Assembly: GCA_945860955.1 (NCBI GenBank) | Contig: CAMATH010000008.1 | Coordinates: 1-64,000 of the forward strand | Source of the DNA: Planctomicrobium piriforme | GTDB lineage: Bacteria > Planctomycetota > Planctomycetia > Planctomycetales > Planctomycetaceae | Direction of reading: 5' to 3' | Length of the DNA stretch: 64,000 nucleotides | In this document: positions 1 through 64,000 of the stretch, piece after piece | Numbering within the stretch: position 1 is the stretch's first letter | Layout: each line of letters begins with the position of its first letter | Notes under the pieces: model-generated | The model's input: the letters and a program-made list of their open reading frames with translations, nothing else | Database searches by the model: none | What the model was told of the DNA's origin: nothing | Position numbers and translations under genes: made by a program

Positions 1-83
1 CGGGCGATTCACGGGCACGACGTCGCTGCGAGTCCCACGATGCGGATTTCCGGTGAAGATCGAAATTGCCGTCGAACGCCGTC

Positions 84-443
84 TTATTCGCGAAGCGGTT
101 GGTCTGGCGAATCACAGTTGAACAGCCGGCAGCACATCGGCCGCGTGTCGTAAATTGTGCAGACGCGCGTGGTGCGGTCGAAAAAGCGACATGCCAGGCC
201 GTTTTCTCGATCGTTCAGTAAATAGCCGACTTGTTCATCGGTGACTCCTTTGAGCGGCCGGCATTCGAGGATCCTCGGTTCACGTTCGGCGTCTCGCATT
301 GTCGCCTCAATGATCAGTTTCTCGCAGCATTCGCCGCAATTGCACTGACATTTCACCGTGTGGTTCTGTTCCAGGCAGAGCTCGCACTCCTCTTCGTCAT
401 GCTCGCCTTCATCGTCGTATTCGTGTTCGTCGAGAGGTGGCAT
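84..443 (-). CDS. YkgJ-family cysteine-cluster protein
   Basis: A 119-residue soluble protein. The N-terminus is very acidic (residues 1-20 mostly Asp/Glu/His) and contains a CELC pair. It is followed by CQCNCGECCEKL and later by TIYDTRPMCCRLFNCD, the spaced Cys pattern of the YkgJ/UPF0153 zinc- or iron-chelating family. The family is small (about 100-130 aa) and its biochemical role is not established. The start ATG at 443 has no strong Shine-Dalgarno, but the acidic N-terminus is in frame. It heads the left end of the window on the same strand as the next small genes. Family call fairly sure, function unknown. Confidence 0.75.
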   Translation of the reverse strand: MPPLDEHEYDDEGEHDEEECELCLEQNHTVKCQCNCGECCEKLIIEATMRDAEREPRILECRPLKGVTDEQVGYLLNDRENGLACRFFDRTTRVCTIYDTRPMCCRLFNCDSPDQPLRE

Positions 444-540
444 AGACGCAGGAGGAATGTCGCCCGCAGGTTACCGGATTGCCACAGCCTGGCAAGCTGT
501 GGGTCGGTTGGATGGCGTTCCAGCTTGAACTGGAAAATCA

Positions 541-562
541 CCCCCAGTCGTGAGACTGGGGG
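541..562 (-). terminator. Hairpin downstream of the 84-aa orphan gene
   Basis: A perfect 9-bp stem CCCCCAGTC/GACTGGGGG with a GTGA loop. On the minus strand it is followed by GATTTTCC, a short T-run. It lies 35 bp after the stop of the minus-strand gene at 597-851, so it plausibly ends that transcript. Confidence 0.45.
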
Positions 563-596
563 CAGGGATTCAGGTCATCAGACGGGAAGAACTCAA

Positions 597-851
597 TCAA
601 CCAGCGCTGTCTTCGCCAGAGTTTGCGAGGTTGGTCGGCTCAGTTTCAACGCGGATGCGCGCGAGCTGACAGATTGATAGGGTCAGCGCCACGTGCCAGT
701 TTCGGCCGAGTTGCTGAGAGCCGACTGTCTGCGGTGGAAACCCCGCGTGGTCCAGCCAGTACGTCAGTGCGTCCGCCAATTCGTTCACCGTCGCACTGTC
801 GCCATTCTCGACGGCAGTGAGCAGTTCCTTGAGGGTCGCATCGGGATCCAT
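597..851 (-). CDS. Hypothetical 84-aa protein
   Basis: Small soluble protein, mostly helical by composition, starting MDPDATLKELLTAVENGD. ATG 851 is preceded by GGGAGGTG at good Shine-Dalgarno spacing, which supports both start and reality of the gene. It reads like the small helical orphan proteins carried by planctomycete plasmids (residues 1-30 resemble an 'N-terminal helix, tyrosine-rich strand' motif), but I recognise no family. Same strand and close to the zinc-ribbon gene upstream, so likely co-transcribed. Confidence 0.55.
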   Translation of the reverse strand: MDPDATLKELLTAVENGDSATVNELADALTYWLDHAGFPPQTVGSQQLGRNWHVALTLSICQLARIRVETEPTNLANSGEDSAG

Positions 852-862
852 GCGGCACCTCC

Positions 863-1060
863 CTATTCCGGCACTTCTTCCTGGGCGGCCATCATGGCCG
901 GCCAGTAGATGATGCCGCCGTCATCGAATGCGTCGGTTTCGACCTCGTAGCTGTCGCCACATTCTTCGCATTCAACGCTCATCGTCGCATCATCGACTTC
1001 CACAATTTCCAGCACGCCGCCGCAACTGCGGCATTTTCCATGAGTCGGATCGACTCGCAT
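863..1060 (-). CDS. Small zinc-ribbon-like protein
   Basis: A 65-aa protein with two Cys pairs, CRSC (about residue 10) and CEEC (about residue 33), spaced like a zinc ribbon, and an acidic tail. I chose ATG 1060 rather than the upstream TTG at 1093 because GGGGAGGATGTC before it supplies a strong ribosome-binding site. It ends 12 bp before the start of the next small gene on the same strand, suggesting an operon. Ribbon call is from motif only; function unknown. Confidence 0.6.
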   Translation of the reverse strand: MRVDPTHGKCRSCGGVLEIVEVDDATMSVECEECGDSYEVETDAFDDGGIIYWPAMMAAQEEVPE

Positions 1061-1217
1061 GACATCCTCCCCGAAATGGACTGAAAGACCCAATTGCCCG
1101 AAGGCAACCTGCCGACATGGCAGGCGTCGTCCAGCGTGTCACTGCGGTCGAATGCGGCGCAATGGGCGTGACGGAAGTTCCGATTGCTCAAACACGCGAA
1201 TTGCATTCGGAAGCAAC

Positions 1218-1754
1218 TCAGAACAGCCGCCCCGGCGGGGGTTCAGTCCGATCCGTCGCGGCTGGTGGTTCCGTCGGAGCAGTTGTTGACGCTACTGACG
1301 AATCGACGTCGGGCACGGTCGCGGCTACGGAATTCGGTTTCGGTGCACGGCCGCCCAGCGAGGCGAGAATCTCTGATCGGACGCTGTCGAGTGCTGACAG
1401 AACAATTTCGAGTTGCCCCTGCACGAGAGCTTCGAGTGCCGTCTCGATCACCGTTGCAACCCGCTCGGCAATCTGGGAATCGAGATCCGCATCTCCCGCG
1501 GGGTCCAGACGAATCACTTCCAGCTTGCTCGCCCAGTCAGGATCGCACGGATCGAGCGCCATCCGCTTCACGATCACGTGTTCGACTGGCTGCACAGGCA
1601 GCCCGTTGCGAGTCAGCCACGACAGTTCCTCGCGAATCTGTTCGAGCGACTCTTGAAGGGCGCCGAGTTCCACCCCGACGCGATTCACGGCGCCGATTAG
1701 CACTTCAGACGACGACTCGGGATCAGCCGGTGCTCTTTTGTGGTCGCGAGCCAT
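1218..1754 (-). CDS. Hypothetical protein downstream of the DNA-pumping ATPase
   Basis: A 178-aa protein starting MARDHKRAPADPESSSEV. Residues 20-50 look like a short amphipathic/coiled helix; the tail from about residue 145 is low-complexity Pro/Thr/Ala-rich. ATG 1754 was chosen because upstream in-frame residues read as non-coding sequence running back into the ATPase gene. It starts 41 bp after that gene's stop on the same strand, so it is probably an accessory translated from the same mRNA. No family recognised. Confidence 0.6.
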   Translation of the reverse strand: MARDHKRAPADPESSSEVLIGAVNRVGVELGALQESLEQIREELSWLTRNGLPVQPVEHVIVKRMALDPCDPDWASKLEVIRLDPAGDADLDSQIAERVATVIETALEALVQGQLEIVLSALDSVRSEILASLGGRAPKPNSVAATVPDVDSSVASTTAPTEPPAATDRTEPPPGRLF

Positions 1755-1794
1755 AGAAATAGAAACGCGGTCAGAATAGCACAGTCGCGACCCG

Positions 1795-4050
1795 TCACTC
1801 TGGAACGTGACCGGCGATGTCGGTACGTAGTGCCGTAGTTTTCGCGTACCGCCGCTCTGATGTGCGACGCACGACGTCGCTGCGATCTTCGTTGACCGCC
1901 GGTGGCGGCAACGTGCTGATCGAGAAGGGGCTACTCGGCGTGCCATCGACCAGCAACCGCACATAGGCGTTGTAGTTCGGCAGGTTCGTCAGATCCTGGG
2001 GTTTGAGTTGTTCAGGGAATTTGCTGAAAGCCGGAGCAAGCAGTTCGGCGTCCTCCGAGCCGACACGGAATGCAATGAGAGTGCCGCAGTTTCCGAGGAC
2101 GGCGTTCAGTGTCGACTCGTCGAGCTGCCCGGTGAGTTGGTGGCTGAGCGTAAGGCACAGCCGGTATTTTCGGGATTCGGAAAGCATGATGCTGGTCGAA
2201 GGCGTGATCAGTGACTGAAATTCGTCCAGGTACAGGTGGTGATCGCGGCGTACTTCCTCGGGGATTTCCGCCCGTGTGAGCGCAGCCTGTTCCAGGCTGG
2301 TCAGTAGCAGACTCCCCAGCAGCGTCGCGTTGTCCTGCCCGAGTCGACCGCGGCTGATGTTGATCACGAGAATTTGCTCTTCGTCCATGACCCGCCGCAG
2401 GTCGAGCGACTGCCGGCTGTCGCTGGCAGTGATCGCCCGCAGGTGCCGGTTCGTGAGGAACGGCATGATCTTATTCGTCACACTGGAGACCGCCTCCGTT
2501 CGATACTGCGTGTTCCAGGTTCTGAACTCGTTCTCCCAGAACGACCGGACGATTTCGTCTTGGATCCGGGGGACGGACTGATCGCGATAGGTCGGATCGG
2601 TCAGCAGCCGGAGCATCGAATGCAGCGTCCCCTGCTGTTCGACTGTCGCGAAAACTGCGTACCGCAGAAGGTTTTCGAGGCGCGGCCCCCACGAGTCGTA
2701 CAGCTTTCGGAACGCTGAGACGACTCCGGACGCCACCTGATCGATGCGCTTCGGATCGACGCAGGCCAGCGGATTGAACGGCACGACCGCGTCGCTCGCG
2801 GCGTCGAAGACAATGACATCGTTCGTGCGGTGGGTCGGCACCATGCGAAGCACCGCGTCGGCGAGATCGCCGTGGACGTCGAACACGGTGAGTCCCCTCC
2901 CAGCGTGCATGTCGGCGTGGATCTGATTGAGGAGCAACGTCGACTTGCCGGCCCCCGTTGATCCCACGATGTAGACATGCCGGCGACGATCATCACCGCC
3001 AATGGCAACCTGCCGACGGTCTTCCCGGAACCGTACCAGCCCGAGTAGCACGCTCCCCGGTTCCGCACCAGTACGAAATGCTGCCGGCGGCTCCAGTTCG
3101 GTGAATTCACTGCGCTCCATTCCTTCCGCGTCGACAGAACTCGTCGGGGGATGGATCAGTGTCGCGACCTCTTCATGCGACATCAGAAACGACTCCGCGG
3201 AACCCCGTGGAACCCCTCGTCGGATCCTCCCGACATGGAACATCGCCAGTCGAGATTTCGTGAACGCCCCGAACGCGCCCGTCATTTGATGAAGCCGGTC
3301 AATCGCGTCGTGCTCACGATGCGCCGGTCCCTGAACAATCAACCGAATCTGCGTCTCAAACAGGTGGCCGCCGATCTTCTCGGATGCCGCCTGCAGATCT
3401 TCCTCGCGTTCGTGGGCTCGACTGGCAGACGTGTCGAGTGCCGTCCGATGGGCGGCAGGAGTCCCAAGTGCGATCACCCCCAGCATCCATGCAGGAATCC
3501 AACTCCACCGTCGGGTGATTCGGGAGGCATAGAAATGAGCCAGTTCGTGATGGTGGCGGAAGAATTCCCGATCCAACCGCTGAGTCGCCCGGGTCGCCGT
3601 CCGGCGGCGACGAGATGAAGCCGGGGCAATGGTAATCTCAACCCGACAGTTCAGTCCGCAGTCGACACGGATCGCCCGCAATATATTCGTAATCGGATCG
3701 GCGAACGTCCCATTGAGCAGGTCCTCGAACTGGGCGTGCCGCAGGATCGGAAAGATCTCGGGACTCAGTAGCAAATCCGCACACCAGGTTGCGCCGGCGT
3801 CAGTACTCCCCTCTTCCGACTCCGCCGAGACAATCGAGCAGTTCGGATAATTGGCGGCAATCGGACCCGTGACGAGTTCACGAAACTGTTCGCCGAACCG
3901 AAGGAACAGGCCAACTCGTCCCGCCCGGGTGCCGTATTGCAGCGTGATCGGGAGCCGATCACGGTTCGCCTGGTGAATTGCCGCCAGCGCCCGCTCCATA
4001 TACCGCGGCCCGCGGTCATTCGTCGCCGGTGCGGTGAGCAGGAATCGCAC
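1795..4050 (-). CDS. TraD/HerA-like type IV secretion (DUF87-type) ATPase
   Basis: A 751-aa P-loop ATPase. A variable N-terminal domain with one membrane segment (about 182-200, WSWIPAWMLGVIALG) precedes the motor domain. Walker A is GSTGAGKST at 363-371, followed by FDVHGDLAD. Walker B is HLYLDEFQ near residue 590. The order (N-terminal globular part, single helix, RecA-like motor) fits the TraD/TraG/VirD4-type coupling and DUF87 family of plasmids and ICEs, which push DNA through a membrane or septum. The start is GTG 4050. It is the first sign of a mobile island; its companions (Rep, replication-relaxation protein) lie 28 kb away on the far side of the caspase array. Whether it supports conjugation cannot be judged because no relaxase or VirB genes are in view. 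Confidence 0.75.
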   Translation of the reverse strand: MRFLLTAPATNDRGPRYMERALAAIHQANRDRLPITLQYGTRAGRVGLFLRFGEQFRELVTGPIAANYPNCSIVSAESEEGSTDAGATWCADLLLSPEIFPILRHAQFEDLLNGTFADPITNILRAIRVDCGLNCRVEITIAPASSRRRRTATRATQRLDREFFRHHHELAHFYASRITRRWSWIPAWMLGVIALGTPAAHRTALDTSASRAHEREEDLQAASEKIGGHLFETQIRLIVQGPAHREHDAIDRLHQMTGAFGAFTKSRLAMFHVGRIRRGVPRGSAESFLMSHEEVATLIHPPTSSVDAEGMERSEFTELEPPAAFRTGAEPGSVLLGLVRFREDRRQVAIGGDDRRRHVYIVGSTGAGKSTLLLNQIHADMHAGRGLTVFDVHGDLADAVLRMVPTHRTNDVIVFDAASDAVVPFNPLACVDPKRIDQVASGVVSAFRKLYDSWGPRLENLLRYAVFATVEQQGTLHSMLRLLTDPTYRDQSVPRIQDEIVRSFWENEFRTWNTQYRTEAVSSVTNKIMPFLTNRHLRAITASDSRQSLDLRRVMDEEQILVINISRGRLGQDNATLLGSLLLTSLEQAALTRAEIPEEVRRDHHLYLDEFQSLITPSTSIMLSESRKYRLCLTLSHQLTGQLDESTLNAVLGNCGTLIAFRVGSEDAELLAPAFSKFPEQLKPQDLTNLPNYNAYVRLLVDGTPSSPFSISTLPPPAVNEDRSDVVRRTSERRYAKTTALRTDIAGHVPE

Positions 4051-4186
4051 TCCGGCAGCCTACCAGAAGTAGCAAGCTCCGCACGTCACGGGGGAAAAGT
4101 GCCGGTTCGGGCCGGGGCTTTGGACAATTTATTTGGCTATCTCGCATGATGACTGACTCACACTCACGACTCACTTGTGTGTTCCG

Positions 4187-6031
4187 TTACCGAACTCGAA
4201 CCAGGACGACTCTAAAGCCGTTCAGGTCGAATCGGGTTTCCGGCGCGTAGCCGTTTCGAGCCGCAGATCGGCAGCCGACGGCTTCGCTGTTGTAGGTTCC
4301 TCCGCGAATCACGCGGTTCTTCGCGCCCGCGCTCACCTCGGGATCGCGCCCGCCGGGCAGTTTCTTTTCAAACCAGTCGCGGCACCATTCGAATACGTTC
4401 CCATGCATGTCGTAAAGCCCCCATGCGTTTGGCGAGTACGATCCGACTTTCGCAGTTCGATTGAGATAAGCCCCCTTGGTGGCACGGTGTCCCGGCCCAC
4501 CCACGGCGGGATCGTCAGTCGGACTCGCGTAGGGAGCCTTCTTGGCGTTCGGTCCGTACGGAGATAACCCGTCGCAGTTTGCGTCACGTCCATTCAGAGA
4601 CCCGCCGTACGCAAAGGGGGTCTTTGATCCCGCCCGGCATGCGTATTCCCATTGAGCCTCAGTCGGTAGTGAAAACTCCCAATTCGCCGGCAGTTGCCCG
4701 TTCTGTCGCTCTTGATCCGTCAGTTTTCGGCAGAATCCAAACGCATCGTCATACGACACACTGTCGACAGGAAACTGTTCGGTCGCCTCGCTCGCGACGC
4801 GTGCATTTTGACGTCCTCCTGCGGTAAAAGCGCTGGGATTGCTTCCCATCACCTGTTCATACTGTTTCTGAGTGACTTCGTACTTCCCCGTCCAGAACCC
4901 ATCTGATAATTCGACTGAAGTCTGGTCCTCGAATTCCGATCGTCCCTTTTCCTTTTTCGGGCTTCCCATCGTGAATTTTCCAGCAGGGCACCACACCAAC
5001 GCCAACCTCAATCCGTTGTCGTCGCGTTCCTGGCCGGCTTTCTTACCGAGCAGGTCCGTAGACGCAGCTTTACCGCCAAGTGGTATCGTCGGCGATTCTC
5101 GCTTCTGTGCGGGCTCCGGTTTGACTGGGCTCACCTTCGCCAGCATCGCCGCCGGGATCAGCACGAGGGGTTCTCCCTCAACATTCGAGATCTGGTTCGG
5201 CCGCTGCCGGCCGCCGTCGGCGCCGTACACTTTGTCGACCTCGGCCGGCACGTTCTTTCGCACGTACGCCGCCAGCGAGTCAAAAGTAACCTGCTGGTCG
5301 TTGTCTCGCGCCTTGCCGCTGAGGCCCTCGATCACGCTGTGGAAGAACGCCCCGTGCCCTCCGCCGAACTGCTTGTTCTCGAACGAGAATTCCCCTTTGG
5401 AACAACTGAGGAGAACTGCAGTCTGCCCTGGCAACTCGCCCAGATTCACACGGTCGATTCCGATCGTTTTGACCCCCTTCGTTTTCGGTTCGTTCCGGCA
5501 GGCGTCCACCAAGACGAGTTTGTGCCCCACCCCTGATTCCTCCACTAGAGTCAGCAATTCCCCCACGCTGACCAGTGTTTGTGGAAACTTGGGAACCTGC
5601 TTCTTTCCCTGGTCGATGTCGCTCATCGTCGGGTTGGCGTCCGCCGGGCAGAAGAAACTGTCCCCCGAACCGCGGGGCTGCAAGCCATGCCCGGAGAGTC
5701 CGAGCAGCACGAGGTCGTCCCGGCCGACCTTCCGATTCTGGAGAAACTCGGGCAATCGTTTGCGGATATTCTCAGCCGTCGGCTTCCACAGTTGGTCGCG
5801 TTTACCCTGCTGAGGGGTGAGGGTGACAACGTCAAACCCGACCTCTCCCAGACGATTCGCCATGTCGTTGATGTCTCGCTCGGTGAATTCGAGCGGGTCG
5901 AGGCCGGCGTGGGAATACTCGGTGACCGCCACGAGAAACGCGAGTCGTCGGCCTTCCGCGGCAAAGCCGCTCGTCGGGGCGCAGAACAACGAAACCACGA
6001 CAAGGACGAGTGCACTCGGGACATGTTGCAT
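4187..6031 (-). CDS. Exported caspase-like protease fused to FGE-sulfatase domain (paralogue 1)
   Basis: 614 aa. A Sec-type signal peptide occupies residues 1-25. The caspase-like (peptidase C14) domain spans about 28-290, with catalytic His115 in LSGHG and Cys178 in VDACRN. A Pro-rich linker (about 300-335) follows, then an FGE/SUMF1-type domain of the C-type-lectin fold at about 340-614 (MGSP, EVTQ, LPTEAQWEYACRAG, MHGNVFEWCRD, RGGTYNSE, GFRVVLVR). FGE-type domains in such fusions usually bind ligands and are not catalytic, so this reads as a sensor-protease. Its 3' end corresponds to the variable region of the paralogues but ends LNGFRVVLVRVR and differs from the template remnant at adenines and non-adenines alike. 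It has its own 300-bp upstream region. Confidence 0.88.
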   Translation of the reverse strand: MQHVPSALVLVVVSLFCAPTSGFAAEGRRLAFLVAVTEYSHAGLDPLEFTERDINDMANRLGEVGFDVVTLTPQQGKRDQLWKPTAENIRKRLPEFLQNRKVGRDDLVLLGLSGHGLQPRGSGDSFFCPADANPTMSDIDQGKKQVPKFPQTLVSVGELLTLVEESGVGHKLVLVDACRNEPKTKGVKTIGIDRVNLGELPGQTAVLLSCSKGEFSFENKQFGGGHGAFFHSVIEGLSGKARDNDQQVTFDSLAAYVRKNVPAEVDKVYGADGGRQRPNQISNVEGEPLVLIPAAMLAKVSPVKPEPAQKRESPTIPLGGKAASTDLLGKKAGQERDDNGLRLALVWCPAGKFTMGSPKKEKGRSEFEDQTSVELSDGFWTGKYEVTQKQYEQVMGSNPSAFTAGGRQNARVASEATEQFPVDSVSYDDAFGFCRKLTDQERQNGQLPANWEFSLPTEAQWEYACRAGSKTPFAYGGSLNGRDANCDGLSPYGPNAKKAPYASPTDDPAVGGPGHRATKGAYLNRTAKVGSYSPNAWGLYDMHGNVFEWCRDWFEKKLPGGRDPEVSAGAKNRVIRGGTYNSEAVGCRSAARNGYAPETRFDLNGFRVVLVRVR

Positions 6032-6339
6032 GGTTGAAGCTTTCGGTTGCCGGGAGACGACTTCGGTTCATTGCGGATCATAACATATTCGGGTTTCCTC
6101 CGCGTGCGCAGCATGTCATGCGGCTTTGGAATAGTTCGCAAGCCCCGTCGTTGTCATTCGGCCGTTATGACCCTGGAGTGCAACAGTTACCGCGTGTTGC
6201 TCCAGATTCGTTTGACAAATCCAACTTCTCCCAATGGGGGCGCCTCAACGCCTGGCGACGCGGCTCCGTACATTAATACAAATTCCGTGCGGCGGGATCG
6301 GTTCTGCCATTTGCGCAATCGTTAAGTGTGTCGGATAAC
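6032..6339 (-). promoter_or_regulatory. Upstream region of caspase paralogue 1
   Basis: No gene seen. The 55 bp next to ATG 6031 resemble the leaders of paralogues at 9697, 14145 and 19698: on the coding strand a GTCGTC(C/T)CC(C)GGC block about 25-35 nt before the start. The ECF-type GGGAAGATT box found before other paralogues is absent. Confidence 0.4.
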
Positions 6340-8103
6340 TCATTGGATGGAACTCAGGGAAAGCCGAAATCCGAGCATGGTCACCCGGTTGTCGGGATGC
6401 GCTTCCACGCGGTGTGCCGACCGCGAGTAGTACTCAAAATCGGCGAAGCTGCCACCCCGGATGACTCGTCTCGCGCCCTGACTCACTAGTGGATCGTTTC
6501 CTCCGGGCAACCTCATCCGGTACGCATCCCTGCACCACTCATTGACATTTCCATGCATGTCGTACAACCCCCACCGGCTCTTCTTGTACGATCCCACGAC
6601 AGCTGGCCGACGCGGACTCTTTCCTTTATTCGCGGGAACGCTACTGAAGTTCGCGTTGTCGCTGTTTAGGGATTTACCGAATGAGAACGGCGTAGAAGAT
6701 TCCGCACGACAGGCATACTCCCATTGCGCTTCCGTAGGTAGCGTGTAATTCCATCCAGCCGGTAAGCGCCCTGCGGCGCGCTCTTGTTCCGTGAACTTCG
6801 CGCAAAACTCCATCGATTCGTCCCACGAGACGGTCTCCACCGGAAATCGCGCCGTCTGGAGGCCGACGACATCGTCACTCCAACGTCCAGTCGCTGCGAC
6901 GCCGCTCGGATTCTTACCAATGACCTGTTCGTATTGAGCTTGCGTTACCTCGAACGTTCCCAGCCAGAATCCGTTCGACAATGTGACTGTGACCTGGTCT
7001 TCGTCAGGTCTCCGCCCCTTTTCATCTTTCGGGCTTCCCATAACGAACGTTCCCGGGGGGCACCACACCAGTTTCAACTCCAAACCATTGTCGTCGCGTT
7101 CCTGGCCCGCTTTTTTTCCTAGAAGATCACCAGTCGCGTTCGTACCTGCCGTAGGTTGCGTCGGTGGTTCACGATTCGGAGCGGGTCGGGGATTGGCTGG
7201 ACTCACTTTCGCCAGCATCGCCGCCGGGATCAGCACCAGTGGTTCTCCTTCAACGTTGGAGATCTGATTCGGCCGCTGCCTGCCCCCCGCGGCGCCGTAA
7301 ACCTTGTCGACCGCGGCCGGAACGTTCTTTCGCACGTACGCCGCCAGCGAGTCAAACGTAATCTGCTGGTCGTTGTCGCGCGCCTTGCCGCTGAGGCCCT
7401 CGATCACCTGATGAAAAAACGCCCCGTGACCGCCGCCGAACTGCTTGTTCTCAAACGAGAATTCCCCTTTGGAACAACTGAGCAGGACGGCAGTCTGCCC
7501 CGGCAGTTCTCCCAGATTCACGCGGTCGATTCCGGTCGTCTTCGCTCCCTTTGATTTTGGTTCATTCCGGCAGGCGTCGACCAGAACCAGTTTGTGTCCC
7601 ACTCCCGATTCGTCCATCAGCGACAGCAACTCACCCACGCTGACCAACGTCTGAGGAAACTTGGGCGTCTGCTTCTTCCCTTGATCGATGTCGCTCATCG
7701 TCGGGTTGGCGTCCGCCGGGCAGAAAAAGCTGTCCCCCGACCCGCGCGGCTGCAAGCCGTGTCCCGACAATCCCAGCAGCACCAGGTCGTGGCGGCCCAC
7801 TTTTCGGTTGTGCAGAAACTCCGGCAGTTGTGTGCGGATGTTCTCTGCCGTCGGCTTCCACTTCGGATCAGTCTTGCCGCGCTGTGGAGTCAGGGAGACG
7901 ACGTCAAACCCGACTTCCACGAGGCGCTTGGCCATATCGTTGATGTCGCGCTCCGTGAATTCAAGCGGATCGAGGCCGGCGTGGGAATACTCGGTCACCG
8001 CCACCAGAAACGCCAGCCGGCGGCCTTCCGCGGAATCAACGCTTGTTGGAGCGCAGAACAACGAAACCACGACGACGACCAGTGCAACCGGGACATTTTG
8101 CAT
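6340..8103 (-). CDS. Exported caspase-like protease fused to FGE-sulfatase domain (paralogue 2)
   Basis: 587 aa from ATG 8103. A longer reading to 8184 would overlap the upstream gene and add 27 residues before the signal peptide, so I rejected it. Sec-type signal (residues 1-25), caspase-like domain with His115/Cys178, linker, FGE domain to the end (RRVIRGGSF...DNRVTMLGFRLSLSS). The caspase half is almost identical to that of 17056-19698 while the FGE half is clearly different, a mosaic pattern. It begins 16 bp after the stop of 8120-9697 and is therefore probably translated from the same mRNA, pairing an FGE-bearing caspase with an FGE-less one. Confidence 0.87.
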   Translation of the reverse strand: MQNVPVALVVVVVSLFCAPTSVDSAEGRRLAFLVAVTEYSHAGLDPLEFTERDINDMAKRLVEVGFDVVSLTPQRGKTDPKWKPTAENIRTQLPEFLHNRKVGRHDLVLLGLSGHGLQPRGSGDSFFCPADANPTMSDIDQGKKQTPKFPQTLVSVGELLSLMDESGVGHKLVLVDACRNEPKSKGAKTTGIDRVNLGELPGQTAVLLSCSKGEFSFENKQFGGGHGAFFHQVIEGLSGKARDNDQQITFDSLAAYVRKNVPAAVDKVYGAAGGRQRPNQISNVEGEPLVLIPAAMLAKVSPANPRPAPNREPPTQPTAGTNATGDLLGKKAGQERDDNGLELKLVWCPPGTFVMGSPKDEKGRRPDEDQVTVTLSNGFWLGTFEVTQAQYEQVIGKNPSGVAATGRWSDDVVGLQTARFPVETVSWDESMEFCAKFTEQERAAGRLPAGWNYTLPTEAQWEYACRAESSTPFSFGKSLNSDNANFSSVPANKGKSPRRPAVVGSYKKSRWGLYDMHGNVNEWCRDAYRMRLPGGNDPLVSQGARRVIRGGSFADFEYYSRSAHRVEAHPDNRVTMLGFRLSLSSIQ

Positions 8104-8119
8104 GTTTGAAGCCTGCGGA

Positions 8120-9697
8120 TCAGCGGTCGGCCAGCTTAAGTGACAATGGAATCGTCTGATTTCCCTGATGCCATTTTCCATCAAGTTGTTGTCGATTCTT
8201 GCTTAGATTCCCATGGAAGTCCGCACCCAGGCTCGTTGACTTCAACACCACTTTGTCTCCTTTGACATCCACGGCTTCAAACGGGATTCCATAGGAATCC
8301 TGTTCAGGACTGTCGAAGGTGGCCGCATAGTCACCGTTCCTGGTTTTTCCAAAGTGCACAACTAGCCGAAATTCGCGCGTGCCGACCTTTAGAAGCCCGG
8401 CATAAAGCGATTCCCGTCCTACAAATGGCAAACGCGCGCCCGACAGCCAGACGCCGTCCATGGCTCCTTCGGAATCAAACACCAGTCTAACATCGAATAC
8501 ACGTGTATCGAATGAACATGTCGCGATCACCACGTCGAGTTTCCGAGCACCATGTGCGACTTGGTTCGACTGCAGGTCTGAAACGCCGTCAAACTCACCC
8601 AGATTGGCAGTCGAACTCTGCCACGCGCCGCGCAATTTGTCGGTGGGCAATAACTTGAGCAATGCGGGCGAGAATCCTGACCGCGCTCGATCAAATTCGC
8701 CGGCGGCCAGGTCGCCTATGAATGTTCGAGCCCTTTTTTCCAATTTGGAAGTGTGATTCGTTTTTGATTCTTCGTTTGGAAGATCGTTGTTCGAGGCGGC
8801 AACTGAAGTCAAGTTGCTCAGTACTGGCGGTTCCCCCTCAAAATTTGTTATCAAGTTTGGTCGCTGCTTGACTCCATCGGCGACATTCAGCCGTCCAACC
8901 GCGGCCGGAACGGTCTTCCGAACGTAGGCCGCCAAAGAATCCCAGGTAACTCGGCCATCGCCGTCACGCGCTTTGCCGCCCAGTCCCTCGATGACACTGT
9001 AAAAGAACGCCCCGTGCCCTCCACCGAACTGCTTGTTCTCGAACGAGGACTCTCCGCGCGAGCAACTTAAGAGTACGCCCGTTTGAGCCGGCAGTTCTCC
9101 GAGGTTCACGCGGTCAATCCCACCCGTTGCTTTCGCTCCCTTCGACTTTGGCTCGTTTCGACAGGCATCCACCAGCAACAGCTTATGCCCCACTCCTGAT
9201 TCGTCCAGCAGCGTCAACAGTTCGCCCACGCTGACCAGCGATTGCGGAAACCTAGGCGTCTGCTTCCTTCCTTGATCGGACTCGGTCATCGTTGGGTTTG
9301 CATCGGCCGGACAGAAGAAGCTGTCCCCCGAACCGCGTGGCTGCAAGCCATGCCCGGAAAGCCCAACCACCACCAGATCGTTGCGATTGACTTTCCGATC
9401 GAGCAGAAACTCAGAAAGCCGTTTTCGAACGTTTTCGGAAATTGGCTTCCACTTCGGGTCGGTCTTGCCGCGCTGCGGAGTGAGTGAGACAACGTCGTCA
9501 AAACCGACCTCTCCCAGCCGTTTGGCCATTTCGTCGATGTCGCGCTCGGTGAACTCGAGCGGGTCAAGGCCCGCGTGGGAGTACTCTGTGACCGCCACCA
9601 GAAACGCCAGCCGTCGGCCATCCTCGGGAAAGGCCCTCGCAGGGTCGCAGAAGAACGACGCCGCAACGAGGATCAGTACGATTGGGACTTGTCGCAT
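8120..9697 (-). CDS. Exported caspase-like protein with DUF3887-like and beta-sandwich C-terminus (paralogue 3)
   Basis: 525 aa. Sec-type signal (1-24), caspase-like domain with His116 and Cys179 (one extra residue, FDDVVS, near 68). FGE is missing. Residues about 325-400 (RARTFIGDLAAGEFDRARS...LRGAWQ) resemble DUF3887. Residues about 430-525 resemble the beta-rich N-terminal module that precedes alpha/beta-hydrolase domains in some secreted esterases, but no hydrolase follows. It probably represents a caspase with a different recognition module, or an effector lacking a sensor. Transcribed toward 6340-8103 with a 16-bp gap. Upstream sits the small membrane protein gene 9871-10149, an arrangement repeated at 12685-14593. 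Confidence 0.8.
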   Translation of the reverse strand: MRQVPIVLILVAASFFCDPARAFPEDGRRLAFLVAVTEYSHAGLDPLEFTERDIDEMAKRLGEVGFDDVVSLTPQRGKTDPKWKPISENVRKRLSEFLLDRKVNRNDLVVVGLSGHGLQPRGSGDSFFCPADANPTMTESDQGRKQTPRFPQSLVSVGELLTLLDESGVGHKLLLVDACRNEPKSKGAKATGGIDRVNLGELPAQTGVLLSCSRGESSFENKQFGGGHGAFFYSVIEGLGGKARDGDGRVTWDSLAAYVRKTVPAAVGRLNVADGVKQRPNLITNFEGEPPVLSNLTSVAASNNDLPNEESKTNHTSKLEKRARTFIGDLAAGEFDRARSGFSPALLKLLPTDKLRGAWQSSTANLGEFDGVSDLQSNQVAHGARKLDVVIATCSFDTRVFDVRLVFDSEGAMDGVWLSGARLPFVGRESLYAGLLKVGTREFRLVVHFGKTRNGDYAATFDSPEQDSYGIPFEAVDVKGDKVVLKSTSLGADFHGNLSKNRQQLDGKWHQGNQTIPLSLKLADR

Positions 9698-9870
9698 GGC
9701 GAATATTCCGGCTGCCGGGGGACGACCTCATCTTTGCGGTCTCGATGATACCGGATAGCCATGCACGAGGGAAATCCGCGTCGGAATTCAACCCGCGGCG
9801 ATCAGGGAACTTTAGTGTCAACCGTCGAGAATGGAGTTCGCATATTGGGATAACCCTCCAGTGTCCAGAC

Positions 9871-10149
9871 TTATCGACAAGTCGGCGTCGGCCGCCGGGG
9901 CGAGCGATGTACTTCGCGGCGGTCGGTTTCGACCCAACGGCTTGCGGTAAGTACCACGATCCGAGCGGGACGAACCGTCTCAGCGGCGGCCTGTGGCGGT
10001 GCGGCCGGCACACTGGCAACCGGGGCAGACTGAGGCTGAGTTTTCGCGATTTCGAACAGGGAATACGCGTTGGCCGCCACATGCACGACGGCGATCAGAC
10101 CCACGATGGCGGCGGCAGTTTTCAGGTTGTCGTAGAGGGTATCGGACAT
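9871..10149 (-). CDS. Small single-helix membrane protein, copy 1
   Basis: 92 aa, MSDTLYDNLK then one strong membrane helix (about 12-34, AAAIVGLIAVVHVAANAYSL), a Pro/Ala/Gln-rich stretch (36-58) and a basic tail. It is nearly identical to the 91-aa protein at 14318-14593, which argues that the frame is real. Start ATG 10149 is chosen because the longer reading is not conserved between the two copies. An ECF-type promoter box lies 107 bp upstream of the start in both copies. Each copy stands directly upstream of an FGE-less caspase (9697, 14145). Family not recognised; a membrane anchor or partner of those caspases is inference. Confidence 0.65.
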   Translation of the reverse strand: MSDTLYDNLKTAAAIVGLIAVVHVAANAYSLFEIAKTQPQSAPVASVPAAPPQAAAETVRPARIVVLTASRWVETDRREVHRSPRRPTPTCR

Positions 10150-10255
10150 GGAATGCGTTCCTGGTGATTGGTTGAGCGGAAGATCGACCGGTTGCGGATT
10201 GCAGTCGGCTGAAACCGGCGGCGGGATGGTCAAGGCATCCCTGGCATCAAGGAAG

Positions 10256-10280
10256 ACGGAGGGGCGTTCGAAATCTTCCC
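10256..10280 (-). promoter_or_regulatory. ECF-type promoter before small membrane protein copy 1
   Basis: On the minus strand GGGAAGATT, 13 nt, then CGTC: the GGAAG-N16-CGT spacing of ECF sigma promoters. Spacing and sequence match seven other sites in this window, including one before the ECF sigma gene itself. Confidence 0.6.
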
Positions 10281-10496
10281 GAGATTCTTGGCCGCGATCC
10301 CACTTCGCGCAACCAGCCGAAATAATCGACGCGAGAGAAGAACGCGGGGCGTTCCGCATGAAATTCGACACAAGAGAAAAATGGAGCGGACGCACCGACT
10401 CGGTCAGCCGGTCCTTATATGGCGGCAACGGACGCACAGAGGCTGATGCTGGCGCATCAGCGGCTCGGCGGGAGCCTCGTCCGCCCGGCCAGAATC

Positions 10497-10570
10497 TACC
10501 CCCAAAAAAATTCGTCGCCTTCGGCGAAGCTCCGCCGTGTGCTGCGGCACCTCTGGTCGCGGGTAAAGAC
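10497..10570 (-). terminator. Terminator-like 3' element of a caspase gene, copy 1
   Basis: Downstream of the caspase gene ending at 10630. On the minus strand CGGCGGAGCTTCGCCG can pair at its ends and CGCCGAAGGCG forms a second hairpin, followed by ACGAATTTTTTT. The same element follows the gene at 15066 and, split by an intron, the gene at 26532. It probably acts as an intrinsic terminator. Confidence 0.5.
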
Positions 10571-10629
10571 AACGCTACCGACGGGCCTGCACGCAAGGCT
10601 CCGCTTGGGTTTCTGAAAACGGATCTTCT

Positions 10630-12621
10630 TTACTTGACGGAACTGAGGGCCAGACGGAAGCCCAGGTCGTGGCTCCGATGGCCGGGTGCGAACGCTCTGC
10701 GGTATGCCGACCGGCATCTTACGGGGTCGCTGAACCAGCAACCGCCGCGGAGCACCCGCACCGAGCCCTCAAACGAAGGCGGCCCGACAGGGTCGATCGC
10801 CGTGTTGCTTGAAAACTGACCACCGTAGTACATCGAATCGTATGTGTCTTCACACCATTCGAACACATTGCCAACCATGTCGTACAATCCGAAATTGTTG
10901 GCCACGTACGTTCCGGTTGGCGCTGTGAAAACGTAACCGTCCTTCGCTGAGATCGTGGTCCAGTTCGGGAATTTTGCCTTGGCGGTTCCGTCTCGAATGT
11001 TGGCGATTTTGGCGAGAGTCTCTGGATCGACGCCCGAAGGGTACCGCGTCGTCGTTCCGGCCCGGGCGCAGTATTCCCATTCCGCCTCTGTCAACAGCCG
11101 GTACCCACCTCCGTCCGTTTTGCCGTTCAGCCACTCCACATATTTCTGCACATCGTTCCATGTCACATTCACTACTGGATGATTTTCGCCGTACGGCGAC
11201 CAGCCGACAGTTTTCCAGTTGTATTTTTCCGACGCTTTGAACTCCCCGGCCGCAAAATCGTACCCACCCCCCCCTTTCGCGTCCCGCTCCGCCTCGCTCA
11301 GGTATCCCGCGTCACTCGCGAACTTGGCAAAGTCGGCCTTCGTGATCTCACGTTGCGAGACGTAGAACGGCTCCGTCAATCGAACCCGATGTTGCTTTTC
11401 GTTGGTGTAATGTTCGAGTACCGTACCTGGAGTGCCGGTCTTCTTCTCGAATTCTCGAAGCTCCTCGGCGGACTCGATACTTCCCATCAAAAACTCCCCC
11501 GGCGGAATCAACACCATTGGAATCCCCACCGAGTTCTTTTCCACCACGCCCATCCGCCCCAGGTAACGGACCCATTCCTCCTGCCGCGCCCGGGCGGTCT
11601 TCTGGTCGAACGGGGCGGTCAGGGGTACGGGCTTCGGCCCCGGTGCACTCGATTTGTTGGGCAATGCTGGCTTGAGTCCGTCAATCTTCGCCAGCATCGC
11701 CGGCGTGAGCAGCACGGGTTGTTCCTGGCCGATGTTCGCGATCATGTGCGGCTGCTGGATGGCGCCCCCCTTCTTCAGGTGGTCGGTCCCGTTGATGCGG
11801 TCGGGGACCTCGTCGCAAACGTACGTCGCCAGCCGCTGCCAGGAGATGCGATTGCGCTTCGCGTCGATTGCCCCCCCTTTCAGTCCCTCAATCACGCACA
11901 TGAAAAACGCCCCGTGTCCACCGCCGAACGCCTCGTCTTCGTACGAGAACTGCCTGCGGGAACAGCTCAAGAGAACCGCCGTGCGGGGGGGAAGAATCGC
12001 CGTTTCGATTTCGTCGATGCCGCGAGTCGCCCCCTTGCGGGCCGTTTCGACGCGACAGGCGTCGACCAGCAGCAATTTGGGACCGATGCCGCTCTGCTTC
12101 AAGGTCCCCAGCACTTCCTGGATGCCGATCAGCGTCTCGGGATACTTCGGAACCTGCACCCGCCCCTCGTCCTTGACGTTGAACGTGGGGTTGGCATCGG
12201 CCGGGCAAAAGTAGCTGTCGCCCGAGCCGCGCGGTTGCAAACCGTGCCCGGAAAGCCCGACCAGAATAAGGTCGTTCTTGGTCACCCGCTTCGGCTTCGT
12301 CAGAAATTCGTCGAGGCGAACCCGCACATTGTCGGCGGTCGGTTTCATCCGTCCGTCCTTCTTGCCCCGCTGGAGTGAAAGAACCTGCACCTCGTATCCG
12401 ACTTCGCTCAACCATTAGCCGCTTTCCTCGACGTCGCGTTCGGTGTACGGCAGCGACTTCAAATCGTCGTGATCGTACTCCGAAACTCCCACGAAAAATG
12501 CCAGCCGCCTACCGGCTTCCTGGGCGTACGCCGCCTGCGGCCACCCTCCCAGCGCCAGGGTCAAAGCCAGACCAGCTAGCACGAACCGCCGTCGAGTGAA
12601 CGATCCCATGGATTGACTCAC
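10630..12621 (-). pseudogene. Caspase-FGE paralogue 4 interrupted by an in-frame TAA
   Basis: Residues 1-68 read from ATG 12621: a Tat-type signal (FTRRRFVLAGLALTLALG) and the first caspase strand up to ERDVEESG. Then TAA at 12415-12417, exactly in frame with the remaining 594 codons (WLSEVGYEV onward). The rest is intact: LSGHG and VDACR catalytic motifs, linker, FGE domain with RVLRGGCW and LGFRLALSSVK. Aligned with 28397, the stop replaces a small residue (VEASSALL versus VEESG-stop-WL). Either a recent nonsense mutation or sequencing error, or translation restarts at TTG 12411, which would give a cytosolic form lacking the signal and part of the fold. The variable region is still paralogue-like, so decay must be recent. 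Confidence 0.75.
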
Positions 12622-12684
12622 ATCCGCAATCGGAGAACCGGAGAATCAGATGATGACTGTACTGTAAGACGATGTTTCTACCTG

Positions 12685-14145
12685 CTATCGCCTTTTCGTC
12701 CCCAAACGAAAAACCGCCAGGATGGTACCACGCCGGTCGGCCTCAGCAATCGGATCGATTCCAGGATCCAGTGTAGCAGTTGAATACACGGGTGTGGCAT
12801 CAAACTCGATGTTGGCGACACGCAACTCGGCAAACTGCGGTTTCGGAAGATAGTACACCTTGACGACAGATATGCCCGATTGAATCAGGTCGAGTTCGTC
12901 CTCTGTGATCTGAATCACGACGGCGTTGTCCTCGAAGTACTCCTCGGTCGCGGGGCGCGTCGGAAACACTTGCAGACTGGGGAACAACTCCAGTCCCTCG
13001 CGGCCCAGAATCTCAGAGAGCTTGAGTTGATATTTGGACGCGGTCCGGCAGTTGACAGTCGCCGGCACTTTGGCGGTGAGCGATTTGACGAATCTGCCTT
13101 TTTCGTCTTGAAACTGCAACTTTGTATCAAACGGCTCAACAAAACGGATCTGCGCCGGCACCCCTACCTTGCCTTGTTTTCCCTTTTCCGGCAACGCTGG
13201 CGGCTCGAAGGCAACTGCTTGAGCATCTTCCGAAGTTTCTGCAACTGAACCTTGCGGGTGCGTACTGGCTACAAGAATTGGGGACCCCCCTGCGACGTTG
13301 GAAACCAAATTGGGATGCTGCCGTCCGCCGTCGACGCCGAACACTTTTTGAACGCTCTGCGGAACTTTCTTCCGCACATAAGTCTGGAGTGAGTCCCACG
13401 TAATCTGCTTCTCCTCGTCGACGGCCTTTCCAGAAAGTCCATCGAGTACACTGGCGAAGAACGCTCCGTGCCCACCGCCAAACCTCGCGTTCTCGAACGA
13501 AAATTCCCCTTTCGAACAACTCATCAGTACCGCAGTCTGCGGCGGCAATCCGACCAAGTTCATCTTGTCAATCCCGGTTGACTTGGTGCCCTTCGTCTTC
13601 GGTTCGTTTCGGCACGCATCGACGAGCACCAGCTTGTGTCCCGCCCCGGATTCATCAAGCATCGTCAACAGTTCAGCCACGCTGACGAGTGTCTTGGGTT
13701 CCTTCGGTTTCTGCAACTTTCCCGATTCGATCTCCTCCATCGACGGATTCGCGTCGACCGGGCAAAAGAAGCTTTCGGCCGAGCCGCGCGGCTGCAGGCC
13801 GTGCCCGGAAAGTCCCAACAAGACAAGATCGTGACGGTCGACCTTGCGATGCCGCAGAAACTCCATCAGCCGTTTGCGGATGTTTTCCGCCGTCGGCTTG
13901 CACCTCGGATCGATCTGCCCGCGCCGCGGCGTTAGCGAATAGACGTCGAAACCGACCTCCACGAGGCGCTTTGCCATATCGTCGATGTCGCGCTCGGTGA
14001 ACTCAAGCGGGTCAAGGCCTGCATGGGAATACTCGGTGACCGCCACGAGAAACGCCAGCCGCCGGCCCTCCTCGGGAAAGGCCCTCGCGGGGCCGCAGAA
14101 GTATGAAGCCGCAACGAGGATCAGTACGATCGGGAATTGTCGCAT
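12685..14145 (-). CDS. Exported caspase-like protein with unrecognised C-terminal domain (paralogue 5)
   Basis: 486 aa. Sec-type signal (1-24), caspase-like domain with His115 (LSGHG) and Cys178 (VDACRN) to about residue 290. A Pro/Ala linker follows, then a domain of roughly 150 aa (VGVPAQIRFVEPFDTKLQF onward) without FGE motifs, with alternating beta-like stretches and a region about AVVIQITEDELDLIQSGIS. I do not recognise it. It is the second FGE-less paralogue and, like 8120-9697, follows a copy of the small membrane protein gene. Its upstream 170 bp are a close duplicate of those of 8120-9697. Confidence 0.78.
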   Translation of the reverse strand: MRQFPIVLILVAASYFCGPARAFPEEGRRLAFLVAVTEYSHAGLDPLEFTERDIDDMAKRLVEVGFDVYSLTPRRGQIDPRCKPTAENIRKRLMEFLRHRKVDRHDLVLLGLSGHGLQPRGSAESFFCPVDANPSMEEIESGKLQKPKEPKTLVSVAELLTMLDESGAGHKLVLVDACRNEPKTKGTKSTGIDKMNLVGLPPQTAVLMSCSKGEFSFENARFGGGHGAFFASVLDGLSGKAVDEEKQITWDSLQTYVRKKVPQSVQKVFGVDGGRQHPNLVSNVAGGSPILVASTHPQGSVAETSEDAQAVAFEPPALPEKGKQGKVGVPAQIRFVEPFDTKLQFQDEKGRFVKSLTAKVPATVNCRTASKYQLKLSEILGREGLELFPSLQVFPTRPATEEYFEDNAVVIQITEDELDLIQSGISVVKVYYLPKPQFAELRVANIEFDATPVYSTATLDPGIDPIAEADRRGTILAVFRLGTKRR

Positions 14146-14317
14146 GGCGAATTTTCCGGCTGCCGGGGGACGACCTCATCTTTGTGTTTTCGATGATACC
14201 GAATAGCCGTCCACGTGGGAAATCCACGTCGGATTTCAACATGCGGCGATCATTCAGCTTTTGGGTCACCCGTCGAGAATGGAGCTCCCATATTGGGATA
14301 ACCTTCCGGTGTCCGAA

Positions 14318-14593
14318 CTATCGACATGTCGGCGTCGGCCGCCGGGGCGAGCGATGTACTTCGCGGCAGTCGGTTTCGACCCATTGGCTGGCGGTAAGTA
14401 CGACAATCCGAGCGGGACGAACCGTCTCAGCGGCGGCCAGTGGGGCGGCTGGTACACTGGCAACTGGGGCAGACTGAGACTGAGGTTGCACGATTTCGAA
14501 CAGCGGATACGCGTTGGCTGCCACGTGCACGACGGCGATCAGACCCACGATGGCGGCGGCGGATTTCAAGTTGACGTAGAGGGCATCGGACAT
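14318..14593 (-). CDS. Small single-helix membrane protein, copy 2
   Basis: 91 aa, close duplicate of 9871-10149: same start MSD(A/T)LY, same membrane helix, same Pro/Ala stretch and same basic tail ending PTPTCR. Most changes are conservative, which supports coding. It lies in a segmental duplication that also carries the upstream promoter box and the start of the next caspase gene. Confidence 0.65.
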   Translation of the reverse strand: MSDALYVNLKSAAAIVGLIAVVHVAANAYPLFEIVQPQSQSAPVASVPAAPLAAAETVRPARIVVLTASQWVETDCREVHRSPRRPTPTCR

Positions 14594-14699
14594 GGAAGGA
14601 GTTCCTTGTGGTTGGATGAGTGGAAGATCGACCGGTCACGGATTGCAGTCGGGCGAAACCGGCGGCGGGATGGTCAAGTCATCCCTGGCATCAAGGAAG

Positions 14700-14724
14700 A
14701 CGCAGGGGCGTTCGAAATCTTCCC
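14700..14724 (-). promoter_or_regulatory. ECF-type promoter before small membrane protein copy 2
   Basis: GGGAAGATT-N13-CGTC on the minus strand, 107 bp before ATG 14593, exactly as in copy 1. Part of the duplicated segment, so not independent evidence of conservation from copy 1. Confidence 0.55.
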
Positions 14725-14942
14725 GAGATTCTTCGCAACGATCTCGCTTCGCTCAACCAGCCGAAATAATCGACGAGAGAGAAAAGTGAGGGGCGTTCCG
14801 CATGAGAATCGACGCGAATGAAAAGGGCCGCGTAAGCATCAATCGGTTGAGTCGTTCATTAACGGGCACCAACGGACTCACATAAGCCGATGCTGGCGCA
14901 TCAGCGGCTCGGCAGGAGCCTCGCCCGACCTACCAGAATCTC

Positions 14943-15010
14943 CCCCCAAAAAATTCGTCGCCTCCGGCGAAGCTCCGCCGAATGCTTCGGCCCCTTTGGT
15001 CGCGAGTCAA
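14943..15010 (-). terminator. Terminator-like 3' element of a caspase gene, copy 2
   Basis: Follows the stop of 15066-16859. Minus strand: GCATTCGGCGGAGCTTCGCC then GGAGGCGACGAATTTTTTGG. Same hairpin-plus-T-run structure as at 10497-10570. Confidence 0.5.
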
Positions 15011-15065
15011 GACGCCGCTCCCGGCGTGCCTGCGGCTGCGCTCTTGTTTTCTGGACTCGAATCTT

Positions 15066-16859
15066 CTATTTGACGGAACTGAGGGCCAGACGGAAACCCA
15101 AGCTGCTGTACCGGGAGCCAGGTGAGTTCCTGTTCCGGTCCGCCGACCGGCAGCGGGACGCGTCGCCGAGCCAAGGGCCGCCTCGGGGCACCCGCTGCGA
15201 ACCCCCCTTGACTTCCGGATCCGTCCCGCCAGGGAGTTTGACTTCGTACGCGTCGCGGCACCACTCCATAACGTTCCCGTGCATGTCGTGCAGGCCCCAG
15301 CGGTTATTCGGGTACGACCCGACAGTCGTCGGTCGCTTCAGGTACTTCCCTTTCGCACTCGTCCCGTACGGGTTCGTCCCGTCGCAATTCTCCTCGATTC
15401 CATTCAGGCTCTCGCCAAAGGAAAACGGCGTCGTCGATTCCGCTCGGCACCCATACTCCCATTGCGCCTCGGTCGGCAGTGTGTATTCCCAGCCCGCCGG
15501 CAACCGCCCCGCGACGCGTTCTTGTTCCGTGAACTTCTGACAGAACTCCAATGCCTCTTCCCACGACACCGTTTCGACAGGGAAGTCCCCCGTCTGCATC
15601 CCGGAAACGTCGGATTTCCGCTCGCCTGTGGAAGAGAACGCGCTCGGGTTCTTTCCCATGATCCGTTCGTACTGCGCCTGCGTCACCTCGTACTTCCCCA
15701 GCCAGTAACCAGACAGTTTGACCTGCACTTGAGCTTCATCGTTCTGTCGGTCTTTCTCACTGGCCGGGCTTCCCATCGTAAAACTTCCGTCCGGACACCA
15801 GACGAGTTTGAGCTTAATCGCATTGTCGTCACGCGCTTGCCCGGCTTTCGTGCCCCTAGCGCCGATGACGCTCCCGTTCAATTGCGAGGATTCCGTCGGC
15901 ACGGGGATCTTCGTTTTCGGTCCAACTTTGTCTGCATTCAACTTCTCCACGCTCGCCGCCGTCAACAACACCGGCGATTCTCCCTCAGTATTCGAAATCA
16001 AATTCGGCCGCTGCTTTCCTCCCTGTGCGCCGTAGACCTCCGTCACCGACCGTGGGACCCGTCTTTTGACGTATGCCGCGAGCGAATCCCAGGTCACCTG
16101 TTGTTCATCGTCGACGGCCCGCCCCGACAGTCCCTCGATCACGCTGTGGAAAAACGCTCCGTGCCCTTCGCCGAATCTTTTGTGCTCAAACGACGTTTCT
16201 CCCTTCGAACAACTTAACAGCACCGCCGTCTGCGACGGGAGCTCGCCCAGATTCACCTTGTCGATCCCAGCGACCGTCTTCCCTCCTTTCGACTTCGGTT
16301 CGTTTCGGCAGGCGTCGACCAGTACCAGTTTTTGCCCCACCCCCGATTCGTCGAGCATGGTCAGCAGTTCTCCGACGCTCACCAAAGAGTCCGGGTCTTT
16401 TGGCGTCTGCTTCTTTCCCTGGTCCAGCTCGGCCATCGACGGATTCGCGTCGATCGGACAAAAGAAACTGTCGCCCGATCCCCGCGGCTGCAACCCGTGA
16501 CCCGACAGCCCCAGCAACACCAGATCGTGCCGCGACACTTTTCGGCTCTTCAAGAATCCCGCCAAACCGGTACCGATATTCGCCGCCGTCGGCTGGAGTT
16601 TCGCATCCGACTTTCCCGATTTCGGCGTGAGCGCCAAAACCTGGAACCCGGCCCCGGTCAATTGCCGGCCGAAGTCTTCGATGTCGCGCTCGGTGAATTC
16701 GAGCGGATCGAGGCCCGAATGGCGGTATTCGGTCACGGCGACCAGAAACGCCAGGCGTTGACCTGGTTCCTGAGCCGGAACGAGAGCCGGAGAGCCGATC
16801 CATGCCGTCGCCAGGAACAGGCTGGCGAGCAGAAGTTGACGTCGTGGAAACTGTGGCAT
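15066..16859 (-). CDS. Tat-exported caspase-like protease fused to FGE domain, DGR-type variable region (paralogue 6)
   Basis: 597 aa from ATG 16859; a 20-residue longer reading would precede the signal peptide and lacks support. Twin-arginine signal (FPRRQLLLASLFLATAW), caspase-like domain with His121 and Cys184, Ser/Thr/Pro linker, FGE domain (MGSPASEKD, LPTEAQWEYGCRAE, MHGNVMEWCRD, RVPRGGPW). The C-terminus is PGSRYSSLGFRLALSSVK. Its last coding stretch matches the template remnant at 25542-25594: 23 nt identical next to an 18-nt block in which 6 of 9 template adenines and none of 9 other bases have changed. That is the signature of DGR mutagenesis. An ECF promoter lies 60 bp upstream. Caspase half nearly identical to 19930-21723. 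Confidence 0.88.
   Translation of the reverse strand: MPQFPRRQLLLASLFLATAWIGSPALVPAQEPGQRLAFLVAVTEYRHSGLDPLEFTERDIEDFGRQLTGAGFQVLALTPKSGKSDAKLQPTAANIGTGLAGFLKSRKVSRHDLVLLGLSGHGLQPRGSGDSFFCPIDANPSMAELDQGKKQTPKDPDSLVSVGELLTMLDESGVGQKLVLVDACRNEPKSKGGKTVAGIDKVNLGELPSQTAVLLSCSKGETSFEHKRFGEGHGAFFHSVIEGLSGRAVDDEQQVTWDSLAAYVKRRVPRSVTEVYGAQGGKQRPNLISNTEGESPVLLTAASVEKLNADKVGPKTKIPVPTESSQLNGSVIGARGTKAGQARDDNAIKLKLVWCPDGSFTMGSPASEKDRQNDEAQVQVKLSGYWLGKYEVTQAQYERIMGKNPSAFSSTGERKSDVSGMQTGDFPVETVSWEEALEFCQKFTEQERVAGRLPAGWEYTLPTEAQWEYGCRAESTTPFSFGESLNGIEENCDGTNPYGTSAKGKYLKRPTTVGSYPNNRWGLHDMHGNVMEWCRDAYEVKLPGGTDPEVKGGSQRVPRGGPWLGDASRCRSADRNRNSPGSRYSSLGFRLALSSVK
15079..15180 (-). other. Variable region (VR) of caspase-FGE paralogue 6
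   Basis: 3' part of the FGE domain, approximate limits. 15079-15101 is identical to the template remnant (25552-25574) and would be the homing-initiation side. 15102-15119 aligns to 25575-25592 with changes only at template adenines (A to G, T or C). Confidence 0.65.
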
Positions 16860-16918
16860 GGGATGCCTCGCGTTGGATCGATGACCGGAAGTCAATTGGA
16901 CGAGTGTTGTAATAGACA

Positions 16919-16943
16919 ACGAACGGCGGAGGGAAATCTTCCC
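16919..16943 (-). promoter_or_regulatory. ECF-type promoter before caspase paralogue 6
   Basis: Minus strand GGGAAGATT-N13-CGTTG, followed by CTATTACAA. It lies 60 bp before the start, the same distance as at 21783-21807. Confidence 0.6.
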
Positions 16944-17055
16944 GGAGACTCCGCGCCTCGGGAGGGCGAAGTTGCTGCAGCGCCGCCGCTGCGTCTCCGC
17001 ATGATTGAAAACCGTCCTACGGGGCCCGAGTTGTCATTTTTTGGAATTTCGTCGT

Positions 17056-19698
17056 TCAATGAGCGGAAACACACGCGAGGCGGAATCCCAGATAGTTGAA
17101 ACTGCGCGTCGGCAGAGTGCTGCTGCGTGCGGCCGACCGGCAGTCGATAGGGCGTCCCGTACTCCAGGAACCACCGCGGTTCACTCGCTGCGAACCAGCG
17201 TCGACCAGCGGATCGATCCCCCCGGGCAATTTCTCGGCGTACGTGTCGCGGCACCATTCCCTCACATTGCCGTGCATGTCGTGAAGGCCCCATTTGTTGG
17301 CCGGATACGAGCCAACCTGCACCGGTGACTTGATGGGATTCAGAGCCTGGCCAGTTGGCGACCTTGGCAGATACTCCGCACTGAAATTCGCCTGCTCGCC
17401 GCTGAGTTTGTCGCCAAACGAGAACGGTTTGACGCTGGTGGCGGTTCGACAGGCGTATTCCCATTGAGCCTCTGTTGGCAGAGTGTATTCCCAATCAGAC
17501 GGCAATCTGCCAGCCGCGCGTTCTGATGCTGTCAGTTGTCGACAGAATTCCAGCGAGTCGTCATACGACACCATCTCGACAGGATATCGTTCATATTGCT
17601 TTGGGTTTTTCGCGACGCCGGAGAATCGGCTTGGTTTTGCGTTCATCACTCGAAAGTACTCGGCCTGCGTCACCTCAAATTTCCCCAGCCAAAAGCCTTT
17701 GGTAAGCGTCACGGAAACCTGATCTTCATCCATTTTCCGTTGTTTTTCGACCTTCGGACTCCCCATTTTGAAATCACCCGGCGGACACCACACCAGTTTC
17801 AGCTTCAGTGCGTTGTCGTCGCGTTCCTGGCCTGCTGTTGCTCCATTCAGTTCGCCAATCGCAGTCGTATCCACCGGTGTTTCCGCGGATTCATCGCGAT
17901 TCGGTGCATGCACAACGTTAACTTCACTGAGGGCCACGCGGAAGCCCAGCATGGGGCTGCTCCGATCGTCGGGCGAACATGCGAATCGGCACGCCGATCG
18001 GCAGTGCTCTGCGCCGCCAGTGTACCAACCGCCGCCACGGACTGCCCGCTCCGAGCCCGTCTTCACTTCGGGGTCCGTCCCGCCAGTAAGTTTCCAGTTG
18101 TACGCGTCACGACACAATTCCCACACGTTTCCGTGCATGTCGTGAAGGCCCCATTCATTTGCGGGATAAGAGCCGACAACCGTGGTGCGTCCCAGGTTCT
18201 TGCCTTTGTTTGTCGTGCCATACGGTATCTCCCCATCGCAATTCGCTTCGGTTCCGTTTAAACTCTGGCCGAACGAAAACGATGTGTCGCTTTTTCCCGT
18301 GCGGCAAGCGTATTCCCATTGTGCCTCGGTCGGAAGGTTGTACTCCCAGCCGGCCGGCAGGCGACCAGCCTTCCGCTCCGTTTCGGTGAACCTCTTGCAC
18401 AACACCATGGCGTCGTCGTACGACACCTGTTCTACCGGGAATTGCGCAGTCTGTTGGCTCGAAACTCGCGACGCGCCTTCACCGCTAGCGGTGAAGAAAC
18501 TCGGGTTCTTGCCCATGACCTGTTCGTATTGAGCTTGCGTCACCTCGAACTTTCCCAGCCAGAACCCGTTCGACAATGTGACTGTGACCTGGTCTTCGTC
18601 AGGTTTGCGCCCCTTTTCATCTTTCGGGCTGCCCATTCGGAACGAACCCTTCGGACACCACACCAGTCTCAACTTCAATATATTGTCGTCGCGTTCCTGG
18701 CCCGCTTTTGTCTCTTGAATATCCCCAGTTTCGGTCGTGCCTGCCGTAGGTTGCGTCGTTGGTTCGCGTTTTGGAGCGGGTCCGGGATTGACGGAATTCA
18801 CTTTCGCCAGCATTGCCGTCGGAATCAGCACCAGCGGTTCACCTTCCACGTTGGAGATCTGGTTCGGCCGCTGCCTGCCCCCCGCGGCGCCGTAAACCTT
18901 GTCGACCGCAGCCGGAACGTTCTTCCGCACGTAGGCCGCCAGCGAGTCGAATGTAATCTGCTGGTCGTTGTCGCGAGCCTTGCCGCTCAAGCCCTCGATC
19001 ACCTGATGAAAAAACGCCCCGTGACCGCCGCCGAACTGCCGATTCTCGAACGAGAATTCCCCTTTGGAACAACTGAGCAGGACGGCCGTCTGCCCCGGCA
19101 ATTCCCCGAGATTCACGCGGTCGATACCGGTCGTCTTCGCCCCCTTGGACTTCGGTTCATTCCGGCAGGCGTCGACCAGCACCAGTTTGTGTCCCACTCC
19201 CGATTCGTCCATCAGCGACAGCAACTCACCCACGCTGACCAACGTCTGAGGAAACTTGGGCGTCTGCTTCTTCCCTTGATCGCTGTCGCTCATCGTCGGA
19301 TTGGCGTCCGCCGGGCAGAAAAAGCTGTCCCCCGACCCGCGCGGCTGCAAGCCGTGTCCCGACAATCCCAGCAGCACCAGGTCGTGGCGGCCCACTTTTC
19401 GGTTGTGCAGAAACTCCGGCAGTTGTGTGCGGATGTTCTCCGCCGTCGGCTTCCATTTCGGGTCGGTCTTGCCCCTCTGCGGTGTCAAGGAAACAACGTC
19501 GAATCCGACTTCCGCCAGGCGCTTCGAAAGATCGTCAATGTCGCGCTCGGTGAATTCGAGCGGGTCGAGTCCGGCGTGGGAGTACTCGGTCACCGCGACC
19601 AGATACGCCAGGCGGCGGCCCTCTGCCGAAAAGGCGGTTCCAGGAGCGCAGAGCAAAGACGTTGCGACAGCGAGGATTACCAACGGGATTTGTCGCAT
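17056..19698 (-). CDS. Exported caspase-like protease with two tandem FGE domains (paralogue 7)
   Basis: 880 aa, about 280 longer than its siblings. Sec-type signal (1-25), caspase-like domain with His115/Cys178, first FGE domain about 335-600 (ending SPMLGFRVALSEVN), a short linker (VVHAPNRDESAETPVDTTAIGELNG), second FGE domain about 630-880 (ending NYLGFRLACVSAH). The linker repeats the GxxAGQERDDN(A/I)LKLKLVWCP segment that begins each FGE module, so the second module was probably added by duplication or recombination with another paralogue. The caspase half is near-identical to 6340-8103. Only the second FGE has the gene-terminal position a DGR variable region needs; the first is internal and could not be retargeted. 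Confidence 0.87.
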   Translation of the reverse strand: MRQIPLVILAVATSLLCAPGTAFSAEGRRLAYLVAVTEYSHAGLDPLEFTERDIDDLSKRLAEVGFDVVSLTPQRGKTDPKWKPTAENIRTQLPEFLHNRKVGRHDLVLLGLSGHGLQPRGSGDSFFCPADANPTMSDSDQGKKQTPKFPQTLVSVGELLSLMDESGVGHKLVLVDACRNEPKSKGAKTTGIDRVNLGELPGQTAVLLSCSKGEFSFENRQFGGGHGAFFHQVIEGLSGKARDNDQQITFDSLAAYVRKNVPAAVDKVYGAAGGRQRPNQISNVEGEPLVLIPTAMLAKVNSVNPGPAPKREPTTQPTAGTTETGDIQETKAGQERDDNILKLRLVWCPKGSFRMGSPKDEKGRKPDEDQVTVTLSNGFWLGKFEVTQAQYEQVMGKNPSFFTASGEGASRVSSQQTAQFPVEQVSYDDAMVLCKRFTETERKAGRLPAGWEYNLPTEAQWEYACRTGKSDTSFSFGQSLNGTEANCDGEIPYGTTNKGKNLGRTTVVGSYPANEWGLHDMHGNVWELCRDAYNWKLTGGTDPEVKTGSERAVRGGGWYTGGAEHCRSACRFACSPDDRSSPMLGFRVALSEVNVVHAPNRDESAETPVDTTAIGELNGATAGQERDDNALKLKLVWCPPGDFKMGSPKVEKQRKMDEDQVSVTLTKGFWLGKFEVTQAEYFRVMNAKPSRFSGVAKNPKQYERYPVEMVSYDDSLEFCRQLTASERAAGRLPSDWEYTLPTEAQWEYACRTATSVKPFSFGDKLSGEQANFSAEYLPRSPTGQALNPIKSPVQVGSYPANKWGLHDMHGNVREWCRDTYAEKLPGGIDPLVDAGSQRVNRGGSWSTGRPIDCRSAARSSTLPTRSFNYLGFRLACVSAH

Positions 19699-19929
19699 GG
19701 CAATTCATCCGGCGGCGAGGGGGACGACAGAATCTTTAATAACGAAGATGATACCGCATCGTGGACTACCATGGAAACTTTCCGCACACGACACAGGGTT
19801 TTGCGCGGACGCGTTTGGACTCGAATCAGGACGGAACGCGGCCCGTTGCGCTGCATTGGGCGCCGGGAGTACATCGGCGGCTTGGCAGTGGCCTCTCCCT
19901 CACGGCGAGAAATTCTGTACCGGACTGCC

Positions 19930-21723
19930 TTACTCAAGAGAACTCAGCGCGAGGCGGAAACCGAGGAAGTTGAGCCTGTGTTCGGGCGCGTAGTTGTCGC
20001 GACACGCCGACCGGCAAAGCACGGCGCTCGTGTTCCAACTGCCGCCTCGGAACGCCCGATGCGAGCCGCCCTTGGTCTCCGGATCGGTCCCGCCCGGTAG
20101 TTTGTCTGCGTATGTGTCGCGACACCATTCCCGCACGTTTCCGTGCATGTCGTGCAACCCCCAGTTGTTCGCAGCATACGAGCCGACCGTTGTCGTGCGT
20201 CCCAAGGATTTCCCTTGGATCGTGGTACCGTAGGGGAATTCCCCGTGGCAATTCACCTTGTTCCCATTCAGGCTGCCGCCGAAGAAATACGGCGTCGTGG
20301 TGCCTGCGCGGCACGCGTATTCCCATTGCGCTTCCGTAGGCAGTGTGTACTCCCAGCCCGCCGACAGACGACCTGCCGCGTGCTCCTGTTCGGTGAACTT
20401 CCGGCAAAACTCCAGCGCCTCCTCCCACGACACGTTTTCCACCGGGAAGTCTCCCGTCTGCATTCCCGCGACTTTGGATTCCTGCTTACCTGCAGGGGAG
20501 AAGTCGCTCGGGTTCTTTCCCATGATCCGTTCGTACTGCGCCTGCGTCACCTCATACTTTCCCAGCCAATAACCCGTCAGTTTCACCTGCACTTGTGCTT
20601 CGTTGAACTCTCGAACCTTCTCATTGGCAGGACTCCCCATCGCAAAACTTCCGTCGGGACACCAGACCAGCCTTAACTTCAGTTGGTTGTCGTCGCGCTC
20701 CTGCCCCGCTTTTGTCCCTTTCGCCCCAACCACCTTGCCGGGCTCCGTGAACTTCTCCGGTTTGGTCGATTTCGGCGACTCCTTCGGCAATCTGCCTGCA
20801 TTCAACTTCGCCACACTCGCCGCCGTCAACAGCACCGGCGATTCCCCTTCAGTATTCGAAATCAGATTCGGCCGCTGCTTCCCTCCCTGGGCGCCGTAAA
20901 CCTCGGTCACCGACCGCGGAACACGCCGGCGGACGTACGCCGCCAGCGAATCCCAGGTCACCTGCTGTTCATCGTCGACCGCCCGCCCCGACAGCCCTTC
21001 GATCACACTGTGGAAAAACGCCCCGTGCCCCTCGCCGAACTTTTTGTGCTCGAACGACATCTCTCCCCTGGAGCAACTCAGTAGTACTGCCGTCTGCGAC
21101 GGAAGCTCGCCCAGATTCACCTTGTCGATCCCGGCGACCGTTTTCCCTCCCTTCGACTTCGGCTCATTCCGGCAGGCGTCGACCAGCACCAGTTTCTGCC
21201 CGACTCCCGATTCCTCGAGAGTCGTCAGCAGTTCGCCGACACTGACCAGCGTGTCTGGCTCTTTCGGCGTCTGCCTTTTCCCCTGGTCCAGCTCGGCCAT
21301 CGACAGATTCGCATCGATCGGGCAAAAGAAACTGTCGCCCGATCCCCGCGGCTGCAACCCGTGCCCCGACAGCCCCAGCAATACCAGATCGTGCCGCGAC
21401 ACCTTTCGGCTCTTCAAGAACTCCGCCAGACGGGTACGGATATTCGCCGCCGTCGGCTGGAGTTTCGCATCCGACTTTCCCGATTTCGGTGTGAGCGCCA
21501 AAACATCGAACCCGGCCCCGGCTAATTGCCGGCCGAAGTCTTCGATGTCGCGCTCGGTGAATTCGAGCGGATCGAGACCTGAATGGCGATACTCGGTCAC
21601 GGCGACCAGAAACGCCAGCCGCTGACCTGGGTCTTGCGCCCAAACGAGAGTCGGAGAGCCGATCCATGCCGTCGCCAGGATCAGACTCGCCAGCAGAAGT
21701 TCACGTCGTTGGAGCTGTCGCAT
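19930..21723 (-). CDS. Tat-exported caspase-like protease fused to FGE domain (paralogue 8)
   Basis: 597 aa, starts MRQLQRRELLLASLILATAW, a twin-arginine-type signal. Caspase-like domain with His121/Cys184, linker with repeated Lys/Pro/Glu, FGE domain ending PEHRLNFLGFRLALSSLE. The first 300 residues are almost the same as in 15066-16859, the FGE half less so. Against the template remnant, 5 of 9 adenines but also 2 of 9 other bases differ, so it is a diverged rather than a fresh variable region. ECF promoter 60 bp before ATG. Confidence 0.87.
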   Translation of the reverse strand: MRQLQRRELLLASLILATAWIGSPTLVWAQDPGQRLAFLVAVTEYRHSGLDPLEFTERDIEDFGRQLAGAGFDVLALTPKSGKSDAKLQPTAANIRTRLAEFLKSRKVSRHDLVLLGLSGHGLQPRGSGDSFFCPIDANLSMAELDQGKRQTPKEPDTLVSVGELLTTLEESGVGQKLVLVDACRNEPKSKGGKTVAGIDKVNLGELPSQTAVLLSCSRGEMSFEHKKFGEGHGAFFHSVIEGLSGRAVDDEQQVTWDSLAAYVRRRVPRSVTEVYGAQGGKQRPNLISNTEGESPVLLTAASVAKLNAGRLPKESPKSTKPEKFTEPGKVVGAKGTKAGQERDDNQLKLRLVWCPDGSFAMGSPANEKVREFNEAQVQVKLTGYWLGKYEVTQAQYERIMGKNPSDFSPAGKQESKVAGMQTGDFPVENVSWEEALEFCRKFTEQEHAAGRLSAGWEYTLPTEAQWEYACRAGTTTPYFFGGSLNGNKVNCHGEFPYGTTIQGKSLGRTTTVGSYAANNWGLHDMHGNVREWCRDTYADKLPGGTDPETKGGSHRAFRGGSWNTSAVLCRSACRDNYAPEHRLNFLGFRLALSSLE

Positions 21724-21782
21724 GGGATCGCTCGGTTGTTGTCGAGGACCGGAATGACTCTCGGGGGGAATTGTAATAGAGA

Positions 21783-21807
21783 ACGAACGGCGGAGGGAAA
21801 TCTTCCC
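21783..21807 (-). promoter_or_regulatory. ECF-type promoter before caspase paralogue 8
   Basis: Minus strand GGGAAGATT-N13-CGTTC then CTATTACAAT. Nearly the same sequence and the same 60-bp distance as before paralogue 6. Confidence 0.6.
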
Positions 21808-22018
21808 GGGGATTCCGGCGTCTCCAGGTCAACCGTAAGCCTGGCTTATGAACCTCGCTTCCGACCGGCACCTGCGGTGCGTCAGGCGAGCCGCGGAGCG
21901 CCTCGCCGACAACGAATTCCCTGGAAGCAGCCGCTGGTCCTGCGTCGGTGCAAACGCGTGTCTGGGGCGACCACGACATCCGTCGCGGTCGTCCGTACGA
22001 CTTCGGTCGAATATCGAA

Positions 22019-22096
22019 TTTCACTCGTCATTCGAACTTCGTCATTCGGATTTCGTCATTGATTCGTCATTCTGATTTCGTCATTCGTCATTCCCA
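22019..22096. repeat. Short tandem CGTCATTC-type repeat, copy 1
   Basis: Degenerate run of ATTCGTC/CGTCATTC words with CGGATTT inserts. A second run lies at 23244-23311, so the two bracket the gene 22099-23193. Such runs are common between genes in Planctomycetes and related phyla (from memory) and have no known function. Confidence 0.7.
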
Positions 22097-22098
22097 GC

Positions 22099-23193
22099 CT
22101 ACCTCTCATACCTCACCGAAATCTGATCGACCGGATTCCCGATGTACCGATCGACCTTTTTACTCGCCAATTCGACATCCTTGCCGAACCCGGTGCCGCG
22201 GCTTCCCTTGAATGGCGTCTCAGAGCATTGGTTGTAGCAGACGTGAATCAGGCCGATTTGTTCATTCGGCCGCAGTTTCAGGTTCGCGGCGGCCGTCAGC
22301 GAAAAATCGTCGACCTTCTTGAATTCGACCACTTTCTGCTCGTTCTTGTGCCAGCCGGGAATGTCGATGTGACTCTTGGCTGGGACCAGCCAGTACTGCG
22401 GACGCGGGTTCAGTTCGCTGAACTCGAACACGCTGATCCCGTCGATTGAGACCACCGCGGCGACCTCTTCATTACCGTCGTTGATCAGGCGAATCGCGTA
22501 CAGATCTCGGTCATTGAGTTCCACGAACGGCAACCCGCGCTGCTTCACTCCTGGAATAACCGGTTCGTACTTGTCGCCGCGTTTCACCAGCACTTCAATC
22601 GCCAGCGGAGAGCCTTCGCGGGCGACGATTCGCGCGCCTTGCGGCTTCGGCGGTGGATTCCTCTGCGCGTCCTTGAATGCGTTCGATCGCGCGTTGTCGT
22701 CGGCCAATGGCGGGATGCTCACCGACAACCCCAACAACCGCGGGACCGCTTCGACGCCGAACAGGAAATGCGTGAACTCACCCAAACTTGTTCCATTCGT
22801 GTCGACAACCCGCGCGATGATTTTGACTCCCTGCCGATTGTTTTCCTCGACCGACAGGTATTGACCAGAGACCTCGGCCTGATAGTCCTGGTCGTTGATC
22901 GTGAAGCCGAACTTCTGGAGCGCCGCGGCCAATCGAGTCTGGATCTCGGGGCCGCCGCTGCCGCGAACGCTTTGGGCCGCCGAAAAGCCACCGACCGCGA
23001 TCACTTTGAAATCACGCTTGGTGAGCGCCGGCTCAAGCTGTTTGGCCAGCTCGGCCGCCGCTTGGGCGATGGCGTCGGGAACGGGCTGGTCTTGAGCCGT
23101 GGCATACCGCGCGTTGGCCGCCATACCGGTCAGACAGAGAACGGCGCAAGTCAGCCGGCAGAAGATGCCGTGGAATGTAGTGGCTGGCATCAT
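22099..23193 (-). CDS. Exported protein with CsgG/FlgO-like N-terminal half
   Basis: 364 aa. Signal peptide about 1-33 (hydrophobic CRLTCAVLCLTGMAANA, cut near ATAQDQP). Residues 40-165 (LAKQLEPALTKRDFKVIAVGGFS...GPEIQTRLAAALQKFGF) have the pattern of the periplasmic CsgG/FlgO-type nucleotide-free fold. Residues 190-364 are beta-rich (SPLAIEVLVKRGDKYEPVI, LFAIRLINDGNEEVAAVVSIDGISVF-like strands). No catalytic motif seen. It sits between the caspases and the cytochrome gene on the same strand but has no ECF box of its own in its 118-bp upstream region. Function unknown; the family call is by pattern only. Confidence 0.55.
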   Translation of the reverse strand: MMPATTFHGIFCRLTCAVLCLTGMAANARYATAQDQPVPDAIAQAAAELAKQLEPALTKRDFKVIAVGGFSAAQSVRGSGGPEIQTRLAAALQKFGFTINDQDYQAEVSGQYLSVEENNRQGVKIIARVVDTNGTSLGEFTHFLFGVEAVPRLLGLSVSIPPLADDNARSNAFKDAQRNPPPKPQGARIVAREGSPLAIEVLVKRGDKYEPVIPGVKQRGLPFVELNDRDLYAIRLINDGNEEVAAVVSIDGISVFEFSELNPRPQYWLVPAKSHIDIPGWHKNEQKVVEFKKVDDFSLTAAANLKLRPNEQIGLIHVCYNQCSETPFKGSRGTGFGKDVELASKKVDRYIGNPVDQISVRYER

Positions 23194-23243
23194 AGTGTGG
23201 TTCTAGTAGAGGCGAGTGTGATGAAACTGATTGCCGGGGAGAT

Positions 23244-23311
23244 CTGTCATTCGAACTTCGTCATTCGTCATTGATTCGTCATTCGGATTTCGACATTCGT
23301 CATTCCCACGA
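23244..23311. repeat. Short tandem CGTCATTC-type repeat, copy 2
   Basis: Same word set as 22019-22096, about 1.2 kb away, in the 118-bp gap between the cytochrome gene and the CsgG-like gene. Confidence 0.7.
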
Positions 23312-25141
23312 TCACCGTCCACTAAACGATCTCGGCTCATACCCCAGCCGCAGTTCGACGGCGACATCCTGGAACAACGAAGTCCCTTCACGAGCCTCCC
23401 AGCGGTCACGCTTCATCGTCCCGGGGGGCGTTTCGACCAGGGGGCCCAATCCATACCGGGAGAGGTCGCGGTTCGCCTCGATGCGAGCCGCCAGATTGGC
23501 GACGTCTGGCAATCCCAGTTCCAATGCCACTTCGCGCGGCCCCAGGTCCGTGTTGTATCGTTCGACCACGAACCCCACCGCCTCGCGGAAACTTTCCACC
23601 GGTTGCTGGGCGTCTTCTCCCACGCACAGGAACTTCTGCGTGATCCGCCGCGACCCGGCTTGAAACCTTTCGCGATCGGCGGCGACCAGTTCACGCATCT
23701 CTTCCCGCGGCGGATAGAGATCCCGCACCCGCTGTTCCACCCGTTCCCCCAGCGCCCGCGATTCGCGAATCTCGTCGCCGAAGTCGATCATCCCCTTCGC
23801 GTGGCAGTTCATGCAGCTTACGCCGTTCACGACCAGCGGCAACCCGGTGATCGCCGCCCGGTCGAAGACCACGTCGACGGGACCAACGTCAATTCGCTTG
23901 CCGACGCCGTCGACCAGCAGGTAGGCCTGCTGTCCGTTCGGCAAAGAGAAGATCACTTCGCCGCCGTCGTGGATGAAGGCAAACCGATTCGTCGTGATGT
24001 TTCCGGGAAGCTTCGGTCCCAACGGGAACCGCACCAGGTCTCCCCGCTGCCTGCGCGGTTTGAAGTCGTAGCTGATCCAGTAGTACCCTCCCTGGCCGGT
24101 CTGGTGGCGTTCGACCAACCGGTTCTGCCGCGAGACGCCGCTGGCGGCGAACCCCGCCCGCCAGACCCGGCGGTTGGCTTCAGTGCTGCTGGCGATGTTC
24201 CCCAACCGGTCGACACCCAGCCGACGTTCCAGCACGTCGAGCGATTCTGGCAGGTCGAGCAGCACGTGATAGAGCGGCGGCTGGGCGGCGGTCGTCACAA
24301 ACCAGTCGGCTCGCACGAAGGGAGGCAGATCCTGTCCCGAAAACTGCTGCACATCTTTGGCAACCGCCTGCAACTTCTCTTCGCGGGCTTTTTCGAAACC
24401 AAGCGTGTACGGGTATTGAACGATGACGGCCAACCACTGCCGCTGGTTCCAACCCAGCCGGCGGATGTCGACCATCAGAACGGTCTCGGACGTGTCAGCC
24501 AGAACTTCGGGAATGACCGGTTGCGGTTCCCAGCTCAGGCTGTTGAGTACCTTCGACAGGGCGGCCCGGTACATCCGCAGATCGCGTTCGGAGACCGATT
24601 CGTTGTTGTAGAGATTGCTCAACGTGAAGAATCGCAGGTACGGCCGATCGTCGGCCGAGGCGGCGAGCAGTCGCGCGCGAATCGCCGACATATCGTCGAG
24701 AAACGTCCGCCGTTTGATTTCGCGGCGCACGGGGAGCGGCGCCCCCGCTTCGATCCAGCGTTTGATCAAACCGGCTGAATCGGCGGGAACGTCTTTCGAC
24801 TCGGGAGATCCCCCCTGCGGCATGAAGCCGGTTTCCACGGCGTCGTACAGCAGCGATTTTTTGGGATTTCCGGGAACGACGGCCGCCATGCCCAGCGCGG
24901 CATCGCCGCGCGGAGCGAACAGGGTGGCGGGGTTGGTGACGTCGAGGCCGGCGTTTTTGCCGTTCGATCCGCCGTGGCAGCGGGAGCAGCGCTCTTTGAG
25001 AAACGCCTGGGCCTGGGTGGCGAGGGCCTGGAGCTCGGGGGTGCTGGCGGGCTCATCGTCCGCCGCCCTTGTGGACGTACCTCCCCAAAGCACCAGAGAG
25101 AGAGCGCCAACCCGGGTGAACCAATTCAATACTCGACGCAT
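23312..25141 (-). CDS. Exported di-CxxCH cytochrome-type protein
   Basis: 609 aa. Signal peptide 1-27 (ending STRAADDEP), then a planctomycete-type c-heme site CSRCHGG near residue 57 with the following GLDVTNPATLF, and a second site CMNCHAKG near residue 440. Between them is an alpha-helical region and a beta-rich part (YYWISYDFKPRRQRGDLVRF, VIFSLPNGQQAYLLVDG), resembling DUF1592-like or cytochrome-c-peroxidase-like exported proteins of this phylum. Likely periplasmic and electron-transferring. An ECF promoter sits 94 bp before the start, tying it to the caspase regulon, which is unexpected for a respiratory-type protein and may hint at a redox or oxidative-stress signal. Confidence 0.65.
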   Translation of the reverse strand: MRRVLNWFTRVGALSLVLWGGTSTRAADDEPASTPELQALATQAQAFLKERCSRCHGGSNGKNAGLDVTNPATLFAPRGDAALGMAAVVPGNPKKSLLYDAVETGFMPQGGSPESKDVPADSAGLIKRWIEAGAPLPVRREIKRRTFLDDMSAIRARLLAASADDRPYLRFFTLSNLYNNESVSERDLRMYRAALSKVLNSLSWEPQPVIPEVLADTSETVLMVDIRRLGWNQRQWLAVIVQYPYTLGFEKAREEKLQAVAKDVQQFSGQDLPPFVRADWFVTTAAQPPLYHVLLDLPESLDVLERRLGVDRLGNIASSTEANRRVWRAGFAASGVSRQNRLVERHQTGQGGYYWISYDFKPRRQRGDLVRFPLGPKLPGNITTNRFAFIHDGGEVIFSLPNGQQAYLLVDGVGKRIDVGPVDVVFDRAAITGLPLVVNGVSCMNCHAKGMIDFGDEIRESRALGERVEQRVRDLYPPREEMRELVAADRERFQAGSRRITQKFLCVGEDAQQPVESFREAVGFVVERYNTDLGPREVALELGLPDVANLAARIEANRDLSRYGLGPLVETPPGTMKRDRWEAREGTSLFQDVAVELRLGYEPRSFSGR

Positions 25142-25234
25142 GACACAGGTCCTCGACGCGATTGCCTGGAGTGGATCGAATCAACACGGCGACAGCCCCG
25201 ACCGCACTCGCGCCCGGATCGTCTGGTAGAGTAG

Positions 25235-25259
25235 ACGAACGGCAATCAAAAATCTTCCC
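25235..25259 (-). promoter_or_regulatory. ECF-type promoter before the cytochrome gene
   Basis: Minus strand GGGAAGATT-N13-CGTC. The block GCCGTTCGT is shared with the promoters at 16919 and 21783, although the genes are unrelated. Confidence 0.6.
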
Positions 25260-25541
25260 AGGGAATTCTCGCGAAGAGGGAAAGCCTATCGGGAGGATGA
25301 ATTGCGTGGATTCATCCCCGACACTCCACTGGAAGCAGTTCGGCTGTGAGTCGTAACTGATTGCCGGTTGATGGACTTCGGATGAACGCAGGGCGGGAAA
25401 AATCTCCCGCACTCCAGGGAAAATCCCCCGGAGCGTTCGCGAAAGGCTACCAGCACCGGGGGATCGACTTCAAATTTTCGCCTTCGAAGGAAAACCCTCT
25501 CGGGACGGGAGAATGGTCGGTTCCGTCATTGGCTTCCGCCG
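25260..25541. other. No gene seen; where a DGR reverse transcriptase would be expected
   Basis: In a DGR cassette a reverse transcriptase normally follows the template on the same strand. I find no reverse-transcriptase motif (such as YxDD) or long reading frame here, so that gene is deleted from this locus. Confidence 0.5.
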
Positions 25542-25594
25542 TTTGAGGGAGCTGAGGGCCAGACGGAAACCCAAGTTGTTGTTCCGGTTGTCGG
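25542..25594 (-). other. DGR template-repeat (TR) remnant, 3' end only
   Basis: On the minus strand the sequence reads CCGACAACCGGAACAACAAC then TTGGGTTTCCGTCTGG and CCCTCAG. Translated in the target frame it is PDNRNNNLGFRLALSSLK, the Asn-codon-rich (AAC) signature of DGR templates for FGE/C-type-lectin targets. It matches the 3' ends of the caspase-FGE genes. There is no start codon, signal or FGE body, so it is not a gene fragment in service. The 5' part of the template is missing: it joins directly to the accessory fragment at 25594. Confidence 0.72.
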
Positions 25595-25743
25595 TCGACG
25601 CAAAAACACCACAAAGACGCCGCGCCCTGTTCAAGCCAGCGACGTTCGACATTCAAAATCTGGTGAGTTCGCAGAAACAGGTTGAGTTCGTCCTCCGCAG
25701 GAGACGGACCGAGAATGGGAAGCACAAACGATCGATAAGCCAT
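25594..25743 (-). pseudogene. N-terminal fragment of a DGR-associated (HRDC-type) accessory protein
   Basis: 50 residues from ATG 25743: MAYRSFVLPILGPSPAEDEL then LNLFLRTHQILNVERRW and GAASLWCFCVD. From memory this pattern (small protein, ELNxFLxxHxILxVER, then GxxSxWxxCV) is the conserved N-terminus of HRDC-type accessory proteins coded beside DGR or related reverse transcriptases. The frame then passes straight into the template remnant at GTCGAC, so a deletion has fused the two. The position between target gene and template is the usual accessory place. Confidence 0.55.
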
Positions 25744-25774
25744 CAGACTCCCAGTTAACCAAAGGTGTGTCCAA

Positions 25775-25821
25775 AAAATTCGTTACGACGCGTCACGTTC
25801 CGCCGAATGCTGCGGTCCTCT
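25775..25821 (-). terminator. Terminator-like 3' element, copy 3 (distal part)
   Basis: Minus strand ACCGCAGCATTCGGCGGAAC, then CGTCGTAACGAATTTTTTGG. It matches the distal half of the elements at 10497-10570 and 14943-15010. The proximal half lies above 26546; the group II intron splits the element. Confidence 0.5.
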
Positions 25822-26546
25822 GTCGAGTAGGCCCGGGGGATTGCTCCCCCGGACCTCTCACAGAACCGGACTTGTGGTTCACACATCCGGCTCTTTGAAG
25901 TGAACATCAGCGTCGAAGACGTTCTCCGACACTCAACCTCACGTTCCGCTTGCGCTTCCCGCGAGGCTGCTGGATTCGGTCGTCAGGTTGAACTCGTTTG
26001 TGCAGCAGGCGTAGGCTCTTCCGCGGATTCGTCCGCGAACGCACCTCTCCCGCCCCCCAAAGGGCTGTCGGCGAACACGAGTATCAGGTTGACGTGACTC
26101 CACGCTTCTCACTCCATGACCCCCTTCGCTCCACCGGCTTTCACCGGCTTCAACGCTACTATGGGACCATCCGACTTCTCTCCCGGCTTCGGACTGCCGT
26201 TGTTTACCTTCGGCAACCCTACCGCACTTGCGGACCTGAAGAGATCTCTGAGGGTAAGAACGAACAATGTCCCGCTGCGCCCGTCCCCACTACCTGCCTG
26301 TCACGACTGGATATTGGGCTTAGCGTAAGGTGGCACGCTCACCCGGACAGGCCGGCCTTACGGGGCTTCACTCTCGTTCGGTGCTGCGGTTCGCCATCCG
26401 GCTTCCATTCCACACGCACTCGCGGGGAGGTCGCGCCCGATCACGTGACCGGTCACTTCCCGTGCAGTTGCCTTCGGCTCTTGGTTTCCTCCAGTTGGAC
26501 CCAAAAGGGACTTTCACCCTCAATTGTTCATTCATGCCTCACGCAC
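25822..26546 (-). mobile_element. ORF-less group II intron
   Basis: Minus strand 5' end GTGCGTGAGG, with the domain I hallmark GAGGGTGAAAGTCCC about 25 nt further in. The 3' end has a 31-nt domain V hairpin (25863-25893) and a domain VI-like hairpin (CCGGGGG/CCCCCGG), ending ACTCGAC. About 725 bp in all, with no reverse-transcriptase/maturase frame in either direction, so it would need help in trans. It is inserted in the 3' element of the caspase gene 26532-28397: removing it restores a sequence colinear with the other two copies of that element. Insertion beside a terminator-like hairpin is typical of class IIC introns. Confidence 0.72.
25863..25893 (-). ncRNA. Group II intron domain V
   Basis: Minus strand GAGCCGGATGTG, loop TGAAC, CACA, two-base AG bulge, TCCGGTTC: the 8-bp stem, bulge and short upper stem of domain V, the catalytic core of group II introns. 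Confidence 0.75.
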
Positions 26547-28397
26547 GTCCGGGCCTCCGCTCCCGGCTCCGCTCGACTGTTCCTGTTCGCCTGCTGACTG
26601 GACGGGACTCAGGGCCAGGCGGAAGCCCAAGATGTAGTTCCGGAGGCCGGGCGAGTTGAGGTAGCGAGCCGCCGACCGGCAGCGCACGGCGACGCTGTTC
26701 CAACCGCCGCCACGGAGCACCCGCAGCGAGCCCGTTTTTGCAACCGGGTCCGTTTTTCCAGGGAGTTTCGCTTCGTACGCGTCGAGGCACCACTCCCACA
26801 CGTTGCCGTGCATGTCGTGCAGCCCCCACTTGTTCGCCGGATACGAGCCGACCGTCGTCGTCCGTTTCAAATAGTCACCTTTGTTCGTTGTACCGTACGG
26901 GTTCGTTCCGTCACAATTCGCCTCGGTTCCGTTCAGGCTCGTGCCGAATGAAAACGGCGTCACACTCTCTTTCGTCCGGCAAGCGTACTCCCATTGCGCC
27001 TCCGTCGGCAGGGTGTACTGCCAACCGGTGGGGAGCCTCCCCGCCTTCCGCTCGGCCTCGGTGAACTTTTTGCAGAATTCGAGGGCGTCGTCGTATGAGA
27101 CCTGTTCGACGGGAAACTCCGCGGTCTGCTGGCCCGAAACACGTGATTTCCCTTCCCCCGTCGCGCAGAAATAGCTGGGATTCTTTCCCATGATCTTTTC
27201 GTACTGCGACTGCGTCACTTCGAATTTCCCCAACCAGAAGCCGCTCGACAGCGTGACGTCGACCTGGTCTTCTTCTCTATGCCCGGTTTCGTTTTTGGGA
27301 CTTCCCATGCGAAAACTGTCGGGGGGGCACCAGACCAACTTTAGCTTCAGGGCGTTGTCGTCGCGCACTTGGCCTTCCTGAGTCCGTTTTACCGTTCCAA
27401 TCACGCTCGCAGGCGATTCCTTCGGAATCGTGTTCTTCGGAATGTCGACTTTACCGGCATTGGGGCTGATCTTCGCCAGCACGCTCGCCGGGATCAGCAC
27501 GGGGGGCTGCCCTTCAAGATTCGATTTGAGGTTCGGATGTTGCTGCGCGCCGTCGTTCTTCAACTGCGGCACCGCTTCGATTCGCGCAGGGACCTCTTCG
27601 CGTACGAACCCCTGCAGAGAATCCCACGTCACTCGATTCTTCAGGTCAGCGCCGGCTCCCTTCAATCCATCCAGCACAGTGTGAAAAAACGCCCCGTGCC
27701 CGCCCCCGAACGCCTCGTTTTCATACGAGTATTCCCCTCGCGAACAACTCAGCAGCACCGCTGTCTGCGGCGGCAGTTCGGCAAGGGTCAACCGGTCGAT
27801 GCCGCCGGCGCTCCGCCGGGTTCCCTTCGATTTCGGTTCCGTGCGGCAGGCGTCGACCAGCACCAGCTTGGGACCGATTCCGCTGTCTTCCAGCGTCTGC
27901 AGCAATTGTGCGATGCTGAGCAGGGTTTTGGGGGCCTGCGGAACTTGTACGCGCCCTTCGTCTTCGAGAGTCATCGACGGATTAGCGTCGAGCGGGCAGA
28001 AAAAGCTGTCGCTGGAACCGCGCGGCTGCAAACCGTGCCCGGTCAGCCCCACGATGATCAGATCGCGCCGCGTCACCTCGCGCGATTCGAGGAATTCCTT
28101 GAGCCGATCGCGAATGTTGGCGGCGGTCGGCCGCAATTTGGCGTCTTTCTTTCCTCGCGCCCCAGAAAGGACCACCAAGTCGTATTCGGCCTGCTTAAGC
28201 AGTGCCGAGCTCGCTTCGACGTCGCGCTCGGTGTAGGGGAGCGGATCGAGGGCGGCATGATTGTATTCGGGAACGGCGACGAAAAACGCCAGCCGGCGGC
28301 CTGGGTCCTGGGCTTTGACCAGAACCGGAAGGCCGAACAAAGCGGCGGCCGGAATCAGACCGGCCAGCAGGAGTCGACGTCGCGGGAACTGTCGCAT
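26532..28397 (-). CDS. Tat-exported caspase-like protease fused to FGE domain, probable DGR target (paralogue 9)
   Basis: 621 aa from ATG 28397; a 91-residue longer reading is unsupported. Twin-arginine signal (FPRRRLLLAGLIPAAAL), caspase-like domain with His121 (LTGHG) and Cys184 (VDACR), linker, FGE domain (LPTEAQWEYACRTK, MHGNVWEWCLD, RVLRGGGW) and GLRNYILGFRLALSPVQ. The frame then runs on for about 28 residues and into the intron, which supplies the last codons and stop; without the intron it would end a few codons later in the 3' element. In the 18 nt aligned to the template remnant 5 of 9 adenines and 0 of 9 other bases differ. It lies immediately upstream of the accessory/template wreck, so it was the resident target of that cassette. 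Confidence 0.85.
   Translation of the reverse strand: MRQFPRRRLLLAGLIPAAALFGLPVLVKAQDPGRRLAFFVAVPEYNHAALDPLPYTERDVEASSALLKQAEYDLVVLSGARGKKDAKLRPTAANIRDRLKEFLESREVTRRDLIIVGLTGHGLQPRGSSDSFFCPLDANPSMTLEDEGRVQVPQAPKTLLSIAQLLQTLEDSGIGPKLVLVDACRTEPKSKGTRRSAGGIDRLTLAELPPQTAVLLSCSRGEYSYENEAFGGGHGAFFHTVLDGLKGAGADLKNRVTWDSLQGFVREEVPARIEAVPQLKNDGAQQHPNLKSNLEGQPPVLIPASVLAKISPNAGKVDIPKNTIPKESPASVIGTVKRTQEGQVRDDNALKLKLVWCPPDSFRMGSPKNETGHREEDQVDVTLSSGFWLGKFEVTQSQYEKIMGKNPSYFCATGEGKSRVSGQQTAEFPVEQVSYDDALEFCKKFTEAERKAGRLPTGWQYTLPTEAQWEYACRTKESVTPFSFGTSLNGTEANCDGTNPYGTTNKGDYLKRTTTVGSYPANKWGLHDMHGNVWEWCLDAYEAKLPGKTDPVAKTGSLRVLRGGGWNSVAVRCRSAARYLNSPGLRNYILGFRLALSPVQSAGEQEQSSGAGSGGPDVREA
26590..26720 (-). other. 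Variable region (VR) of caspase-FGE paralogue 9
   Basis: Approximate limits. 26631-26648 aligns to template 25575-25592: A to G, A to C and three A to T changes, no change at C or G. Beyond it toward the 3' end the two sequences share CTTGGG(C/T)TTCCG(C/T)CTGGCCCT with scattered silent differences. Confidence 0.6.
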
Positions 28398-28454
28398 GAG
28401 ATCGCTCCTTCGTTTTCGAGGACCGGAATCACTATCGGAGAATTGTAATAGAGA

Positions 28455-28479
28455 CAGAATGGGGAAGGGAAATCTTCCT
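28455..28479 (-). promoter_or_regulatory. ECF-type promoter before caspase paralogue 9
   Basis: Minus strand AGGAAGATT-N13-CTGTC, then CTATTACAAT, 58 bp before the start. One mismatch in each box relative to the other sites, but the downstream CTATTACAAT block is the same as at 21783. Confidence 0.5.
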
Positions 28480-28599
28480 GGAAATTCGCGATATCGATCG
28501 GGCCGATGAAAAATCCCGACTCCCCCGAGTGCGGAATTCCCCGGCACGTGAATCGGTGGGGGCTTGCGTGCGCGATTCGCTGCCCGTTCGATTCGCCGG

Positions 28600-29481
28600 T
28601 TACGCCGCCGCCTTGGCGGCTTCGTCGCGCAGGAACCTGCGTAACGCCTCGACTGTCGCCTGGGCATCAAGGCGAACTTGATCGATCGATTTCTCGCCCG
28701 ATTTCAGATCAGCCACGTGTCCGTCGATCTTCTTCGCCCAGAGTCGGCATCGGTCGACCAGTTGTTGACGCCCACTGGCGCTGAGTGTCGCGTGGGGGGC
28801 CTCGATCAGTGCGTCGCACGCGTGTCGAAATTCCCGCAAACGGCGCTCCAGATCGGCTGGACGATTCAGCGTGACCCGATCGAATTCACCGGCCGCCTGT
28901 TCCAGGGCCAGGTAGTGCTCGGCCGCCGTCCGCCCTGCCGTCAGTACGCCGGGCTTCTCCCAACCCCAGTCGGGGACGGAAGGACGAAGTAGAAACAGGG
29001 CAATACCGGCCGCGGTGGCGATTGGGATCAACCAGATCAACGCCCGGCGTGAATTCGGTTGCGGCCTGGCTGGCGACGACTGGGAACGCGGCGGAGTTTG
29101 GGGCGTGGACCCGATCCGATCTGATTGAAAGATCCGCTCCTGAACACGCTCTACCGCGGCGGACAATTCCGGTCCCCGCGGCACGCGATTCCAATGCTCC
29201 CCCCCGTCGATGAATGCCCGCTCCTGCAATTCAAAAAGCAGTTGAGGATGAGTCAACAGTGTTCGTAGCGGGGGTGTCGGAAGCTGACTCAATCCGCCAT
29301 TCAAAACCACAGGCAGTTCCGTTCCCAGGGCTTCTTCCAGTGATGGATTCGTAGTCTGCGGACCGTGAATCACGGCAAGTTCGTCGACCAATTGGTGAAG
29401 ATCGAGTCCGACGAGTTGGCGTTCCAGCCACTGTCGCAGTTCGACCGGTTCGGTCGGCATGTCGAGGGCAATGAGAATCAT
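28600..29481 (-). CDS. Putative membrane anti-sigma or sigma-partner protein
   Basis: 293 aa (286 aa if ATG 29460 is used). Residues 1-90 form a helical cytosolic domain (ELRQWLERQLVGLDLHQLVDEL). Residues about 155-175 are one membrane helix (ALIWLIPIATAAGIALFLL), followed by about 110 residues outside with helical character. ATG 29481 is 1 bp after the sigma gene's stop, a translational-coupling arrangement typical of sigma/anti-sigma pairs. No anti-sigma HxxxCxxC zinc motif is visible, so the anti-sigma role rests on position and topology only. The N-terminal domain could instead be an adaptor of the kind used in bacterial conflict systems. Confidence 0.5.
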   Translation of the reverse strand: MILIALDMPTEPVELRQWLERQLVGLDLHQLVDELAVIHGPQTTNPSLEEALGTELPVVLNGGLSQLPTPPLRTLLTHPQLLFELQERAFIDGGEHWNRVPRGPELSAAVERVQERIFQSDRIGSTPQTPPRSQSSPARPQPNSRRALIWLIPIATAAGIALFLLRPSVPDWGWEKPGVLTAGRTAAEHYLALEQAAGEFDRVTLNRPADLERRLREFRHACDALIEAPHATLSASGRQQLVDRCRLWAKKIDGHVADLKSGEKSIDQVRLDAQATVEALRRFLRDEAAKAAA

Positions 29482-29482
29482 G

Positions 29483-30055
29483 TCAGTTGCTCATCTTCCC
29501 TTCGATGCACTCACGCAGCAACTCGCGGCCGCGAGAACGACGGGTGTAAATCGTTCCGACGGCGACGTTAAACCGCTGTGCCTGATCCGCCACGGAAATA
29601 TCGGAGAGATCGGCGCGAAGGACCTCTTGAAACTCCGGGGGCAGCGCGGACAGACATGTCGCCCATGCCTGATCAAGGCGTTCGAAGTCGATCGACTCTG
29701 GAGCACGAGAGTCATGTCCATCGCCCAGCGTCTGTTCTCCGCCCCGCCGTTTACGACGACGAGTCCAGTCAATCGCATGATTCTTCGCGACCTGGAACAA
29801 CCAGGCACGCAGATTCTCGGGTTGACGGAGATTCTCGGGCTGTTGGTCCCTGGAGAGCGATTCGAGCAGCTTCATCCAGAGGTCTTGCAATAGATCCTCC
29901 GCATCCTGAGGTTGCCGCGTAAACGACTGCAGGTATGAAAGTAATCGCTCCGCGTAACGGCGGAACAGCTCATTGAATGCCTCCACACGCCCTGCAACCA
30001 GAATTGGCCAGAGTTCGGCGTCGGTGCAATGGGAAAATGAATCGTCGGCAGCCAT
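29483..30055 (-). CDS. ECF RNA polymerase sigma factor
   Basis: 190 aa from ATG 30055; a start at 30178 would add 41 non-conserved residues. Region 2 (FRRYAERLLSYLQSF, AEDLLQDLWMKLLE, RAWLFQVAKNHAIDWTRRR) and region 4 (LPPEFQEVLRADLSDISVADQAQRF, then VGTIYTRRSRGRELL) give the standard two-domain ECF layout, with no region 3. The next gene downstream overlaps nearly (1-bp gap) and codes a membrane protein. A GGGAAGATT-N13-CGTC box lies at 30297-30321, implying autoregulation and predicting the promoter class it reads: the seven other such boxes in the window. The leader to ATG 30055 would be long (about 240 nt), the weak point of the start choice. Confidence 0.85.
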   Translation of the reverse strand: MAADDSFSHCTDAELWPILVAGRVEAFNELFRRYAERLLSYLQSFTRQPQDAEDLLQDLWMKLLESLSRDQQPENLRQPENLRAWLFQVAKNHAIDWTRRRKRRGGEQTLGDGHDSRAPESIDFERLDQAWATCLSALPPEFQEVLRADLSDISVADQAQRFNVAVGTIYTRRSRGRELLRECIEGKMSN

Positions 30056-30296
30056 GCCGCCACAGTAGCGAGTCGAGGGACGGCGCTCAATTCCGAGCTG
30101 TGCCGAGGCCACAATCCCGATTTCAACCGCGGAAGCACTGAGACCGTCCGGGTGCGGAGGGGCCGGCAGTGGACACAAGTCGCTGGCGGATGCATCAACG
30201 ACACTCCGTGGTTAGCGAACGTGGCTTTGAGAATTGGCGGCAGACGGATGGTGCATCGTCTGCCTCTCAAAGGGGAACGACGACGCCATCAATAGG

Positions 30297-30321
30297 ACGG
30301 ACTCCTCCGCGGAATCTTCCC
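30297..30321 (-). promoter_or_regulatory. ECF-type promoter, candidate autoregulatory site of the sigma gene
   Basis: Minus strand GGGAAGATT-N13-CGTCC, followed by CTATTGATG. Divergent to the box at 30433-30457, so both genes on either side of this 510-bp gap would respond to the same sigma. Confidence 0.6.
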
Positions 30322-30432
30322 GACGAGTCTCCGATTTGTCTGCCATTTTCACCACGAAGGTGACCAAATCACCCGCTTTTCTGCTTCTTTAGGCGGCAAA
30401 CTGAAATCCCTACGTCTTTTTTTCAAATTCTC

Positions 30433-30457
30433 GGGAAGATGTGGCCGGCGGCGACGT
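30433..30457 (+). promoter_or_regulatory. ECF-type promoter before the coiled-coil protein gene
   Basis: Plus strand GGGAAGATG-N13-CGTTTC, 112 bp before ATG 30569. It is the only plus-strand copy and lies before the only plus-strand gene of the region, which supports the assignment. Confidence 0.6.
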
Positions 30458-30568
30458 TTCCTAGTTGAAGAGTGCCAATCAACAAGCCCGCTGGACTTTC
30501 AATGTGGCTTCCACCCACACAAGTTTGTTCCTTCGGTCGTTCTGCAACTCAAGTACGGAGAATCTGTC

Positions 30569-31444
30569 ATGCGAAGGTTGGTTATCGTTGTAGTCATCTC
30601 AGGTTCGGTTCTTGGAGCCGCGCCAGAGTTTTCCGCGACAACGCTCTTGCCGCGTGCGGCGGCCCAGGGTGGATTGTTGGTGAACTTGGGTAAATTCCTG
30701 GTCGGTTGGATCGCCGGTCACGCTCTGGATCGCGTCACGGGATTGGACGGCACGGCGGATACTCGGCAACTGAAACGGGAGCTGAACGAACTCGCACGCA
30801 ACGATCGTGCCAACGCCGCACGGATTCTGCAACTCCGGTCTGACCTGCGAGATGGCATGCTGCGGACAGACGTGGAACGACTGTTGCGTAAAACACTGGC
30901 CGAAGTCGATGTCCGGTTGCTCAAACTTGCGAGCGAAGTGGCCGAGCAGCGGAAGGAACTGAACAAGCAGTTGCTCGACCTGACTCTGAATCGGCAACAA
31001 CTCGACAAGTTGTACGCACAGTTCAACAGCCTTGACCGTCGGCTCAAGAATGAACTCCGTGAACACCAGCAGCGGTTGGACGTCCACGAGGAACGGATAT
31101 CCCGCATCGAACAACGTATGGACGATCACTCGAGCCGCGTTGACGATCATGATGAGAGGTTGCGGCGCCTGTCGGCGGAGATAGAGGCGTTCCGACGCGA
31201 TTATCCGCGCATCAGTCCTGAGGAGCAGGGTGCCCAACTGGGTGTCGCGGGAATGACAGCACTGCGGAACGGCGACACCCGTGAGGCGATTGTCCCCGAA
31301 CGCAATTTCGGTCGACCGCAGCGCGGGGTCAATGACGCACGACGAGAACCGGTGTATGGGGTCGGAGTTCAAGGGGCTCGTGGTCCCAGCGAGCGAACGC
31401 GTGGGCGCACACAAAATGTCGCGTCGGCTTGCCGAGGCCGATAG
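30569..31444 (+). CDS. Exported coiled-coil protein, C-terminus possibly frameshifted
   Basis: 291 aa. Signal peptide about 1-33 (ending PRAAAQ). Residues 40-55 are Gly-rich/hydrophobic (LGKFLVGWIAGHALDRVTG). Residues about 65-215 are a long coiled coil (heptads through QRKELNKQLLDL, LREHQQRLDVHEERISRIEQRM). From about residue 230 (AGMTALRNGDTREAI) the character changes to Arg/Gly/Pro-rich, and the stop is reached in unlike sequence, so the original gene (perhaps with TPR-like repeats, cf. ALRNGDTREAI) may have been cut by a frameshift near 31300. Divergent from the sigma operon with its own ECF box. Function unknown. Confidence 0.6.
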   Translation: MRRLVIVVVISGSVLGAAPEFSATTLLPRAAAQGGLLVNLGKFLVGWIAGHALDRVTGLDGTADTRQLKRELNELARNDRANAARILQLRSDLRDGMLRTDVERLLRKTLAEVDVRLLKLASEVAEQRKELNKQLLDLTLNRQQLDKLYAQFNSLDRRLKNELREHQQRLDVHEERISRIEQRMDDHSSRVDDHDERLRRLSAEIEAFRRDYPRISPEEQGAQLGVAGMTALRNGDTREAIVPERNFGRPQRGVNDARREPVYGVGVQGARGPSERTRGRTQNVASACRGR

Positions 31445-31935
31445 TGTCGCGACGCATCCTGCTGGCGAATGCAGTCCGAGAGTTTGCCCCGGACCGCATC
31501 CACACAGATTTTCTGACATCGAATTGATCGCCCCGAAGAACAGAGTTGCTGCGATGTCCGGCGTCTCAATTCGAGGCTGTCAGAACCAATCGTGGGTAAG
31601 TCCAATCTCGGCGTACGCGGCTGGTGAATCACCCCTTGTGCACGATGATTGTCGTTTCCTATCGTTGTCGAACGCGTCAAATAACCATACGGTTCTGTGG
31701 TAATTCGGACCGGATGCTTCGACTCGGCTTCGTCGTAACGAATTCGTAGGCCACCGGACAGCAGTTGGCCGAAAGACCGTGGGATAATCGCCCCGTTCGA
31801 GTGTGTGTCGTCTCTCCCGGGGCGGTTGCCTATGGCTCGCTCCGACAAGCGGCGTTCCTCGACCGGGGAGGGTGAAGGGGCACGGGGTAGTAGCCGTGCC
31901 GGCCCGCGGAACGGACGAAGGCAGCTTCCACGGTA
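31445..31935. other. Gap without recognised gene
   Basis: I see no conserved frame or structure I can name. It marks the change from the ECF regulon to the plasmid-type genes. Confidence 0.4.
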
Positions 31936-32841
31936 TCAGAGCGGGAGCGGAGTCTGCACGATGGTCGGCAGCCGAACGGCTGGACGAACTGGTTGCGCTG
32001 TGGGGTGAAGTTCGACGAGTGACTGCCAGGCTCCTCGATGGTCGACGAACAGCGGCGACCGGACGGGGTCTGGCGATCCGAGGTAGGCATCGAGTGTGGC
32101 GGCGTACACCAGCCGGCGGTTCTTGTTCTCGGCGATCTGGTTCGCGACGGCCAGCAGGTGGTAGGCCCGGTCGATGCTGCGGGTCAGAAACGCCACTCGA
32201 AACCGGGGACGCTCCCAGGTCTTGCCATGCTGCAGCCACTGGGAAAGCACCATCGACTGGTATGCGTCGTACGTCTGGAGTTTCCGGCGGACGCTCTGGA
32301 AGCTGTTCGAATCGACCGACTCGGTGCTCAGATCGATCTCGAACGCCACGCTGAAGTTTTTGCCTCCGGTTGTGAATCGGAAGAAGCAATCGGGCTGCAC
32401 CATGCGGTCGCCGACGGCGAACGTCAAGTCGTTTTCTCGATGGACCCGCAAAATAGTCACGCGATGGTCGTGGCAACCACGGAGTGTCGCCACGATCACC
32501 TCACCGAGCGTCAGCGTGTGCTCGAAGAGTGACGGAGAAATCTCGGCGAAGAACCCCTTCGGGGGGAGCGGTGTCTCTATTCCCAGCAAGGCCTGAAACC
32601 CGGCCGGCGTCAGCTTGTAGTAATTCTGCAGGCCCCCTCCCGCATGGGCGGTCGACCAGGAGCGGATGAATCCCACGCCCGCAAGTGTCTGAAGCCGCTC
32701 GCGCAGTCGCCGTTCGTTACCGAACGGGTCGCCGGGAAACGTGCTGCTCGCGCGCAGCAGCAGCGTCGTCGTGAGGGGCGTCCAACTGAGAAGTCGCAGG
32801 ATGGCCCGGTCGCGATCGGAGAGCGTGATCGTATTTGTCAT
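31936..32841 (-). CDS. Replication-relaxation family protein
   Basis: 301 aa. N-terminal winged-helix-like part (LSDRDRAILRLLSWTPLTTT, RRLRERLQTLAGVGFI, YYKLTPAGFQALLG) and a central nuclease-like alpha/beta core (VQPDCFFRFTTGGKNFSVAFEIDLSTES...VRRKLQTYDAYQ). This is the pattern of the replication-relaxation family (pfam13814) encoded by plasmids and ICEs, where it aids plasmid replication or mobilisation. The start ATG 32841 lies 51 bp from the divergent primase-like gene, so the two share a short control region. Confidence 0.75.
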   Translation of the reverse strand: MTNTITLSDRDRAILRLLSWTPLTTTLLLRASSTFPGDPFGNERRLRERLQTLAGVGFIRSWSTAHAGGGLQNYYKLTPAGFQALLGIETPLPPKGFFAEISPSLFEHTLTLGEVIVATLRGCHDHRVTILRVHRENDLTFAVGDRMVQPDCFFRFTTGGKNFSVAFEIDLSTESVDSNSFQSVRRKLQTYDAYQSMVLSQWLQHGKTWERPRFRVAFLTRSIDRAYHLLAVANQIAENKNRRLVYAATLDAYLGSPDPVRSPLFVDHRGAWQSLVELHPTAQPVRPAVRLPTIVQTPLPL

Positions 32842-32891
32842 GCAGCGGAACCCAGCGTACCATTCTTCACCACAGACTCACCAAACATCCG

Positions 32892-34100
32892 ATGAACCGC
32901 CCCGGCTACGTCAGCATCGATGAATTGCAAGCCGCCACAACGCTGGAGGCGGCAGCCGGCAAGTGCGGCGTAACCATCGACGTGCAGGGGACCGGCGAAA
33001 ATGTCCGGCTGGATTGTCCCTTCGGCTGCACCGGAGACCACGCCGGCAAGCGCGAAGTCTCGGTCAACGTAACCAACCCCCAGAAAGTCTTCTGCTGCCA
33101 CGCCTACGGCTGCCAGTTTCGTGGGAATCTGCTGTCGCTGATGCACGGCTGGCTCACCGGCACGCGCCCGACCGGCGAAAAACTCAAGGGGAACGAGTTT
33201 ACTCGCGTACGCGATGTTTTGGCTGGCAAATCCCCTGCCGGGTCTCCAACACCGGTTCCTTCACCAACAGCTCCAACCGCGATTACCGCCCCCACGAAGC
33301 CGACACGCAATCTGCCGCTCGTCCAGAGCGAGAACGAAAAGGCGCGGGAACTGACGACGATTGACGAGAAGTTCGTCGTCGACGTGGCGTCGATGTCGCC
33401 GACGGCGGCGAGTTACGTCCGACGGCATCCGTGTCTCACTCCCGCGTCGATGCGGAAATGGCGGATCGGGTTCCTGCCAGCCGATGGGGGCGGCGACAAA
33501 CGGGGCTGGTCGCTGCGGGGGCAAATCCTCTATCCCCTGCTCTCCGAAGACGGTCAGGAACTGGCCTGGATCGGTCGTGACCCACAGTTCGAAGCGAAAG
33601 AGATCGCTTTCAACGCACTCTCGCCCGACGCTCGGTCGAAAGAGAAGAAGCCCGCGAAGCATCGATTCCCAGTCGACTTTCACCGGGGCTTGGAACTGTT
33701 CGGCCAGCATGGAAGCCGGCTCAAGGAATCCGGGTATCGGGAGCGGATCGCCGAGTGCGGGATCATCGTCTGTGAAGGGTTCAACGACGTGGTGGGACTC
33801 GACAATCTCGGGATCCCGGCGGTCGCGATCTGTTCCAACCGGATCACCGAAGCACAACTCGCGAAGATCGAACGGTTTTCCCGACTGCTCGCAGGTGGCA
33901 AAGTGACGTTGTTGTTCGACGCCGACGAGGCGGGTGACGAGGGGGCGAGGGAGGCGCTCTGGCTGCTGGCGCAGCGGCGCCTCGACGTCCGTATCGGCTG
34001 GAGCCGTGCGATGCACGGCGGGAAGTTCGCGGGACGTCAGCCCGAGTCGCTGACGCGGGACGAATGGGAGTCGGCCGTTCGGCCGACGACGACACGCTGA
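32892..34100 (+). CDS. CHC2 zinc-finger/Toprim primase-like protein
   Basis: 402 aa from ATG 32892. Cysteines CPFGC (about 38-42) and CCHAYGC (about 66-72) give a CHC2-type zinc ribbon; a Pro/Thr-rich linker follows (about 115-135). The Toprim domain has the catalytic Glu in IIVCEGFNDVVGL (about 299) and the acidic DADEAGDE motif (about 345), as in DnaG-type primases and phage/plasmid helicase-primases. The central RNA-polymerase domain is reduced. Likely primes replication of the integrated element. Chromosomal DnaG is larger, so this is an accessory, element-borne copy. Confidence 0.78.
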   Translation: MNRPGYVSIDELQAATTLEAAAGKCGVTIDVQGTGENVRLDCPFGCTGDHAGKREVSVNVTNPQKVFCCHAYGCQFRGNLLSLMHGWLTGTRPTGEKLKGNEFTRVRDVLAGKSPAGSPTPVPSPTAPTAITAPTKPTRNLPLVQSENEKARELTTIDEKFVVDVASMSPTAASYVRRHPCLTPASMRKWRIGFLPADGGGDKRGWSLRGQILYPLLSEDGQELAWIGRDPQFEAKEIAFNALSPDARSKEKKPAKHRFPVDFHRGLELFGQHGSRLKESGYRERIAECGIIVCEGFNDVVGLDNLGIPAVAICSNRITEAQLAKIERFSRLLAGGKVTLLFDADEAGDEGAREALWLLAQRRLDVRIGWSRAMHGGKFAGRQPESLTRDEWESAVRPTTTR

Positions 34101-34735
34101 GGGCGGGCGTCCGTCGCGCTTCCAGCGCGAACACACCGGACGCCCGTGGGGGCGCCGTGTGCGTCGCCCCCAGGCCCCTCGCCGGGGTATGGATCCGCTC
34201 CGCGGTGGCCGACGCCGACAGGGCGCATGGTGCGGACCCACGTCGCGGACCGCCGGTAGGCGGGCGCGACCCCCCAGCCTGGCGCCGCGTCGGTCACCGA
34301 GTTTACGAGGGGCCAGCGTGTCGACCATGGATGGGGGGTCGCGGTGCAGGCCGCGACGTGGTGTCCCTTGTAACGTGGCGTTCTCCGTGGCTTTCGGAAG
34401 CCACAAATTCGGTCGAGCTCCGCTCGCCTGTCGATCGCCGTCCGGTCGCCTGTGGGGGCGATCGATCGGCGTGGCCTCGGCGCCCGCCCGGCCGGACAAC
34501 TCTGGGGTCGGATCGACGCTGCGCCGCAATCCCCTTTTCTCTCGCGTTGCCGTTCGTCCGGACCGCTCCGGCGGTCCGTCCTCCGTCGTCTGAAATCTTT
34601 CAAAAAGCAGGCCCGCCGCAGCGGGCCCCCCTTTGCTTATACAATAGAGCTTTGTAACAAGGCTTTGTCGGAAGGAAACCGACGAAGAGATTCTGGCTTG
34701 TACATGCCGTTGTTCGGATGGGCGGTTCTGGAAAA
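34101..34735. other. GC-rich intergenic region with several inverted repeats, candidate origin region
   Basis: Between the primase-like gene and the iterons. Dyads include GGGCGTCCG (34105-34113)/CGGACGCCC (34138-34146), and near 34668-34684 GTCGG/CCGAC, beside an AT-richer stretch (GCTTATACAATAGAGC). Frames here have no recognisable product. Dyads plus AT-rich stretch plus iterons next to RepA resemble an iteron plasmid origin. Confidence 0.4.
34610..34627 (-). terminator. Terminator after repA
   Basis: Stem GGCCCGC/GCGGGCC with loop CGCA; on the minus strand it is followed by TGCTTTTTG. It is 200 bp past the repA stop in the direction of transcription. Confidence 0.5.
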
Positions 34736-34810
34736 GGTCCGGCAAACACCAATAGTCGGTCCGGCAAACGCCAATACCTGCGTTCGAAAAAGGTCCGGCG
34801 AACGCCAACA
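34736..34810. repeat. Three iteron-like direct repeats next to repA
   Basis: 19-bp units GGTCCGGCAAACACCAATA (34736), GGTCCGGCAAACGCCAATA (34758) and GGTCCGGCGAACGCCAACA (34792). Starts are 22 and 34 bp apart. Number, length and position beside a RepA gene fit Rep-binding iterons, although the set lies downstream of repA. Confidence 0.6.
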
Positions 34811-34825
34811 GGGGGCGAGCCGATT

Positions 34826-36292
34826 TCAGGCTTCTGTGGCCTTCCGTTCCAGAAGCCAGACTCCGAAGTCGGGGAACTGGAAGTGTTCCCGTTCGATCTT
34901 TTCCAGCGCAGCCTCGCGGGCTGCCTCGCGGTAATGGTGTGGGTTGAGCGCCCGATGCAGTTCCTGGAACGCGGTCGAGAATGCCATGTAGTGTTTTCTC
35001 CCTTCGGAACTGGCGAGGTATGCCTGAAACGCCGCCTGGCGTTCGGCGGCATACACCGATCGGAGCGACTGCTCTTCCTGTGCCTGGCTGGCTTTCTCGC
35101 GTTCCCACCGCTCACGCTGCTGCGCCTTGTCGTGGATGTAGATCCAGTCGGGAGGCATGCGCTGGTTCTGGATCCCGTCGATCAGGAACGCCGCCGGCGA
35201 GACCTTGAATCCGGGAAATCCGTGCGGTTTTTCGTGCATCGCGGCGTCGGTGATCTTGACCCACCGCTGGATGTTGGCGCGAGTTTGCGTCTCAAACAAC
35301 CGGCGGATCGCCGCCGCGTCGACGCCGATCTTCTGGAGCGGTTCGAAGAGTGGATCCTCCGAAATCGCATTCTTTCGGCCTGTGGTGCGTTTGGATTCCG
35401 CCTGGCGGAAGTACTCCCCTTCGAAGAATTGAACGACGTAGAGCCCCTTCCCACGTCGAATAAACAGGTCTTGCGGACCGGCCTGCCCCTGCCCGAGTTC
35501 GATGATCTGGTGATCAAGAAGTTCGCGGATGCAGCGAATCAGGTCGAATTTTCGCTTCTTGAGCGGCCTGTCGGCCGAGAAACCGATTCCGTTGATCGTC
35601 AAATCGTCGACATTGAGAAACACCCGCTTCGAGCGCCAGAAGCGGTCTTTCAATTTGAGGAACAGTCGCCGACTCGCAGGGCTGAGGTGCTGGTAAAGAT
35701 CGAGATCGAAGAGGAGCGTTCCTCCGGTCGCCTGGCACATCTTGAAAAACATCGACGACCATTCGATGCGCCAGGCCCGATCGGTCGCAACGTCCCCTCC
35801 CTGGCCGCGTGTCGGCAGGAAGCTCGAAAGAAAATGCATCGTCACCCGTTCGTGCTGTTGGGTGACCGGGTTGTAGAACGCAGTGTTCTGGTATGCAACG
35901 AGTGAAAGACGCTCCAGCGACCTTCTGAGTTGGTCGTACTGGTATCCTCCCATCGACATCCCCAGTCGCTTGATGAGCCAGTACGGGGTGGCGAGCAGAG
36001 TCGGCTCGGCATTCGGCTGCGACAGGGTGATGCCCAGCAATCCCCAGAGGACGTATTCGTCTTCGGATTGCAATCCTCGGGGGGCATAAACGGTGACCTG
36101 GGCGGCTTGTTGCTTGTCCCCCGCCTTGAACGAATACTCTGTGTCGAACGTCGCGGTTGTGCGTTCCCCTCCCTGTAGCGGCCAGAGGGCCGTTTCCAAT
36201 AGCGAAAGCTGGGCGATCGCTTCACGCTCTATCCCGGGGAGGCGGTAGCGGTTTTTCTTCGTCGTGCCGTTGCGGGTCTCAGTTCCCGTCAT
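34826..36292 (-). CDS. Plasmid replication initiator protein A (RepA, pfam10134-type)
   Basis: 488 aa from ATG 36292 (a start at 36325 would add 11 residues). Winged-helix initiator features: a first domain (YVLWGLLGITLSQ, LLATPYWLIKRLGMSMGGYQYDQLRRSLERLS), then SMFFKMCQATGGTLLFDLDLYQHLSPASRRLFLKL and RCIRELLDHQIIELGQG. The C-terminal third is a Gln/Glu/Arg-rich helical tail with repeated EKASQAQEE-like stretches. It corresponds to RPA-type initiators of broad-host plasmids. Presence in a chromosome flanked by a tRNA fragment indicates an integrated plasmid. Iterons lie just past its stop, and a small DNA-binding-like gene lies upstream on the same strand. Confidence 0.8.
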   Translation of the reverse strand: MTGTETRNGTTKKNRYRLPGIEREAIAQLSLLETALWPLQGGERTTATFDTEYSFKAGDKQQAAQVTVYAPRGLQSEDEYVLWGLLGITLSQPNAEPTLLATPYWLIKRLGMSMGGYQYDQLRRSLERLSLVAYQNTAFYNPVTQQHERVTMHFLSSFLPTRGQGGDVATDRAWRIEWSSMFFKMCQATGGTLLFDLDLYQHLSPASRRLFLKLKDRFWRSKRVFLNVDDLTINGIGFSADRPLKKRKFDLIRCIRELLDHQIIELGQGQAGPQDLFIRRGKGLYVVQFFEGEYFRQAESKRTTGRKNAISEDPLFEPLQKIGVDAAAIRRLFETQTRANIQRWVKITDAAMHEKPHGFPGFKVSPAAFLIDGIQNQRMPPDWIYIHDKAQQRERWEREKASQAQEEQSLRSVYAAERQAAFQAYLASSEGRKHYMAFSTAFQELHRALNPHHYREAAREAALEKIEREHFQFPDFGVWLLERKATEA

Positions 36293-36388
36293 GGGTGAAG
36301 TGGAGCATGTGCCGAGAGGGGCCACCGGTCAATTTGAAGGGCTTGCCACAATGGGAGCGGGTGATGCAGTGCGATTTCCACCGGCAAT

Positions 36389-37039
36389 TCAGCGGAACCA
36401 GCGGGCGAACAAACCTCTCGTCGGCTGGGGCTTCGGCTGAACTTTCTCGGGCTGCTTTTCGGGAGTTTTTCCTTTCGGTTGCGGCTTTTCCTTTTCGCAT
36501 TCCCGCTCCTTGGGCGAAGCGGATTTCGATTCAGCCGCTGGAGCCCGTGCCGGCGTGGCGTCGATTGTATTTTTCCTTGGGTGCGGCGTGCCGTCCGTCA
36601 GCCGAAGCTGCTGCTGGAGCGAACCGATCAAAAGGTTTCCCTCTCGGAGTCGTTCCGAGAGACCGCTGATGAGTTCCATCTGCTGGGACATCATTCCCGA
36701 CTGCGTGGCGATCTGCTGGTTTTTGATCGTCAGTTCCGCCTGGAGCATGGCGATCAGATCGGACTGCCCGTTGGACGCTGCCTGCCCAGTTGATCTACCG
36801 CTCCCCTGCTCGGCCGCGGGCTGCTCGGGAACTTCGCGTCTCAACAATTCCTCGGAAATGCGCCAAGCGAAGTTTTCCCCTTTGACGCGTAAGTCGCGGA
36901 CTTCGTCGACGGTTGGACGAATCTGATCGCGGTCAGGATGAGCCGCGGCTTCGATGATCGGATAGATGATCCGGCGGATCGACGACGGAGACTTGCCGGT
37001 GATGAGTGCCGCTTCCTTGACGGTGTGAAAGGCGTTCAC
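36389..37039 (-). CDS. Helix-turn-helix-like, coiled-coil plasmid protein
   Basis: 216 aa. N-terminal HTH-like start (TVKEAALITGKSPSSIRRII), a region of helices that may coil (about 100-145, LQAELTIKNQQIATQSGMM), and a charged Lys/Pro/Glu tail (about 150-216, PKPQPTRGLFARWFR). The start is GTG 37039, preceded by a C-rich leader (CCCCTCCCCTCCT) and not a Shine-Dalgarno sequence. The layout resembles plasmid partition or copy-control accessory proteins, but this is not a firm match. It precedes repA on the same strand with a 96-bp gap. Confidence 0.6.
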   Translation of the reverse strand: MNAFHTVKEAALITGKSPSSIRRIIYPIIEAAAHPDRDQIRPTVDEVRDLRVKGENFAWRISEELLRREVPEQPAAEQGSGRSTGQAASNGQSDLIAMLQAELTIKNQQIATQSGMMSQQMELISGLSERLREGNLLIGSLQQQLRLTDGTPHPRKNTIDATPARAPAAESKSASPKERECEKEKPQPKGKTPEKQPEKVQPKPQPTRGLFARWFR

Positions 37040-37274
37040 AGGAGGGGAGGGGAATGTCGTGTCGAGACTACCACACTGGAACCCGTTGGCAAGGGGTTTC
37101 GGCAGCGTGTCAGATCACGTTGCCACGGCACCGTTTCGACAAGGTGACGACAACCTGCCCGGCGGGGTTTCAGCGACTACCAAACTGCGGGGTTGGAACG
37201 GTACGGCAGGGTGCCGGAGACCGCTTCGAAATGGTGCCGAGTTGCAACCCTCGGAGTGACTCCGGAAACGTACC

Positions 37275-37347
37275 ACGGCAGGGGAGCGGCAAGATTCTTG
37301 GAACGTGACCACAGTCGTTCCATGGAACCGCTCCGCGAACCTGCCGG
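37275..37347 (-). repeat. 73-bp inverted-repeat-ended element, copy A
   Basis: On the minus strand it begins CCGGCAGG and ends CCCCTGCCGT, so the ends are inverted repeats (CGGCAGG/CCTGCCG). Inside it has the palindrome GTTCCATGGAAC. Copies B and C are also 73 bp. Confidence 0.65.
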
Positions 37348-37497
37348 CAGCCTTTCACAGCGCCTGAAAGCGGCTTCCAGACTGCATTCCAACGATGTGC
37401 GGCTGGAGAGTATCGGCAACGTTTCCCGGCCTTCCATGGCGAGCTATCAGGTGACGACACGTACGCGTGGCACGGCAATCGGCGATGACCATTTCGA

Positions 37498-37785
37498 TCA
37501 ATGTTCCGACGGCAGCAACGCTGTGATCGCCCCGCCATCATCGTCCTCGATGAACCACAGTCCTTCCGGTTTGTCCGGGTCATCGAAAACCTGCAGGTAG
37601 TCGAGGCCATTTTTTTCGACGGCGAGCTGCTGGAGCTGGATGAGGCAGTGGTAGATCGCATCCCGGTAGAGCTCGATGCAGGCCGGCGTCGCGACGAATG
37701 GTTTCTCCGCGCTCGGCTGGAACATGTACCGAGAGTCGGGATCCTCGAAGGGGATTTCCTGGACTTTCAGAATCGGCTTATCCAT
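37498..37785 (-). CDS. Hypothetical 95-aa island protein
   Basis: Starts MDKPILKVQEIPFEDPDSRY, acidic C-terminus (WFIEDDDGGAITALLPSEH). Small soluble orphan. ATG 37785 chosen over the long upstream reading, which has no conserved features. It is preceded by the C-rich leader found before other small genes here (TTCCCACCCCGCCT). Function unknown. Confidence 0.5.
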   Translation of the reverse strand: MDKPILKVQEIPFEDPDSRYMFQPSAEKPFVATPACIELYRDAIYHCLIQLQQLAVEKNGLDYLQVFDDPDKPEGLWFIEDDDGGAITALLPSEH

Positions 37786-37872
37786 AGGCGGGGTGGGAAT
37801 CGAATCGCGGTTGGCGGGCCACAGTCGACACAGCGACCGGCGGTCGCGACGTGGTGTCGAATGATGCCATGA

Positions 37873-37945
37873 ACGGTGGGGGAGTGGCAAGGTGACGAGA
37901 ACCGGCCGCAGGCGGTTCGACGGAGCCGCTGCACGACCCTGCCGG
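37873..37945 (-). repeat. 73-bp inverted-repeat-ended element, copy B
   Basis: Minus strand CCGGCAGGG at one end, CCCCCACCGT at the other. More diverged than A and C (the terminal repeat is imperfect), but the length is the same. Confidence 0.55.
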
Positions 37946-38038
37946 TCGGCTGGGAGCGATCCTGCGGATCGCGGTGGACCGCCAACCGCGCCGGTGATGC
38001 ATGATCTGGGCAACGTGGCCGCTGCTCGCACAAAAAAA

Positions 38039-38064
38039 GCCCCGGTGACCGAAGTCATCGGGGC
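38039..38064. terminator. Bidirectional terminator, copy 1
   Basis: GCCCCGGTGAC/GTCATCGGGGC stem (11 bp, one G-T pair), loop CGAA, flanked by an A-run on one side and TTTT on the other. It lies 50 bp after the stop of the minus-strand DUF4313 gene. Confidence 0.7.
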
Positions 38065-38113
38065 GGTTTTCCGAATGCGGGTTCAATGCCGAATCGATTC
38101 GGCGATTCCGCCG

Positions 38114-38392
38114 CTATGTTCGAATCCGGCAAATCGGCAGCCCCATTGTGTCGGCGTGCCGTCCGGTGGCCTCGATCGCGCCCGACCGGATGAGTTCCTC
38201 GTAGAGCCCCTCGTTTTCAGAGTAGGTCTTGAACGCGAACTCGTCGGGGCCGATCTCCTCGAAGGGGAGATTGACGGAGACTGTGGCGTAGTCTTCGCCG
38301 TTCTCGACGAGCTGAACGGCGAGCCGGCCGTTTTGGTAACGGCCAAGTTCGATCTCGACCTCTTTCAGGCCGAAGTGATCAATGTGGACCAT
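38114..38392 (-). CDS. DUF4313-domain protein
   Basis: 92 aa: GRYQNGRLAVQLVENGEDYATVSVNLP followed by EIGPDEFAFKTYSENEGLYEEL, the typical beginning-to-end pattern of DUF4313, a plasmid and phage-island family of unknown role. ATG 38392 has a C-rich leader (TTCCCCCCACCACCC). Terminator copy 1 follows. Confidence 0.7.
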   Translation of the reverse strand: MVHIDHFGLKEVEIELGRYQNGRLAVQLVENGEDYATVSVNLPFEEIGPDEFAFKTYSENEGLYEELIRSGAIEATGRHADTMGLPICRIRT

Positions 38393-38709
38393 GGGTGGTG
38401 GGGGGAAGTTGATAAATCGCCGGGATTGCTCCGCGGCAGCAGGAACCCAGCAAGCCGCAGCCCGCCGTCAAGGCGTGCGAGCGGAAGGCCGCAGCCGTGG
38501 CGATCCCGCAGGTTTCGGAGTGGTCAGCGAACGAAACCTCTTGCGCGGTCGCCCCGCGAGCTACCCTTGCACGGCAGTAGGGATCGGCTTGCAACACTTT
38601 GCTGCCCTGCGAGCAATCAGCGCTCATAGCTTGGGGAGTCACCGACTACGGACTGTCCAGACTTCGGAATGGTCGTCGTGGAATAGTGGGGCATCGAGGA
38701 ATTCAATCG

Positions 38710-38782
38710 ACGGCAGGGGAGTGGCAAGATTCCGGGAAGTTGGCGCTGGCCCTTCCACGGAACCGCTCCGCGACCCTGCCGG
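38710..38782 (-). repeat. 73-bp inverted-repeat-ended element, copy C
   Basis: Minus strand CCGGCAGGG... end CCCCTGCCGTC: ends match as CGGCAGGG/CCCTGCCG. Inside, TTCCGTGGAA. About 150 bp below the terminator of the next gene. Confidence 0.65.
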
Positions 38783-38866
38783 TTCTTTGGGCGCGATCCC
38801 GATCGCGACAGTCCGCCAATCACACCGTCGGTAGACGAAAATTTTTACCGCTGCGCTCACAAAAAA

Positions 38867-38892
38867 GCCCCGGTGACCGAATTCATCGGGGC
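38867..38892. terminator. Bidirectional terminator, copy 2
   Basis: GCCCCGGTGA/TCATCGGGGC stem with A-run before it, nearly the same sequence as copy 1. It sits 8 bp after the stop of 38900-39202. Confidence 0.7.
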
Positions 38893-38899
38893 TGAACTC

Positions 38900-39202
38900 T
38901 CACTGCGCTTTTTCGATAACTCGCTGCACGAAATACGGAATTGGCGAACCAGAGTCGTTGATGGATCCATCCTCCATTCCTGCGTACACCTGTTTCAGGA
39001 CATCGAGCATTTCTGGGGCGACTGCGATGAGACGGGCGTTCGCAGCCTCTTGGCTCTCGTTGCAGAGAAGTTCGATACTCGCGACAGGGAATTTTCTTGA
39101 TCGTCCGACAATTCGGAATCCAGTTCGATCATCGGGAGTCGGGTATGTTTCGATTTTCCACGGTCCAGTCGTGTGTGCCGGTGATGTGGATGCGGTGTGC
39201 AT
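38900..39202 (-). CDS. Small phage/plasmid-type protein
   Basis: 100 aa from ATG 39202. The middle reads FRIVGRSRKFPVASIELLCN...NARLIAVAPEMLDVLKQVYAGMED: the ANARLIAAAPELLEAL pattern of small phage and plasmid proteins of unknown role. Start chosen to remove an 88-residue low-complexity extension; upstream TTCCTCCCCCACTTCCC is C-rich. Terminator copy 2 follows directly. Confidence 0.65.
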   Translation of the reverse strand: MHTASTSPAHTTGPWKIETYPTPDDRTGFRIVGRSRKFPVASIELLCNESQEAANARLIAVAPEMLDVLKQVYAGMEDGSINDSGSPIPYFVQRVIEKAQ

Positions 39203-39515
39203 CGGGAAGTGGGGGAGGAAGTGAAAAGCCCGTAGGCACGCTGGAATGGACAGGCCCGCGCCGGCGGTCAAGGAGGAACGCGCAGCGGCAAATCCTTGAC
39301 CGGAAAGGCGCGAGTCTGTCAGGGTTGGCTGCCTACGTGGCGTTCGCGTCCGAATAACTCCTGATGCGCCCTTCCAGTTTCGCCGGTGTGAAAGCCGTTC
39401 CTCGCGGTCGTTCGATGAATCCGCGCCACGACTTCGCCGCCGTGTTCCGAAAAGATGCCCTTCCACAGGAACCGTTCCGCAACGCTCTCGGCGGCCGGAG
39501 ATGAATAGCCAACGC

Positions 39516-39698
39516 CTACCGGCCCGTGATTAACCGCATCACAAGCGACCGATGCCCTCTCGGTTCGCCCTGCTGTCGGACATCGGAGATGTAGGCGGCG
39601 GGATTCTCTCGAAGGAGGCGAACGGCCTTTGTGTACGCCTCGTCTCGCGAGGCAGCGTCGATGATGCAGCCGTATTGGAGCTTGACCTGGTACAGCAT
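39516..39698 (-). CDS. Hypothetical 60-aa island protein
   Basis: MLYQVKLQYGCIIDAASRDE...AYTKAVRLLRENPAAYISDV: a small protein with a helix like those of DUF-type phage proteins. ATG 39698 has the C-rich leader TTCCCCTCCCCCATC. No family. Confidence 0.5.
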   Translation of the reverse strand: MLYQVKLQYGCIIDAASRDEAYTKAVRLLRENPAAYISDVRQQGEPRGHRSLVMRLITGR

Positions 39699-40088
39699 GA
39701 TGGGGGAGGGGAATGGAAGTAAGGAAGCCCGGATTGGGCTGGCTGCCCCCCAGTCCGCCGGCCCGCAGTCAAGGTGGAGACCGGAGGTACGACCTTGACG
39801 GCGGAAAGCGACGGCGGACCAAACTGCGGCCAGCCCGAGCCGGGCCGTGGAAACGAAATCGACTTGTCGATCGCGAGCGCGTGGCGAAATGACGACCTGC
39901 GTTGATCGCAAAATGGTCGTCAGGAAACTTGATTCCGCTGGCACAGATGTTGGCACAGAACCGTTGAGTCGCCGTGGAAAAACACGTAGAATCTGGACTG
40001 TTTGGAAAGGGTTGAGTCAGCACTCAATTTGTCCAAAAACCTCTGTTTCTAAAGGGTTTTGATCGCGTTCCCGCCCCTTCGATTCCAT
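39699..40088. other. Gap without a firm gene
   Basis: Plus-strand frame near 39900-40040 reads RKLDSAGTDVGTEPLSRRGK, faintly like the end of a tyrosine recombinase such as commonly borders an attachment site. Too short to call. Confidence 0.3.
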
Positions 40089-40133
40089 GGCCTCCGGAGC
40101 CGAAGGTTGGTGGTTCGAATCCACTCGGGGATA
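40089..40133 (+). tRNA. 3' half of tRNA-Arg(CCG), attachment-site remnant
   Basis: Anticodon arm GGC-CTCCGGA-GCC with anticodon CCG (40094-40096), variable loop, T arm GGTGG-TTCGAAT-CCACT, acceptor 3' strand CGGGGAT and discriminator A. The 5' half (acceptor ATCCCCG, D arm) is absent. Such 3' fragments are left where integrases recombine into tRNA genes. By orientation the intact gene should lie to the left, outside the window. Confidence 0.75.
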
Positions 40134-40712
40134 CTCGTCTTACGGCAAATCGACAGGGGTCTGTCACAGAACCCGGCCCGGTTCCAACCGGACGGGGAGG
40201 CAACGAACCTTCCGGCTTGTCCAGCAGTTTTCACTCGCTGGAGGGTTCAAGATGCCGAAGAAGGTTGGCGAGATTCCGAACCCCCAGCGGTCGGCTGGGA
40301 GCGATCGAGACGGTCTACGAACTCGCGGACTCTTTGTTAACGGAAATCTCTGTTTGGCCGTTCACCTGGAACTTGGGTGCGGAAAACGAATCGACTGGTT
40401 GGCAGGACAAAGAGTACGGCAGAACTGGAGCGGCAGGGTTGGCCGACCCCAAGGAGCGGCCGGCTCGAAGCGACGGACCGGTCTGCCGAGGCTGCCCAAT
40501 CGGTCCAGTCTCGTGGAGTTTCGGCACCGAAGATGACCGACACCGCTCTTGGCGCTGGACGCAAATTCCAGGTCTGACAAAATCGACCACACCGCCGCCC
40601 GTCATGCGCTGTACAAGATTGTCGCCGACCCCAGAACTCCCCGCATTTTCCGCAGATTGTCGTGTCCCGGATCTTCCCCCCGATTCTGTTTTCACAGACG
40701 AGGAACTTCTGC
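40134..40712. other. Gap beside the tRNA fragment
   Basis: No recognised gene; small plus frames (for example from ATG 40251) look unconserved. This is where the island ends and conserved chromosome begins. Confidence 0.4.
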
Positions 40713-42083
40713 TTAGATCACTTCGTGCAACGGCTCGTTGCCCGTATCGACCAGATACTGCGGAACCCCCGACTGATCAAACACCCGAATGTTCTGGGCG
40801 TCGATGCCGGCACACTTGTAGAGAGTCGCGAAGACTTCCTGGAATTTGACCGGACGCAGCGACGGGTGTTCGCCGTACCGGTTGGTTGTTCCAATCGCCT
40901 GACCGGTTCGCATTCCTCCGCCCGCCAGGATTGCCGTGTTCGCCTGCGGCCAGTGATCCCGGCTGTTGTTGCCGTTGATCTTGGGGGTGCGTCCAAACTC
41001 ACCCCAGACGACCACCGCGACATCCCGATCCAGTCCCCGTTCATGCAGGTCAGACACCAAGGCCGACAATCCCTGGTCGAGCAGCGGGCATTCCTCGCGA
41101 CATTTGGGGTAGTTCATGCCGTCGGGACCGTGCCAGTCCCAGCGGCTGTAGTTCAGCGACACAAACCGCGCGCCCGCTTCCACCAGTCGGCGGGCGACAC
41201 AGAAGTTTTCAATCATCGGCGGCGCGCCGTCACGCTGGAATTCTTCGCTGCTTTTGCCATAACGGGCGACGATCTGCGGGTCTTCTTTCGACAGATCGAG
41301 AGCGTCAACGAGCCGGGAGGTGGTGAGGATCCCCATCGCCTGCTGCGCGTAAACGTCCATGCTCTCCATCACTCCCTTAGCGTCGGCCTGACGACGGAAG
41401 CGATCGAGAGACTGCATGAGCTGGGTTCGGTCGCGGAGTTTGTCGAGAGTCACCCCTTGCAAAACCATGCTGTCGGAAGTGCTGCGGGCTTTGCGACCCA
41501 GCAGGTTGAACGGAGCGTGCGCGACCCCCAGAAAGCCGCCATCCCCGGGTTCGCCCCAAGTGCGGTTGCCCGTGGTATACATGAGCGCCAGGTGGGCGGG
41601 AATCGCGTCGTTCGCGGGGCCTTGCGTTTTAGAAACCCACGCTCCCGCCTCCGGCCAGCCTCCGGGAGGAACCCGACCGCCGCGCTTGCGCCCCGTCATA
41701 CACTGGTAGCCATCGTGCAACCCGTCCGAGTCGGCGAGCGACCGGACGATGTTGAACTTGTCCATCATCTGCGCCATGCGGGGGAACATCTCCGAGACTT
41801 CAATCCCGGGAACGTTCGTTTGAATCGCCGAAAATTCGCCCCGGATCTCGCGCGGTGCCTGCGGCTTCGGATCCCACATGTCGAGGTGGGGAGCCCCGCC
41901 GGGCAGATAGATGTTGATGATCGCCTTGTGCGACAGCCCCGCTTTCGGCTGAGCGGCCCGCAGCGTGTCTGCCAGTGTGATCCCCCCCAATGCCATTCCC
42001 CCCACGGTGAGGAAATCCCGTCGGGAAACACCACTGCAATCAGAGAGCTGGCGGGAAGGTTGGCGGCCGAAAATCGTCAACAT
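40713..42083 (-). CDS. DUF1501 family exported protein
   Basis: 456 aa, Tat-type start (SGVSRRDFLTVGGMALGG). DUF1501 layout: NIYLPGGAPHLDMWDPKP, VGMEVSE-like region, DGLHDGYQCMTGRK, VVVWGEFGRTPKINGNNSRD near 335, C-terminal FATLYKCAGID. DUF1501 proteins have an alkaline-phosphatase/sulfatase-like fold, are usually paired with PSD1 proteins and have unknown substrates. It follows gltA and prs on the same strand. Third Tat-type protein class in the window. Confidence 0.88.
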   Translation of the reverse strand: MLTIFGRQPSRQLSDCSGVSRRDFLTVGGMALGGITLADTLRAAQPKAGLSHKAIINIYLPGGAPHLDMWDPKPQAPREIRGEFSAIQTNVPGIEVSEMFPRMAQMMDKFNIVRSLADSDGLHDGYQCMTGRKRGGRVPPGGWPEAGAWVSKTQGPANDAIPAHLALMYTTGNRTWGEPGDGGFLGVAHAPFNLLGRKARSTSDSMVLQGVTLDKLRDRTQLMQSLDRFRRQADAKGVMESMDVYAQQAMGILTTSRLVDALDLSKEDPQIVARYGKSSEEFQRDGAPPMIENFCVARRLVEAGARFVSLNYSRWDWHGPDGMNYPKCREECPLLDQGLSALVSDLHERGLDRDVAVVVWGEFGRTPKINGNNSRDHWPQANTAILAGGGMRTGQAIGTTNRYGEHPSLRPVKFQEVFATLYKCAGIDAQNIRVFDQSGVPQYLVDTGNEPLHEVI

Positions 42084-42164
42084 CGGGGTGATCCTGTCGT
42101 AGTCACAGTGACAGCGAGACGCATGGAAGCCAGTTTATTTGATCGACAGGTTCGGGTCAACAAG

Positions 42165-43112
42165 TCAATCGAACAGATAACTGACCGACTCATTCCGGTG
42201 AATCCGCTTGATCGCCTCTCCCAACAACGGCGCGACCGAAACAACCCGCAGATTCGGAAACATCTGTTCGGGCGACAGCGGGACGCTGTTCGTCACCACA
42301 ACCTCGTGGATCGGCGCTTCCCGCAGAATTTTTGACGCCTGTCCGCAAAAGACAGGATGCGTCGCCCCCACGTAGATTCGGCTCGCTTCGTGGGCATGGA
42401 CCACTTTGACCGCCCCCACCATCGAACCGCCCGTGGTGATCATGTCGTCAAAAATCAGCGCCGTCTTGCCCGCGATCGGACCGCCAATCAAATTCGCCTG
42501 CTTGGTCTCCGTCGCGCTCGACCGCCGTTTGTCGACAATGCACAGAGAACCACCCATCCGCTCCTGATGCTGTAGCGCCCGCTTGATGCTCCCTTCATCG
42601 GGACTCACAACCACCAGCTCTGACTCGGGCAATCCCAAACCGAGGAAGTAGTCATCGAGAATCGGGGCGGCATACAGGTGATCGACCGGGATGTCGAAAA
42701 ACCCCTGAATCTGCGCCGCGTGCAGATCCATCGCCAGGACCCGGTTCGCCCCCGCCTCAACGATCAGATTCGCGACCAGCTTCGCCGTGATCGGCACCCG
42801 CCCCGCGTCTTTCCGGTCTTGTCGGGCGTATCCGAAATACGGAATGACTGCGGTGATTCGCTCGGCACTCGCCCGTCGGCAGGCGTCGATCAGGACCAGC
42901 AACTCCATCAGGCTTTCGTTCACCGGCGGGCACGTCGGCTGCACGATGAAGACGTCGCGCCCGCGGATGTTTTCCTCCAGGCGCACGCCGATCTCGCCGT
43001 CGGGAAAGTTCCACGACTCGAGCCTGCCCAGCGTGATGTTCAAGTACGCTGCGATCTCACCCGCGAGTGCCGGATGGGCCTTCCCGCTGAGAATCGTCAG
43101 ATAATCGTACAT
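42165..43112 (-). CDS. prs: Ribose-phosphate pyrophosphokinase
   Basis: 315 aa, the typical length. Family motifs: RLEENIRGRDVFIVQPT, ITAVIPYFGYARQDRKD, MDLHAAQIQGFFDIPVDHLYA and the PRPP loop ALIFDDMITTGGSM. Makes PRPP from ribose 5-phosphate and ATP for nucleotide, His and Trp synthesis. Cytosolic. 17 bp after gltA on the same strand, likely co-transcribed. Confidence 0.95.
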   Translation of the reverse strand: MYDYLTILSGKAHPALAGEIAAYLNITLGRLESWNFPDGEIGVRLEENIRGRDVFIVQPTCPPVNESLMELLVLIDACRRASAERITAVIPYFGYARQDRKDAGRVPITAKLVANLIVEAGANRVLAMDLHAAQIQGFFDIPVDHLYAAPILDDYFLGLGLPESELVVVSPDEGSIKRALQHQERMGGSLCIVDKRRSSATETKQANLIGGPIAGKTALIFDDMITTGGSMVGAVKVVHAHEASRIYVGATHPVFCGQASKILREAPIHEVVVTNSVPLSPEQMFPNLRVVSVAPLLGEAIKRIHRNESVSYLFD

Positions 43113-43129
43113 GCGAGGGATCCTGAGGA

Positions 43130-44419
43130 TTATCGATTCTCGATCGGCACAAACTGCCGTTCTCGGGGACCGGTGTAAATCTGTCGCGGACGGTTGATTC
43201 GGCTGACTCCATCCTCCCGCTGTTCACGCCAATGGGCGATCCAGCCTGGCAGCCGGCCCAGTGCGAACATCACGGTGAACATGTTCGTCGGAATTCCCAT
43301 CGCGCGATAGATGATCCCGCTGTAAAAGTCGACGTTCGGATACAGTTTCCGTTCAATGAAATACGAATCGCTCAGCGCCACTTCGGCCAGTTCCTGAGCG
43401 ATCTCCAGCAACGGGTCATTGATGCCGAGCAACGCCAGAACCTCTCCTGCCTTCTTCTGCAGGATGGTCGCCCGCGGGTCGAAATTCTTGTAAACGCGGT
43501 GACCAAAACCCATCAGGCGGAAACCCGATTTCTTGTCTTTCGCCATCGCAACGTACTTTTTCAAGTCTCCGCCGTCGTCGCGAATCTTTTCGAGCATCTC
43601 GATCACTTCCTGATTGGCCCCGCCGTGCAGCGGACCCCACAGGGCGCAGATCCCCGCCGAGATCGACGCGAACAGGTTCGCCTGGCTGCTTCCCACCACC
43701 CGCACCGTCGAGGTGCTGCAATTCTGCTCGTGGTCGGCGTGCAGAATCAACAGCGCGTTGAGCGCACTCTCCAGCACCGGGGAAACTTCGTAGTGTTCGG
43801 TCGGGACGGCGAACATCATGTTCAGGAAGTTTGCGCAGTACGACAGTTCGTTCCGCGGATAAATCATCGGATGCCCGATGGACTTCTTGTACGCGTACGC
43901 CGCGATCGTCTTCAACTGCGCCAACAGCCGCACCATGTTCAGGTCGGGATCGTTGGCGGGCGCTTCCGGGTAATACGTCGAGAGCGACGCCACCATCGCC
44001 GACAGAATCGCCATCGGGTGCGCCGTTGGAGGAAACCCCTCGAAGAACTTCTTGAGGTCTTCGTGGATCATGCTGTGGGCGGTCAGCCGACCCCGCCACT
44101 CGGCCAACTGGTCCCGATCGGGGAGTTCGCCGTAAATCAGTAGGTAGGCGACTTCCGAAAACGCCGCCGTCTCGGCGAGCTGCTCAATCGGGTATCCGCG
44201 ATATCGTAGAATTCCCGCTTCGCCATCAATGAAGGTAATCGCGCTCTTGCACAGCCCGGTGTCCCCCAGCCCGGGGTCGAACATAATCGCCCCCGATTGT
44301 GCTCGCAGCGCGGAAATGTCGATCCCCAACTCCGCTTCCGTCCCCACCAACGTCGGGAATTCGTATTCCTTGCCGTTCAGCAGCAGTTTCGCCGTACTCA
44401 TTGTATTCGAATTCTCCAT
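43130..44419 (-). CDS. gltA: Citrate synthase
   Basis: 429 aa, bacterial hexameric type. Key regions: LILHADHEQNCSTST (catalytic His), ALWGPLHGGANQ (His), GFGHRVYKNFDPRAT, and DFYSGIIYRAMGIP (Asp). Condenses acetyl-CoA and oxaloacetate, first step of the TCA cycle. Start ATG 44419; an internal ATG at 44401 (MSTAKLLL) is also possible. Confidence 0.95.
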   Translation of the reverse strand: MENSNTMSTAKLLLNGKEYEFPTLVGTEAELGIDISALRAQSGAIMFDPGLGDTGLCKSAITFIDGEAGILRYRGYPIEQLAETAAFSEVAYLLIYGELPDRDQLAEWRGRLTAHSMIHEDLKKFFEGFPPTAHPMAILSAMVASLSTYYPEAPANDPDLNMVRLLAQLKTIAAYAYKKSIGHPMIYPRNELSYCANFLNMMFAVPTEHYEVSPVLESALNALLILHADHEQNCSTSTVRVVGSSQANLFASISAGICALWGPLHGGANQEVIEMLEKIRDDGGDLKKYVAMAKDKKSGFRLMGFGHRVYKNFDPRATILQKKAGEVLALLGINDPLLEIAQELAEVALSDSYFIERKLYPNVDFYSGIIYRAMGIPTNMFTVMFALGRLPGWIAHWREQREDGVSRINRPRQIYTGPRERQFVPIENR

Positions 44420-44639
44420 CGCGCGGTCCGCAATCGCGGCGTGTCTAGTAGACAGGTGGGTGGTGGGGGGAGCGGCGAACCGAGATTAGCCAACCACAGG
44501 AAGCGACACAAGGAACGAGTTGCGGAACCCCAGTCTCAAGACAACCTCCCCGCCGCTTGCCTCAAACGTTGCCCCCCGTCTATTGTTAGACGTCGGTGGA
44601 TCCTTCTCCACTCCCGCCCGCCTCACGGAATTCGACCGC

Positions 44640-47798
<3,159 letters not shown>

Positions 47799-47805
47799 TC
47801 TTGCC

Positions 47806-49275
47806 ATGCACACGCCCCATTTGTTCGCCGAGCCTGCCGCCGCTTTCGGATCCCGCCGCGAGTTTCTGACGCGGTCGGGGCAAGGCTGCGGTCTGCTCGC
47901 GCTGTCGAGCCTGCTGGCGCAGCAGGGCTTAGTCGCGCCGGCCGAGGCTGGTTCGGAGTCTGTCAATCCGCTGGCGAGCCGACAGCCTCACTTCCCGGTG
48001 CCGGCGAAGTCGGTGATCTGGCTGTTTATGAACGGCGGTCCCAGTCAGGTTGATACCTGGGACTACAAGCCCGAACTCGCCCGGCGGGATGGCAAGGAAC
48101 TCGAAGGCTTCGACAAGAATACCGGGTTCTTCACCGACAACGTCGGCCCGGTGATGAAATCGCCATTCGAGTTTCAGCAGCAGGGGCAGAGCGGTGCCTG
48201 GGTCTCTGAGATCTTCCCTCAGATGTCGAAACACGTCGATAAAATGGCCTTTCTCTATTCGTGCCATACCGATTCGAACAACCATTCGCCGGCGCTGTTC
48301 AAGATCAACACTGGCTCCGCGCGGATGGGGTTTCCGTGCGTCGGATCGTGGGTCACGTATGGCCTGGGAACCGAGACGCAGAACCTGCCGGCGTTTGTGG
48401 TGATGTACGACACTTTGGGGCGGGGGATTCCCAAGGGGCACGCGCAAAACTGGGGTTCGGGGTTTCTGCCCAGCGTGTATCAGGGGACCGCGCTCAAGGC
48501 GCAGGGAGCCCCGATTGACGACCTGATTCGGTCGGCGGAACAGTCCGACAAACAACAGCGGTCGCAGCTCGACTTGTTGGCGCGACTCAACCGCAGGCAG
48601 TTGGAGCAGCGGCCGGGGGAGGTCGATCTGGCCGCCCGGATCGAGTCGTTCGAGTTGGCGTACCGCATGCAGATGGCGGCCCCCGAGGCGATCGATCTCA
48701 CGAGTGAGTCGGAAGCGACGCAAAAGCTGTATGGTCTCGACAATCCGAAATGCACGCACTTCGCGAAACAGTGCCTCACCGCCCGGCGGATGGTCGAGCG
48801 GGGGGTTCGGTTCGTGCAGATTTACAGCGGCGGGATGGATAATGAACTGAGCTGGGACGGCCACAGCGACATTAAGAAAAACCACAGCGGTTTCGCGCAG
48901 GAAACCGACCAGCCGGTCGCCGGCCTGCTCGCCGACCTCGAATCGCGCGGCATGCTCGAGTCGACTCTGGTGATCTGGGGAGGCGAATTCGGTCGCCTGC
49001 CGATCGTGCAAAAGGGAGGCACCGGCCGGGACCACAACCCCCACGCCTTCACCTACTGGCTGGCGGGAGGCGGAGTCAAAGGGGGAACGCTGTACGGGAA
49101 AACCGACGAAATCGGCCATAAAGCGGTGGAAAACCGTGTGAGTGTCCACGACCTGCACGCGACGATCCTGCACCTGATGGGGCTGGAACACACCAAACTC
49201 ACCTACCGCTTCAGCGGCAGGGATTTCCGGCTGACGGATGTGGAGGGGAATGTGGTCGAGGACGTCGTGGCGTAA
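47806..49275 (+). CDS. DUF1501 family exported protein, partner of PSD1
   Basis: 489 aa. Tat-type start (SRREFLTRSGQGCGLLALS). Motifs VIWLFMNGGPSQVDTWDYKPE, VYSCHTDSNNHSPALF, VIWGGEFGRLPIVQ and TYRFSGRDFRLTD mark DUF1501. ATG 47806 chosen; ATG 47776 overlaps the PSD1 end and is also possible. Coupled to the PSD1 gene. Confidence 0.9.
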   Translation: MHTPHLFAEPAAAFGSRREFLTRSGQGCGLLALSSLLAQQGLVAPAEAGSESVNPLASRQPHFPVPAKSVIWLFMNGGPSQVDTWDYKPELARRDGKELEGFDKNTGFFTDNVGPVMKSPFEFQQQGQSGAWVSEIFPQMSKHVDKMAFLYSCHTDSNNHSPALFKINTGSARMGFPCVGSWVTYGLGTETQNLPAFVVMYDTLGRGIPKGHAQNWGSGFLPSVYQGTALKAQGAPIDDLIRSAEQSDKQQRSQLDLLARLNRRQLEQRPGEVDLAARIESFELAYRMQMAAPEAIDLTSESEATQKLYGLDNPKCTHFAKQCLTARRMVERGVRFVQIYSGGMDNELSWDGHSDIKKNHSGFAQETDQPVAGLLADLESRGMLESTLVIWGGEFGRLPIVQKGGTGRDHNPHAFTYWLAGGGVKGGTLYGKTDEIGHKAVENRVSVHDLHATILHLMGLEHTKLTYRFSGRDFRLTDVEGNVVEDVVA

Positions 49276-49534
49276 GGCGGTCGTTCGCCGGGACTGGAAC
49301 CCTCGGTACAATGCCTGCGTAGCGGGGGTTTTCACCCCTGCGAGACACGCCGTTGCAAGTCATTCGCCGACGCCTTCGTCGAATCGGATGCGGTAACTTT
49401 TGCCACGGAGAATGAAAACACCACATCCGGATTCCGGCGAAGAACCAGAGTCGAGGGGCGTCGTTGACAATCGCCATTCCTTCCCGTCAAGATGACGGAA
49501 CACCTTTCCCCTTTGGTTTCAGGAGCTTTCGCTC
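49276..49534 (+). terminator. Intergenic region with a terminator-like hairpin
   Basis: Near 49321-49340, GCGGGGGTTTTCACCCCTGC can fold, with no long T-run after it. No gene seen. Confidence 0.3.
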
Positions 49535-50608
49535 GTGAGCGACGCCGATTCCGTGACTCTGTTGCCCGCCGAGGCCGATCTGCAGTCCGTCGAACGCCTG
49601 GGCGAAGCGTACCGGCGGATCACCACCGAGGTCGGGAAGGTCATCGTCGGGCAGCAGCATGTGATCGAAGAAATCCTGATCGCAATGTTCGCCGGCGGAC
49701 ATTGCCTATTGGTGGGCGTCCCTGGACTGGCAAAGACGCTGCTCATTCGAACGCTCGCCGACTGCCTCGATCTGTCGTTCAGCCGCATTCAGTTCACCCC
49801 CGATCTGATGCCCGCCGACATCACCGGAACCGAAGTCATTCAAGAGGACAAGGCGACCGGTGCCCGGGCCTTTCGGTTTATTCCCGGACCGATCTTCGCG
49901 AATGTGGTCCTCGCCGACGAAATCAACCGAACTCCGCCGAAAACCCAGGCGGCGCTCCTCGAGGCGATGCAGGAGCATCAGGTGACCGTCGGCGGACGGT
50001 GGCACAAGCTCCCCGAGCCGTTCTTCGTGCTGGCGACGCAAAACCCGATCGAGCAGGAGGGAACGTATCCGCTTCCCGAAGCGCAGCTTGACCGGTTCAT
50101 GTTCAATGTGATGGTTGATTACCCGACGGAAGACGAAGAATTTCACATCGTTCGGCAAACCACCGCCGACACGCAGGCGGTCACGTCGAAGACCCTGTCC
50201 CGCGAGGAAATCGGGGCGCTGCAGCATTTCGTCCGACGGGTTCCGGTCGCCGACCATGTCATCCGCTACGCCATGCAGTTCACCCGTCTGACGCGGAACC
50301 GCGGCGTGGGTGTCCCCGATTTCATCAAGAAGTACGTCAGTTGGGGGGCCGGTCCCCGCGCCAGTCAATATCTGGTCCTTGGCGCGAAAGCCCGGGCGGT
50401 GCTGCACGGGCGTCCCTACGCGAGCACCGAAGATGTGCGGGCGGTCGCCGCCCCGGTCCTGCGGCATCGCCTGATGACCAACTTCAACGCCGAAGCCGAG
50501 GGAGTTCGTCCCGACGACATCGTCGCCCGGCTCGCCGAGATGATCCCCCAGGATCCGCAATCGCTCGCGGAAAAGAAGACGCTGGAACCGGTGTTCAAGA
50601 CCGCCTAG
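49535..50608 (+). CDS. MoxR-family AAA ATPase
   Basis: 357 aa. Walker A GVPGLAKTLL, Walker B VVLADEINRTPPKTQAALLEAMQE, sensor regions LATQNPIEQEGTYPLPEAQLDRFM. MoxR proteins act as chaperones for enzyme or membrane complexes with vWA partners. The DUF58 and vWA genes follow at once (6-bp gap), the conserved MoxR-DUF58-vWA operon of many phyla. Confidence 0.92.
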   Translation: MSDADSVTLLPAEADLQSVERLGEAYRRITTEVGKVIVGQQHVIEEILIAMFAGGHCLLVGVPGLAKTLLIRTLADCLDLSFSRIQFTPDLMPADITGTEVIQEDKATGARAFRFIPGPIFANVVLADEINRTPPKTQAALLEAMQEHQVTVGGRWHKLPEPFFVLATQNPIEQEGTYPLPEAQLDRFMFNVMVDYPTEDEEFHIVRQTTADTQAVTSKTLSREEIGALQHFVRRVPVADHVIRYAMQFTRLTRNRGVGVPDFIKKYVSWGAGPRASQYLVLGAKARAVLHGRPYASTEDVRAVAAPVLRHRLMTNFNAEAEGVRPDDIVARLAEMIPQDPQSLAEKKTLEPVFKTA

Positions 50609-50614
50609 CGCCCC

Positions 50615-51526
50615 ATGGAAGCCCACCAGAAATACCTCGATCCCGCGACCCTGGCGAAACTCAACGGGCTGGATCTGAAAGCCCGGCTGATTGTCGAGGG
50701 ATATGTTTCGGGTTTGCACAAAAGCCCGTTTCGCGGGTTTTCCATCGAATTCGCCGAACATCGCGAATACGTCGCCGGGGATGACCTGCGTTATGTCGAC
50801 TGGAAGGTGTTTGGTAAGTCCGACCGCATCTATCTCAAACAGTACGAAGAAGAGACCAACTTCGCATGCTGGTTTCTGGTCGACACGAGCGAGTCGATGA
50901 CCTATCGCTCGGACCAGGCGGCGGTCTCGAAGCTGGAATACGCCCGTTATGTGGCCGCCGCGCTCTCGTACATCGTGTTGCAACAGCAGGACGCGGTGGG
51001 ACTGGCGACGTTTGACCGGGGTGTCCGCAGTTTTGTCCGCGCCGCAACCCAGCCCGCGCATTTGAAACAGCTTTGCCACGTCATGGAGAGTGACGGAACC
51101 GGGAGCGATACCGCCCTGGGACCGATACTTCACGAACTCGCCGAACGGATCAAACAGCGCGGGGTGGTCGTTTTGTTGAGCGATCTGTTCGATGATGTCG
51201 AGGCGCTGATGATGGGACTCAAGCACCTGCGGCACCGTCGGCATGAGGTCATCGTGCTGCAGATCATCGACCCGGCCGAGCAGGATTTTCCGTTTCTCGA
51301 TCCCACACTGTTCCGGGGCCTGGAAGGGCTTCCGGAACTCATGACGGAGCCCCGCGCGCTGAAAGCCGCGTATCAGCGCGAGTTCGAACAGTTTCTGTCG
51401 GACGTGCGGGGCGGCTGTCGCGACCTGCATATGGATCACATGGTTCTTCGCACCGACCAGCCACTCGATCTGGCGCTGCGGACGTTCCTGAGCGCCCGCG
51501 CACGCCGCAAGCAGGGGGCGCGATGA
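50615..51526 (+). CDS. DUF58 domain protein
   Basis: 303 aa. Contains the signature GDDLRYVDWKVFGKSDRIYLKQYEEETN and a vWA-like part (WFLVDTSESMTYRS, GVVVLLSDLFDDVE). Partner of MoxR; 6 bp downstream of it. Confidence 0.9.
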   Translation: MEAHQKYLDPATLAKLNGLDLKARLIVEGYVSGLHKSPFRGFSIEFAEHREYVAGDDLRYVDWKVFGKSDRIYLKQYEEETNFACWFLVDTSESMTYRSDQAAVSKLEYARYVAAALSYIVLQQQDAVGLATFDRGVRSFVRAATQPAHLKQLCHVMESDGTGSDTALGPILHELAERIKQRGVVVLLSDLFDDVEALMMGLKHLRHRRHEVIVLQIIDPAEQDFPFLDPTLFRGLEGLPELMTEPRALKAAYQREFEQFLSDVRGGCRDLHMDHMVLRTDQPLDLALRTFLSARARRKQGAR

Positions 51527-51633
51527 GGTCACTTCACGCGTTGTACCGATGCTCGCACAGGCCGGAAGAGTCCCGGATCGTCCACGCCAGGAAAACCAGC
51601 AGCCCGCGTCGGAGTGATGCGCCACAGACCGCC

Positions 51634-51713
51634 GTAGGACGGGTCTCTGACCCGTCCGGCGGCGTCGCAGTCCATCGCCACACTCGTCAGGACGGGTCCG
51701 AGACCCGTCCTAC
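51634..51713. repeat. Palindromic GTAGGACGGGTC repeat, copy 1
   Basis: GTAGGACGGGTC (51634) and GACCCGTCCTAC (51702) are inverted, each arm itself a small palindrome (ACGGGTCTCTGACCCGT). In the 277-bp gap between the DUF58 and vWA genes. Such repeats occur widely in Planctomycetes (from memory). Confidence 0.7.
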
Positions 51714-51802
51714 GAGAGCGACGTCTTTTCCCGAAGCGGTTCAATGACGAATCAGCGCAGCCTCTTCCTTCATCTCGATCAGCCCGCTTAGGTCACTCCG
51801 CC

Positions 51803-54070
51803 GTGTTTCCCTGGATCGCCAATCTGTTCGCTTCGCCGTCGCTGTTGTGGTGGCTTGGGTTGGCCGGCGCGCCGCTGGTGATTCACCTGTTGCATCGCCG
51901 GAAATTCCGCGAAACGCAATGGGCGGCGATGAAGTTCCTGCTCGAAGCGGCCCGCAAGAATTCCCGCAGGCTTCGCGTCGAACAGTTGCTGCTGCTTCTG
52001 GTCCGCACGCTGCTGATTCTGCTGGCGCTGATGGCGGTCGCCGAACCGTTGGTGAACCGCGCCTCGGCACTGTTCCAATCGGGACTTCCAGTGCATCGGA
52101 TTGTGATCATCGACGCGTCGGCGAGCATGGGGGCGACCTCGGGAGACGAAACGCTGTTCCACAATGCCCGCCGCCTCGCGCGCGACATTGTGGAACGATC
52201 CCGCCAGGGTGACGCGATCAATCTGGTTCGCCTCTCCACTTTGTCCCCGCGCGTCATTGTGCAGACCCCCGCCCTGAGTGCCGGTCCGGTTCTGGATGAA
52301 ATCGACCGGATGGAACTCTCCCCCGCGCCGGCGGGACTTCTGGTCGGTCTGGAAGAGGCTGTCCCCCTGTTGCGCGGCGCGCCGGAGATCCGTCGCAAGG
52401 AAGTGTATCTCCTCAGCGATTTTCAGCGAGCCACATGGGACGCGGGGGCGGGGGACGCGTCGACGCGTCTGCGGGGCGTGTTGAAAAAACTGACCGACGG
52501 GGCCGAGTTGGTGTTGATTGACGTCGGTGAGCCGGGCCTGGCCAACGCGGGAGTCAACGGCATCGAGTCTCTGGACCCGGTGACGATTGCCGGGCGGGGC
52601 ACGCGGGTGCGTGTCAGCGTTCGCAATTTCTCCAGCGAAGCGCTGGCGGACCGGGAACTGCAGCTTCTGGTGGACGACCGGCTGGTTGATCGCCGAACGG
52701 TGAATCTGGCCGCGGGGGCCGAGACTTCGGAACTGTTCAACCCCGTCATCGACGGAGCGGGGGAACATCGTATCGAAGCCCGGCTGGGGGACGATTCGCT
52801 CCCCGTCGACAACCGTCGCTGGCTGGCGGTGTCGGTGAAAGACCGGTTGCGGGTGTTGTGCGTGAACGGCAGGGGGACGGGACGGGCACTGGCCAAGTCG
52901 ACCGATTTCCTGGCGCTCGCGCTGTCGCCGGCGGCGCGCGGGGGAGCGGTGGGGACGACGGAACGGAGTATCCTCGAGCCGACTGTGGTGAATGAAAGTG
53001 AACTGGCGAGTCTCGATTTGTCGTTGTTCGACTGTGTGTTTTATTGCGACGTGAAACGGTTTACCGAGCGCGAAGCGACCGCGATCACGACGTTTTTGAA
53101 ACAGGGTGGCGGAGTGATTTTTTGCGCGGGGGACCAGGTGCAGGCGAAGGAGTACAACGACGTCCTGTATAAACAGGGAGCCGGTGTCCTGCCTGCAAAG
53201 ATTGGCGAGCGCCAGGGAGATCCCGTGCGACGTGAGTCGATCGTTCGCTTCGACCCCGGAGAGTTTGGGCATCCGCTCATCGGCGCGTTTCAGGGAAACC
53301 CGGATGCGGGTCTGGAAAGCACCGTGTCGTACGCTTATCTCGCGACCTCGGGGATCAAGGAATCTGGTGGAAAAGTCGCCTTGCGATTTGACGACGGACA
53401 GCCGGCGATCCTCGAAAAATCCGTTGGCCTCGGGAAGTCGGTTCTCATCACGACCTCGCTTGATGATCAATGGTCGCTGTGGCCGTTATGGCCGAGTTAT
53501 GTTCCGCTGATTCAGGAGATCGCGCAATTCGCGGTCGCCGGTCGGGCGGGACAACGGCAAAAGACCGTGGGAGACAGTCTCGAGGCGAGTGTGCCCGCGG
53601 GAATCGGAGACACGGCGGTCGAAATGTCGCACCCCAATGGCGAACGGGAGAAGATCCGCCCGATTTCGAAGAATGGCGAATCGCGGATTGTGTTTGGTCC
53701 CGCGATTGAACTGGGGATTTATGAAGCCCGGATTCCTCCGCCATCGCTCCGGACTGAACAGTTCGCGGTCAATTTCGATTCTGCGGAAAGTAATCTCACG
53801 AAGTACACGCCGGAAGAGTTGCGGGAGGGACCGTTGGCTGGCATCGATGCGACTCTGGCACGCACCGCTTTGGAGCCCGCATCCACCGCGAGCGAATCGG
53901 TCCGACCGGTTTCGGGCGGGTTGACCCGGCCGATCTTGTATTTGTTGCTGTACCTGCTGTTTGTCGAGCAGGCACTGGCCTGGAATTTCAGCGCGGGCCT
54001 GTGGTTGTTGTGTCCACCGCTGGCGCTGTATTTGTGGTGGCGCAAGCGGAGTGGCGGAGTGCCGGCCTGA
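51803..54070 (+). CDS. vWA-domain membrane protein (BatA/BatB-like)
   Basis: 755 aa, GTG start at 51803. N-terminal membrane helices (LLWWLGLAGAPLVIHLLH, LLLLLVRTLLILLALMAV), vWA domain with MIDAS-type IIDASASMGATS, a large periplasmic region, and a C-terminal helix pair (ILYLLLYLLFVEQALAW). Last gene of the MoxR-DUF58-vWA set. Confidence 0.85.
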   Translation: MFPWIANLFASPSLLWWLGLAGAPLVIHLLHRRKFRETQWAAMKFLLEAARKNSRRLRVEQLLLLLVRTLLILLALMAVAEPLVNRASALFQSGLPVHRIVIIDASASMGATSGDETLFHNARRLARDIVERSRQGDAINLVRLSTLSPRVIVQTPALSAGPVLDEIDRMELSPAPAGLLVGLEEAVPLLRGAPEIRRKEVYLLSDFQRATWDAGAGDASTRLRGVLKKLTDGAELVLIDVGEPGLANAGVNGIESLDPVTIAGRGTRVRVSVRNFSSEALADRELQLLVDDRLVDRRTVNLAAGAETSELFNPVIDGAGEHRIEARLGDDSLPVDNRRWLAVSVKDRLRVLCVNGRGTGRALAKSTDFLALALSPAARGGAVGTTERSILEPTVVNESELASLDLSLFDCVFYCDVKRFTEREATAITTFLKQGGGVIFCAGDQVQAKEYNDVLYKQGAGVLPAKIGERQGDPVRRESIVRFDPGEFGHPLIGAFQGNPDAGLESTVSYAYLATSGIKESGGKVALRFDDGQPAILEKSVGLGKSVLITTSLDDQWSLWPLWPSYVPLIQEIAQFAVAGRAGQRQKTVGDSLEASVPAGIGDTAVEMSHPNGEREKIRPISKNGESRIVFGPAIELGIYEARIPPPSLRTEQFAVNFDSAESNLTKYTPEELREGPLAGIDATLARTALEPASTASESVRPVSGGLTRPILYLLLYLLFVEQALAWNFSAGLWLLCPPLALYLWWRKRSGGVPA

Positions 54071-54111
54071 GTCGCCAGTCAAACGCGAATCGACCTGCTA
54101 AACTACCCCGT

Positions 54112-54816
54112 ATGAACACACTGCGTTTTCTGCTCACCAACGACGACGGTGTCGACGCCGCTGGCCTGTCGGCCCTGCGTACCGCCGCCCAGGCCGTCAC
54201 CACAGTTCCCACGTTGACTGTGGCCCCCGATCGCTGCCATTCCGGCTGCGGACATCGCGTGACCACGCACGACCCGATTCGCGTCAGTCGGCAAAGCGAA
54301 CACGTATTTACGACCGATGGGACCCCCGCCGACTGCGTGCGGGTCGCGCTCGATCACGTTGTTCCTGATGTCGACTGGGTATTGGCGGGGATCAACCATG
54401 GCGGCAACCTGGGGGCCGATGTCTTTATGTCGGGAACCGTCGCCGCCGTGCGCGAAGGGGTCTTGCATGGGAAGCCGGGAATCGCCGCTTCGTACTACCA
54501 TAAAAAAGGCCTCGACCCGCTGAATTGGGAACGAGCGACCCGCTGGCTGACACCGATTCTGCGTGATCTCACCAGTCGACCGTGGCTGCCAGGGTCATTC
54601 TGGAATATCAATCTGCCCCACCTGTTGAACGACTCGGCCGAACCCGAGATCGAGTTTTGTGACCTCGATCCGTCCCCCTTGCCGGTCCGATACCGGACGG
54701 AAGACGGCGTATTGCACTACGCCGGCAACTACCACGAACGCCAGCGACACCCGGGCAGTGACGTCGACCGCTGTTTCGCGGGACGGATCACCATCTCGCT
54801 GGTCAAGTTGTACTAG
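54112..54816 (+). CDS. surE: 5'/3'-nucleotidase SurE
   Basis: 234 aa from ATG 54112. Motifs LLTNDDGVDAAG (metal-binding Asp pair), APDRCHSGCG, HGGNLGADVFMSGTVAAVRE and GKPGIAASY match SurE, which dephosphorylates nucleoside monophosphates in stationary phase. Convergent with the next gene. Confidence 0.88.
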   Translation: MNTLRFLLTNDDGVDAAGLSALRTAAQAVTTVPTLTVAPDRCHSGCGHRVTTHDPIRVSRQSEHVFTTDGTPADCVRVALDHVVPDVDWVLAGINHGGNLGADVFMSGTVAAVREGVLHGKPGIAASYYHKKGLDPLNWERATRWLTPILRDLTSRPWLPGSFWNINLPHLLNDSAEPEIEFCDLDPSPLPVRYRTEDGVLHYAGNYHERQRHPGSDVDRCFAGRITISLVKLY

Positions 54817-54937
54817 CCCCAGGCGGGATTTTTCGCGGCGGCTTCGAACCGCCACGACTCGCGGGAGCGGCGACCACATTCCCGTGCGACGCGAATCGCC
54901 TGAGTCGAATTGCCGCTTGCCGGGTGAAGAGCCGCGG

Positions 54938-56221
54938 TCAAAACGGCGCTTCGGTTGAATGCACCGCCCCTTGTTGCGCCTTGGTGAACAGTTCCCGCCA
55001 GGCCTTGGAGCCGTCGTTCGGGATGTGTTCGAGATTCACGCCACGCGGGAAGAACGGCAGTTTCCCCCCTTGCCAGTCGGCCCAATACTGAAAGGCGTGG
55101 TTGTAGTACGTCGTCGTGCCGGCTGGCCAGCGGACGGCGAGCAGCAGTTCGGGATACGGAAACGGTTTCTCTTTCGGAGCGCACCGGAACTTTTCGATCG
55201 CCTCGAAATCGAGTTCGATTCCCAAACCCGGACCGGCGGGAACCGGAGCAAGGCCGTTTTGAACCGGCAGCGGGGTTTTCACGCAATCCCGTTCGTACAG
55301 TTGATGGCAATTCACCGAGGGCCACCGGGCGTTTTCCAAGACCGCGCCCAACTGCAGCGCGAAGGCGGCGGCGATCTTTGTCCCGACAATCTGCAGGAAG
55401 AATGATCGGTTGTTGACCTGGCAGACATGCGCCTCGCGCTGAATCCGCGTCGCGCCGCCACACAAAACAAACCCGTCGACCATCTCTTCGCGAATCGCCG
55501 TCTCAATCGGCGTTTCTCCGAAGTGGTGCGCGGTGTGCATCGAGAGGGGCACGTGGGTATGCTGCCGGAGGAACTTGTAACCGGCCACATCACTGTGGGG
55601 AATCGGACTCTCGAACATCACCACGTTGGGGAACTGTTCCAGATCCTTGAGGAGTCGTGTGCAGTGCGCGGTGTCGACGCCGAACCCGTTAAAGTCCATG
55701 TCGACTTCAAAGTGCGGTGGGAGTGTGGCGCACAACTTGCGGGTGTTTTCGACAACGTCGTACCAGGGACGCCCCTTCGTTTTGAAACTCGTATAGCCAT
55801 TCGCCTGCGCGAGCTGGCATTCGCTGATCCAGTCGTCAGCGGGCAGGTCGATATCCCACCAGGAAATGTGACAGCGGTCGCGATGCTGCTTCCCCAGCAG
55901 TTGATGCAGCGGCGCGTCCAGGATCTTGGCCGCCGCGTCGAACAGAGCGATCTGTAACCCCGCCCCCAGGGAATCGTCCCACATGTTCTCGGCGGGGTGT
56001 TTTCCAATCACCTTGCGACGGGCTTCGTCCGAGACTGTGGCCGCGCCCCACGTGTAGTAGACCATCGTCTCGCCAATGCCGACAACCCCGGAGTCGAGCG
56101 TCACCTGACAGATTTCGAACAGGGTCCAGTGAGGAATCTCACGGACCATGTTGCGAGCGGGGACCGGACGGAGTGGAAGGTCAACCCAAAAGGTCTCAAT
56201 GGACTTGACGGTGTGCGACAT
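54938..56221 (-). CDS. Enolase-superfamily (mandelate racemase/glucarate dehydratase-like) enzyme
   Basis: 427 aa. N-terminal capping part (MVREIPHWTLFEICQVTL), barrel with KTKG (Lys, about 155), metal-binding Asp/Glu in DMDFNG and VVMFESPIPH, and HHFGETPIE; C-terminal ELDFEAIEKFR. Glucarate/galactarate-type dehydration of sugar acids is likely; exact substrate unknown. Confidence 0.82.
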   Translation of the reverse strand: MSHTVKSIETFWVDLPLRPVPARNMVREIPHWTLFEICQVTLDSGVVGIGETMVYYTWGAATVSDEARRKVIGKHPAENMWDDSLGAGLQIALFDAAAKILDAPLHQLLGKQHRDRCHISWWDIDLPADDWISECQLAQANGYTSFKTKGRPWYDVVENTRKLCATLPPHFEVDMDFNGFGVDTAHCTRLLKDLEQFPNVVMFESPIPHSDVAGYKFLRQHTHVPLSMHTAHHFGETPIETAIREEMVDGFVLCGGATRIQREAHVCQVNNRSFFLQIVGTKIAAAFALQLGAVLENARWPSVNCHQLYERDCVKTPLPVQNGLAPVPAGPGLGIELDFEAIEKFRCAPKEKPFPYPELLLAVRWPAGTTTYYNHAFQYWADWQGGKLPFFPRGVNLEHIPNDGSKAWRELFTKAQQGAVHSTEAPF

Positions 56222-56368
56222 GGAGGGCGGGTGCGCGAGGGGCGGGGAAGAGGTGTGTGACTGGATCCAGAGCGGGTCAATTGGTCACATCCGGGAAAGG
56301 CGTGCCTTACGAGCCAGTGGACCAATCGACGGTGGATCTTAGGAAGCGTGGCTTACGTGTCCAATGGA

Positions 56369-57748
56369 TTACATCAACGCCGAGATCGGCTTCCCCTCCG
56401 GCAAAATCGCCACCGGGCGACCGCCGAAATCGTTGATCGTGCGCTGGGAATCGATCCCCAGATGTCGATAAACCGTTGCCAGCAGATCCTGGGGCGTCAC
56501 CGGATTGGAAATCGGATACTCCGAACGCGACGTCGTCGCCCCCACGACTTCCCCCATCCGCAGGCCCCCACCGGAAATGAACGCGCTGAACGCCTGGGGC
56601 CAGTGGTCCCGTCCCACTCCCGGCTGATCCGAGAAATTCTTCGGGGCATACGTCACGCGTGGAGTCCGCCCGAATTCTCCGCAGGCGATCACCAGCACTT
56701 GTTTGTCGAGGCCTCTCGCACCCAGATCTTCAACCAGCGCCGTCAGTGCCTGGTCCATCTGCGGCAATCGCTCGCGCTGCGCGAAGTCGAGATGAAACGC
56801 CCCCGCGTGGTCATCCCAACTGAAGTTCTTTGTAGTGTCGTTGGGAGCGGTCGCGTCGATGTTGATCACCGCGACCCCCGCCTCGGCCAGACGCCGCGCC
56901 AATAGACAACTCTGACCCCAGCGATGGCGACCGTAACGGTCACGCAGTCGGGGATCCTCGTTCGCCAGTTCGAACGCGCTCGCGACCCTCCGGCTCGTCA
57001 GCATTTGAAACGCGGCCGTCCGGAACACGTCAACCCCTTCGAGACTCCCGCGCAAATCCAGATCACGCCGGAAGCGATCGAACTGACCCGAGAGCGACTT
57101 GCGATCGTCGAGCCGACCGTTGTCGAGTCCGGTCGCCAACGTCAGGTTCTTGGGGGCGTAGTCAGGGACCGAGGGATCGCCCGTCTCGAATGCCTTGTGG
57201 GCGACCCCCAGATACCCGGTCTGCGTCATGAAAGGGGCTCGCTGCACACCCACGTACTGTGGCAAGCCGTCGGTGTGAGCCCCGCGAATGTAACTGGCGA
57301 TCATCCCGAAGTCGGGATGTTCCGACCGCGCTTGCGACGTCGGGTCGGGAACCCGCGGCGTTTTTCCGGTCAGAACTTCGATACTGCCGTCGTTATGCGC
57401 GGCCATTTCGTGGTGCAGCGACCGGATGATCGAAAACCGGTCAGCCATCTGCGCCTGTAGCGGAAAATACTCACAGATCTCCATCCCGGGGACGTTGGTC
57501 TGAATCGGGTTCAATGGGCCGCGATATTCCTGCGGCGCGTTGGGCTTCATGTCGTAGGTTTCGAGCTGACTCGGTCCCCCCCACATCCAGAACAGGATGA
57601 CGGAGGTCGCTGGCTCGCCAACTCCCGCCGCCGCCCGTCGACGCAACAACTCCTCCAGCGATAGCCCGCCCAACGCCAGAACGCCGGCCCGGAGAAACTC
57701 TCTCCGCCGCACTGGTCCGCGACAAAACAACCCGGGCATGTTCAACAT
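56369..57748 (-). CDS. DUF1501 family exported protein
   Basis: 459 aa from ATG 57748 (a further ATG at 57739 is possible). The upstream extension to 57961 is repeat-derived and rejected. Tat-type start (RRREFLRAGVLALGG), FWMWGGPSQLETYDMKP, IRSLHHEMAAHNDGS, VIACGEFGRTPRVTYAPK. Third DUF1501 of the window, alone rather than paired. Confidence 0.88.
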   Translation of the reverse strand: MLNMPGLFCRGPVRRREFLRAGVLALGGLSLEELLRRRAAAGVGEPATSVILFWMWGGPSQLETYDMKPNAPQEYRGPLNPIQTNVPGMEICEYFPLQAQMADRFSIIRSLHHEMAAHNDGSIEVLTGKTPRVPDPTSQARSEHPDFGMIASYIRGAHTDGLPQYVGVQRAPFMTQTGYLGVAHKAFETGDPSVPDYAPKNLTLATGLDNGRLDDRKSLSGQFDRFRRDLDLRGSLEGVDVFRTAAFQMLTSRRVASAFELANEDPRLRDRYGRHRWGQSCLLARRLAEAGVAVINIDATAPNDTTKNFSWDDHAGAFHLDFAQRERLPQMDQALTALVEDLGARGLDKQVLVIACGEFGRTPRVTYAPKNFSDQPGVGRDHWPQAFSAFISGGGLRMGEVVGATTSRSEYPISNPVTPQDLLATVYRHLGIDSQRTINDFGGRPVAILPEGKPISALM

Positions 57749-57867
57749 CGGAAATCCCATCCACAGATCACCAGAGCGCACTTCCATCAGCATATCGGCA
57801 TGCGTGGGGGATCGCCATCCCAACCATACACCCAGCGCTCTGAATTCCGACGTTGGGCACCGGCCGC

Positions 57868-57958
57868 CGAAGGACGGGTCTCTGACCCGTCCTTCGGCAA
57901 CATTTGAAACGGAACACAAACCGCCTTTTTGGGTGGACGGGTCGGAGACCCGTCCTAC
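57868..57958. repeat. Palindromic GGACGGGTC repeat, copy 2
   Basis: AGGACGGGTCTCTGACCCGT near 57871 and GGACGGGTCGGAGACCCGTC near 57936, ending CCTAC. Same unit as 51634-51713. Confidence 0.7.
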
Positions 57959-58080
57959 CAAGCAAGCGACTCGTTTTCGGTCGCCTGGGGTATTAAATCG
58001 GCATTGCCGACGCCACCAGATTTCTCCATAATCGCGCCGTTGTACGGATCACCACTTGTTCCCGAAGGAGTGAACGCCCC

Positions 58081-59004
58081 ATGGGCATTTTCAACGACAA
58101 TGCCGAGTCGATCGGCCGCACGCCGCTCGTTCGCATCAACCGCCTGACCAAAGGCCTCGGTGCGACCGTCCTCGCGAAAATCGAAGGCCGCAACCCCGCG
58201 TACTCGGTGAAGTGTCGCATCGGTGCCGCCATGATCTGGGACGCCGAAAAGCGGGGTGTTCTCAAGCCGGGGATGAGTGTGGTTGAGCCGACCAGTGGCA
58301 ACACCGGGATCGCACTCGCATTTGTCTGCGCCGCCAAGGGCTATCCCCTGGTGTTGACGATGCCCGAAACGATGTCGATGGAGCGTCGCCAGATGCTCAA
58401 ATCGTTCGGTGCCGAACTGGTGCTCACGCCTGGTGCCGAAGGGATGCGCGGGGCGATCGCCAAAGCCGAAGAACTCGCCGCCCAGCCCGGGTTCTTCATG
58501 CCACAGCAATTCAAGAACCCTGCGAACCCCGAGATCCACGTGAAGACGACGGGTCCGGAAATCTGGAACGACACCGACGGCAAGGTCGATTATTTTGTGT
58601 CGGGGGTAGGCACCGGCGGGACGATCACCGGTGTGTCGCGCTACTTCAAAAAGGTGAAGGGGCAGGCGCTGTACACGATCGCCGTCGAGCCGGCCGAGAG
58701 CGCGGTGCTGTCGGGCAAACCTCCCGGACGGCACAAAATCCAGGGGATCGGCGCGGGGTTCGTTCCCGACGTGCTGGATCGCAGCGTGATTGACGAAGTG
58801 ATCACGATCACCGACGACGAAGCGATTGAAACCGCGCGTCGGCTCGCGAAGGAAGAGGGAATCACCTGCGGCATCAGTTGCGGGGCCGCCATGGCGGTCG
58901 CGCTCAAAGTCGCCGCCCGTCCCGAGGCCGCTGGCAAAACCATCGTCACCGTCCTCCCCGATTCGGGTGAACGCTATCTGTCGACCGTGCTGTTTGCTTC
59001 GTAG
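58081..59004 (+). CDS. cysK: Cysteine synthase A (O-acetylserine sulfhydrylase)
   Basis: 307 aa. PLP-binding [10 protein letters not shown] (Lys about 42), [34 protein letters not shown] and [13 protein letters not shown] are family motifs. A strong AAGGAG lies 8 bp upstream of ATG. Makes cysteine from O-acetylserine and sulfide. Confidence 0.95.
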
Positions 59005-59092
59005 CCCCCGTGACGGTCAATCGGTGCCCGACAGTGCGCTCCGTAGCGTGGAATCCAGTCCACGCGATACCGGTGATCAAGCCGTTGGACAG

Positions 59093-59122
59093 AAGCTGGG
59101 GGGGACAGAGTCCCCCCAGCTT
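59093..59122. terminator. Strong hairpin after cysK
   Basis: AAGCTGGGGGG/CCCCCCAGCTT, 11 bp, loop GACAGAGT. A second hairpin GCGGCCCCGC/GCGGGACCGC follows at 59194-59216. Both lie between convergent genes; a T-run is lacking. Confidence 0.4.
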
Positions 59123-59226
59123 GGGTGCGACAGCGTCGCATTTGTCGCCTGATACTTCCTACCAATTCAACCGACAGGGCGAATGATTTGGTTGCGGCCC
59201 CGCGAAGCGGGACCGCCTTGGGTTGT

Positions 59227-60411
59227 CTACTCCCGTTCCAGGTAATTGGTACTGACGAACAGCCCGCGCTCGTCAATCGCCGCCAGGTAGAAGACCAGTC
59301 CCTTTCCCTCAGGGAGCTTCGCCGAGATCACCCCCTCTTTCAGTTCCGCAGGGACCGACTTCCACTCCCGTGTTTGCCAGGGACCGCCGTCGGTGGTGTA
59401 GTGCAGGGCAACCTGTTTGATCGGTGACTCTGCGACGACTTTTGCGGTGGCGATTCCCGAATCCAGTTGGAGTTCCGTAAGCGTGGGTAGGGCGGGACCC
59501 TTCTTGAAAGCGGTATCAACAAACGCGTCGACCTCTTTGAAGGTCCAGATGTGTCCGTGCGGAAGCCGTGGAATGACCGACAACGTACGGGGCGCATCGA
59601 CCAGTCGATAGCACTTGCGGTAACTGTCGAGCGGGTACGCGAAGTCATTGGTTCCGTTGAGAAACAGAATCGGACAGGAGACCCCGGGCAAGTACTTCGA
59701 CGGGTCAAACGTCGTGACCCAACGGTCGCGGTGTGCCTCGGTCATTTTGCTGAATCGAGGTTCGACCCAGACGCTGTTGTCTGCGAGATGGCCGCAACCG
59801 TAGACGGGAACCGCGACTTTCAACCGGTCGTCAATTCCCGCGACGATACACGTGAGATACCCGCCCCAACTGATGCCCGTTACTCCGATCCGATCGCGAT
59901 CGACCTCGGGCTGGGCCGCCAGCAGCGAATGCGCTCGCAAGACGTCGGCGACCGCGTGATAACTCCACATATCGCGAACCGTCTCCGGGCTGAAGTCGCG
60001 AAATTTCAACTCATCGGACTGGTCTGGGCCGGCGTCGGGTAGCCTGCCGTTGGGACCGTTCCCTGCCAGGTCCATGGCGATGGCGGCGTAGCCTCGCTTG
60101 GCCCAGTGTTCCGCCCATTCCCGAAACGCCTTTCCGCCACCGCCGTGAACCAGCACCATCGCCGGGAATGGACCAGCCCCTTCCGGTCGGGCGTACCAGG
60201 CGAAGACACGTGTCGCGTGATTTTCGAACGGCTCACCGGCGTACCAGACCGGTTGAACCAGGCCGTCACGCTCGCCAAAAGTCGCCGCCGGTGTCTGTTT
60301 GAGTTCGTCCAGATTCCAAGGGCCTGAATTCCGTTCTCCCGCGTAAACGTCGAGGCTGAACGCGAAACTCAGAACAAAAACAACCACAACTCGCGAGAGA
60401 ATGCGGAGCAT
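59227..60411 (-). CDS. Exported alpha/beta hydrolase (acetyl xylan esterase/dienelactone hydrolase-like)
   Basis: 394 aa. Signal peptide 1-24 (ending DVYAGERN). Nucleophile elbow GISWGGYLTC, oxyanion region VLVHGGGGKAFREW, catalytic His in RLPHGHIWTF. Typical periplasmic carbohydrate esterase of this phylum. Confidence 0.85.
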   Translation of the reverse strand: MLRILSRVVVVFVLSFAFSLDVYAGERNSGPWNLDELKQTPAATFGERDGLVQPVWYAGEPFENHATRVFAWYARPEGAGPFPAMVLVHGGGGKAFREWAEHWAKRGYAAIAMDLAGNGPNGRLPDAGPDQSDELKFRDFSPETVRDMWSYHAVADVLRAHSLLAAQPEVDRDRIGVTGISWGGYLTCIVAGIDDRLKVAVPVYGCGHLADNSVWVEPRFSKMTEAHRDRWVTTFDPSKYLPGVSCPILFLNGTNDFAYPLDSYRKCYRLVDAPRTLSVIPRLPHGHIWTFKEVDAFVDTAFKKGPALPTLTELQLDSGIATAKVVAESPIKQVALHYTTDGGPWQTREWKSVPAELKEGVISAKLPEGKGLVFYLAAIDERGLFVSTNYLERE

Positions 60412-60467
60412 GCTGCGTCACCAGGGGTGTGAAACAAGTGGGGAACTCGACGTGAACTCCACGCAGG

Positions 60468-62183
60468 TTAACGCGCCCGGCGTGACAAATCACGATACAC
60501 GTCACGTGCCTGTTCGAATTCCCGCAACGCCTCGGGTTTCAACACGCCGCGATTCCGGGCAATCTCCCGTTCCATCAGATCGACGAAGTAGCGTACCTGT
60601 TCCCGACGGGGCACGATCTCGGCGCCAGCAATGGTGAAATGCCAGGGGGCGGTGTGGGCGAATCGCTTCCGTCCCCCCAAACGAGGTTCGATACTGCGAA
60701 CCACCAGCCAGCCGGTTTCGGTCACCTCGATTTCACGACGCGTTGTCGCCTGCCAGGCGCGCTCTGGCGTGGAAACCAATTCCGGGACGAATCGGTCGAC
60801 AACCTGACCATTCACCAGGATCTCGATGGTTGATACCGGTTGCTCGCTGACAGTTTCAATGTCCACCGCGAGTTTGCGCGGTGCTTTCCCCTCAAACGCA
60901 AACCGATCGCCCGCGAGTTTGCCATCCACCGTGGCAAATAACATCGGTCCGGTTGTCACAAAGCTCCGCCCCGCTTTTAGCCCCGCGAGCCATCCTTCGA
61001 CAGAGAACTTCTCACCAGTGTGAACATAGACGCGACTGTGTCCCAACGGAACGGGATGGACTCCTGAAGCGGTTCCCGCTGTGGGAGCGAGCTGAAAGCC
61101 ACAATTGAGCAGAGCGTAATAGACTTCCCAACCGGAATTCAACCAGCCCCATTCAGTCAGCGCGTCCGGTCCCTCCCGTTCCAGGGGCATCCACTCGGGA
61201 GGAGGAACCGGCGACTGTTTGAATCCGAAATTGGTCCGCCAGACACTGTTGTTCGAGAGTTCGAACAAGTCGATTTCCGCGACCGGTACCAGCATCATTG
61301 ACCAGGGCCAGGAATGCTTGTCGAGGTCGAGCAACGCCCCTTCCGCGTGCGCCCTGCGTGCGATTTCCCCCACCGGCGGGGCCAGCGTCTCGAATACCGA
61401 TTTGTGATTCAACAGGAACATCGCCCCCAGCAGGTGGGCTTTCCCATCGACCGAAAAGACTTCGTACTCCGTATTGCGCGGCAGAATCACATGGTGTTCG
61501 TCGACAACAATCGGGTCGGTCCCCCGATCTTCGCGCGGCCCGAATGGCGATGGTCCCTGCCTTCTCAATGGCGAAGGAAGCAGGTCGGGAGCCGCGTCGG
61601 AGCGAGTCGTCCAATACGTCACGGGAAACGCGACGTTCAAATCCTCGGCGAGCATCACGTTGGGCAATTCCACGATTCGCCGATGCACGTGCGTCTCGCC
61701 GGAATACCAACCCCGCAACCCAAGATCGATCCAACGAGTCAGCCGAATGGTCCGCTCGACAGGTTCGTCCGCGACCACAAACTTCTGTGAGACCGGCAGA
61801 TACTCCTTGCCCCGTTCCACCTCGATCTCGTACTCGCCAGGAGGCAGTTCCCGTCGAAAGGGATGAGCCGACACGGTGGTATGCCGCTCTTGCGACCCGG
61901 GCATGGGAACCCATTGCTCCTCGTACACCACAGCCGACCCGGCCTTGTCGGCCGATTGAACGAATAGCCATTCGCCTCGCGAATCCCGCAAATAGACCCG
62001 GGCGGCGAGCGGTCGGCCGGTTTTTGCGTCGACAATTCTCCCTTGAAACTCGGCGGCAAAGCTCAAATCGGTCGCGATCAACCCTGTCAGGCAGACGGCC
62101 GAAAGCCACTGCAGGAGAGTGGTCAGTCGCGCCGGCAATCCGGCGGAACGACAGTCGGAGGTTGGGGGAAGCATCGAGGTCAT
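60468..62183 (-). CDS. CehA/McbA family metallohydrolase-type exported protein
   Basis: 571 aa from ATG 62183. Signal about 14-44, carboxypeptidase-regulatory-like beta domain (FQGRIVDAKTGRPLAARVYLRD), then GWYSGETHVHRRI and HVILPRNTEYEVF, and LLDLDKHSWPWSM: His-rich PHP-type metal site. Substrate unknown. Confidence 0.75.
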   Translation of the reverse strand: MTSMLPPTSDCRSAGLPARLTTLLQWLSAVCLTGLIATDLSFAAEFQGRIVDAKTGRPLAARVYLRDSRGEWLFVQSADKAGSAVVYEEQWVPMPGSQERHTTVSAHPFRRELPPGEYEIEVERGKEYLPVSQKFVVADEPVERTIRLTRWIDLGLRGWYSGETHVHRRIVELPNVMLAEDLNVAFPVTYWTTRSDAAPDLLPSPLRRQGPSPFGPREDRGTDPIVVDEHHVILPRNTEYEVFSVDGKAHLLGAMFLLNHKSVFETLAPPVGEIARRAHAEGALLDLDKHSWPWSMMLVPVAEIDLFELSNNSVWRTNFGFKQSPVPPPEWMPLEREGPDALTEWGWLNSGWEVYYALLNCGFQLAPTAGTASGVHPVPLGHSRVYVHTGEKFSVEGWLAGLKAGRSFVTTGPMLFATVDGKLAGDRFAFEGKAPRKLAVDIETVSEQPVSTIEILVNGQVVDRFVPELVSTPERAWQATTRREIEVTETGWLVVRSIEPRLGGRKRFAHTAPWHFTIAGAEIVPRREQVRYFVDLMEREIARNRGVLKPEALREFEQARDVYRDLSRRAR

Positions 62184-62372
62184 GAACTGTGTGGCCCTGC
62201 GCGCGAAATGGAACCCAGCTTGAATTCCGACGGTGCCGGGTACGATACGACGGATCGGGTCGAGAGACAAACCCCGGTCAATCTCGAACACGACCAACAG
62301 ACTGTCGGCCCCGCTTGAGATCGCACCCGTCGACGATACAATCCGCGCTCCCCAACCGCAGGAGATTCGTCG

Positions 62373-63134
62373 TTGTTCAACCGCATCGCAGAGCAGTACC
62401 GCAACCGCACCGCCGTCGTCATTGGGGCGGGCGGGATTGGTGGCGAGATCAGCCGATTTTTGTCATCGCACGACGCCCGGCTGGTTGTCGCGGACCGTGA
62501 TCCCAAGTTGCTGGAGCGAATCGCCAGCCTGGGAGGGGGATCGGCCCAGATCACAACCCGGACCCTGGATGTTCAGGATGGCCAGGGGGTCGCGGACTTC
62601 TTCCGTTTCGTCCAGACGACGGTGGGGACACCCGACTTCCTGTTCTATACCGCCGGTATTCTGAATATTGAATCCTTCGCGGAGACCTCCAACGAGATTT
62701 GGAACCGCGCGGTGAATGTGAATTTGAACGGAGCGTTCTATTGCACGAAGGGGGCGGCGGATCTGATGCGCCCGGCGGGCAAGGGGAGCATCCTGCTATT
62801 GGCGTCCATCTCGGGAACAAAGGCCCGGTCTGGAACGCGGGTCAACCCGGTTTACAATACGACCAAGGCGGGGTTGGTGGCATTTGTGAACTCGACCGCT
62901 ATGCAACTGCGGCCATTTGGCGTGCGCATCAACTGCATTTCACCCGGGCCGACTTCCACCGCGATGATGGACGTACAGCCACCCCAGGTTCATTCGGCGG
63001 TGGGAGAGATCAGTCTCGACGGACGGATGAACAATCCGACGGAAGTCGCCGAATTGGCGCTGTTTGTGGCCGCCCATGGCCGATTTACAGGGGAAGATCT
63101 GGGAATGGGGGGAGGGGCGGGATTGGGGGGCTGA
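62373..63134 (+). CDS. Short-chain dehydrogenase/reductase (SDR)
   Basis: 253 aa, TTG start at 62373. Rossmann motif VVIGAGGIGGEI, DVQD, YTAGI, catalytic Ser in LLLASISGTKA and Tyr-x-x-x-Lys in VYNTTKAG. NAD(P)-dependent; substrate unknown. Confidence 0.88.
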   Translation: MFNRIAEQYRNRTAVVIGAGGIGGEISRFLSSHDARLVVADRDPKLLERIASLGGGSAQITTRTLDVQDGQGVADFFRFVQTTVGTPDFLFYTAGILNIESFAETSNEIWNRAVNVNLNGAFYCTKGAADLMRPAGKGSILLLASISGTKARSGTRVNPVYNTTKAGLVAFVNSTAMQLRPFGVRINCISPGPTSTAMMDVQPPQVHSAVGEISLDGRMNNPTEVAELALFVAAHGRFTGEDLGMGGGAGLGG

Positions 63135-63357
63135 AACGGGTTGGTGCCACGCCCTTCTTCGCAGAGGCTCTCCGATAGTGAACGCCCATTTTCGGAAAAT
63201 TCGCCGGTAAATTCCGCGAGTCTGCAACGTGTCGTCGAAACCACCGGCTGAAAAATGCTCCGCGAGACAAAATGGGGTCGGCTTGTAGTACAATAAAAGG
63301 GGTTGCCAGAACCCCTCGTTCGGTTCCCGAATCCTCACTTGCCGCACGACACCCGAT

Positions 63358-64000
63358 ATGACTCTGCCTTCACGCCATCGCTGGTTGATCCGCCTGACGC
63401 TGGTCGCGGCATTCGCCGTGGTTCGATCCGCAGGTTTGCGTGCCGAGGACTCCGCCAATCCCGAGGCCGCGACTCACTGGGCGTTTCGCCCGGTGACGCG
63501 GTCTGCGGTCCCTGTCGTCCAACGACGGGAACGGGTTCAAAACCCGGTCGACGCGTTTTTGTTGTCGCGATTGGAGGAAAAGGGGCTTTCCTTCGCCCCC
63601 GCCGCGTCCCGGCGCGAACTGATTCGGCGGGTGAAATTCGATCTCACCGGGCTCCCCCCCACTCCTGCGGAAATCACCGAGTTTGTGAATGATTCCGCAC
63701 CCGACGCCTTCGAACGGCTGGTCGACCGGTTGCTGGCCAGTCCCCAGTATGGCGAACATTGGGGCCGGTTCTGGCTGGATATTGTCCGTTACGCCGAGAC
63801 CGCCGGCTTCAACGCGGACCCGGTTCGTCCCCTTGCCTGGAAATACCGCGACTGGGTCATTCAGGCGTTCAACAACGATCTGCCGTTCGACAGATTTGTG
63901 GAACAGCAGATCGCCGGCGATGAGCTTTTTCCGGACGATCCGCAGGCTCGGCTCGCGACGGGATACATCTTGATGTGGCCCGACGAAAGCAACGCGTCGA
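63358..64000 (+). CDS. DUF1549 (PSD1-like) protein, truncated by window end
   Basis: First 214 residues of a PSD1-type protein without the N-terminal heme part: signal (LTLVAAFAVVRSAGLRAED), THWAFRPVTR, VDAFLLSRLEEKGL, then DUF1549 (GEHWGRFWLDIVRYAET, NNDLPFDRFVEQQIAGDE). Coding continues past 64000. Confidence 0.85.
   Translation, partial: MTLPSRHRWLIRLTLVAAFAVVRSAGLRAEDSANPEAATHWAFRPVTRSAVPVVQRRERVQNPVDAFLLSRLEEKGLSFAPAASRRELIRRVKFDLTGLPPTPAEITEFVNDSAPDAFERLVDRLLASPQYGEHWGRFWLDIVRYAETAGFNADPVRPLAWKYRDWVIQAFNNDLPFDRFVEQQIAGDELFPDDPQARLATGYILMWPDESNAS

Follow-up and report, generated by a model that had tools for sequence, protein, structure and literature searches.

An ORF-deleted group II intron directly after a DGR target gene

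Downstream of a hypervariable, immune-like caspase gene, a DGR-type target in a planctomycete, lies a 725-nt element with no open reading frame of its own, which raises the questions of what the element is, whether it can still splice, and whether it had any part in the decay of the neighbouring DGR. We addressed these questions in the window, that is, the whole 64,000-nt stretch of DNA analysed, and in the draft genome from which it comes. The element is a real, well-preserved, ORF-deleted group II intron, an ordinary kind of broken mobile element. Its history is most probably that of a group IIC-like retrointron which landed after the DGR target and then decayed.

Intron identity, relatives and the lost maturase

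The intron lies on the minus strand and runs from GUGCG at 26546 to CUCGAC at 25822, in exact agreement with the limits that an earlier note on this DNA had proposed. That note had also recognized domain I, V and VI signatures by reading; a covariance-model search (cmscan, whole window) now finds them, with both Rfam matches above their gathering cut-offs (Table 1). The ends follow the GUGYG and AY consensus of group II introns, and in the alignment the first base is common to the window intron and its five long relatives. The fold of domains I to IV is supported by the 68.2-bit RF02001 match together with 88 of 97 conserved pairs, and in domains V and VI the motifs GAGCCG and CUACUCG are invariant in 10 of 10 sequences. 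We take these two motifs to carry the AGC triad of domain V and the branch point, and the bulged A 7 nt from the 3′ end, a position read in the sequence, is presumably the branch-point nucleotide. All three intron frames are interrupted by stops, leaving no maturase ORF, so that the description of the intron as ORF-less stands.

Table 1 Features of the intron, its exons and the flanking DGR remnant
Feature	Coordinates	Strand	Evidence or remark
Group II intron, 725 nt, ORF deleted	25822..26546	-	GUGCG/CUCGAC ends, Rfam, covariation
Domain I core	26259..26429	-	RF02001 group-II-D1D4-3, 68.2 bits (cut-off 32)
Domain IV with maturase-start relic VFADSPLGGGRGAFADESA (from ~26078), then internal deletion	25900..26090 (limits approximate)	-	
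Domains V and VI, bulged A 7 nt before 3′ end	25822..25895	-	RF00029 Intron_gpII, 44.8 bits (cut-off 40)
Caspase (Peptidase_C14) and FGE-sulfatase protein, DGR-type target; last 4 codons and stop inside intron	26532..28397	-	
3′ end of target variable repeat (VR)	26604..26648	-	Compared with 45-nt template remnant
5′ exon end, 5-bp hairpin (CCGGG, 8 nt, CCCGG), two nt (AC) before splice site	26547..26566	-	
3′ exon, terminator-like element common to genes ending near 15.07 kb and 10.63 kb	25762..25821	-	
N-terminal 50 codons of DGR accessory-like ORF (MAYRSFVLPI...; MAYRSFVLPILGPSPAEDELNLFLRTHQILNVERRWLEQGAASLWCFCVD), truncated	25594..25743	-	
Template repeat (TR) 3′ end, remnant	25548..25592	-	

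A distant blastn search against 72,556 plasmid records returned 8 records, led by Sinorhizobium meliloti SM11 (71.2% identity over query positions 23-523, in two records) and followed by Rhizobium leguminosarum and Novosphingobium resinovorum. One locus was taken from each of the three, and in each of them the D5-D6 region matches again about 1.4 kb downstream. These copies, on pSmeSM11b, unnamed3 and pSA2, respectively, are 70-71% identical to the window intron in the 5′ part (465-507 aligned columns; SM11 71% over 507) and 78-80% identical in D5-D6, but they are 1988-1994 nt long, against 725 nt. The SM11 and N. resinovorum introns each carry one annotated RT/maturase (ltrA), and that of R. 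leguminosarum two overlapping RT-domain ORFs. A search of genome contigs with a D5 pattern added five loci, planctomycete judging from their titles. Two are long copies, one from Adhaeretor (3434 nt, with a 172-residue RT frame as the only one seen) and one from a Phycisphaeraceae MAG (L058; 2031 nt, with an RT frame of 505 residues); the resemblance of L055 and L056 does not reach beyond D5-D6, and L057 is truncated where the available sequence ends. Because two of the five loci are long with RT coding, two are confined to D5-D6 and one is cut off, no second ORF-less copy is found among them, and we rejected the notion of a proliferating ORF-less lineage.

The protein encoded by the SM11 relative has RVT_1 and GIIM domains and no endonuclease family at E≤0.001. 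Its nearest match in the PDB is the GsI-IIC RT (372 bits), ahead of 7uim (279), 5hhj (242), 5hhl (240), LtrA 5g2x (141) and 6me0 (109 bits), of which we take 5g2x to represent class IIA and 6me0 class IIB. It is because of this nearness to GsI-IIC RT that the window intron appears to be group IIC-like, a label that rests on the IEPs of its relatives; we do not call it a firm IIC member because only 2 of 4 IBS1-EBS1 positions pair in the window copy. With introns of the GsI-IIC type the window copy shares the group II ribozyme signature, and its relatives share the IEP affinity and lack of endonuclease domain seen in SM11, and the inverted-repeat sites found in four of five long relatives. It differs from them in its deleted IEP, in a site consisting only of a 5-bp hairpin, and in its poor IBS1-EBS1 pairing.

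The missing maturase has left traces. An intron frame counted from the first base reads VNLILVFADSPLGGGRGAFADESAEE ('VFADSP...'), like the start of the relatives' ORF, and the relic in Table 1 resembles by eye the ORF start of the L058 copy, LSFVFADSPSGSSGATAADVSEA; tblastn aligns the relic to the N. resinovorum IEP with 9 of 10 residues at E 0.022, a match that is weak alone. After this start the nucleotide alignment breaks off, to be taken up again where the ORF of the relatives ends, immediately ahead of domain V. Since a relic of the ORF start is kept and the alignment picks up again at the ORF end, the IEP was probably lost when about 1.3 kb, measured against the ~2 kb relatives, was deleted from within domain IV, and we infer that the intron originally had an ORF.

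An intron of this kind could also be served in trans. The source genome is an 8.4 Mb draft of 282 contigs, 98.9% complete, in which the window lies on contig C8. The genome search for a maturase that had been suggested earlier found none in this draft: GIIM (PF08388) has no matches, with control matches in 3 of 14 genomes; none of six TIGR04416 matches exceeds the cut-off; and the L058 IEP has no match at E≤1e-30 among the best 15 of 24 candidates. The draft contains a single RF02001 (D1-D4) match and at least six D5-like places, two of them over the cut-off (150 of 641 candidates), and the intron DNA finds only short pieces outside the source genome among 99 genomes (best 5 candidates per genome). 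A multi-copy intron with a maturase may nevertheless be absent from a 282-contig assembly, and a maturase missed in this way could splice and move the intron in the same cell. This would suit the statement, in the relevant part of a review, that bacterial ORF-less introns nearly always co-occur with related introns in the genome (PMC4424553), as well as the E≤1e-30 matches to the L058 IEP in 30 of 99 genomes (the source genome being one of the 99) and the 90%-identical D5-D6 fragment on contig C104. Against it stand the draft genome's want of GIIM, of TIGR04416 matches over cut-off and of IEP matches, and its one RF02001 match, and we regard a mobile, trans-served intron as improbable.

The C104 fragment (L003, 1865-1942, minus strand) has no domain I-IV in 20 kb at Rfam gathering thresholds and looks like a 5′-truncated relic. 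By eye it seemed to be inserted in a palindrome, a reading rejected when 315 of 500 shuffles did equally well; the corresponding counts were 301 of 500 for L055 and 494 of 500 for L056. D5-D6-like sequences of a different type occur at three places, on C217 (L022, 1482-1560 and 3425-3502) and C190 (L023, 1201-1279); they resemble one another closely, have similar flanks and score below the Rfam cut-off.

Ribozyme structure and splicing potential

The 725-nt intron folds with a z-score of -5.8 against 20 shuffles. For the 5′ domain, the first ~325 nt of six copies (window, SM11, R. leguminosarum, N. resinovorum, L058 and Adhaeretor) were aligned, and RNAalifold gave a consensus of 97 pairs. In this consensus 95.0% of 579 cells are paired, a share that falls to 39-42% once partners are slid, and 37 of the 97 pairs show two-sided change, against 17.9 after shuffling, with none of 500 shuffles reaching 37; these figures are biased in favour of the structure, which was derived from the very alignment on which it was tested. 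All 97 pairs form in SM11 and R. leguminosarum, 95 in N. resinovorum, 89 in L058, 88 in the window copy (nine lost, one of them through a gap) and 84 in Adhaeretor (two gaps); 14 pairs are compensated on both sides between the window and Adhaeretor copies. D5-D6 comprises 28 pairs, six with two-sided changes among ten sequences. The ribozyme core is thus mostly paired, and self-splicing could in principle take place.

Of the nine window pairs that fail to form, five belong to the helix under the EBS1 loop (columns 200-207 against 253-260). The loop itself is placed where we take EBS1 to lie in domain I, a position supported by complete IBS1-EBS1 pairing (4/4) in the three plasmid copies; there the window copy pairs at 2 of 4 positions, short of the brief pairing characteristic of group IIC, while L058 reaches 3/4 and Adhaeretor one Watson-Crick and one wobble pair. 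Because this usual pairing is poor, the predicted splicing activity of the window intron is doubtful.

Two substitutes for EBS1 were considered. The end of the 5′ exon, CCCGGAC, has a full complement at intron position 199, and this re-specified EBS1 was dropped, because resampling the first 325 nt with a Markov model gave an equal match in 271 of 5000 cases and the complement recurs at position 693. The six exon ends can also pair with a block of 5 nt at column 41 of the alignment: counting wobbles, 28 of 30 positions match (equalled by 0 of 300 pseudo-exon sets), and with Watson-Crick pairs alone 20 of 30 do (equalled by 19 of 300). Three of the six copies have an identical exon end, so the block is left unexplained and was not used.

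The consequence of splicing can be read from the target gene. As the earlier note had proposed, the last codons of 26532-28397 are changed by the intron, in whose sequence the ORF ends: unspliced, the protein closes with ...PD-VREA*, and with the exons joined it closes in frame with ...PD-RGPQHSAERDAS*. This in-frame junction, the 88 of 97 pairs kept in the 5′ domain and the intact D5-D6 would fit a living intron that only splices, alone or with a host factor, in which case the target would properly end with the 12 residues gained by splicing. Something of this sort has been speculated for the maturase-free C.te.I1 of Clostridium tetani, an intron named in the same review (PMC4424553). The weak IBS1-EBS1 pairing and the concentration of losses below the EBS1 loop speak against such an intron, and since the C-terminal tail alone changes, selection to keep splicing would be expected to be weak. 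We therefore think a living, splicing-only intron unlikely, and prefer the reading of an intron in decay.

Insertion site and the decayed DGR

In four of six copies the insertion into a hairpin or terminator is clear. Inverted-repeat arms in the exons measure 19 nt in SM11, 13 nt in N. resinovorum and 18 nt in R. leguminosarum (0 of 500 shuffles each), and 14 nt with a mismatch in L058 (1 of 500). No spanning inverted repeat is found at the window site (475 of 500 shuffles as good), nor a clear one at the Adhaeretor site (172 of 500); the window has instead its 5-bp upstream hairpin and a shared terminator-like 3′ exon. Group IIC introns are described as targeting terminators and attC sites in the same part of the review (PMC4424553). 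Beside the inverted-repeat sites of L051, L052, L053 and L058, some 3′ flanks look transposase-like by eye.

The placement of the intron at the 3′ element that follows a DGR-type target, put forward in the earlier note, is upheld. The note had further claimed that excision rebuilds an element of two other caspase genes, and support for this is weak. The joined flanks give local scores of 42 and 36 against the genes at 15.07 and 10.63 kb (0 of 200 shuffles each), the 3′ exon alone 40 and 32, the intron end with the 3′ exon, unjoined, 40 and 35, and the 5′ exon with the intron start 22 and 23 (10 and 6 of 200 shuffles). By these scores the 3′ exon is clearly shared with the two caspase genes, and joining the flanks adds one or two points. 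The window contains a cluster of related genes at 4000-28400 on the minus strand, where blastn with the target finds nine other stretches of at least 400 nt, all on the same strand.

Compared with the 45-nt template remnant, the VR of the intron-bearing target differs at 5 of 10 A positions and 5 of 35 others. The corresponding counts are 6 and 1 for the 15 kb gene, 5 and 4 for the 10 kb gene, 5 and 10 for the 20 kb gene, and 6 and 13 for the 18 kb gene, and the cassette may have served more than one gene. The earlier view that this cassette has decayed agrees with our findings: the truncated accessory ORF runs directly into the template-repeat end, and contig C8 has none of the draft genome's five RVT_1 matches. 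The start of the accessory-like ORF resembles by eye that of an accessory protein on contig C49, MPIQLFQYPLPADPELTDLNTFLASHRVVAFHRE, whose C-terminal part is an HRDC domain. Past the template end, the sequence is similar to the region after the RT on contig C141 (69% over 201 columns, including the template end). The flanking DGR looks real and decayed, its RT and most of its TR gone.

Following the template repeat, C141 (L025, positions 1345-1544) and the window (25420-25599) have a terminator-like sequence in common (GATCCCCCGGTGCTGGTAGC...GGGGGATTTT), and C143, C198 and C26 also contain matches to it. What by eye may be another DGR lies on the short contig C258 (L024, 1-4503), where a fragment of an RT is found together with a template-repeat-like stretch and with a gene end resembling an FGE-type variable repeat.

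It had been suggested that the intron, by separating target from template, inactivated the cassette or marked the same loss event, and neither suggestion finds support. The intron alters only the last codons of the target and starts 57 nt past the compared VR stretch; the RT was removed by a separate deletion, which falls within the accessory gene some 230 bases past the 3′ end of the intron and does not require one. Separation itself should matter little, because the BPP-1 DGR works with TR and RT supplied in trans and, in the part of the study cited, requires nothing beyond +24 after the VR (PMC3240598). A more specific possibility is that the insertion broke a post-VR hairpin and disabled the DGR, whose cassette then decayed: in BPP-1, homing depends on a hairpin immediately following the VR (same part of PMC3240598), the intron lies in that neighbourhood, and the VR of its target has drifted at 5 of 35 non-A positions, compared with 1 of 35 in the 15 kb gene. 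The 57 nt, however, exceed the 4-34 bp of the phage DGR hairpins described there (PMC3240598), the better fit of the 15 kb gene to the same template implies that the cassette could serve other targets, and the accessory-gene deletion alone explains the loss of the RT. We hold a broken hairpin to have been a rather implausible cause, and nothing in these data indicates that the DGR was lost through the intron or together with it. No empty allele or intact DGR orthologue by which to date the two events was found among 59 genomes searched (its own included); three other genomes with a match gave only pieces under 100 nt.

Proposed history and significance

Taken together, our reading of a decaying group IIC-like intron would run as follows. 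An autonomous intron of about 2 kb with an RT/maturase would have entered, by retrohoming, a hairpin or terminator-like element directly after the DGR-diversified caspase-FGE gene. It would later have lost about 1.3 kb of its maturase gene through a deletion within domain IV, and with it its independent mobility, and the neighbouring DGR would have lost its RT through a separate deletion. In the cell the intron would most likely be an inert or weakly spliced insertion, with the last 12 residues of the target exchanged for 4. The landing by retrohoming, the order of events and the low splicing activity are what we infer; the identity, boundaries and relatives of the intron, its ORF relic, the missing RT and the want of a maturase in the draft genome are what the analysis shows.

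ORF-less group II introns are rare in bacteria, and C.te.I1 is the sole one known without an IEP-related gene in its genome, as far as the relevant part of a 2015 review goes (PMC4424553). With C.te.I1 and the trans-served forms the window intron shares the absence of an IEP, a largely kept ribozyme and the lack of a maturase detected in the genome. It differs in its relic of the IEP start, by which the loss looks secondary, in that its splicing is putative, and in that its genome is a draft. Given the rarity of such introns, one so well folded is worth recording.

Its position beside a DGR target recalls a parallel in stem-loop recognition, since group IIC introns, like DGRs, target stem-loop motifs according to the portion of the BPP-1 study cited (PMC3240598); as a single case it demonstrates no link. 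Among the matches listed in a literature search, no title dealt with DGR targets invaded by a group II intron, which is weak evidence of absence. It is conceivable, if very unlikely, that IIC-like introns use the 3′ elements of DGR targets as landing sites, reading the same class of hairpin as DGR homing does, and that the intron described here is a still-splicing, maturase-free passenger. If this were true, DGR targets would be hot spots of intron capture, and the passenger would sit in the transcript of an immune sensor.
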